A DNA stretch of 41,340 bases from Fidelibacterota bacterium (GTDB lineage Bacteria > Fidelibacterota > Marinisomatia > Marinisomatales > Marinisomataceae). The notes under the pieces are model-generated. The model did not search any database and was not told the origin of the DNA. It worked only from the letters and a program-made list of their open reading frames with translations. The stretch lies in assembly GCA_029253045.1 (NCBI GenBank), contig JAQXAG010000075.1:1-41340 (forward strand), read 5' to 3'. A program made the position numbers and the translations under genes. Positions within the stretch are counted from its first letter, which is position 1, and every line of letters starts with the position of its first letter. Below, piece after piece: positions 1 through 41,340 of the stretch.

Positions 1-91
1 GTACATTATCATATGTACCATATCTATTAACAATCTTATCGATACTAATAGATCCAAAAACTAATGCCTGATGTGAGTGATTTGAAGTCAT
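1..91 (-). CDS. 5' end of a PfkB-family sugar/adenosine kinase-like protein (runs off the window edge)
   Basis: Reverse complement of 91..1 reads MTSNHSHQALVFGSISIDKIVNRYGTYDNV..., resembling the N-terminus of PfkB kinases (VxGSxxxD). It is divergent from mnmA. Below the ORF-track length cutoff. Confidence 0.55.
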   Translation of the reverse strand, partial: MTSNHSHQALVFGSISIDKIVNRYGTYDNV

Positions 92-124
92 AAAATTTTT
101 TACTAAGATAACAACGTAAACAAT

Positions 125-1231
125 ATGAAAAAAGAAAAAATAGTCTTAGGTATTAGTGGAGGCGTTGATAGCTCCGTAGCAGCGGTGTTATTACAAAAAA
201 GTGGATATGATGTGTACGGTGTATTTATGAAAAACTGGGACGATAAACATGCCATTTGCTCTGCAGAAGATGATTATGCTGATGCGCTCAGTGTATGTAA
301 AAAGTTAAATATTCCTTTAAAAAAAATTGATTATACAAATCAATATAAAGATAAAGTATTTAAGCAATTTCTAGATGATCATGTGCACGGATTGACTCCA
401 AATCCTGATATATTATGCAATAAAGAAATTAAATTTGAAGTCTTCCAAAATTACGCAAATGAAATAGGTGCTACAAAAATTGCTACAGGACATTATGCAG
501 ATAAATATGATGATAGCTCTACATGTTATTTAAAAAAAGCTACAGACCTTTCAAAAGACCAGAGCTACTTTCTTCATCAATTAGGTCAATCAGAATTAAA
601 AGGTACAATCTTCCCTTTAGGTAAAATATTAAAAAAAAATGTCAGAATAATTGCAAAAAAGTATTCTCTCATTAACTATAATAAAAAAGATAGCACTGGA
701 ATATGTTTTATTGGAGAAAGAAAGTATAATGATTTTGTAGGAAAATACTTAACCGTAGAGAAGGGAAATATTCAGTCTCTTGATGGAGAAATTTTAGGGA
801 CCCATAATGGTCATATCTATTTTACAATCGGCCAAAGGAAAGGTTTGGGTATTGGTGCAAGACTCACTTCGCAAGACAAGCCTTGGTATGTAGTAAAAAA
901 AGATATTGATAAAAACATTATTTTCGTAGCTCAAGGTGAAAATCATCCTGCACTTTTTAGCAAACAAATTATAGTAGAGCATGTAAATTGGATTAATCTA
1001 AAACCTAAAACATTCCCAAAAAAATATTTTGCCAAAGTAAGATACAGGGATAAAGATAAGCTATGTACTATTTTTTCATTAGATAACGATACATATCTCG
1101 TTAAATTTAAATCTAAACAAAAGGCCATTACTCCAGGACAATCAATTGTCTTATATGACAAAGAAGGTGTTTGTATTGGAGGTGGTATTATTTCAAAAAG
1201 AGATATACCTTTTTTGAAGGAGAGTATTTAA
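125..1231 (+). CDS. mnmA: tRNA-specific 2-thiouridylase MnmA
   Basis: N-terminal PP-loop GISGGVDSSVAAVLL, GVFMKNWDD, NPDILCNKEIKF, ATGHYA, STGICFIGERKYNDF, FTIGQRKGLGIG: MnmA hallmarks. Confidence 0.97.
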   Translation: MKKEKIVLGISGGVDSSVAAVLLQKSGYDVYGVFMKNWDDKHAICSAEDDYADALSVCKKLNIPLKKIDYTNQYKDKVFKQFLDDHVHGLTPNPDILCNKEIKFEVFQNYANEIGATKIATGHYADKYDDSSTCYLKKATDLSKDQSYFLHQLGQSELKGTIFPLGKILKKNVRIIAKKYSLINYNKKDSTGICFIGERKYNDFVGKYLTVEKGNIQSLDGEILGTHNGHIYFTIGQRKGLGIGARLTSQDKPWYVVKKDIDKNIIFVAQGENHPALFSKQIIVEHVNWINLKPKTFPKKYFAKVRYRDKDKLCTIFSLDNDTYLVKFKSKQKAITPGQSIVLYDKEGVCIGGGIISKRDIPFLKESI

Positions 1232-1960
1232 GTGAGCAATAAATTACATATTGGTATTCTTGCAGCTGGAAAAGGCTCAAGAATGGAGTCTACATTACCC
1301 AAGGTCTTACATAAATTAAACGGTAAAAGCTTAATTGACTATGTACTAGAAACCGCATCAGAACTAAATCCAGAATCTACAACGCTTGTAGTTGGTTTTG
1401 AAAAAGATCTCGTAAAGAGCCATACTCAAAATTATAAAGTGAACTACGTATCTCAAGATAATCAACTAGGAACTGGCCATGCTGTATTACAAATGCAAAG
1501 CATATTAGAAAATCAGCACGGACATTTATTAATTTTATCTGGGGATGTTCCGAATATAAGCTCAAATAGTCTCTTGCCTATTATAAGTCATCATATTAAA
1601 AATAATCGCTGTGCAACAGTAGTTACTGCAGTTGTCAGTGATTCTACTGGGTATGGTCGTATTGTAAGAAATATTAATGGGGAACTACTAAAGATTGTTG
1701 AAGAAAAAGATTGTAACGATGAACAGAGAGGCATTAAAGAAATCAATTCTGGTATATTTATATTTAAAATATCAGAATTATTTCCTGAATTAAAAAACAT
1801 AAAATCTAATAACGCACAGAGTGAATACTATCTAACTGATGTTATGGAATTAATTGGCAAAAAAATGCCAGTTCATGCAAGCATAATTGAAGATTCTTCT
1901 GAAGTGCTAGGAATTAACACTATAAATCAATTAAGTGATCTGGAAAATAATAACTCATGA
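1232..1960 (+). CDS. N-acetylglucosamine-1-phosphate uridyltransferase domain (GlmU N-terminal domain only)
   Basis: ILAAGKGSRMESTLPKVLHKLNGKSL, NQLGTGHAVLQ, LSGDVP, TGYGRIVRN, EINSGIFIF, NNAQSEYYLTD match the GlmU pyrophosphorylase domain. The ORF stops before any left-handed beta-helix hexapeptide repeats. Confidence 0.85.
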   Translation: MSNKLHIGILAAGKGSRMESTLPKVLHKLNGKSLIDYVLETASELNPESTTLVVGFEKDLVKSHTQNYKVNYVSQDNQLGTGHAVLQMQSILENQHGHLLILSGDVPNISSNSLLPIISHHIKNNRCATVVTAVVSDSTGYGRIVRNINGELLKIVEEKDCNDEQRGIKEINSGIFIFKISELFPELKNIKSNNAQSEYYLTDVMELIGKKMPVHASIIEDSSEVLGINTINQLSDLENNNS

Positions 1961-2430
1961 AATACTTTTTGAATGCCATTATTATTATTCTTTCATTTAT
2001 AATCATAACATTTGGATGGTCCATATCTAAAACTTTAATTGACAAAAATGCTATGACTATAATAGAGTCTTCAAGGGTAAAATCAACAACAAAAATTAAA
2101 CTATTTGAAAATTATGACAATCAAACATTAAAGGTTGGTATACTAAATGGATGTGGTGTTAGCGGAATAGGAAATCAATTTTCTGAAATGTTAAATAGTA
2201 AGTATGGACTTGTAATTGTAAGAACTGAAAATGCAGATAATTTTGACTATGAAACAACTAAAGTGGTAATCATTAACGAGTCTAATCCTAATATTGAAAA
2301 TATATTAACTATTTTAGGAATGACTATTAATGATGAAAACGTAGAATTTAATAGCTCTTATAATCCTCAAGAAGATATTCAAATAATCATTGGAAAAGAC
2401 TACTCAGATTTTCTTAACTTGAACCAATGA
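1957..2430 (+). CDS. Membrane-anchored LytR C-terminal (LytR_C) domain protein
   Basis: N-terminal TM segment followed by LKVGILNGCGVSGIGNQFSEML...ENADNFDYETTKVVII...IIIGKDY, typical of LytR_C domains. 4-nt overlap with the upstream ORF. Confidence 0.7.
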   Translation: MKYFLNAIIIILSFIIITFGWSISKTLIDKNAMTIIESSRVKSTTKIKLFENYDNQTLKVGILNGCGVSGIGNQFSEMLNSKYGLVIVRTENADNFDYETTKVVIINESNPNIENILTILGMTINDENVEFNSSYNPQEDIQIIIGKDYSDFLNLNQ

Positions 2431-2756
2431 AAACAAATCCATTATTAAAAAAAATTGTTACGCTAGCTGAAGAAAAAAAGGCTGAAGAATTAGTAGCGCT
2501 TAACGTTACAAAAATCACTTCATTGTCTGATTATTTTGTGATTTGCTCTGCTAAGAATATGATTCAGGTCAAAGCAATTGCTGATAATATTAAAGATAAC
2601 ATTGATGAAAAGCCTTGGCGAACAGAAGGATACCAAAATTCAAATTGGATCATTATTGATTACGTAGATGTTGTAGTGCATATCTTTTTTGAAGAAACCC
2701 GTCGTTATTACGACCTCGAACGCATCTGGTTTGATGCGAAAACTGTCAAAATATAA
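2427..2756 (+). CDS. rsfS: Ribosomal silencing factor RsfS (Iojap/YbeB family)
   Basis: KIVTLAEEKKAEELVALNVTKITSLSDYFVICSA...EGYQNSNWIIIDYVDVVVHIFFEETRRYYDLERIW. Confidence 0.95.
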   Translation: MKTNPLLKKIVTLAEEKKAEELVALNVTKITSLSDYFVICSAKNMIQVKAIADNIKDNIDEKPWRTEGYQNSNWIIIDYVDVVVHIFFEETRRYYDLERIWFDAKTVKI

Positions 2757-4375
2757 TGATTCAAAAGAAATTAGAATCTTTTATAGGTGAATACTTAAAA
2801 GCTAATAGTTGTGAGATTCAAAATTGGAGTGTTTCAGCTAATACAAAGCAAGGTTTTGGAGATTACTCATCTAATATTGCACTTATTTTATCAAAGAAAA
2901 TTAGACAAAATCCAATGGAAATTGCCGAAAAAATAGTTGCATCTCATAATAAAGATGAATCTCTCTTTTCTTTATCTGCAACCAAACCAGGATTCGTCAA
3001 TTTTCACATTTCTGTCGATTATTATTTAAATATTTTAAAAAAAATTTTAGATGAAGGAACTGATTTTGGTAAACCTGTTAAGCATGCTAAAACTGCGAAT
3101 GTAGAATTTGTAAGTAGTAATCCTACCGGTCCACTTACTGCCGGTCATGGTAGAAATACAATACTTGGCGATATGGTATCAAGCATTCTAACATGGCACG
3201 GCTATAATGTTACACGAGAGTATTACTACAATAATGCAGGTAAACAAATGCGAATGCTAACTGAATCTTCTTATGCAAAATATGCAAAGAAGATTGGTAG
3301 AGACGTAGCTCCACCTGAGAGTGGCTATATTGGAGAATACTTAGATGATATTGCCAATGAAATCATTCAAAAGTTTGGTAAAAATTTAGATTCAGACAGT
3401 GTGGAATTTCGAAAATTTACAGAAAAAAAGATTTTTGATAGCATTAAAGGTACTTTAAAAAGCCTTGGTATTGAATTTGACATTTTTTCAGAAGAACAAA
3501 GCCTATATGAAAATGGTGCTATTAATAATGTATTGAGAAGATTAGAAGAATTATCCTTATCATATAAAAAAGATGGGGCTACATGGTTTAAAACAACTAG
3601 CTTGGGCAAAAAAGAAGATAAAGTTTTAGTAAAAAGTACTGGTGAGCCAACATACCGTCTACCAGATATTGCATATCATATAGATAAAGTAGAAAGAGAA
3701 TTTGATTTAATAGTAGATATATTCGGAGCAGATCATATTGATACTTATCCAGATGTATTACTAGGATTGGAAGCTTTAGGTGTCAAAACAGATCATATTA
3801 AAGTAATCATACACCAATTTGTTACTCTTAAAAAAGGTGATGAGGTCGTAAAAATGTCTACTCGAAAAGCAAATTTTATTACACTTGATGATTTAGTAGA
3901 GCAGTTAGGTGTAGATGTTGTGAGATATTTCTTTATTATGAGAGGCGCAAATAGCCATCTAGATTTTGATTTTGATTTAGCTAAAGATGAATCTGAAAAA
4001 AATCCGGTTTATTATTTACAATATGCGCATGCAAGAATTTCTAATTTGATTATAAGATATGATAATGAGATTAAAGAAAAGACAGATCTTGATATGAGTC
4101 TCTTAAATGAAAAAGATGAAGTATCTCTTATAAAGAAATTATCAGCATTCCCTACAAAAATGAATGAATTACACCAATCTTTAGAGCCAAGGAAATTAGC
4201 TACCTATCTTGAAGAAGTTGCTGCAGCATACCATAAGTTTTATGGTAACCATAAAGTCATTAATCTTGATAATATTCCATTATCTTATGCAAGAAAAAAT
4301 CTTTGTAATGCTACGCAAATTATTTTAAAAACAGGGTTATCTATTTTAGGAATTACTGCTCCTGAAAAAATGTAA
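2756..4375 (+). CDS. argS: Arginyl-tRNA synthetase
   Basis: VEFVSSNPTGPLTAGHGRNTILGDMVSSIL (HIGH-like region), DIFGADHIDTYPDV, VVKMSTRKANFITLDDL (KMSK-like region), C-terminal DALR-type domain. Confidence 0.97.
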   Translation: MIQKKLESFIGEYLKANSCEIQNWSVSANTKQGFGDYSSNIALILSKKIRQNPMEIAEKIVASHNKDESLFSLSATKPGFVNFHISVDYYLNILKKILDEGTDFGKPVKHAKTANVEFVSSNPTGPLTAGHGRNTILGDMVSSILTWHGYNVTREYYYNNAGKQMRMLTESSYAKYAKKIGRDVAPPESGYIGEYLDDIANEIIQKFGKNLDSDSVEFRKFTEKKIFDSIKGTLKSLGIEFDIFSEEQSLYENGAINNVLRRLEELSLSYKKDGATWFKTTSLGKKEDKVLVKSTGEPTYRLPDIAYHIDKVEREFDLIVDIFGADHIDTYPDVLLGLEALGVKTDHIKVIIHQFVTLKKGDEVVKMSTRKANFITLDDLVEQLGVDVVRYFFIMRGANSHLDFDFDLAKDESEKNPVYYLQYAHARISNLIIRYDNEIKEKTDLDMSLLNEKDEVSLIKKLSAFPTKMNELHQSLEPRKLATYLEEVAAAYHKFYGNHKVINLDNIPLSYARKNLCNATQIILKTGLSILGITAPEKM

Positions 4376-4381
4376 AATAGC

Positions 4382-5614
4382 ATGTCTGATATAACAAGAC
4401 GAGAATTTATTCGAAGAAGCTTAATACTTTCTGCTGGTGCATCATTGATAATTTCTTGTGAGGACAACGAAAATATTCCATCTAATCCTATCTCAAGCTC
4501 TCCAGGAATGCTGAGCTCAAATGGTAATGCAAAAAAAATTATAGTAATAGGTGCTGGTATGTCTGGGTTGGTTGCGGCATATGAATTAGTTAGAGTTGGG
4601 CATGATGTGACTATTTTAGAAGCGAGAGATAGAATAGGTGGCCGAGTCCTTACTATTCGATCCCCATTTTCGAATAACCATTTTGCAGAAGGTGGTGCTG
4701 CGAGAATCAAGCCCAGCCATAATCTAACCCTTGGTTATGCCAATCATTTCAATTTAAACTTAGACCCCTTTTATGCTACTTCTGGAGATTATGTAAATAT
4801 GTCAAATGGGAATCGTGAAATTATTTCAAATAATACTTACTTAAATACTAGCTATGGTTCCATTTTACGTAATGAATATTTGAAAATACGGGGCGGGTCA
4901 GATCTCCTGCCACATTCATTTTATAATTCTAGCGCTTTAAATAATAAAATATATCTTGGGGTTCCAGTTACTTCTATTCACCAACAGAATAATAATGTAA
5001 CTGTCCAAACTTCTAATGGTAATCAATTTATTGCTGATAGAGTACTATGTACGGTACCTATAACGGTACTTAATAAAATTCAATTTACTCCACCGCTATC
5101 ACCCGAAAAGCAAACTGCAATGAACGGTGGATATCGCTATGCACCCTCAACTAGAGTTTATATGCAATTTCAAAATAGATTCTGGGAAAATGAATCTTTG
5201 AATGGTTGGGGTAATAGTGATATACCTGAAGAAATATGGCAACCTACATGGGACTTGGCAGGCTCTACTGGAATCATAATGTCTTATTTGCGTTGGACTG
5301 CTGCACAAGAAATGGATGCATTAAGTGAAGAAGAACGTATCAATTATATATTAAGTCGTTGGGAAAATATTTTTCCTGGTGCAGCCAGTAGTCTACAAAG
5401 TGGGATGTCTCAATCTTGGGCTGAAGAAGAATGGTCTAAAGGCGCATGGGCCTCACCTACAGGCTCTCAAGATGCCGCTCTGGCAAATCATATCGGCTTA
5501 GCTGAAGATCGTATTCATTTTGCTGGTGAGCATGCATCAGATGATCATGGCTGGATGCAAGGGGCATTGTTTTCTGGACTGCGTGCAGCTGCAGAAATTA
5601 ATGAAGGAAATTGA
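4382..5614 (+). CDS. Flavin-containing amine oxidase (MAO family) with Tat signal/lipobox
   Basis: TRREFIRRSLILSAGASLIISC (twin-arginine + lipobox-like Cys), then IIVIGAGMSGLVAAYELVRVGHDVTILEARDRIGGRV (FAD-binding) and the C-terminal HFAGEHASDDHGWMQGALFSGLRAA motif. Confidence 0.88.
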   Translation: MSDITRREFIRRSLILSAGASLIISCEDNENIPSNPISSSPGMLSSNGNAKKIIVIGAGMSGLVAAYELVRVGHDVTILEARDRIGGRVLTIRSPFSNNHFAEGGAARIKPSHNLTLGYANHFNLNLDPFYATSGDYVNMSNGNREIISNNTYLNTSYGSILRNEYLKIRGGSDLLPHSFYNSSALNNKIYLGVPVTSIHQQNNNVTVQTSNGNQFIADRVLCTVPITVLNKIQFTPPLSPEKQTAMNGGYRYAPSTRVYMQFQNRFWENESLNGWGNSDIPEEIWQPTWDLAGSTGIIMSYLRWTAAQEMDALSEEERINYILSRWENIFPGAASSLQSGMSQSWAEEEWSKGAWASPTGSQDAALANHIGLAEDRIHFAGEHASDDHGWMQGALFSGLRAAAEINEGN

Positions 5615-6315
5615 TGCTTACTATAGGTCACAGAGGTGCTCGTGGATATATTGCAGAAAACACTATAGAATCTATACAAAAAGCTCTGGATTTAAATGTT
5701 GATGGTATTGAAATAGATGTTTTCAGATGTGCATCTGGAGAAATTGTAGTATTCCATGATACAAAACTTAAACGCCTTACTGGACATAATGGATTGATTG
5801 AAGAAACTACTTTTGAGGAATTAAAAAATATACTAGTAGCAGGAAGATATAGAATACCTACACTTCAACAGGTACTTGAAAAGATAGATGGTAAAATATT
5901 ACTAAATGTTGAACTAAAAGGTGAAAATACTGCTATTCCAACTGCAACTATACTAAAACAATATCTTAGTGATTCACAATCTGACATCAAAAAATTAATT
6001 GTTTCTAGTAAAAATTGGAAAGAATTAACACTTTTCAAAAATCTTGGTACCAATATACCTATCGGTGTGCTTAGTAATTATAATATATTTTTAGAAAAAG
6101 GATTAAACGATATAATCAAAAAGGGTGAGGAGCTGAATGCTGTAGCTATACACCCTAAATTTTCTATTTTGAATAAGAAAGCAATAGATCGGATGCACTC
6201 TGCCGGATTTTTAGTATATAGCTGGACTATCAATAGAGAAAAAGACATTAAGCGCGCAATTGCGTTAGGTGTTGATGGAATCATTACTGACTTTCCCGAT
6301 CGGATTCCAGATTAA
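5614..6315 (+). CDS. Glycerophosphodiester phosphodiesterase family protein
   Basis: TIGHRGARGYIAENTIESIQKALDLNVDGIEIDVFRCASGEIVVFHD and the C-terminal YSWTINREKDIKRAIALGVDGIITDFPD. The ATG at 5614 overlaps the upstream TGA (track start 5611 is a TTG). Confidence 0.93.
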   Translation: MLTIGHRGARGYIAENTIESIQKALDLNVDGIEIDVFRCASGEIVVFHDTKLKRLTGHNGLIEETTFEELKNILVAGRYRIPTLQQVLEKIDGKILLNVELKGENTAIPTATILKQYLSDSQSDIKKLIVSSKNWKELTLFKNLGTNIPIGVLSNYNIFLEKGLNDIIKKGEELNAVAIHPKFSILNKKAIDRMHSAGFLVYSWTINREKDIKRAIALGVDGIITDFPDRIPD

Positions 6316-6323
6316 TATATGTG

Positions 6324-6668
6324 TGGAGGCGGGGAGATTCGAACTCCCGTCCATAATAGAGAAAAGATAAATATCTACATGTTTAGTTACTCGATCAAGT
6401 TTCGCCTTATACAGGTTCAAGAACAGACGAATATAAGACTATCTTCTAAGTGGTCACTTATTTAATCGAAGCAAAAAAATAAGCTATCTCATTTTTATGA
6501 CATCATTCAGACAGCGATGAGAAACGCCTACTGGTGATGGGTTATAGCAACTAAGCTACAGCCATTTGGCCATAATCGGCACTTAATACAGTTTAGAAGT
6601 TTTGAGAGTTACTAAGCTCTACATGCAACTTAAAATTTCTTTCTAAAATGTCGAAACCGGTCGCCCCC
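6324..6668 (-). ncRNA. ssrA: tmRNA (SsrA)
   Basis: Minus strand begins GGGGGCGACCGGTTTCGACATTTT and ends GGGAGTTCGAATCTCCCCGCCTCCA. The GGGGGCG/CGCCUCC acceptor pairs with a G3-U70 wobble (alanyl identity element). A tag-like ORF GCC GAT TAT GGC CAA ATG GCT GTA GCT TAG lies inside. CCA is not encoded. Confidence 0.95.
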
Positions 6669-6711
6669 AATTGTCAAATACAATGGAAGATACGACCTTT
6701 TTTATAAACAA

Positions 6712-6745
6712 AAAAGGCTCTGTAGCGCCAACCTCAGAGCCTTTT
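6712..6745 (-). terminator. Rho-independent terminator-like hairpin
   Basis: AAAAGGCTCTG / CAGAGCCTTTT perfect 11-bp inverted repeat. On the minus strand it is followed by TT-GTTT (T6 run in total); on the plus strand only T4. Confidence 0.7.
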
Positions 6746-6912
6746 CGATTGCTTGTATTTGCGTACAATATCTAATTAAAGACTACTTTAAGCTAATAGT
6801 GTTTTATATAATTGGGCAATACTTAAATTTAAAAATGTGAAAAAAAAAATTAAAAATCTCTTTTTTACAGTACCGAATCTGGATTCTCGACCTTAAATTA
6901 ATGCCTAGTTTT

Positions 6913-6984
6913 GCCGACGTAGCTCAATGGTAGAGCAGGGGCCTTTTAAGCCCTTGGTTGTAGGTTCGAGTCCTTCCGTCGGTA
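6913..6984 (+). tRNA. tRNA-Lys (anticodon UUU)
   Basis: GCCGACG-TA-GCTC-AATGGTA-GAGC-A-GGGGC-CTTTTAA-GCCCT-TGGTT-GTAGG-TTCGAGT-CCTTC-CGTCGGT-A folds as a cloverleaf with anticodon TTT. No encoded CCA. Confidence 0.95.
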
Positions 6985-7012
6985 CTAAGTTTTATTAAAG
7001 TGGTTAATTGTA

Positions 7013-9829
7013 ATGTCTGAATTTCATAATAAACATATCGGTCCTACTTCTAAAGAAGTCACAGAAATGCTTGCTTCTCTCGAATGCAGCAGTTTAAATG
7101 ATCTGCTTGAAAAAATTGTGCCTAAAAATATTTTGGATATTGATGGCGAATCTATTGGAAATGAAAATTTTTCTGAAAATGATATTTTAAAATACGTAAA
7201 AGAACTCGGATCAAAAAATAAGATTTTTCGCTCTCTGATTGGTCAAGGTTATTATGATACCATTACACCTAATGTTGTATTGAGAAATATTTTAGAAAGC
7301 CCGGGATGGTATACGCAATATACTCCCTATCAGCCTGAAATATCTCAAGGTCGACTTGAAGCATTGCTTAATTATCAAACAATGATATCACAAATTTGCG
7401 AACTACCTATTGCTAATGCATCTTTATTAGATGAAGGAACTGCAGCGAGCGAAGCAATGCTAATGTTCTACAGAAAGAATAGGTCTAGCTCTAATAAGTT
7501 TCTTATTGATGAAAACTGTTTTCAGCAAACTATTGATGTTATTGTGTCGAGAGCAGAACCCCTTGGTATTGAAATTGAGATTACATCATATGAAAATTTT
7601 GATTATACAGATGCATTTGGATGTATTGTTCAGTATCCAGATCGTTTTGGAAGAATCTCAAATCCTAACGCCTATAAAAAAATAACTGACGCTGCACATG
7701 AATGTAACTGTAAGGTAATTTTTGCTACAGATTTAATGTGCTTACAACTATTTAAAGCTCCAGGTTCTTTTGAAGCAGATGTTGCAGTAGGAAATAGTCA
7801 GCGCTTTGGAGTACCATTAGGTTATGGTGGACCTCATGCAGCTTTTATGACCACCACAGAAGAATTTAAACGAGATATCCCTGGAAGAATTGTAGGGGTA
7901 TCGCAAGATAGGCGAGAGAATCAAGCTTATAGATTAACGCTTCAAACTAGAGAGCAACATATTAGAAGAGAAAAGGCTACATCTAACATTTGTACTGCTC
8001 AGGTTCTGCTTGCAATTATTTCAAGTATGTATGCTATTTTCCATGGCCCAAAAAAATTGAAAGAGATTGCAAATAAGATTCATAATCATACTAAAAATCT
8101 TGCAGAAAAATTATGTGATCAAGGGCATGAGATTATTCTTGATAACCAATCATACTTTGATACTTTATCCATCAAATTAAATAATTTAGATCACAAAACT
8201 CTTGAAGAGAGAGCTTTGAATAAGCTATTTAATTTTAAATATCATGATGATGGCTTAGTAGGTATTTCATTAGATGAAAAAACTTCTGATAGTGAAATAG
8301 AGCAAATTTCTAGATTATTTATTACAGATTCTAATTCAAAAAGTACTAGTCCAATCTTTAATACAACAAGAGATGGGGTAACTTTACAACATTCTATTTT
8401 TAATAGTATTCATTCAGAAACTGAGATGTTAAGATATATTCATAAGTTAGAAAAAAGAGATTTATCTCTCAACCATAGTATGATTCCATTAGGATCATGT
8501 ACCATGAAATTGAATGCTACCGTAGAAATGATTCCTATTAGTTGGCCAGAGTTCAATACTATTCATCCTTTTTCTCCTGCGAGCCAAACAATAGGTTATA
8601 AAACAATGATTGATCAATTAGAGGTGATGTTATATAAAGTAACTGGATTTGACGCTGTATCATTTCAGCCTAATTCTGGTGCACAGGGAGAATATGCCGG
8701 ATTACTCACGATTCAAGAATATCATAAACATAATGATTCTGATAGAAATATATGTATTATTCCAGAATCTGCACATGGTACAAACCCAGCAAGCGCAATT
8801 ATGGCCGGCTTAAAGGTGGTAATTGTTAAATGTGACGATAATGGTAATGTTGATTTTGAAGATTTAACAAATAAGGTGAAGGATGCTGGAGATAAATTAT
8901 CTTCTCTTATGGTCACTTATCCATCTACCCATGGAGTTTTTGAGCATAATATTGATGAAATCTGTACTTTAGTTCATGATAATGGTGGACTTGTTTATAT
9001 GGATGGTGCAAATCTAAATGCAATGGTTGGAGTATGTAAGCCAGGCAATTTTGGTGCAGATGTGATGCATATTAATCTACATAAAACATTTTGTATTCCT
9101 CATGGTGGTGGTGGACCAGGAATGGGGCCCATATGTGTAAATGATAAACTAAAACCTTACCTACCCAAACATCATTTTACCGATGAAGACTATTCCTACT
9201 CTGTTTCATCCTCTCCTTATGGAAGTGCGAGCATATTATTGATATCATATATTTACATGAAATTAATGGCTGGTCAAGGACTGCTCAAAGCGTCGCAGAT
9301 AGCAATCTTAAATGCGAATTATATGGCAAAAGAATTAGAAAATGATTATACAATTTTATACCGTGGTAAAACTGGATTAAATGCGCATGAGTTTATTATT
9401 GACTGCAGAGAATTCAAAAATACTTCAGGAATTACCAACGAAGATATTGCAAAGAGATTGATTGATTATGGATACCATGCACCAACAATGTCATGGCCTA
9501 TACCTGGTACGTTAATGATTGAACCTACTGAAAGTGAGTCGAAAGATGAGTTAGATCGGTTCTGCTCAGCGATGATTCAAATTAAAAAAGAGATTGATGA
9601 AATTACAGAAGGTAAGGTCCCGAAAGATAACAATGTTCTTGTAAATTCGCCTCATACAATTCAAGATATTTGTGATGATTGGGATCGTCCTTATAGTAAA
9701 AATAAGGCTGTATTTCCAAAAGAATGGATAAAAGAGAATAAGTTCTGGCCATATGTATCAAGAATTGATAATGCTTATGGTGATAGAAATTTCTTCTGTG
9801 TCTGTCCAGATATAGAGAGCTATAAATAA
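7013..9829 (+). CDS. gcvP: Glycine dehydrogenase (decarboxylating), full-length fused P-protein
   Basis: HIGPTSKEVTEML, DEGTAASEAM, GYGGPHAAFM, GRIVGVSQDR, IPLGSCTMKLNAT, MDGANLNAMVG, HINLHKTFCIPHGGGGPG (PLP lysine): both halves present. Confidence 0.98.
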   Translation: MSEFHNKHIGPTSKEVTEMLASLECSSLNDLLEKIVPKNILDIDGESIGNENFSENDILKYVKELGSKNKIFRSLIGQGYYDTITPNVVLRNILESPGWYTQYTPYQPEISQGRLEALLNYQTMISQICELPIANASLLDEGTAASEAMLMFYRKNRSSSNKFLIDENCFQQTIDVIVSRAEPLGIEIEITSYENFDYTDAFGCIVQYPDRFGRISNPNAYKKITDAAHECNCKVIFATDLMCLQLFKAPGSFEADVAVGNSQRFGVPLGYGGPHAAFMTTTEEFKRDIPGRIVGVSQDRRENQAYRLTLQTREQHIRREKATSNICTAQVLLAIISSMYAIFHGPKKLKEIANKIHNHTKNLAEKLCDQGHEIILDNQSYFDTLSIKLNNLDHKTLEERALNKLFNFKYHDDGLVGISLDEKTSDSEIEQISRLFITDSNSKSTSPIFNTTRDGVTLQHSIFNSIHSETEMLRYIHKLEKRDLSLNHSMIPLGSCTMKLNATVEMIPISWPEFNTIHPFSPASQTIGYKTMIDQLEVMLYKVTGFDAVSFQPNSGAQGEYAGLLTIQEYHKHNDSDRNICIIPESAHGTNPASAIMAGLKVVIVKCDDNGNVDFEDLTNKVKDAGDKLSSLMVTYPSTHGVFEHNIDEICTLVHDNGGLVYMDGANLNAMVGVCKPGNFGADVMHINLHKTFCIPHGGGGPGMGPICVNDKLKPYLPKHHFTDEDYSYSVSSSPYGSASILLISYIYMKLMAGQGLLKASQIAILNANYMAKELENDYTILYRGKTGLNAHEFIIDCREFKNTSGITNEDIAKRLIDYGYHAPTMSWPIPGTLMIEPTESESKDELDRFCSAMIQIKKEIDEITEGKVPKDNNVLVNSPHTIQDICDDWDRPYSKNKAVFPKEWIKENKFWPYVSRIDNAYGDRNFFCVCPDIESYK

Positions 9830-12800
9830 TTAATATTTAAAGTATTCTTGGAGCGGTTCTACACTAATCTTATTCATGTTTGACATTGCTTCTATAGCAG
9901 CTTTAGCGCCAGCCAGAGTCGTAATAGTTAAAACATTTTTCATTACTGAAGTCTTTCCAATAGCTTCTTCATCATATCTCGATTGGGCACCATGTGGCGT
10001 ATTAATTACTAAATGAACATTATCGCTCAAAATTTCATCTACTATATTTGGACGACCTTCTCCGACCTTAAAAACGGGAGTACAATTGATATTGTTTTCT
10101 AATAAAAACTCTGCGGTTCCTTTTGTCGCAATAATTGTGAAATTGAGTTTTTCTAAATCTTTAATTATTGGAAGTGCTCGTTTTTTATCTATATCAGTGA
10201 TAGAAACAAATGCTGTACCTGTTGTTGGCACAGTATATCCATCAGATTGCATTGCCTTTAAAAAAGCTATACCTGGTTCACTATCAATTCCCATTACCTC
10301 GCCTGTTGACTTCATCTCTGGACCTAAAAATACTTTCTCATCTTTAAATTTTTTAAATGGTAGTACTGCCTTTTTAACAGCGGTATGTTTGAAATTATTC
10401 TCTTTAAGATTAAAATCTTTAATTTTTTTACCTACTGAAAGCTGTGCAGCAATATTTGCTAATGGAACATTACTATATTTACTCACAAATGGCACTGTCC
10501 TACTAGATCTTGGATTTACTTCAAGAACGTAAACTTCATTATCTTTTACTGCAAATTGTAAGTTGATTAATCCTACCACATTTAACTCTAATGCTAACTT
10601 AGTTGTCATATCTATAATATCTTTTTTGACTTTACTGCTCATATCATAGGGAGGTAAAACACATGATGAATCTCCAGAATGTACACCCGCTTCTTCAATA
10701 TGTTGCATAATGCCAGCAATAAACACCTCTTCTCCATCACATAAAGCATCAACATCAAACTCGAATGCATTTTCAATAAATTGATCAATAAGTATTGGAT
10801 GGTCATTTGTTGCTTCAGCTGAGCGGAAAACATAATCTACAAGTTGTTCTTTATTATAGACAATCTGCATAGCTCTTCCGCCTAACACATAGCTTGGTCT
10901 TACCAGTACTGGGAATTGAGCAATTTCTCCGAAATTGATAATTTCTTCATAATTTTTTGCAATACAATATTCTGGTATTTGAATTTTTAATTTTTTAATA
11001 ATTTTAGCAAATTCTTCTCTGTTTTCAGCCAAATCAATACTAGCTGACGAAGTACCAAATATTTTTACACCTTCATTTGTTAATTGTTCAGCTATTTTTA
11101 GAGGTGTTTGACCTCCAAACTGAACAAGAACTCCATCAGGTTTTTCAAATTCAATTATATTCATAATATCTTCAAATGTAATTGGTTCAAAGTATAATCG
11201 ATCTGCTAAATCAAAATCAGTTGAAACTGTTTCTGGATTACAATTCACCATAATAGATTTATACCCAGCCTCTCTAAGTCCATACACTGCTTGAACACAG
11301 CAATAATCAAATTCAATTCCTTGGCCAATACGATTTGGTCCTCCGCCTAAGATCATTACCTTTCGTCCATCAAGCGGTTTAATATCATGTGTTGATTCAT
11401 AAGCAGAATATGAATATGGTGTTTCTGCAGTAAACTCTCCAGCACATGTATCTACAACTTTAAATACTGGCTTTAAGTCTCGCTCTTTTCTCATGTGCCT
11501 TATTTCTTCAGCTGTTCTGTTAGTTAGTGCACCTACTTGAATATCAGAGAATCCATTTTTTTTGAGCAATTCTAAGTCATCTAATGAATTATGATGATTT
11601 TCCAAATAAACAATCTCTGCTATTTCATTTAAGAACCAAGGATCGATACCAGTATTATTATGAATTTCTTCTATTGTAAACTTTTCTTTAATCGCTTCTT
11701 TCACTTTTAAAATTCTGAATGCGCTTCCATCATTGAGAGATGATATATCTAGTGATCGATAGCGCTTAATCTCCGGATCTTCATTTCTTGGATCTTTAGT
11801 TGAAAGTCCTGGTAAATTTAACTCCAATGATCTAAATGCTTTCTGGAATGATTCTCTGAATGTTCTACCAATAGACATTGCTTCGCCTACGGACTGCATT
11901 TGTACTCCTAATTTTCCAGATGCCGAAGAGAATTTTTCAAAATCAAATCTTGGTAACTTTGTTACGATATAATCAATTGTTGGTTCAAACGCAGCTAGTG
12001 TTTTATTAGTAATGTCATTTTTTAATTCATCCAAAGAATAACCTACTGCTAACTTGGCAGCTATTTTGGCAATTGGAAAGCCTGTTGCTTTAGAAGCAAG
12101 TGCAGATGAACGACTTACCCTAGGGTTCATTTCAATAATTACCATTCTACCATCTTTTGGGTTAATTGCAAATTGAACATTAGAGCCTCCCGTATCGACT
12201 CCAATTTTTCTAATACATTTTATTGCTGCATTTCTCATATGCTGAAATTCTTTATCTGTTAAAGTCATTGCTGGAGCTACCGTTATAGAATCTCCTGTAT
12301 GTATTCCCATAGGATCTATATTTTCAATAGAGCAAATAATAATAACATTATCATTAGGGTCTCTAATAAGCTCTAATTCATATTCTTTCCATCCTAATAA
12401 ATATTCTTCGACTAGTACTTGGCCTGTAGGACTTTCTTTCAGTCCTTTTTCAATAGAGCCTTCAAATTCTTCTTCATTATATGCAACAGAACCGCCCGAA
12501 CCTCCAAGTGTGAAAGATGGCCTAATAATAGCAGGTAAAGAAATATTATCGAGCAATTTTTTTCCTTCTTCTAATGATTGAATAGTATGTCCATATGGCA
12601 AATCTAAACCAATATCGAGCATTGCTTCTTTAAACTGCTCTCTACTTTCTGCTGTTTCAATAGCTTTTTTATTAGCACCGATGAGCTCTACATTATATTT
12701 TTCTAGAATTCCCTGATTATCTAAATCCATCGCTACATTTAAAGCTGTTTGTCCGCCTACTGTAGGTAAAATAGCATCTGGCTTTTCTTTTTGAATAATT

Positions 12801-13027
12801 TCTTCAACATATTGTACTGTAATAGGCTCAATATATGTTCTGTCAGAAAATTGTGGATCTGTCATAATCGTTGCGGGGTTCGAGTTAATTAATACAACTT
12901 TATATCCTTCTTCTTTTAGTGCTTTAATAGCCTGTGTTCCAGAATAATCAAATTCACAACCCTGACCAATGACAATCGGTCCCGCACCAATGACTAGAAT
13001 TGTTTTAATGTCTGTTCTTTTAGGCAT
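9830..13027 (-). CDS. carB: Carbamoyl-phosphate synthase large subunit
   Basis: Duplicated ATP-grasp architecture; [24 protein letters not shown] and [23 protein letters not shown]-terminal MGS domain. Confidence 0.98.
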
Positions 13028-14114
13028 TTGAATCCATCATATTGAAAAATTTCTTAAAAACATACCTTGAATCATGTGGCCCCGGACTTGCTTCCGGATG
13101 GTATTGAACTGAATATGCCTTCATATCTTCGCATTCGATTCCTGCAATAGTATTATCATTAAGATGGGTATGTGTTACTGTAATATTAGATGCTAAGGAA
13201 TTATCACTAACAGCAAAACCATGATTTTGGGATGTTATTTCAATTTTATTAGTTTTTAAATTTTTGACAGGTTGATTAATTCCTCGATGTCCAAATTTCA
13301 TTTTAAATGTTTTAGCTTCTAGTGCTAAAGCTAAAATTTGATGACCAAGACAAATACCAAATATAGGTTTTGTTCCTAATAACTTTTTAACCGCTTCAAT
13401 TCCATATGATACTGCTGAAGGATCTCCCGGTCCATTAGAAAGAAATATACCGTCGGGGTTATACTTCAATACCTCTTCTGCTGTTACAAATGCCGGGAAA
13501 ATAGTTACTTCTGCATTATTTGCTAGCAGTATATCATAAATATTACTTTTCATGCCATAGTCAATAGCTGCAATTTTATACTTTGGGTTATCTACAATAC
13601 AAAGAGTTGTTTTTTCTTTTCTAGAAACTTCCTTTGCTAAATCTAAACCTTCCATCGAAGGTATATCTTTAATTTTTTTGGCTAAGCTATCAATATCAAA
13701 ATCATTGGTAGAAATGATTCCTTTCATTGATCCATTATTTCTAATATGAATAGTAAGGGCTCTCGTATCAATATCCTGTATACCAACAACTCTATTTGAT
13801 TTTAAAAATTCTTCTAATGAACTACTAGATCTCCAATTTGAAGGGGATAACGATTCATTTTTGATAATAAACCCTGAGGCATGTATATTTGAAGATTCTA
13901 TGTCGGATTCGTTCGTTCCATAATTACCAATATGTGGACTACACATAACAATCATTTGCTTTGCGTAAGATGGGTCAGTTAAAATTTCTTGGTATCCTGT
14001 CATCCCAGTATTAAAACATACTTCTCCGGATGTTTCCCCTAACGAACCAAGACTTTTTCCTTTAAAAAAAAGACCATCCTCTAAAAATAGGATAGCCTTT
14101 TGGTGTTTTCGCAT
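13020..14114 (-). CDS. carA: Carbamoyl-phosphate synthase small subunit (glutaminase)
   Basis: [61 protein letters not shown]. 8-nt overlap with carB. Confidence 0.98.
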
Positions 14115-14143
14115 GAGTAGATTTTACCCCATATATATTAAAA

Positions 14144-14908
14144 TTAAAACCTTATTTTTTTACCTGTATGCATTGTTCGCACTGCTGCTACAGTTGATAG
14201 AGTTGTAAATATAATCAAAAAGATAAAAGATGACTTAAAGTCAGCATCTGAAACTCCTAATGTTGTATATCTTAAAGTATTAATAGCATAAAAAATTGGA
14301 TTTATCAAGCTGATCGTTGTTGCCCAAGCTGGTAACATCTTTATGGAATAAAAAATTCCTCCAAGAAAGCTAAATGGTGTGATTATAAAATTTTGAATTA
14401 GTGCTAATTGATCCCAAGAATCAGATAGCTGTCCAATTAGTAGTCCTAGGCTAGCAAAAGACCATGACACAAGAAAGATAGCGATTAAGGTCAAGGGTAA
14501 GTCATTGATTGGCATACCAGCAAGCCAACAAATTAATAATATCAATGTGCCGTTAACAAATCCTCTGACTGCTCCTCCTATAATAAATGACAAGGATAAT
14601 TCTAAACTAGATAAAGGTGTAATTAATAGCTCCGGTAATGTTTGAAGGAGTTTCATTTGGAGCATAGAGGAGGCTGTATTTGCCGTAGCATTTGTAATAA
14701 CATTCATCATCAATAATCCAGGGAGAATATAAATCTTATAAGAAACGCCACTGATTTCTGAAATTCTATTCTCTAGAGCTACTCCAAATACAAATATATA
14801 TAGTAGTGTTGTTATTACACCAGGTATAATTGTTTGTCTCCAAACAGAGAAAAATCTCATAACTTCTTTTGAAGATAAAGTATAAAAACCTATCCAATTA
14901 CTAATCAT
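14144..14908 (-). CDS. ABC-2 type transporter permease (YadH-like)
   Basis: Multi-TM protein with ABC-2 features (RQTIIPGVITTLLYIFVFG...YKIYILPGLLMMNV...). 8-nt overlap with the upstream ATPase. Confidence 0.88.
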   Translation of the reverse strand: MISNWIGFYTLSSKEVMRFFSVWRQTIIPGVITTLLYIFVFGVALENRISEISGVSYKIYILPGLLMMNVITNATANTASSMLQMKLLQTLPELLITPLSSLELSLSFIIGGAVRGFVNGTLILLICWLAGMPINDLPLTLIAIFLVSWSFASLGLLIGQLSDSWDQLALIQNFIITPFSFLGGIFYSIKMLPAWATTISLINPIFYAINTLRYTTLGVSDADFKSSFIFLIIFTTLSTVAAVRTMHTGKKIRF

Positions 14909-15827
14909 TAATTTTTCTCCCCGTTAAATCTAGAAAGACATCTTCTAGTGAAGCTTTAGGAAGCTGGACATCTTCAATTCTGATATTATTCTCGGATAAT
15001 TTTAATATGATTTTTGGTAAATCTAAATTGGGCTGCTTTGTTAAAATTTCTATTCTATTTTGATTGATAGCAGGATTAAAGTCTTTTAGAATAGTATCTA
15101 AATTTGGAAAATTCTCTTTCGTGTGAATAATGATTCCTGATTTATTCACCATATTTTTTAAATTTTTAACGGTATCTTCCACAATCAACCTGCCATTATC
15201 TATAATTCCAACTCTTTCACATAAAAGTTCGGCCTCATCAATATAGTGAGTGGTTAATAATATAGTTTTTCCTTCTGCGTGAAGCTCATTAAGATATTTC
15301 CATAAATCATGTCTCAACTCTACATCAACTCCCGCAGTAGGTTCATCTAAAATCAGAATTTGTGGATCATGTACTAGTGCTTTAGCAATTTGTAGTCTTC
15401 TTTTCATTCCCCCGGAAAGCATTCGCATTTTTTTATTACGATGCTCATATAAGCCTAGTTTATTAAGAATATAGTCAATTCTCTGTTTTGAATTTTTTCT
15501 GGTCACGCCATAATATCCAGCTTGGTAGTACAATAATTCTTCTACTGGAAAAAAGAAGTCATTGCTCAATTCTTGACAAGCAATTCCAATTTGAGATCTA
15601 GCATACCTAAAGTCTGATACAATATTTTTTCCTAAAATTTTTACTTCTCCATCAGTAGGCTTAACTAGGCTGGTAATAGCATTAATAGTTGTGGATTTTC
15701 CCGCACCATTGGGACCAAGAAGGCCATAGAATTCTCCTTTTTTAATAGATAGATCAATGCCCTTAACAGCATATACATCATCATATTTTTTATGCAGATT
15801 AATTATTTCAATGCCAAGATCTTTCAA
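14901..15827 (-). CDS. ABC transporter ATP-binding protein (YadG-like)
   Basis: Walker A GLLGPNGAGKSTTINAI, signature LSGGMKRRLQIAKAL, Walker B ILILDEPTAGVD. Start is TTG at 15827. Confidence 0.95.
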   Translation of the reverse strand: MKDLGIEIINLHKKYDDVYAVKGIDLSIKKGEFYGLLGPNGAGKSTTINAITSLVKPTDGEVKILGKNIVSDFRYARSQIGIACQELSNDFFFPVEELLYYQAGYYGVTRKNSKQRIDYILNKLGLYEHRNKKMRMLSGGMKRRLQIAKALVHDPQILILDEPTAGVDVELRHDLWKYLNELHAEGKTILLTTHYIDEAELLCERVGIIDNGRLIVEDTVKNLKNMVNKSGIIIHTKENFPNLDTILKDFNPAINQNRIEILTKQPNLDLPKIILKLSENNIRIEDVQLPKASLEDVFLDLTGRKIND

Positions 15828-15917
15828 CTATTTCCCCTTTTGAATTTTATATATAGCTCTTAAATATTCATCTATATATAGCTCATTATAAATATCTTCT
15901 CCAAAAGATGCAATCAT
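15828..15917 (-). CDS. Putative 29-aa micro-ORF translationally coupled to the ABC ATPase
   Basis: ATG..TAG reading MIASFGEDIYNELYIDEYLRAIYKIQKGK. Its TAG is immediately followed by the TTG start of the ABC ATPase. It fills most of the ligA-ABC gap. Confidence 0.35.
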   Translation of the reverse strand: MIASFGEDIYNELYIDEYLRAIYKIQKGK

Positions 15918-15932
15918 ATGCTGCTAGCATAT

Positions 15933-17933
15933 TTAATTAATAAATTTGTCTAATTCGGCTTCTCTGATAACTTCTATATTTAAAGCTTCAGCTTTTTTCA
16001 GCTTTGATCCTGCGTTGTCTCCGACAATCAAAAAGTTTGTTTTTGAGGAAACTGAGCTTGAAACCCTACCACCTTTATTCTCTAATATTTCTTTTATTTT
16101 ATTTCGGTTGTGATTTTTAAAACTTCCGGTAATGACAAATATTATGTCTTTAAATTCTCCAGAATTTTCAAAAATGGTTTGATTAATATTTACACCATTA
16201 GCATAGCAGCTATCAATTAACTCTTTATTTGAAGAAACATTAAAAAAGTCTATAATTGATTTTGCTACAATTAGACCTACGCCATCTATATTTTCTAACT
16301 CTTCTAAGGATAGTGTTGATAAATGTTCAATAGAAGACTTACAATGAATATCCAATATTTTTGATATATGTTGACCTACATTGGGAATACCAAGTGCAAA
16401 TAAAAATCTAGGAAACGTTGTTTTTTTAGATTCATTAATTGAGGTAATAAGATTCATTGCAGATTTATCTTTAAATCGTTCAAGGTTAATTAAATCGTCA
16501 TATTTTAATCTATATATATCATCAAAACTCTCTAAAAGGTCTGCTTCTAATAATTGTTTAACAATTTGTGGGCCCATACCTTCAATATTCATGGCATTTT
16601 TGGAGCAAAAGTGTTCAAGCATTCCCATTACTCTAGATTTACAATTTGGATTTATACATCTGTAAGCGGCTTCTCCATGAATACGTTCGATTTTACAATT
16701 AGGGTCAGGCCAATTAAAATCACTAATTGCAAACTTCTGTGTATTTTTAGGCCTTTTTCCTTTTAAAACTTGGGTAATTTTAGGTATTACATCTCCTGAT
16801 CTTTCTACTATCACATAGTCATTAATTCTAATATCTTTTTTATCAATTTCATCTTGATTGTGTAAAGTAGCGCTGCTAATTATTGTTCCAGATATTTCTA
16901 CTTCTTTAATTTTTGCTACCGGAGTAATAACTCCTGTTCTTCCTACTTGAAGAACTATATCTATAATCTGCGTTTCTGCATTTTTTGATTTGAATTTTGC
17001 AGCAATAGCCCATCTTGGAGATCGCGCTCTATCACCTAATTTAGATCTTAGTGCATAATTATCAACCTTGATAACAGAACCATCAATTTCATATGGAATA
17101 CTTTCTCTTCTATGCTCTAAGTCTCGATGATAAGAAATCATACTATCAATACAATCAATTTTCTTTGCTAAAGGGTTGACTGGCAAACCTATAGATTTAA
17201 GATATGATAACATATCCCAGTGAGTATTTGTGTCTAAACCTTTACTCGCCCCGAGTTCATAACAGAATATAGATAGCTTCCTCTTTGCAGTGATATGCGG
17301 ATCCAGTTGCCTCACACTTCCAGCTGCTGCATTTCTGGCATTAGCAAATAGCTTTTCATCATTCTGAGATCTTATTTCATTCAATCTGGCAAAGTCAGAT
17401 TTTAACATAAAGATTTCTCCTCTAATTTCTAAAAAATGAGGATAATTTTTTCCTCTTAGAATCATAGGTATGGCATTAATAGTCTTAATATTGTGCGTAA
17501 TGTCTTCCCCCGTAAAGCCATCTCCTCTGGTAAGCGCTCTTATCAAATTACCATTTTCATAAATTAATGAAACGCCTAAACCGTCAATCTTCGGTTCAGC
17601 CACATAGGAGGTTTTACTTTGATCTAACCACTTATTAATTCTTTGATTAAACTCTGAGATTTCTTGCTCATTTATAGCATTGGATAGAGAAAGCATAGGA
17701 ATCTCGTGGTTATAATTTTGAAATCCACTTTTTATAGGATGACCTACTCTCTGCGTTGGAGATAAAGGTTCAACTAATTTTGGGTTAGCTTTTTCTAAAG
17801 ATTCTAGCTCTCTAAATAAATTATCGTATTCTGCATCGCTTAAATATGGCTGATCTAATACATAATATGCATAATTATGCTCGTTAATCTGGCTAGTTAA
17901 GTTCTTTATCTTTTCTTTAATTTTTGATTCCAT
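15933..17933 (-). CDS. ligA: NAD-dependent DNA ligase
   Basis: YAYYVLDQPYLSDAEYDNLFRELE, AEPKIDGLGVSLIYENG, CINPNCKSR zinc finger, HhH repeats and C-terminal BRCT. Confidence 0.98.
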   Translation of the reverse strand: MESKIKEKIKNLTSQINEHNYAYYVLDQPYLSDAEYDNLFRELESLEKANPKLVEPLSPTQRVGHPIKSGFQNYNHEIPMLSLSNAINEQEISEFNQRINKWLDQSKTSYVAEPKIDGLGVSLIYENGNLIRALTRGDGFTGEDITHNIKTINAIPMILRGKNYPHFLEIRGEIFMLKSDFARLNEIRSQNDEKLFANARNAAAGSVRQLDPHITAKRKLSIFCYELGASKGLDTNTHWDMLSYLKSIGLPVNPLAKKIDCIDSMISYHRDLEHRRESIPYEIDGSVIKVDNYALRSKLGDRARSPRWAIAAKFKSKNAETQIIDIVLQVGRTGVITPVAKIKEVEISGTIISSATLHNQDEIDKKDIRINDYVIVERSGDVIPKITQVLKGKRPKNTQKFAISDFNWPDPNCKIERIHGEAAYRCINPNCKSRVMGMLEHFCSKNAMNIEGMGPQIVKQLLEADLLESFDDIYRLKYDDLINLERFKDKSAMNLITSINESKKTTFPRFLFALGIPNVGQHISKILDIHCKSSIEHLSTLSLEELENIDGVGLIVAKSIIDFFNVSSNKELIDSCYANGVNINQTIFENSGEFKDIIFVITGSFKNHNRNKIKEILENKGGRVSSSVSSKTNFLIVGDNAGSKLKKAEALNIEVIREAELDKFIN

Positions 17934-18874
17934 AATATTCCTAAAAATCCTACTATAACCATTACTAATAATAGCTGAATTCTCAATTTATTGATTCTAA
18001 TTGAATTAGCATACATTTTGAATTGATCTTTTGCAATATTATCAAAGTCAAAAGACCATACTAATAATCCGTCTGAATTAGACTGAGCATTATTGCTACG
18101 AATTACACCAGGTAAATTGATATTGAATTGAAAGTAATCATTCATTAATTCTGTGTTTTTTAAAAAATCTGCCTCATATTTATCTACAAAAATCTTCATG
18201 TCTTGAAAAAAATTTCTTGGGAGTGTCGTTGAAATAGGCTTTAAGGCATCTTTTAAAATTATTGATGAATTTTTATCAAACTTATCTGTCAACTCTCTTT
18301 CTTCAGCATAACTAAAATATGAATCTATTTGGTTATTAACTCTTTCTACAAAAATGATGTTCAGGTCAGCTTGTTTATCATACTCTGTTAAGCTTTTTTT
18401 AATAATATACTTTTTAGCTGGGACAATCCATGATAAAGAGTCAGCTTCTATATCTAAATATTCAACAATAGAGGGATATTTTTTATCAATAGCTAAGCTA
18501 TTCACAGTTGATTTAAAGCTATACCTATCCCAAAAAAAATATCCTTTTTTGACTACGTCTATACTGTAGATTAAGCTTTGGCTGTCAGTGAAGCTCATTT
18601 TTTTATTTATAGGTTCGGTGCTAATAGTTTCTTTTTCCCAGTTGAGATTTTTAGAAATGACATCTTTTTCATCTAAGAAGGTCATAGTAGTTGCCCATTT
18701 AACTAATTCTGAATTTTTAGGGTGTACAAAGTCTTTGTTTTCTAAATCAATCTTATCACCAATAGAGTTATATTTAATAGAGTACTTTCCATCTGGTAGT
18801 ACAGATATATGTATTAAGTTTTCAACGCATGCTGTCATTAGCATGCATACTATTAATAAGAATACTCTTTTCAT
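17906..18874 (-). CDS. Uncharacterised lipoprotein with C-terminal TM helix
   Basis: Signal peptide with lipobox (MLMTAC), PDGKYSIKYN-type N-terminal domain, C-terminal hydrophobic helix LRIQLLLVMVIVGFLGILW followed by KLKKR. Overlaps ligA by 28 nt. Confidence 0.75.
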   Translation of the reverse strand: MKRVFLLIVCMLMTACVENLIHISVLPDGKYSIKYNSIGDKIDLENKDFVHPKNSELVKWATTMTFLDEKDVISKNLNWEKETISTEPINKKMSFTDSQSLIYSIDVVKKGYFFWDRYSFKSTVNSLAIDKKYPSIVEYLDIEADSLSWIVPAKKYIIKKSLTEYDKQADLNIIFVERVNNQIDSYFSYAEERELTDKFDKNSSIILKDALKPISTTLPRNFFQDMKIFVDKYEADFLKNTELMNDYFQFNINLPGVIRSNNAQSNSDGLLVWSFDFDNIAKDQFKMYANSIRINKLRIQLLLVMVIVGFLGILWNQKLKKR

Positions 18875-18878
18875 TATT

Positions 18879-19967
18879 TTATGAAATTACTGTGAAATCT
18901 TTAGATGTCTTGTTAAGTACAATACAGCCATCATCTGTAACAACGATATCATCTTCGATACGTACACCACCTACATCTTCAATATATATACCAGGCTCCA
19001 CTGTCATGACATAGTTAGGCTTTAGTATATCTGTACTAACCTTACTGAATCTGGGATCTTCATGAATTTCAAGACCTAATGAGTGACCCAATCCATGGTC
19101 AAAGTATTTACCATATCCGGCATCAGTAATATGTGCTCGTGCAATTGTATCAATTCCTTTACATGAGGCTCCAGCTTTAATTCCTTCAATACTTTTGAGT
19201 TGAGCTTCTAAAACGATATGATAAATTTCTTTTTGTTGTTCTGAATATCCTTTCGTGGCTACTGTACGAGTCATGTCTGCGTGGTAACCTGCATATTTTG
19301 CTCCAGAATCAATAACAACCAATTCTCCTGAACCAATTTTCTTGTCCGTTGGCCTTTGATGAGGCATAGCTGAATGGGGTCCACTACCAACAATTGGTGA
19401 GAATGCATCTGCGTCCGCATCTCCGTACTTACGGTATAGAAATGATAATTGATTAGCAATTTCCTGCTCTTCTACTCCAATTTTGATCATTGGAAGTACT
19501 TCTGCAAATGCCTTGTCTGTTATTTCTACTGCTGTTTTAAGTGCTTCAATTTCCTTGTTATCCTTTTCCATTGCTAGAGTTTCTACACATCCAATTATAT
19601 TTTCCCACTTTACGTGGGGCAAAATATTACTGATTTCAGAAAACATTTGATGGGAAACATTTTTGCCGTCAAATCCTATAGTTAATCCACTAGACAGAAA
19701 GTTGTTATTTTTGATTACTTGCAAGTGGGGAATGCTATCGATTGTAATATTAGCGCCCCTTACTTCATTCTTAGATTGAACAACATATCTGCCATCTGTA
19801 ATAAACTCGCAAGTGTCTGGGCCCATCAATAAAGAACCACTAGATCCACCGAATCCACATAGATATTTAATGTGTATCAGGTTAGTAATTAACATCCCAT
19901 CAACTTTTTTTTCTGCTAGCACTGCACGCAACTTATCTTGTCTTCTTATAAAATATTCTGCACTCAT
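18879..19967 (-). CDS. M24-family aminopeptidase (Xaa-Pro aminopeptidase-like)
   Basis: IVGSGPHSAMPHQRPTDKKIGSGELVVIDSGAKYAGYHADMTRT, FDHGLGHSLGLEIHEDPRF, VEPGIYIEDVGGVRIEDDI. Confidence 0.93.
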   Translation of the reverse strand: MSAEYFIRRQDKLRAVLAEKKVDGMLITNLIHIKYLCGFGGSSGSLLMGPDTCEFITDGRYVVQSKNEVRGANITIDSIPHLQVIKNNNFLSSGLTIGFDGKNVSHQMFSEISNILPHVKWENIIGCVETLAMEKDNKEIEALKTAVEITDKAFAEVLPMIKIGVEEQEIANQLSFLYRKYGDADADAFSPIVGSGPHSAMPHQRPTDKKIGSGELVVIDSGAKYAGYHADMTRTVATKGYSEQQKEIYHIVLEAQLKSIEGIKAGASCKGIDTIARAHITDAGYGKYFDHGLGHSLGLEIHEDPRFSKVSTDILKPNYVMTVEPGIYIEDVGGVRIEDDIVVTDDGCIVLNKTSKDFTVIS

Positions 19968-20392
19968 TTTTGGTCCTTTTTTTGATTAAGATTTTGTAAT
20001 ATTTTTTTGGCTTCTAAAATTTGTTTCTTTGATTTTCCATGATTTACAATAGCATTCAAATTTCTTTTTGCTTGAACAGTCTTGCCTTGCTGTATCATTA
20101 ATTTGATATATGATATAGTAACTAGAGCTGTATTTTTTCTAATTTTTTTAGGCTTAGATACTATCTTATAATCAAGAACAATTTCTGGATTAATTCTTTT
20201 TAATTCTTTAACGACTTCCTTGAACAGGGGAGGTTGTGATTTATTTAATATTTCAAATAATAAAAGATAAGCAGCATAATAATTTGTATCATGCTCAATA
20301 ACTGATATAAGATGTTTTTTTGCTTCTGTAAATTTTTTATTATTAAATGCTTTTTCGCCTTTAAGATAAGTAGTGTGGATATTTGAAATCAT
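19964..20392 (-). CDS. Small TPR-like hypothetical protein
   Basis: Helical-repeat-like composition (GEKAFNNKKFTEAKKHLISVIEHDTNYYAAYLLLFEIL). 4-nt overlaps with both neighbours. Confidence 0.6.
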   Translation of the reverse strand: MISNIHTTYLKGEKAFNNKKFTEAKKHLISVIEHDTNYYAAYLLLFEILNKSQPPLFKEVVKELKRINPEIVLDYKIVSKPKKIRKNTALVTISYIKLMIQQGKTVQAKRNLNAIVNHGKSKKQILEAKKILQNLNQKKDQK

Positions 20393-20799
20393 CTTCGATT
20401 TTCTTTAACCCATTTTTCAATATAATCTAAAGACATTTGAACGGGTGTCCCAGGTCCAAATAATTCTCCCACACCGAGCTTAGCAAGCGCCTCACTATCT
20501 TCTTTTGGAATAATACCACCGCCTGTAACTAAAACATTATTTAAGTTAGAAGACTTGATCAAGTTCATCACCTTGGTAAAGATTGTCATGTGTGCACCTG
20601 ATAAAATAGACAGCGCTATTACGTCTGCACCTTCTTGTATTGCCACCCTAACAATACTTTCAGGAGTTTGGCGAAGCCCTAGATAGATAACATCCATCCC
20701 AGCATCGCGATATGCCGCAGCCAAGACTTTAATGCCTCTATCGTGACCATCGAGACCTGGCTTTGCCATTAAGATTCTAATTGGTGGTTTTAAGCTCAT
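20389..20799 (-). CDS. Cobalamin-binding subunit of methylmalonyl-CoA mutase-type enzyme (stand-alone)
   Basis: RILMAKPGLDGHDRGIKVLAAAYRDAGMDVIYLGLRQTPE with DxHxxG (DGHDRG) B12 motif; GGGIIPKEDSEAL. Confidence 0.92.
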   Translation of the reverse strand: MSLKPPIRILMAKPGLDGHDRGIKVLAAAYRDAGMDVIYLGLRQTPESIVRVAIQEGADVIALSILSGAHMTIFTKVMNLIKSSNLNNVLVTGGGIIPKEDSEALAKLGVGELFGPGTPVQMSLDYIEKWVKENRR

Positions 20800-20811
20800 A
20801 ATAGATATAAT

Positions 20812-23800
20812 TTAACTAATCCAGACGTTTGATTCCCCTAATAAATCTCTTAGCATAATAAGAAAATGATTACTGCTAGATACTCTAATTTTTTTTGATA
20901 TAATTCTACGGGAAGATCCGTCTTCATTGTTCATATGTACTACAAATAAGCTTTGACCCAAATTTTCAGTAGCGTGCTTATACACCTCATCTATAGTATC
21001 TTTAGTAACATTTTTTCCTATTTTTATATTAATCTCTTTTAGCTTTAATACTTTTTTGGCATGATTAATAGGAACAACTTCATCTACTATAATCTTTAAA
21101 TCAGAAAAGTCGTTTTGTGACGTAGAATTACCAACTAAGAATACAATATTACCCTCACTGATAATTTCTTTATACTTTTCAAAAGCATCATGAAATATAA
21201 TTGATTCAACCTGACCTCCTAAACAATCTAAATTAAAAAAGGCCATAGGTTGATTTTTCTTGTCATAATGAAGCTTGAAACTAGAAACTGCTCCTCCGAT
21301 TCTAATCAAGCTATTTTCTTTCAGATATTTTTTCTCAGTGAAATCATAGTTACTCAACTCTTCAAGGATATCAGCATATTTTAGAAGTGGGTTACCAGAT
21401 ACATACAAACCTAATACTTCTTTTTCTTTTTTTAGCTTATCCTGATTTTTCCAATCTTCTATTGTCGGTAGGTCAGGCTGCTTAACTAAATCTTCTTCAT
21501 CTGAAAATAAATCAATTTGATTTTTATTTGATGCCTTATCTACTTGTTGCCCATAGCTAATAGCACTATCTACAGATTCAAATAGCTGGGCTCTATTTGA
21601 AGAAATAGTATCAAATGCGCCTGCTAATATAAGACTTTCTAACACCTTTTTATTTACTAAGCGTTGGTCAACTTTTGTTACAAAATCAAATATTGACGTA
21701 AATTCTCCTTGTTCTTTTCGGGCTTTAATACATTGTTCTAGAGCTTTAATTCCTACATTTTTAATAGCGTTCAACCCAAATGAGATTTCTTTATCATTTA
21801 TTGGGATAAAATCGATATCAGACTTATTGATATCTGGAGCATTAACTTTAATTTTTAACTTTCGACATTCATTGATTAGTACAACAACTCTATTAGTATT
21901 TGTCATTTCACTTGTTAAATTAGCGGACATAAATTCTGCTGTATAGTGTGTTTTTAGCCAACCAGTTTGATATGCAATATAAGAATAGGCCACTGAATGG
22001 CTTTTATTAAAACCATATTGTGCAAATTTATCAATTAATTCAAAAATTTGTTTTGCCTTTGCTTTTGTTAAGCCATTCTTAATTGCACCTTCAACAAATT
22101 TTTCTGCCATCTTATCCATTAAGGAGCGAATTTTCTTACCAATAGCTCTTCTCATTTCATCTGCTTCTGAAAGAGTAAATCCTGCTATAATATTAGCAAT
22201 TTGCATTACTTGCTCTTGGTATACTATAATCCCATGTGTTTCTTTTAAAGCTTCTTCGAGTAAGGGGTGAACATACTCTACCTTTTCTTCCCCGTGAGAT
22301 CTTTTAATATATCGATCAATATTTTGCATTGGTCCAGGCCTATATAGTGCGTTCATAGCAACTAGACCCTCGATACCTGTTGGTTTCAATTTCTTAAGGA
22401 AGTCTCGCATCCCCGCAGATTCAAACTGAAAGATTCCAACAGTTAATCCTTTTGCAAAAAGATCATATACCTTAGCATCATCCATCGGTATCATATTAAT
22501 ATCAATATCTTTATCAAATCTTTCCTTAATTAATTCTAATGCTTTATCAATAACTGTAAGATTTCTGAGGCCTAAAAAGTCCATTTTTAACAGACCCACC
22601 GATTCTAGTTCTTTCATATCATACTGTGAAGTCACGTCGCCCTGTGAAGATTTGTATAAAGGCACAAAATCAGTTAGATCTCCTGGCGCAACTACTACTC
22701 CAGCAGCATGGATTGATGCATGCCTTGTCATTCCTTCTAAAATCTTGGCATTATCTAATAAATCTTTATGTGATGTTTGAGAAGCAGTTCGTAGCTCTGA
22801 ACTTTGCTTTAATGCTTTGTCTAGCGTAATATTTGGACCTTCAGGAATCATTTTTGCGATGCCGTCAACTTCAGAATAAGGATAGCTCATAACACGTCCT
22901 ACATCTCTGATCACTCCACGTGCTTGCATTTTACCGAACGTAATAATTTGTGTTACAGAGTCGTCGCCATATATGCTTTTAATATAATCAATTACTTGAC
23001 CTCTACGCTCAACACAGAAGTCGATGTCAATATCGGGCATACTAATTCTATCAGGGTTCAAAAAACGTTCAAAAATTAAGTTATGTTTTAGTGGATCAAT
23101 ATTGGTGATGTCTAGGCAATATGAAACAAGACTTCCAGGAGCAGATCCTCTACCCGGACCTACTGGAATTCTGTTTTTTTTAGCATACTGCACAAAGTCT
23201 GCTGTAATTAAGAAGTAGCTTGCAAAACCCATTTTCTTAATCACTGATAGCTCATATGCTAATCTTGTGTCCATTTCTTCAGTATGATGAACAAATTTTT
23301 GCTTCATGCCTTCTTTGCATAATTTTTCTAAATATCCATCTACGTCTTTTGCATCAGAGCCTTCCGGAATTTTAAACCACGGAAGGTGGTATTCATCCAT
23401 AGGAATTTCTAGGTCGATACTGTCAGTTATTGCTCGCGTATTTTCTAAAGCTTGTGGAAATTCCTTAAATAAAGAAAACATTTCATCTTGTGATTTAAAA
23501 TAAAATTCATTTCCCGGATACTTTAATCTTTTAGTATCGCTCAATTGCTTTCCTGTTCCAATACATATATGAACATCGTGAGCAACATGGTGTTCTTTTC
23601 TAGCATAGTGCGCGTCATTTGTTGCAATAATTGGCAATCCCATATCTTTGGCTAATTTTGAAGCGAGTTCTATATTTCGTATTTCTTCTGGTATTCCATG
23701 ATTTTGTAATTCAATGTAATATCTTCCAGGAAAAATGCTTGAATATTCTTCTGCAACCGCCTGTCCTGTAGCATAACCACTATACAAAAGTGCTTCTGGT

Positions 23801-24234
23801 AAACTTCCTTTCAAACAGGCTGACATACAAATGATGCCTTCATTATATTTTTTTAAAATTTCTAAATCTACTCTTGGCTTGTAGTAAAAACCTTCAAGAT
23901 AGCCATGAGTTACAATTTTCATGAGATTTTTGTAGCCTTGCAAGTTTTGAGCTATGAGAACTAAGTGATTATAATTGCCCATACCGCCAGACTTGTCTCT
24001 GATTAGACTACTGCCTTTTGCAACATAAACTTCGCAACCAATAATAGGTTTGATATTGTTTTTTTTTGCCTGCTTATAAAATGAAATTGCCCCAAATAAA
24101 TTTCCATGCTCAGTTAGTGCTACTGAGTCCATACTGAGATCGTCCATTCTCTCTAATATAGAATTGACATTTTGTGCTCCATCTAATAGGCTATGGTCTG
24201 AATGGTTATGTAAATGTATAAATTCGCTTTTCAT
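20812..24234 (-). CDS. dnaE: DNA polymerase III alpha subunit
   Basis: N-terminal PHP FIHLHNHSDHSLLDGA, VGPGRGSAPGSLVSYCL, PDIDIDFCVERR, GFNKSHSVAYSYIAYQTGWLKTHY. Confidence 0.98.
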   Translation of the reverse strand: MKSEFIHLHNHSDHSLLDGAQNVNSILERMDDLSMDSVALTEHGNLFGAISFYKQAKKNNIKPIIGCEVYVAKGSSLIRDKSGGMGNYNHLVLIAQNLQGYKNLMKIVTHGYLEGFYYKPRVDLEILKKYNEGIICMSACLKGSLPEALLYSGYATGQAVAEEYSSIFPGRYYIELQNHGIPEEIRNIELASKLAKDMGLPIIATNDAHYARKEHHVAHDVHICIGTGKQLSDTKRLKYPGNEFYFKSQDEMFSLFKEFPQALENTRAITDSIDLEIPMDEYHLPWFKIPEGSDAKDVDGYLEKLCKEGMKQKFVHHTEEMDTRLAYELSVIKKMGFASYFLITADFVQYAKKNRIPVGPGRGSAPGSLVSYCLDITNIDPLKHNLIFERFLNPDRISMPDIDIDFCVERRGQVIDYIKSIYGDDSVTQIITFGKMQARGVIRDVGRVMSYPYSEVDGIAKMIPEGPNITLDKALKQSSELRTASQTSHKDLLDNAKILEGMTRHASIHAAGVVVAPGDLTDFVPLYKSSQGDVTSQYDMKELESVGLLKMDFLGLRNLTVIDKALELIKERFDKDIDINMIPMDDAKVYDLFAKGLTVGIFQFESAGMRDFLKKLKPTGIEGLVAMNALYRPGPMQNIDRYIKRSHGEEKVEYVHPLLEEALKETHGIIVYQEQVMQIANIIAGFTLSEADEMRRAIGKKIRSLMDKMAEKFVEGAIKNGLTKAKAKQIFELIDKFAQYGFNKSHSVAYSYIAYQTGWLKTHYTAEFMSANLTSEMTNTNRVVVLINECRKLKIKVNAPDINKSDIDFIPINDKEISFGLNAIKNVGIKALEQCIKARKEQGEFTSIFDFVTKVDQRLVNKKVLESLILAGAFDTISSNRAQLFESVDSAISYGQQVDKASNKNQIDLFSDEEDLVKQPDLPTIEDWKNQDKLKKEKEVLGLYVSGNPLLKYADILEELSNYDFTEKKYLKENSLIRIGGAVSSFKLHYDKKNQPMAFFNLDCLGGQVESIIFHDAFEKYKEIISEGNIVFLVGNSTSQNDFSDLKIIVDEVVPINHAKKVLKLKEINIKIGKNVTKDTIDEVYKHATENLGQSLFVVHMNNEDGSSRRIISKKIRVSSSNHFLIMLRDLLGESNVWIS

Positions 24235-25088
24235 TATTTTCTAAAAAATACCTTTATTACTCTTTTATTTCTTTCTAAATCTTTAAAAATTATACTCTCA
24301 ATATTGCTATTATTACTAATCATATCAATGATTTGATTGGTAATCTGAGATTTAGGGATTTCAAAATACATCGCACCATCAATTTTTAGCAAGTCAAATA
24401 AATTATTTATAAAATATTTATAAAATTTTAATCCATCTTCTTTATCTGACAAAGCATTCAATGGGTCATGATTCTTCACTGCACTATCTAGCAATGGAAT
24501 CTCATTAATATCAAGATAAGGTGGGTTACTTACTATAATATCAAATTTTTTAGGCTTCATATTAAAAATATCCTGCTTGATAATATTTATATTACTCACC
24601 TTTAGGCTAATTGCATTTTTGGTCGCAACTTCAATTGCCTTATCTGATATATCAATACCTGTTACTTTAAAACTCTTATAAAGATTGGCAATACTAATCC
24701 CTATGCATCCACTACCACATCCTATATCAAGCACTGTTTTGGGCGGCTCATCTTTAAAATCATTTTTAATACAGTCAATTAATAATTCTGTTTCTGGCCT
24801 TGGTATAAAAATACCTGGTGGAGTCAAAAAACAATCTTGATAAAAGTAAGTTTTCCCGATTATATGCTGTACTGGCATATCTTCTAATAAAAGCGAAAAT
24901 GCTGCTTCTAACTTCTGTACTTGTTTATCGGATATAAAAAAATCGTTAGTATATAGTTCAGCTTTTGGTATTTCTAAGAGATCATCAATAATCATTTCTG
25001 ACTTCTGTTTATACTCGTCTATTTGTTTTTTCTTAAGATCTACTAGCTTCTTATTTAAAAAATCAATCAAGAGATAATTAGAAGGCAT
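24234..25088 (-). CDS. prmC: Peptide chain release factor N5-glutamine methyltransferase
   Basis: FIPRPETELLID, VLDIGCGSGCIGISIA, IIVSNPPYL. Track start is 25118, but MPSNYLLIDFL at 25088 begins right after the prfA stop and is the more likely start. Confidence 0.95.
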   Translation of the reverse strand: MPSNYLLIDFLNKKLVDLKKKQIDEYKQKSEMIIDDLLEIPKAELYTNDFFISDKQVQKLEAAFSLLLEDMPVQHIIGKTYFYQDCFLTPPGIFIPRPETELLIDCIKNDFKDEPPKTVLDIGCGSGCIGISIANLYKSFKVTGIDISDKAIEVATKNAISLKVSNINIIKQDIFNMKPKKFDIIVSNPPYLDINEIPLLDSAVKNHDPLNALSDKEDGLKFYKYFINNLFDLLKIDGAMYFEIPKSQITNQIIDMISNNSNIESIIFKDLERNKRVIKVFFRK

Positions 25089-25089
25089 A

Positions 25090-26148
25090 TCAATTAATCT
25101 TAGAGTTGTCCTCTGCAAGTTTTAATTGCTCTATAATATGATCTAGATCTCCTTCTAGAGTAACTTGTAGTTTATGGGTGGTATAATTTATTCTGTGGTC
25201 AGTAATGCGCCCTTGAGGAAAGTTATACGTTCTAATTTTTGCTGAACGGTCACCTGTAGAAACTAAACTTTTGCGCATTTCATCTCTGTCTTTATTAAGC
25301 TTTTCTTGCTCAAGTGCAAATAGTCTTGCTCTCATAACTTTAAGTGCTGAGGCTTTATTTTTGTGCTGTGACGCCTGATCTTGACATGTCACAACCAAGC
25401 CTGTAGGAATATGTGTGAGGCGGATAGCAGATTCTGTTTTATTAACATGTTGACCCCCAGCGCCACTAGCACGATATGTATCGACTTTAATATCTGTTGC
25501 TTCATTAATATCTAGCTCTGCTTTTTCTGCCTCCGGTAATACTGCTACTGTAGCTGCTGATGTATGAACCCTTCCTCCAGATTCTGTTTTTGGAATTCTT
25601 TGAACACGGTGCACACCTCCTTCATACTTATAAATACCGTATGCTTTATGTCCTTCTACACTAAAAATTACGGACTTTAAACCCCCCACGCCTGTTTCAT
25701 GAATATCCATTATATTAATAGAAAGATTATTTTTTTCAGCATACCTAGAATACATTCTAAATAAATCTGCTGCAAATAAAGCGGCTTCGTCTCCGCCGGT
25801 ACCAGCTCTTAACTCAATAATAGCGCTTTTATTGTCGTTGGGATCGTCAGTAATTAATATTTTAATAAGTGCATTTTCAATTAAATTTAACTTGCTACTA
25901 ATAGCCTCTTTTTCTTCTTTAACTAAATCTGCGTACCCTTCTTCGCCGTCTAAGGCATCCAGTTCTTTATTTTCATTAGTAAGTGCAACAAACTTTACAC
26001 TTAAATCATATACTTCTTGAATAGAACTTTTTTGCTTTGAAAGGGAAGCTAGTTTTTCTTGATCTAGTACATTGGAAGGATCCATCATCTCTTGCATAAT
26101 ATTGTCATATTCTACAATAGTACTGTTTGCTTTAGATAAGATGTCCAT
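25090..26148 (-). CDS. prfA: Peptide chain release factor 1
   Basis: ASGAGGQHVNKTESAIRLTHIPTG (GGQ); VQRIPKTESGGRVHTSAATVAVLPE contains the RF1-type PxT motif. Confidence 0.97.
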   Translation of the reverse strand: MDILSKANSTIVEYDNIMQEMMDPSNVLDQEKLASLSKQKSSIQEVYDLSVKFVALTNENKELDALDGEEGYADLVKEEKEAISSKLNLIENALIKILITDDPNDNKSAIIELRAGTGGDEAALFAADLFRMYSRYAEKNNLSINIMDIHETGVGGLKSVIFSVEGHKAYGIYKYEGGVHRVQRIPKTESGGRVHTSAATVAVLPEAEKAELDINEATDIKVDTYRASGAGGQHVNKTESAIRLTHIPTGLVVTCQDQASQHKNKASALKVMRARLFALEQEKLNKDRDEMRKSLVSTGDRSAKIRTYNFPQGRITDHRINYTTHKLQVTLEGDLDHIIEQLKLAEDNSKIN

Positions 26149-26177
26149 AGACTAAAAATTTATTAATAAAAAAACGC

Positions 26178-26432
26178 TTAAGAAGCTTTTTTATTATACT
26201 TGCGGTTGAACTTCTCAATTCTTCCAGCAGTATCAACCAATGTACGTTGTCCTGTATAATATGGATGCGATTTATCAGAAATATCCAATTTATATAGTGG
26301 ATATTCTTTTCCGTCTTCCCATTTAACAGTTTTATCTGTTTTGACAGTAGATCGTGTCAAGAAAGAGTAGTTACATGAACTATCTTCGAAGACAACTAAT
26401 CTATATTCTTTTGAATGTGTATCTTTTTTCAT
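26178..26432 (-). CDS. rpmE2: 50S ribosomal protein L31 type B (zinc-independent)
   Basis: KEYRLVVFEDSSCNYSFLTRSTV, YPLYKLDISDKSHPYYTGQRTLVDTAGRIEKFNRKY. No CxxC zinc motif. Confidence 0.95.
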   Translation of the reverse strand: MKKDTHSKEYRLVVFEDSSCNYSFLTRSTVKTDKTVKWEDGKEYPLYKLDISDKSHPYYTGQRTLVDTAGRIEKFNRKYNKKAS

Positions 26433-27652
26433 TTTAATTCTTTTAAACTTTCTTCTATTCTTTTAATTCCAGCTTTGATGATTTCACTGCTTGTTGCGAA
26501 AGATAACCTTAAATAACCTTTTGCTCCAAAACCATCTCCTGCAACTGTAACTACACTTGCAGTGTCGAGAATATAATCAGAAAGGTCGAAAGTGTCGCGT
26601 AAAATTTTACCATCTTTTGTTGCCTTGTTTAGATAGGATGAAAAGTCGGGGAACATGTAAAAAGCGCCTCCTGGCATATCGCATGTTACACCGTCTAGAG
26701 CATTAAGCGCATCAAACATAACTTGACGTCTTTCTTGAAATTTATTTTTCATATCTAATACAGGTTGAGGGTCTCCTAACAGAGCTGCAACAGAAGCTTT
26801 TTGGCCAATCGCATTTGGACAGGATGTTGTTTGCCCTTGAATTTTTGACATTGCCTTTACAATCGCTTCATCTGCAATGGTATAGCCAATACGCCAGCCG
26901 GTCATAGCATATGTTTTTGACATACTTCTAATAGTTAAAACTTCAGCACCAATAGTATTCAAGCTATCAATGGCAGTGAACTCTCTATCATATACTAATT
27001 CTTCATATGTTTCATCAGAAATCACAATCCAGTTGTTTGCCTTGCTGATTTCTAACATCTTAGTAATTGCTTGATCTGACCAAACCCCTCCCGTAGGATT
27101 GCTTGGAGAGTTAATAATAACTCCTTTAATTGAAGAATCAATTTTTTTGAAATCATATCCACCCATAATTTTTTTATTTAAATCATCAAAATTAGGTTCA
27201 AATTGTTCAGATGGTAAGGTATCCACTAAAAGAGGCTCTGCCCCTGACAGCCTTACAAATTCTGGGAAAGACACCCAATATGGTGAAAAGATAATTACTT
27301 TGTCGCCTTCTTCAAATAATGCCTGGCAGGCTACTGATAACGATTGCTTACCTCCATTTGATACAATTATTTGTTTTGTATTATATAGGGTACCTGTAAC
27401 ATTTTTTACTTTTGTTTGGATCGCTTCTTTTAATTCTAACATCCCAGACCCTGGAGTATATTTAGTATAGCCATCTTCTATTGCTTTTTGACCTGCTTTT
27501 ATAATATGGGAAGGGGTATTAAAATCCGGCTCACCCACACCAAAGTTAATTACATCTACTCCTTTGGCTCGCAAAGCGGCAGCCCTTGCCGTCATCTGTA
27601 AGGTAAAAGATGGTTTAATTTTATCAACTAACCCTGATAACGATATTGGCAT
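26429..27652 (-). CDS. Class I/II aminotransferase (aspartate aminotransferase-like)
   Basis: INFGVGEPDFNTPSHI, GYTKYTPGSGMLELKEAI, NSPSNPTGGVW, SMSKTYAMTGWRIGY (PLP lysine). Confidence 0.94.
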   Translation of the reverse strand: MPISLSGLVDKIKPSFTLQMTARAAALRAKGVDVINFGVGEPDFNTPSHIIKAGQKAIEDGYTKYTPGSGMLELKEAIQTKVKNVTGTLYNTKQIIVSNGGKQSLSVACQALFEEGDKVIIFSPYWVSFPEFVRLSGAEPLLVDTLPSEQFEPNFDDLNKKIMGGYDFKKIDSSIKGVIINSPSNPTGGVWSDQAITKMLEISKANNWIVISDETYEELVYDREFTAIDSLNTIGAEVLTIRSMSKTYAMTGWRIGYTIADEAIVKAMSKIQGQTTSCPNAIGQKASVAALLGDPQPVLDMKNKFQERRQVMFDALNALDGVTCDMPGGAFYMFPDFSSYLNKATKDGKILRDTFDLSDYILDTASVVTVAGDGFGAKGYLRLSFATSSEIIKAGIKRIEESLKELK

Positions 27653-28972
27653 TTACTGGCTCATTAAATCAAGGAATTCTTGATTAGTTTTGGTTCTTCG
27701 CATTCTTTCAGACATAAATTGCATAGATTGCTCTGTACTCATTTCTCCTAACATTTTTCTTAAAATCCACATTCTGGATAAATGTTGATCAGACAAAAGT
27801 AGTTCTTCTTTTCTAGTTCCTGATTTCACAATGTTAAATGCTGGATATATACGCCTATCACTTAGTTCGCGGTCTAGTACTAGCTCCATATTCCCGGTGC
27901 CTTTAAACTCTTCGAAAATAACACCATCCATTTTACTACCGGTATCAATTAAAGCCGTAGCAATAATAGTTAAACTACCACCTTCTTCGGTATTACGTGC
28001 TGCCCCAAAAAACTTCTTTGGTTTTCTTAGTGCGTTTGAATCTACTCCACCTGAAAGTATTTTTCCGCTATGAGGGATAACTGCATTGTGTGCTCTTCCT
28101 AAACGCGTGATACTATCAAGCAATATGACCACATCTTTACCACACTCTACTAGCCTTTGAGCTTTATAAAGCGCCATATCTGAAACCTGAACATGTCTTT
28201 CTGGTCCTTCGTCAAAAGTAGAGGCGATGACTTCAGCATCTACGCTTCGCTTCATATCTGTTACTTCTTCAGGTCTTTCATCAATCAATAAAATAAGTAG
28301 CACAGTTTCTGGGTGATTTCTTCTAATAGCGTTTGCAATTTTAGAAATTAGAATAGTTTTACCTGTTTTGGGTTGTGCTACAATTAATCCACGTTGACCT
28401 TTTCCAATAGGGCAAACTAAATCCATGATTCTCATAGACATATCACTAGTATTTGATAAGTTAAATTTTTCATTTGGATGTAATGGTGTATACTTATCAA
28501 AAGATCTTTGATTTCTAATCTGGTCTGGATCTACATCATTTACTTTATCCAACTTTAATAGGGCATGAAATCTTTCTTTAGATTTTGGAGCTCTTGTGCT
28601 GCCTTCAACAAAATGGCCCGTTTTCAATTTGAATCTTTTAATTTGTGATGGACTTACATATATATCTTCTGGCCCAGGTAAATAATTATCATTTACGCTT
28701 CTTAAAAATCCATACCCATCAGGTAAAATTTCTAAAACTCCCGCTGCTCTTTTTTCGCTTGATTGATTTTGATGCGGAGCATTTTTTGGAGCCTCTTTTT
28801 TCTCAACTTTGACTGGGTTGGGAGCTTCTTGTTTCTTTTCGGTTGGAGTAGCACTAACCATAGCCTGCATTAGCTCATCTTTTGAAAGAGTAGAGATTTT
28901 CTCTATTCCCATTGTTTTTGCAATTTCTTTTAAATCGCTTAATTTTTTTTCTTTTAAATCGGTTAACTTCAT
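27653..28972 (-). CDS. rho: Transcription termination factor Rho
   Basis: [70 protein letters not shown]. Lys/Pro/Glu/Gln-rich N-terminal insert. Confidence 0.98.
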
Positions 28973-29035
28973 TAGTTCCTCTGTTAATTGTGAAATGTAC
29001 TTCTAGGGGGAAAACACCTTGAAACACAAATTACA

Positions 29036-30280
29036 TCATATGATACCATTGTCAAAGGAAAAATCGAAAAAATTATACACATCTTTTGCTATATAGTGAC
29101 TGCCAAAAACAACTTTAGCTCCTGAGTATTCTAATTTATCTAGCTCTGTGAGAGCCTCATTGAGATTTTCTATAAATTGAAAGTTTTTGAGCAATGGGTT
29201 TTTCATTATTTCTTCTTTATTTAAGATATCTTTTGAAGAAATAGTAGAAATAATGATTTTATCAAACAAAGTAGAAAATTTCTCTATTAATTGAGGATTA
29301 ATTTTATCATTTTTTAGCACCACAACCCCTAAGGGTTTTTTCTTATAAATTTCTGTTAAATCTTTAGCCAGAACACTTATACCATTTCTATTGTGCGCTA
29401 CATCATAGAAAAAATTATCTTTCATAATCTGCATTCTAGCTGGCCAATACCATTGATCTAGCGCTTGCTGGATATCCTCATTTGTTAAATTATGAAAGTT
29501 GTCTTGGCAAGTCTTAATAGCCAACATAGCATTCTGGGTTTGGTAAGACCCTGCTTGAGGCATAGAGAATTCCTGCATATCATAGGTGAAATTGACAGAT
29601 TTTGGTGTCTGATTTTTAATAATAATATCTTCTTTTTTGATAAATGAGACTTTAACATTTTTTAGTAGGGCATGTTTTTTAATAGTTTTGATAGCGCGGG
29701 GGTCTGAATTCACAGTTATAGCTGGAGTTTGATTTTTAAATATCCCACATTTCTCAGATGTAATTTCTTCAATCGAGTTGCCTAAAATGTGTGTATGATC
29801 ATAGTGTATCTCAGTAATAATGGTCTGGATAGGAGATAATACATTAGTAGAGTCCAGTCTTCCTCCTAAACCCGTTTCGACTATGGCAATGTCCACATTT
29901 TTCTCAGCAAAATATTCAAAAGCCAGTGCTGTAGTTGCTTCAAAGAAGGTAATAGAACTTTCAATTAAAGTTTGTTTATGGCTTTCAATAAATTTTATAA
30001 TTTTTTCATTAGATATAGGTATACCATCAATTCTAATTCTTTCATTAAAATGAATTAAATGGGGAGAAGTATATAATCCTACTTTATAGCCATTTTTTTG
30101 TAAAATTTTGGCAATGATAGATGATGTAGATCCTTTTCCATTTGTGCCAGCTAAATGAATCGTTTTAATTTTTTTGTGTGGGTCCCCACATTTCTTTAAA
30201 AAACCTTCAATATTCCTCAATCCTAATTTAATTCCACGATTATGAAGTCCATATAAGAATTCTAGGGTAGGATCGATCAT
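29036..30280 (-). CDS. folC: Folylpolyglutamate synthase / dihydrofolate synthase
   Basis: IHLAGTNGKGSTSSIIAKIL, GLYTSPHLIHFNERIRI, VETGLGGRLDSTNV, HDHTHILG-type motif. Confidence 0.95.
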   Translation of the reverse strand: MIDPTLEFLYGLHNRGIKLGLRNIEGFLKKCGDPHKKIKTIHLAGTNGKGSTSSIIAKILQKNGYKVGLYTSPHLIHFNERIRIDGIPISNEKIIKFIESHKQTLIESSITFFEATTALAFEYFAEKNVDIAIVETGLGGRLDSTNVLSPIQTIITEIHYDHTHILGNSIEEITSEKCGIFKNQTPAITVNSDPRAIKTIKKHALLKNVKVSFIKKEDIIIKNQTPKSVNFTYDMQEFSMPQAGSYQTQNAMLAIKTCQDNFHNLTNEDIQQALDQWYWPARMQIMKDNFFYDVAHNRNGISVLAKDLTEIYKKKPLGVVVLKNDKINPQLIEKFSTLFDKIIISTISSKDILNKEEIMKNPLLKNFQFIENLNEALTELDKLEYSGAKVVFGSHYIAKDVYNFFDFSFDNGII

Positions 30281-30281
30281 A

Positions 30282-31454
30282 TCAATTATTGTCTAAGGTT
30301 TTTTGGTATTTCTCTATTGCTCTATAAATTGAAGTTGCTAATGTATCTCTATACTTTGGGCTTCTTAATTTTTTCTCTTCTGTTGGGTTAGAGATAAATC
30401 CGAGCTCTACCAAAACGTTTGGCATAGAAGCGCCCATTAATACATAAAAACCCGCTTGTTTTACGCCCCTATTTTTGCTCTGAATTCTTTTTCCCATCTC
30501 TTCTTGAACCAAGGCAGCAAATTGTTCACTAAAATTTGCAAAACCAGCTTGAGCAATAGTCGCCGTGATAAGAGCTTCATCTGTTAGCTTTTGAGCGCTG
30601 CCTCCCTCGAGCTCTAATACTGCATTTTCTCTAGCAGCCACTCTTACAGCTGCTTGATTCCTGTTGGGACCAATCAAAAATGTTTCAAACCCGCTTGCTC
30701 TTCTATCTTCAGCTGCATTTGCATGTATACTAATAAAAAGATCTCCATTGTTTTCATTTGCAAACCTTGTTCTTTCTCCTAGCTTTAAAAAAATATCTTC
30801 ATCTCTTGTTAAAATTGTTTTGATATTCATATTTTTTGATATTTTTCTTTCAAGTCTTTTTGCTACATCTAAAGCAATGTCTTTTTCGCGTGTTCCTCGA
30901 TATCCAATAGCTCCGGGGTCTTTACCTCCATGACCTGGATCAATAATAATTGTATTAAATTTCCATTTATTTTTTTCCGCAGTTAAATCGGTTACTACTA
31001 TTGGAGGTATCTCTTTTTTAATATTCGAATTAAAAGCAATAGACATTGCCCCGTAGTCTATCGAAAAGCTATTTGAGCCATGTGTAGATAAAATATTAAA
31101 AAAGTTATCTATGGGTACGTAGTATTCTGCATTTTTTTTAATAACACTGCTTTCCATTTGGTAAGTCTTTTCATCAACAATAATAAATGGAATATTGTAT
31201 GACAACTTAATTTTGAAGCTGTCTAAATAAATCACAATTTTTTCTGTCTTTTCATTTACGAATGAACCGCTACCAATAATTTTTCCTAAATCATTTACAG
31301 ATACGTAGTACTGATTTTGCTTTAAAATGTCTGCTTTGCCAAGCACGACGTTGCTCTTACCTAAAATAGTGATAGCCTGTTGATTACTTGCTACAGCAAT
31401 TGATAGGAAGAAGATGATAGATAAAATAGTGCGTAGAAGATTTGATAATTTCAT
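30282..31454 (-). CDS. N-acetylmuramoyl-L-alanine amidase (Amidase_3), secreted
   Basis: IIDPGHGGKDPGAIGYRGTREKDIALD, LFISIHANAAEDRRASGFETF, NVLVELGFISNPTEEKKL. Signal peptide and an N-terminal copper-amine-oxidase-N-like/AMIN-type domain. Confidence 0.94.
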   Translation of the reverse strand: MKLSNLLRTILSIIFFLSIAVASNQQAITILGKSNVVLGKADILKQNQYYVSVNDLGKIIGSGSFVNEKTEKIVIYLDSFKIKLSYNIPFIIVDEKTYQMESSVIKKNAEYYVPIDNFFNILSTHGSNSFSIDYGAMSIAFNSNIKKEIPPIVVTDLTAEKNKWKFNTIIIDPGHGGKDPGAIGYRGTREKDIALDVAKRLERKISKNMNIKTILTRDEDIFLKLGERTRFANENNGDLFISIHANAAEDRRASGFETFLIGPNRNQAAVRVAARENAVLELEGGSAQKLTDEALITATIAQAGFANFSEQFAALVQEEMGKRIQSKNRGVKQAGFYVLMGASMPNVLVELGFISNPTEEKKLRSPKYRDTLATSIYRAIEKYQKTLDNN

Positions 31455-31481
31455 AGTATAAAATTATAATAAATATAACGT

Positions 31482-31508
31482 AAAAGGGCTCAATTTTTGA
31501 GCCCTTTT
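31482..31508 (-). terminator. Intrinsic terminator downstream of the small membrane protein pair
   Basis: AAAAGGGCTCAA TTT TTGAGCCCTTTT, perfect 12-bp stem, between the 70-aa ORF stop (31541) and the amidase start (31454). Confidence 0.85.
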
Positions 31509-31540
31509 TATTTTAAGTCAATGTAGAGTTTATTAAAAAA

Positions 31541-31753
31541 TTATTTTTTCATCCACCCTGCAACAATCATTACTGCAACTAAACCAGCAACGCCTCCGTC
31601 ACCAATCATAGCCACCGCACTACCAATACCTGCGATAACACCAAATACGTCATCATACAAAATACCGATAATAGTACCAGCAACAACCACTTGCGTCAAT
31701 AGGCCTGTTAATTGACCTAAAGTATCATTGATTTTTTTGAATGCATTTTTCAT
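31541..31753 (-). CDS. 70-aa two-TM small membrane protein (paralog of 31840..32046)
   Basis: MKNAFKKINDTLGQLTGLLTQVVVAGTIIGILYDDVFGVIAGIGSAVAMIGDGGVAGLVAVMIVAGWMKK. Strong Shine-Dalgarno TTTGGAGGACAAACATAATG. Sequence-similar neighbour. Confidence 0.85.
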   Translation of the reverse strand: MKNAFKKINDTLGQLTGLLTQVVVAGTIIGILYDDVFGVIAGIGSAVAMIGDGGVAGLVAVMIVAGWMKK

Positions 31754-31780
31754 TATGTTTGTCCTCCAAACTTTTAATTT

Positions 31781-31814
31781 ATAAGAGCCTCATACTAATG
31801 TATGAAGCTCTTAT
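31781..31814 (-). other. 15-bp stem-loop between the two small membrane protein genes
   Basis: Minus strand ATAAGAGCTTCATAC-ATTA-GTATGAGGCTCTTAT (one G-U pair). No U-tract downstream on the minus strand. Confidence 0.75.
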
Positions 31815-31839
31815 TTTTGTTAGTTTAATACGATCTATC

Positions 31840-32046
31840 TTATAACCATGACAAAAAGACTACTAATACTAGCAATCCTGTAACGCCACCGTTTAGAAAT
31901 GTATCAACTAAATTCATAATTCCACCAAGTGGGTCCATTCCTGTTGGATATAGTATGTTTGCAAAAACAAAAAATATTACCGCTGCTTTTACTACACCTG
32001 TTAAACCACTTAACGTACTCGTTATCATTGAATCCCATGAAGCCAT
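31840..32046 (-). CDS. 68-aa two-TM small membrane protein (paralog of 31541..31753)
   Basis: MASWDSMITSTLSGLTGVVKAAVIFFVFANILYPTGMDPLGGIMNLVDTFLNGGVTGLLVLVVFLSWL. Strong Shine-Dalgarno AAGGAGGAATAACATG. Confidence 0.85.
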   Translation of the reverse strand: MASWDSMITSTLSGLTGVVKAAVIFFVFANILYPTGMDPLGGIMNLVDTFLNGGVTGLLVLVVFLSWL

Positions 32047-32076
32047 GTTATTCCTCCTTGATTAGTTATTAACTAG

Positions 32077-32178
32077 TTAAAAAAAAGGTAAAACGCCACA
32101 CTTTACGAGTGGATTTTTACCCCCATTATTAATCATGTCAATATGATTAAATCTTTTAAAAAAGTTGTCTTTATTCAT
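32077..32178 (-). CDS. Putative 33-aa leader ORF
   Basis: ATG..TAA reading MNKDNFFKRFNHIDMINNGGKNPLVKCGVLPFF, starting ~10 nt after a TATAAT box and ending in the U8 tract of the hairpin. Confidence 0.35.
   Translation of the reverse strand: MNKDNFFKRFNHIDMINNGGKNPLVKCGVLPFF
32087..32121 (-). terminator. Terminator-like hairpin (attenuator or sRNA terminator) in the leader of the small membrane protein genes
   Basis: Minus strand GGTAAAA-AT-CCAC-TCGTAAAGT-GTGG-CG-TTTTACC directly followed by TTTTTTTT. Confidence 0.65.
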
Positions 32179-32188
32179 CTTTTTTATA

Positions 32189-32217
32189 ATTATAGGCGCT
32201 TTTTCCCGATGAATCAA
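32189..32217 (-). promoter_or_regulatory. Sigma70-like promoter
   Basis: Minus strand TTGATT-(17 nt: CATCGGGAAAAAGCGCC)-TATAAT; near-consensus boxes with optimal spacing. Confidence 0.7.
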
Positions 32218-32324
32218 GGTTTTATTGAGTATGTAAAAAAAAATTATTTTTGTAAAAAATAATTAATTCATTAGAATTAGCATTCAAAAGTATTATGTAA
32301 GAACAATAAGGACTAACTTTAAAT

Positions 32325-33608
32325 ATGAAAAATAATATCCATCCCATTATAGAAAAAGTACACGCTAGGCAAATACTAGATTCTAGGGGTTATCCGACGA
32401 TAGAAGTTGAAGTATGTGCAAGTGGCATTATTGGTAAAGCAGCTGTTCCTTCGGGTGCATCGACAGGAGAGTTTGAGGCGCTTGAATTAAGAGATTTAGA
32501 TAAAACTCGCTTTCATGGAAAAGAAGTTTCTACTGCAATTAAGAATGTAATAAATATTTTTCAACCCAAGCTTTTAAAGAAAAGATCTGATAATCAAACA
32601 GAAATAGATGCTTTATTAATGGAAATTGACGGTACTCCCAATAAGAGTAATTATGGTGCAAATGCAATGCTGGGGATATCAATGGCATGCGCCGTTGTTT
32701 CCGCAAAGTTTTATCAACAACCACTTTATATTTATCTAAATGAAAATAGCGCTCAGATGCCTGTACCAATGATTAATGTTTTAAATGGAGGTATGCACGC
32801 TGATAGGGGTTCCGATATTCAAGAAATTATGTTGTTCCCATCCGGTGCAATATCTTTTTCAGAGTCCCTTAGAATGGGCTCAGAAATATTTCATACTCTT
32901 AAAAGTGAGTTAAAGAATTTAGGCTTGTCAACTACTGTGGGTGATGAGGGAGGTTTTGCTCCCAGGCTTAAATCAAATGAACATGCTATAGAGCTATTAT
33001 TAAATGCGATAGAGAAATCAAACTATAAGGCTGGCTCAGATGTTTTTTTAGCTTTAGATGTAGCGGCATCAAGCTTTTACAATCAAGGAGAATATCATTT
33101 AAAAATTGATAATAAGGTTTTAAATGTTGACGGGATGATTAAGTTTTATGATAATCTTGTCACTCAATATCCTATTGTATCTATAGAAGATGGCTTAGAT
33201 GAAAACGATTGGCCTGGATGGACAAAATTGAATAGCGCATTAGGCAAAAAAATTCAAGTTGTTGGCGATGACTTGACTGTAACTAATCCAAAAAAATTAG
33301 AGAAAGCGATTGCAGAAAATTCTATTAATAGTATTTTAATCAAACTTAACCAAATTGGTACTGTCTCAGAGACTATTGAAGCTATTAATATAGCGAAAAA
33401 AAATAATTGTGATTTTATCATATCTCATAGATCCGGAGAAACAGAAGACACCTTTATTGCTGATCTTGCAGTGGCAATGGGTGGTGGTCAGATAAAAACT
33501 GGTTCAGTCTGTCGTTCAGATCGTACTAGCAAATACAATCAACTTCTCAGGATTGAAGAAAGCTTAAAAAATCCAAAGTTTGGTAAAAACTTTTCCTTTA
33601 TAAAGTAG
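32325..33608 (+). CDS. eno: Enolase
   Basis: ARQILDSRGYPTIEVEV, PSGASTGEFEALELRD, VGDEGGFAPRL, SIEDGLDENDWPGW, LIKLNQIGTVSETIEA, SHRSGETEDTFIADLAVA. Confidence 0.98.
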   Translation: MKNNIHPIIEKVHARQILDSRGYPTIEVEVCASGIIGKAAVPSGASTGEFEALELRDLDKTRFHGKEVSTAIKNVINIFQPKLLKKRSDNQTEIDALLMEIDGTPNKSNYGANAMLGISMACAVVSAKFYQQPLYIYLNENSAQMPVPMINVLNGGMHADRGSDIQEIMLFPSGAISFSESLRMGSEIFHTLKSELKNLGLSTTVGDEGGFAPRLKSNEHAIELLLNAIEKSNYKAGSDVFLALDVAASSFYNQGEYHLKIDNKVLNVDGMIKFYDNLVTQYPIVSIEDGLDENDWPGWTKLNSALGKKIQVVGDDLTVTNPKKLEKAIAENSINSILIKLNQIGTVSETIEAINIAKKNNCDFIISHRSGETEDTFIADLAVAMGGGQIKTGSVCRSDRTSKYNQLLRIEESLKNPKFGKNFSFIK

Positions 33609-33614
33609 CAAACT

Positions 33615-33896
33615 ATGAATTTTAAAATCCCATCACTCACTAATGTCTTATTTGGTTGTTTATCTGTTGGCTGTATACTATTACTTCTTTTTAGCGATAG
33701 GGGATTTCTTACTCTATGGAACTTAAAGAAAGAAAAAATTGAAATTCAGCAAGATATAAATTCATTGCGTCAACAAATTGCCTCTCTTGAAAAAGAAGCT
33801 GAAAAATTAGAATTTGACGAAAAATATATTGAAAAAATTGCCAGAGAAAAATTCAGGATGTCTAAACCTGGAGAAAAAGTTTTTAAGGTAGAGTGA
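33615..33896 (+). CDS. FtsB/DivIC-like septum formation initiator
   Basis: Single TM followed by coiled coil LKKEKIEIQQDINSLRQQIASLEKEAEKLEFDEKYIEKIAREKFRMSKPGEKVFKV. Confidence 0.88.
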   Translation: MNFKIPSLTNVLFGCLSVGCILLLLFSDRGFLTLWNLKKEKIEIQQDINSLRQQIASLEKEAEKLEFDEKYIEKIAREKFRMSKPGEKVFKVE

Positions 33897-34577
33897 CTAA
33901 GAAGATTTAAAGATTTCTTTTGCAACACCAAATGATTTAATATCTGGTAAATGATATCTCATTAGGTCAGATATGAAGTTAGCCATAGTCTTTTTATCAT
34001 AACTAAACTCTGTGTTCATATTTTTTTTATCAATAAAGTCAGAATAATATATTTCTTTCAGTTGCTCCGTCAATTTGGGTTCTTTTGTTTTATAACGTCT
34101 AATAATTGGGTGTTCTTCAGCATCAATTATATTATATCCCGTGTTTTTTAAAAAATGTATAAGGAAAAAGTAGAATGCATTATTATAGCCATTTTCTGCG
34201 ATGTTAAAGTATTCTAATATATTTTTAATTAAGTAATAAGTACTTTGATCTGACGTTGTTTCATCAAAACCTTTATCAATCATTTCAATCATGGATAAAC
34301 AAAGCACTGTTTTTCTAAGATCTTTATTAATGCCGTCCCAACTATTAAGAGTTTTAGAGTCATATATTGGCTGTAATTGTCTCTTGTTGTTATGAACGTA
34401 GTTTACCTCAACTTCATTCATCTGTTGATATATAGCTTTAAGGGGAGATTTCTGTCGCATAGCAGCTTTAATGACATAAGATGACTTACCTCTTTTTAGT
34501 GTAAATAGCCTCACAATGATACTTGATTCTTTGAAAAGACTAGTTTTTAAAACAATGCCCGGTGTAGAAATCCTCAT
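33897..34577 (-). CDS. recO: DNA repair protein RecO
   Basis: GIVLKTSLFKESSIIVRLFTLKRGKSSYVIKAAMRQKSPLKAIYQQMNEVEVNY: RecO OB-fold N-terminus. Confidence 0.85.
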   Translation of the reverse strand: MRISTPGIVLKTSLFKESSIIVRLFTLKRGKSSYVIKAAMRQKSPLKAIYQQMNEVEVNYVHNNKRQLQPIYDSKTLNSWDGINKDLRKTVLCLSMIEMIDKGFDETTSDQSTYYLIKNILEYFNIAENGYNNAFYFFLIHFLKNTGYNIIDAEEHPIIRRYKTKEPKLTEQLKEIYYSDFIDKKNMNTEFSYDKKTMANFISDLMRYHLPDIKSFGVAKEIFKSS

Positions 34578-35620
34578 TTTGGAACTTCTATTTTACCCCA
34601 ACCTTCATGAGTGAGGCTGCCAAAATATAAATGATCACCATATTGCTTAACACTTGTTATAGGAGAATAAGCGTCGCTAGCATCGTACTGGAGATTATGT
34701 AAAACATTGCCGTTAGCATCAATCCCTAAAGCAAAGGCATAGGGTTCTGGCTTGGGCTGTAAAAATTCTGGCAATCGCAGGGCTAAACTCCTTAGAAGTG
34801 GTTTATCTGCTGTTTGGTCTATGAAATTATTTCTTACTGTAAAAAGTGCCACCCAATAAACTCCTTTTCCATTAGATGAGATATTATCTGGAAAGCCAGG
34901 CAGGTTTTCCATAATAACTTCTGATGTGCCGGCTTTTGCTCCTTTAAGCCAATATTTTTGTATTCTATACATAAACGTTTCATTGAATAAAACGAAAGAA
35001 TCGTCGGGGCTTACAGCAACACCATTTGCAAAATATAAATTATCAAGTAAGGTAGTCGTACGTTCTGTTTTGGGATCATATACTAACAATCTTCCGTTTG
35101 GTGTATGCTCCATTACCTCAATTTGATCTTCTCCATATCCAAATTTGTCTGATGCATCAGAAAAGTAAATTTTTCCGTCTGTTGCAATATCTAAGTCATC
35201 TGCAAAGCTGAGCGGAATGCCATCTGAATCAGATTTTGTAGAAAGGGTGGTAGCAATACCGTTTTGATTGATTGATATCAGTCCCTGGATCGCATCTGCA
35301 ACTATTAGATTATGGGCAGCATCAAATACCATACCAAGAGGACGGCCATTAGTATTGTAAAACTCCCCATCAGAGCGCATAATAAGTCCATCATGATATC
35401 CTGCATATAGATTACCCTCATGAATTGCAATGTCTTCTGGTCCATAATGTCCGTCGTTTTCCCAAAAGATTTCTATATTTTTTAAATAATCATTTTTCTC
35501 ATACACGCCTGTCATTGGTGGTGGGTTAGGAGACTCCCAAGATACTGGCTTTATTGGAACTGGCCATAAAAAAAGATATGACAATAAAATTAATAGAGAA
35601 TAAAATAATAGGTTTTTCAT
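34574..35620 (-). CDS. SMP-30/gluconolactonase / strictosidine synthase-like beta-propeller, membrane-anchored
   Basis: N-terminal hydrophobic anchor; GPEDIAIHEGNLYAGYHDGLI, GRPLGMVFDAAHNLIVADAIQGL, KIYFSDASDKFGY, FANGVAVSPDDSFVLFNET, GFPDNISSNGKGVYWVAL. Confidence 0.88.
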   Translation of the reverse strand: MKNLLFYSLLILLSYLFLWPVPIKPVSWESPNPPPMTGVYEKNDYLKNIEIFWENDGHYGPEDIAIHEGNLYAGYHDGLIMRSDGEFYNTNGRPLGMVFDAAHNLIVADAIQGLISINQNGIATTLSTKSDSDGIPLSFADDLDIATDGKIYFSDASDKFGYGEDQIEVMEHTPNGRLLVYDPKTERTTTLLDNLYFANGVAVSPDDSFVLFNETFMYRIQKYWLKGAKAGTSEVIMENLPGFPDNISSNGKGVYWVALFTVRNNFIDQTADKPLLRSLALRLPEFLQPKPEPYAFALGIDANGNVLHNLQYDASDAYSPITSVKQYGDHLYFGSLTHEGWGKIEVPK

Positions 35621-35625
35621 AGCAA

Positions 35626-37086
35626 CTAATATGCTTTAGCAAAAACAACAAGATGCTTCGCTGGCTCACCAGAGAAAATACATTTCAAATTTGGGTCATT
35701 TACATCTTCTAAGATACAACGAATAGTAGCCTTTGTTTGTTCTTTAACTTTGAGCTCTGAAGCATCAGATCCATCCCAGTAAGCTTTTATAAAACAGTTT
35801 TCTTTTGATAATAATTTTTTGAACTCATTGTAGTCATTTAATTCAAACGTATTTTCTTCTAAGAAGATATTTGCAGAATCATACATGGCTTTTTGAATGT
35901 CTTCAAGGGTTGATGTAAGCGTATTTAACGACTTGATCGGCATTTCTTGCTTTTCTCCTGTATCTCTTCGACAAACTGTTACATTTCCACTCTTAAATTC
36001 TTTCAAACCAACGTCAATGCGTAATGGTGCACCTTTTAATTCCCAATTATTGAACTTAAATCCAGGACTATTATTTGAGCTATCTATTGAACATCGAATA
36101 TTGCTTTCCTTTAACATGCTATGTACTGTATCAACATAGTTATCAAATTTTTTCTTCTCTTCATTCTTGGGATTAATAGGGATGATTACTACTTGATGAG
36201 GGGCAATTCTGGGAGGAATTTTTAATCCTTTATCATCGCCATGCACCATGATTAATGCACCTATCATACGCGTGCTCACTCCCCAACTTGTTGCAAAAAC
36301 AGGTTGTTCTTTATTTTCTTTACTTTGAAATTTTACATCAAATGCTGTACCAAAATTTGTACCTAAATAATGTGATGTACCCGCTTGTAGTGCTTTTTTA
36401 TCTCTCATCATCGTTTCAATAGAATAGGTTTCATCTGCACCAGCAAATCTTTCCATATTAGATTTTCTACCAATCATTGTTGGTATAGCAAGGTGGTCTT
36501 CAAATAACGATTTATACATATCAACAATCATCAGCGTTTCTTTTATTGCTTCTTCTTTTGTAGCATGCGCCGTATGGCCTTCTTGCCATAAAAATTCTGA
36601 TGTTCTTAAAAATAGCCTTGTGCGCATTTCCCAACGTACTACATTGGCCCATTGATTTATTTTAATAGGCAGGTCTCTATATGATGTCACCCACTTTTTA
36701 AACATGTGCCAAATAATTGTTTCGGAAGTTGGACGTACGATAATTTCTTCTTCTAATTTAGAGCTAGGATCTACAGTCAATATTCCATCTTCAGAAACTA
36801 GTTTTGAGTGCGTTACAACCGCACACTCTTTAGCAAACCCTTCAACATGTTTCGCTTCTTTTTCTAAAAAGCTTTTTGGAATAAAGAGTGGGAAATAAGC
36901 ATTTTCATGTCCGGTCTCTTCAATCATGTTATTTAAAACGCGCTTCACATTTCCCCAAAGTGAATATCCATACGGTTTGATTACCATTGTTCCTTTCACC
37001 GGTCCATAGTCTGCAAGGTCTGCTTCAAGGATAACGTCGGTGTACCATTTAGAGAAGTTTTCTGATTGTTTAGTTATTTTAGCCAT
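35626..37086 (-). CDS. proS: Prolyl-tRNA synthetase, archaeal/eukaryotic type (ProS type 3)
   Basis: FSKWYTDVILEADLADYGPVKGTMVIKPYGYSLWGNV, RPTSETIIWHMFKKW, FLWQEGHTAHAT, SHYLGTNFGTAFDVKF, TSWGVSTRMIGALIMVHGDDKGL. Confidence 0.96.
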   Translation of the reverse strand: MAKITKQSENFSKWYTDVILEADLADYGPVKGTMVIKPYGYSLWGNVKRVLNNMIEETGHENAYFPLFIPKSFLEKEAKHVEGFAKECAVVTHSKLVSEDGILTVDPSSKLEEEIIVRPTSETIIWHMFKKWVTSYRDLPIKINQWANVVRWEMRTRLFLRTSEFLWQEGHTAHATKEEAIKETLMIVDMYKSLFEDHLAIPTMIGRKSNMERFAGADETYSIETMMRDKKALQAGTSHYLGTNFGTAFDVKFQSKENKEQPVFATSWGVSTRMIGALIMVHGDDKGLKIPPRIAPHQVVIIPINPKNEEKKKFDNYVDTVHSMLKESNIRCSIDSSNNSPGFKFNNWELKGAPLRIDVGLKEFKSGNVTVCRRDTGEKQEMPIKSLNTLTSTLEDIQKAMYDSANIFLEENTFELNDYNEFKKLLSKENCFIKAYWDGSDASELKVKEQTKATIRCILEDVNDPNLKCIFSGEPAKHLVVFAKAY

Positions 37087-37142
37087 TTACTTAATCTTTA
37101 AATTGTTATAAAGTAGAGTTAATTTATACAAAATCCAATACA

Positions 37143-38510
37143 ATGAAAAAAGCAATATTTTCCACTGAAATTTCTTTATTAAGAAGAACAATACAAAGGC
37201 TTTTAAGAAGAAAAGCTAACGCAAACTTAACAAAGATATTACGCAAAACACATCCTGCAGATGTAGCTCTTCTTATGAGAGGATTTAACAGCTCTGAACA
37301 AAAGACTATTTTCAATCTATGCCCGACTTTTAATCATAGAGCTAAAGTTCTTGAAGAATTAGATGAGTCATTAATTGAAAATATGCTTGTTGATGAAAGC
37401 TCTATTAATATTTCTAAAATGTTTGTTTATTTAGATACAAATGATCAGGCTGCAATTATTAGCATGTTTCCAGAGGAAAAACAAAAAGAAATTTTAAAGA
37501 AAATTGAGGTGGAAGACTTAGAGGACGTAGAAGAAATTATGTCTTACCCAGATGATAGTGCTGGTAGTATTATGACTAAAGAAACATTCACTCTCAATCA
37601 AAATACAACGATTAAAGAGGCCATTAAAAAACTACAGTCCTTCCCAGAAAACGATAAAATATTTTATGTTTACGTCTTAGACGATAAGGAAAAGTTAGTG
37701 GGGGTCATATCTTTAAGAAATTTAGTAACCTCTAATAATACTACTAAGTTAAAAGATATGATGATAAAAGATATCCATGCTGCAACATCAGAAACTGATC
37801 AAGAAGAGGTTGCTAAAACTGTTGCACAGTATAATTATCTAGCGCTTCCTGTTGTAAATAGACAAAATAAATTTTTAGGTATTGTTACCATAGATGACGT
37901 AGTAGATATTATTAGAGAAGAAGCATCGGAAGATTTCTTACAAATGGCTGGTGTAGGAAAGGATAGAGAAATTTTATTAAAATCCCCTATTGAGAACGCA
38001 CAATCAAGAGCTCCTTGGATTTTTGCAAGCTTGATTGGGGGCGTTTGTGCTGCAGCTATTATTGGTTACTTTGACTACCTAATAAAAGAAATGATAGTTT
38101 TGGCTTCCTTCATTCCAGTTATTATTGGGATTGGAGGTAATATTGGCACACAATCATCTACTATTATTGTCCGTGGGTTGGCCACTGGAAGAGTTGATGT
38201 TGGCAATACTTTTCCTCTTATAGTAAAAGAAATTATTGTAGGTGCGATTTTAGGGATCGGTTATGGTATATTGGTTGGTGCAACTTCTGAATTAATAACC
38301 GGAATACAGTTAGAAAATCTTGGTGTGGTGATAGGGCTAAGCATTGCTTGTTCTATGACAATTGCTACTGCGGTAGGAGCTAGCGTACCACTAATACTAA
38401 AGAAATTGAATTTCGATCCAGCAATTTCAACCGGTCCATTTGTAACTACAGCTATTGATATTTTGGGCGTAGCGCTATATTTTATCATTGCTTCACTAAT
38501 ATTGTTATAG
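37143..38510 (+). CDS. mgtE: Magnesium transporter MgtE
   Basis: MgtE_N repeats, CBS pair (YPDDSAGSIMTKETFTL...; IVTIDDVVDIIREEASED), membrane domain IPVIIGIGGNIGTQSSTIIVRGLATG. Confidence 0.97.
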   Translation: MKKAIFSTEISLLRRTIQRLLRRKANANLTKILRKTHPADVALLMRGFNSSEQKTIFNLCPTFNHRAKVLEELDESLIENMLVDESSINISKMFVYLDTNDQAAIISMFPEEKQKEILKKIEVEDLEDVEEIMSYPDDSAGSIMTKETFTLNQNTTIKEAIKKLQSFPENDKIFYVYVLDDKEKLVGVISLRNLVTSNNTTKLKDMMIKDIHAATSETDQEEVAKTVAQYNYLALPVVNRQNKFLGIVTIDDVVDIIREEASEDFLQMAGVGKDREILLKSPIENAQSRAPWIFASLIGGVCAAAIIGYFDYLIKEMIVLASFIPVIIGIGGNIGTQSSTIIVRGLATGRVDVGNTFPLIVKEIIVGAILGIGYGILVGATSELITGIQLENLGVVIGLSIACSMTIATAVGASVPLILKKLNFDPAISTGPFVTTAIDILGVALYFIIASLILL

Positions 38511-39064
38511 TGTTGAAATTCACTCATAAAATAAATTATCTACTTATATTTTTGACTATTAATGGTCTTACTGTCGCACAATCTAAACAGTATGATATCT
38601 ATTTATATGATTCTATTAAGGGAATGACCCTATCTATAGATAGCACAACTCTCACAGTGAAAACGCTCAACTTTGGAAAATTTTTAATTGAAGATGATTT
38701 AGAATTTGTAGATCAAAACTTGGAAAGAAAAAAAAATCTAATTAATAGGTTATTGCTAAACCCTGAAATTGACATTGTTGATGCTAAGTGGGAAGATTCA
38801 GTTGAGCTCTTAGATGGCCAAGAAGTTAAAATAAGATTTTTATATGCCAAGGAAGATACGTTGGATTATAATAAAACTGAAAAAAGGGCTTTATTGTACA
38901 GGCTTGACATTAAAAGTGAGGAAGAAAAAGCTTCAGATAAATCAAATCCGCTTAATTTAGCGGTGATGAATAGCTCAATAATAAAAATATGGATTGATGA
39001 AGAGAGTAGAAGTATGCTTAAATTAAGTCTGATGTATAACGGAATATTATATACTATTAAATGA
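38510..39064 (+). CDS. Uncharacterised secreted protein
   Basis: GTG/TTG start overlapping the mgtE stop; N-terminal signal-like LLIFLTINGLTVAQSKQ. No recognised family. Confidence 0.7.
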   Translation: MLKFTHKINYLLIFLTINGLTVAQSKQYDIYLYDSIKGMTLSIDSTTLTVKTLNFGKFLIEDDLEFVDQNLERKKNLINRLLLNPEIDIVDAKWEDSVELLDGQEVKIRFLYAKEDTLDYNKTEKRALLYRLDIKSEEEKASDKSNPLNLAVMNSSIIKIWIDEESRSMLKLSLMYNGILYTIK

Positions 39065-39792
39065 CAATGAATATTAAAAATTACCTGGGCGTCATGTTGG
39101 CATTAAGTGCATGTGCTGCACCTACTACATCAATAGACTTAGAGTCAGAACAGCTACTATCAAAAGAAAACTTTTTATTTTATATAGATGAAACAACTAA
39201 CCTGCATTATTCAGAACTATTAACTACAATTCAATTGCCTTCGGAAGATTATGTTGTTCCATCAATATTAAATTTGCTCCCAAATGCTAGTAGAGATTAT
39301 CGATCGGGTACTCATGCAGGTATTGATTTTTCAGTTCCACTAAATGGGCCCATAGCAGCTGTTTATGATGGTATTATTATAAGGAGTAACCCTCAGCATA
39401 GTGATGTTGATATTGACACATATAACGCCCTTCTAGCTACCTCTGAAGGATTAGGCAAGACTCCTGATGATATTTATCATTTTATATTACTTGGAAAGTC
39501 AATTGTTATTGATCATGGGTATTCTATTACTTCTAAATTTAGAACTATCAGTGTATATGCGCATCTGTCTAAGATTGCAGAAAATATTGTACCTGGGACC
39601 AAAGTGGAGAAAGGTATGCTAATTGGTTTTTCTGGCAATACTGGTACATCAGATGGAGCGCTTAGGAATGAAAAAGGTGCACACCTACATTGGGAAATGC
39701 ATTTTGATGATGAGTCTGGTAGATATTTTTTAGGACAGAACATTCCATCTAACTACTTACAAAACAATATTGAATTATTGTTTGATCAATAG
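39061..39792 (+). CDS. M23-family (LytM-type) peptidase lipoprotein
   Basis: Lipobox LALSACAAP; THAGIDFSVPLNGPIAAVYDGII, HLHWEMHFDDE: M23 zinc ligands HxxxD and HxH present. Confidence 0.93.
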   Translation: MTMNIKNYLGVMLALSACAAPTTSIDLESEQLLSKENFLFYIDETTNLHYSELLTTIQLPSEDYVVPSILNLLPNASRDYRSGTHAGIDFSVPLNGPIAAVYDGIIIRSNPQHSDVDIDTYNALLATSEGLGKTPDDIYHFILLGKSIVIDHGYSITSKFRTISVYAHLSKIAENIVPGTKVEKGMLIGFSGNTGTSDGALRNEKGAHLHWEMHFDDESGRYFLGQNIPSNYLQNNIELLFDQ

Positions 39793-39821
39793 TTTGCTTT
39801 CATAACATATCTTATAAATAA

Positions 39822-39847
39822 AAAGGGGCTCTAAAAAGAGCCCCTTT
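39822..39847. terminator. Bidirectional intrinsic terminator between convergent genes
   Basis: AAAGGGGCTCT AAAA AGAGCCCCTTT, perfect 11-bp stem, between the M23 (+) and PorV-like (-) genes. Confidence 0.85.
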
Positions 39848-39872
39848 CAATTTGAATCCTTAACTCAACAGT

Positions 39873-40928
39873 TTAGAAATCAAAGGTAACTTGCATAGTG
39901 CTGTGATCATCGAAGTATTCGTTCGCTGTTCTCATAGCATATGAAACATGCATTGTGTAGTCACCTACTGGCACTGTTACACCTGCACCCATTGAAGCTC
40001 CCCAATTGGTTCCGCTCCACTCTTCCCAGTCAGCGTCTGAAACGTCAGCTGGTTGTGAGTCATCACCTACAGTCATTACTGTAGCTGCACCCACCCAAGC
40101 ACTACCTAACATATACTTAGCACCAAATGCTAAAGTATTTGATTGGTATGAGTGATTAGTGAAAGTTGTGCTCACATCTAAGTTGTTAAGCAATGAGTAG
40201 GTTGCAGAAAGATCTAGACTTGTTGGCAGAGCAAAGTTGTCTGCAACAATTCTAAATGTTTCAGATGATGAACCTGATTCAGCTCCCTCTGGTGTGAGGT
40301 TCTGATCAAGGTTAATACCATCATAATGCATTCTACTACCAACATTTTTCATTGCAACACCTACTGTTAGTGGTTGGTCAGGGAACTTGTATTGGACACC
40401 TACGTCAAATGCAAATCCTGTTGCAGATGTTTCTTCGATTGTCTCAGAAACCATCTTTGTTGCAACACCAACATTAACACGGTCAGAGAATGCTTTCGCA
40501 AACCCTGCTGTTGCTGTGAAAAAACTAGGAGAGAATGTTTGACCATCTCCCTCAGGAGCAAATGCAGTAGTTTTTGGGATATCACCAAAGTCTAATGACT
40601 TTAATGTCATTCCAAATGTTCCTGTTTCGCCCATCGCTATAACCATACCTGCATACATCACGTCGATGTCTGCAATGTAAGATGTAGTTGAAACTGTTCC
40701 TTGTAAACCAGAGTTGTGTCTTGCTAGACCAGCTACATTAGTAAATAATGCATCTATTCCAGCTACGGTACCAACGTTCGTTCCGCTAAGAGCTACTGTC
40801 TCAGTACCTACCGGGATAAGAAGCTGTGAGGCACCAGCGGTACCCTGTGATCTTACCGTACCAGCAGTTAGTGCTGAAACCAACACTGCGCATCCAAGGA
40901 AGATTTTAAATGTATTTTTCATTTTCAT
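39873..40928 (-). CDS. PorV/PorQ-family outer-membrane protein
   Basis: Signal peptide; GTAGASQLLIPVGTETVALSGTNVGTVAGIDALFTNVAGLARH, a PorV N-terminal pattern; C-terminal beta-strand MQVTFDF. Strong SD AAGGAGAAT. Confidence 0.85.
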   Translation of the reverse strand: MKMKNTFKIFLGCAVLVSALTAGTVRSQGTAGASQLLIPVGTETVALSGTNVGTVAGIDALFTNVAGLARHNSGLQGTVSTTSYIADIDVMYAGMVIAMGETGTFGMTLKSLDFGDIPKTTAFAPEGDGQTFSPSFFTATAGFAKAFSDRVNVGVATKMVSETIEETSATGFAFDVGVQYKFPDQPLTVGVAMKNVGSRMHYDGINLDQNLTPEGAESGSSSETFRIVADNFALPTSLDLSATYSLLNNLDVSTTFTNHSYQSNTLAFGAKYMLGSAWVGAATVMTVGDDSQPADVSDADWEEWSGTNWGASMGAGVTVPVGDYTMHVSYAMRTANEYFDDHSTMQVTFDF

Positions 40929-40941
40929 ATTCTCCTTTTCC

Positions 40942-41340
40942 TTAATAAACGTCTAGACGTTGTTCTGGTTGAATTACAGCTAACTTCAGGATTTTATCTC
41001 CGTGGTTAGTCTCTACGTGTGCCACATACATTCCACTAGCAACAGGTAATTCGAAGTTATTCTTCATATCCCATGTTGCATGTTGTGATGCTGTATCATT
41101 GTGGTGAATTGTTCTTACTAAGGTACCATCAAGTGCAAAGATACGAATTGTCGCAGGACCTTCTTCAGGTAAGTGACTAAACATCACTCTACGATCAAGC
41201 GCATCACGCTCTTCTGGGTTATATCCGTAATAAGGGTTTGGCCATACTGAAATACGATCTGGATCGAACGCATTAGCCATCATACCTAATCCTTCAGTAG
41301 TAAACGTAAACGTGTCTGCTGATGAATTTGGTTTACTCAT
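40942..41340 (-). CDS. C-terminal part of a secreted protein with T9SS type A-like sorting/FlgD-like domain (5' truncated by the window edge)
   Basis: SVWPNPYYGYNP...VMFSHLPEEGPATIRIFALDGTLVRTIHHNDT...WDMKNNFELPVASGMYVAHVETN: Por secretion tail pattern. The Met at the edge is probably internal. Confidence 0.85.
   Translation of the reverse strand: MSKPNSSADTFTFTTEGLGMMANAFDPDRISVWPNPYYGYNPEERDALDRRVMFSHLPEEGPATIRIFALDGTLVRTIHHNDTASQHATWDMKNNFELPVASGMYVAHVETNHGDKILKLAVIQPEQRLDVY

Follow-up and report, generated by a model that had tools for sequence, protein, structure and literature searches.

Several described systems of small membrane proteins resemble the gene pair reported here (genes A and B, together AB) in part. 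TrbC/VirB2 pilins (PF04956) share with A and B a short length, a pair of hydrophobic helices and a loop rich in Gly, but they come with a T4SS ATPase, a long signal peptide that is cleaved off and, in the form stored in the membrane, termini on the periplasmic side; A and B appear to lack all of these. Class II phage holins (about 70-100 aa, two transmembrane segments (TMs), both termini cytoplasmic) are similar to A and B in size and predicted topology; however, they belong to phage lysis cassettes, whereas A and B are chromosomal, vertically kept and surrounded by housekeeping genes. Small multidrug resistance proteins that work in pairs, EbrAB among them, are encoded by adjacent paralogous membrane genes and function as a heteromer, with four TMs and an essential Glu, while A and B have two predicted TMs and no conserved membrane carboxylate. 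The light-harvesting alpha/beta pair pufBA of Rhodobacter likewise consists of two adjacent tiny membrane proteins, each with one TM and a pigment-binding His; they form hetero-oligomers and are made in excess, as A and B may be, and no sequence match between pufBA and AB was found. In the account given in PMC10253847 (citing Klug et al. 1987), a hairpin in the pufBA mRNA sets transcript stability and subunit ratio. This hairpin lies after pufBA, whereas the one described below lies between A and B.

The window analysed here is a 41,340-nt stretch of contig JAQXAG010000075.1, from a streamlined genome of 0.96 Mb and 97% completeness that its relatives place in Marinimicrobia (SAR406). A first-pass annotation of its sequence had pointed to a tandem pair of tiny, paralogous membrane proteins, and both ORFs are indeed present, adjacent and on the minus strand (Table 1). 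As that annotation had also stated, the two proteins align end to end, with 30% identity over 63 aa and no gaps (E=7e-7 in a single comparison), and in most genomes the A profile finds B and the B profile finds A. The gapless alignment and this cross-recovery place the likeness beyond chance, and A and B are real paralogous genes.

Table 1. Coordinates of the AB operon and of other genes in the window.
Feature	Position	Strand	Description
AB operon promoter (predicted)	32189-32217	minus	TTGATT (32217-32212), 17-nt spacer, TATAAT (32194-32189)
Leader inverted repeat	32129-32150	minus	TTAATCATATTGACATGATTAA; near-perfect palindrome; small RNA hairpin or operator
Leader hairpin	32079-32124	minus	GGGGGTAAAAAT...GTTTTACC, then T8; resembles a terminator and lies about 30 nt ahead of the Shine-Dalgarno of A
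Shine-Dalgarno of gene A	32055-32061	minus	AAGGAGG; predicted duplex -11.2 kcal/mol (standard anti-Shine-Dalgarno assumed)
Gene A	31840-32046	minus	68-aa ORF, upstream member of the pair; amphipathic N-terminus, TM1, acidic loop with short helix, GGxxGL motif, TM2 (TMs predicted)
Intercistronic hairpin	31781-31815	minus	AATAAGAGCTTCATAC...GTATGAGGCTCTTAT; between A and B
Shine-Dalgarno of gene B	31763-31768	minus	GGAGGA; predicted duplex -9.3 kcal/mol (standard anti-Shine-Dalgarno assumed)
Gene B	31541-31753	minus	70-aa ORF, paralog of A; lysine-rich N-terminus, TM1, loop (FGVI and Gly-rich helix), GGxxGL motif, TM2, C-terminal KK (TMs predicted)
Terminator-like hairpin	31482-31508	minus	AAAAGGGCTCAAAAATTGAGCCCTTTT; ends the operon; palindromic, use on the plus strand also possible
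AMIN-domain amidase gene (amiC)	30282-31454		next gene downstream of AB
Flavin amine oxidase-like protein gene	4382-5614		N-terminal RREFIRRSL twin-arginine-like motif, then lipobox-like Cys

A and B form a self-contained, separate operon with its own conserved promoter, hairpins in the leader and between the genes, and a terminator, features that the first-pass annotation had not picked up. The predicted promoter matches the consensus at 10 of 12 positions; furthermore, a TTGATT-N17-TATAAT-like site beginning 137-171 nt before A was present in all 15 genus operons checked, 13 of which have a perfect TATAAT. It is followed by a hairpin-bearing leader of about 135 nt. The inverted repeat of this leader is almost invariant in 11 genus leaders, and two other leaders carry the arms AATCATG/CGTGGTT, in which the pairing is preserved. 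For the second, terminator-like leader hairpin, a consensus fold with three compensatory pairs was obtained from 11 genus leaders, and the leaders of 67 pairs across the phylum fold better than their dinucleotide shuffles (mean z -2.2). As some relatives (L012 and L013) have lost its U-run, this hairpin is not a universal terminator, and a stabilising role seems preferable to attenuation. The intercistronic hairpin has a fold of z -7.0 in this genome and shows compensatory double changes at 4 of 10 consensus pairs among 13 genus sequences. Intercistronic sequences of 68 pairs likewise have more stable folds than their dinucleotide-shuffled versions (mean z -3.3), and the A-B spacer, 9-152 nt long in the 118 distinct pairs collected, reaches a folding energy of at most -10 kcal/mol in 112 of them. 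A terminator-like structure lies at most 120 nt from B in 89 of the 118 pairs. Searches of the locus against Rfam gave nothing above the gathering score; a known riboswitch or sRNA in the leader or spacer was rejected because the matches were far sub-threshold and all fell at the terminator palindrome. An operon shared with amiC was rejected as well, given the intervening terminator and an adjacency limited to the genus.

Both genes have unusually strong Shine-Dalgarno (SD) sequences, in line with the first-pass annotation. According to duplex energies calculated with the standard anti-SD, which was assumed because an exact pattern for the 16S 3' tail had no match in this assembly, the predicted SD duplex is matched by 0.7% (A) and 2-4% (B) of 135 genes that encode 150 aa or more and come from the window plus 20 further contigs of this genome. 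GGAGG is present in only 2 of these 135 genes. The start regions read CAAGGAGGAATAAC-ATG for A and GGAGGACAAACATA-ATG for B. Of the 118 pairs, 116 keep GGAG ahead of A and 113 ahead of B, and TTAACTAATCAAGGAGGAATAAC at the SD of A is kept in 11 genus leaders. The codon usage of A and B is unlike that of ribosomal protein genes, which we counted against the structural reading favoured below.

Profile searches covered 245 Marinimicrobia genomes, so that the extent of the family is known within this phylum, and gave matches to A in 135 and to B in 140 genomes; an exact 8-residue pattern search reaches close relatives only. The pair is found throughout related genomes and, in strongly divergent form, in families f4, f5, f8 and f20. 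All 118 distinct pairs have A followed by B on the same strand, and the only two unpaired copies are both near contig ends. In family f10, the pair is duplicated head to tail as A-B-A-B (L047 1-1717 and L122, G044:C232:900-2800), and the two B copies of L047 are identical. A sequence titled Cryomorphaceae bacterium (L008, BOWN01000006.1) carries a Marinimicrobia AB locus with 80% protein identity, and this MAG is therefore probably misnamed or contaminated. In a tree of A-type and B-type sequences, which has few columns and long branches, the labels change 4 times, compared with 42 times in shuffles, so the two types separate. A and B thus likely derive from an old gene duplication, the timing of which is imprecise from this tree. 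In every comparison within the genus, dN falls far below dS, and the pair is under strong purifying selection. Covariation between the two proteins was uninformative at an effective sequence number of 34.

Hydropathy and charge pattern of A and B agree with two TMs and with both termini inside. Lysines, and K+R overall, are concentrated at the termini, while the inter-TM loop has a K+R of 0.03 in A and 0.69 in B and a D+E of about 2.5. By the positive-inside rule, the basic termini and acidic loop imply an N-in/C-in orientation, and both proteins are predicted to be hairpins with an acidic periplasmic loop. AlphaFold models built on genus-level sequences placed helices at residues 2-32, 39-52 and 55-67 of A (mean pLDDT 64) and 2-32, 36-50 and 53-68 of B (mean pLDDT 63); with such weak pLDDT values, the hairpin geometry stays predicted and the models are too weak for a fold search. 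Conservation falls mainly on Gly and hydrophobic residues, including a GxxG motif before TM2 in 118 of 118 sequences of either protein. The terminal Trp that the first-pass annotation attributed to each protein is not general; what is general is an aromatic residue near the C-terminus (115 of 118 in A, 111 of 118 in B). No catalytic-type residue, His or TM2 Asp/Glu is conserved in the A or B alignments, and no signal peptide is evident as judged by sequence and charge. Start codons with conserved SDs lie about 15-19 residues before TM1. Two identities were rejected on these features, namely a pufBA-type light-harvesting pair, as neither A nor B conserves a His to bind the pigment, and the c subunit of F-type ATP synthase, as there is no conserved TM2 carboxylate and the loop is acidic and hydrophobic where that subunit has a polar cytoplasmic one.

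No match of A or B reached the cut-off in Pfam, NCBIfam or PHROGs, and searches of PDB, phage and plasmid sequences gave no significant match. The literature consulted on SAR406 small proteins held nothing informative for A and B. Scattered weak profile matches to TrbL, NuoM, AcrZ, CvpA and His1 capsid probably reflect generic hydrophobic-helix similarity. No clear match to a characterised family was found, and the earlier description of a duplicated two-TM hairpin family, predicted to be highly translated and without a named family, is supported.

Strict pairing, the autonomy of the operon, the translation signals and the lack of polar active-site residues lead us to favour, tentatively, a reading in which A and B form an abundant, obligate hetero-oligomer of the cytoplasmic (inner) membrane, most likely with a structural or scaffolding function. 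An old gene duplication would have produced two paralogous subunits, and a dedicated two-gene operon would supply them in large amounts. The hairpins in the leader and between the genes would probably make the mRNA more stable and determine the A:B ratio, for which the pufBA-type hairpin is a known precedent. Each subunit would be a hairpin with both termini cytoplasmic and an amphipathic N-terminal helix. Its acid-rich periplasmic loop might hold a glycine-rich re-entrant or amphipathic helix, and its short second TM would be entered via GGxxGL. Such subunits may build an abundant scaffold in the membrane or form microdomains there, in Marinimicrobia that are mainly aerobic, rather than serve as a one-off enzyme subunit.

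Ranked next, and in our view rather unlikely, is a heteromeric ion channel or pore, in which a ring of A and B hairpins would be lined or gated by the Gly-rich helices and the acidic loop. Two-TM hairpins, small-residue motifs and an acidic mouth fit an oligomeric pore, as do the charge pattern and conserved glycines of A and B, and heteromeric channels are often built from paralogous pairs. A channel would in fact give a sequence signature identical to that of a scaffold, which counts against the latter. Foldseek on the AlphaFold models returned nothing significant; the top matches of A were NaK channel pore domains, but at E values of 6-10 and probabilities below 0.1. There is, however, no selectivity-filter-like signature and no invariant polar residue within a TM, and a channel is needed in few copies, so very strong translation signals would be unusual. 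The oligomeric pore and the membrane-organising microprotein, both suggested in the first-pass annotation, may each still describe A and B.

Also unlikely, and ranked behind a channel, is an accessory role, with A and B serving as small subunits within some larger membrane complex, be it respiratory, Sec/YajC-linked or engaged in envelope assembly. With neighbouring genes named by reading of their sequences, several families have the pair immediately upstream of yajC-def-fmt-rsmB (L071, L093, L094, L095, L096, L097, L098, L099 and L100), which might connect AB with YajC, an accessory protein of the Sec system. Other families of the order have AB next to outer-membrane protein genes, lying between glycosyltransferases and genes for a PorV-like outer-membrane protein, an HHH-type protein, the amidase and murI, and in another family it comes after rlmN, purine nucleoside phosphorylase and a Bax-inhibitor-type protein. 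In the window, AB is flanked by the divergent eno and the AMIN-domain amidase gene; the synteny with amiC and eno holds within the genus and is absent beyond it. No neighbour is thus constant phylum-wide, which speaks against an accessory role, and since the neighbours vary by clade while the pair stays intact, AB acts as its own unit. At the genome level, nearly all families with AB have a haem-copper oxidase, AB being present in 17 of 22 COX1-positive families versus 1 of 9 COX1-negative families (Fisher p 0.001), an association that is confounded by phylogeny and habitat. The co-occurrence is a hint of aerobic or pelagic life. However, COX1 is present without AB in families f25 and f31 and mostly so in f30; families without either include f13, f21-f23 and f26-f29. 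A link to T9SS was rejected as uninformative, because the marker Por_Secre_tail is near-universal in the phylum (243 of 245 genomes) and does not discriminate.

Lysis or holin-like proteins, a candidate of the first-pass annotation, are very improbable. Predicted topology and size fit class II holins, and a cell-wall amidase gene is next downstream in the window, but a terminator separates it from AB, the amidase appears to have a Sec-type signal, and it is not adjacent to AB in other classes. Furthermore, there are no phage genes near AB, searches of viral contigs, phages and plasmids found no A or B homolog, and the pair is vertically retained phylum-wide. Even less probable is a type I toxin-antitoxin system or two-peptide bacteriocin, for which small size, hydrophobicity, tandem paralogy and a structured 5' leader could be cited; against it stand the strength of the SDs, vertical inheritance with usually a single pair in a genome, the strict A-then-B order over the phylum, and no leader peptide, immunity gene or known family. 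The least probable reading makes A and B pilins of the TrbC/VirB2 type that belong to a secretion or pilus machine not recognised so far. It draws on TrbC (PF04956) profile matches below the cut-off, found in 2 of 21 A sequences with a best E of 0.005 and for neither window protein. The earlier suggestion of such a topology fails on the absence of VirB4 (PF03135) from all 41 genomes searched, most of them carrying the pair and with a positive Caulobacter control, on the lack of an evident signal peptide and on a predicted N-in/C-in topology opposite to that of the pilins. Sub-threshold matches also spread over unrelated hydrophobic families.

Going back to the structural hetero-oligomer, a bolder and more doubtful version is that A and B are founders of a new abundant two-component membrane scaffold or proteinaceous coat, with a copy number and two-subunit logic like those of light-harvesting pairs. 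Marinimicrobia are among the abundant uncultivated ocean bacteria, and present annotation misses the function of AB entirely. The A and B profiles and the operon hairpins offer a simple handle for searching existing metatranscriptomes and metaproteomes, and the small size of the pair makes it convenient to express and study in E. coli. That the pair is kept in a streamlined genome of 0.96 Mb, is never split and has SDs among the strongest of those sampled in this genome points to an important membrane function. If the scaffold or coat were real, it would serve membrane organisation in aerobic ocean bacteria of a major uncultivated marine phylum.
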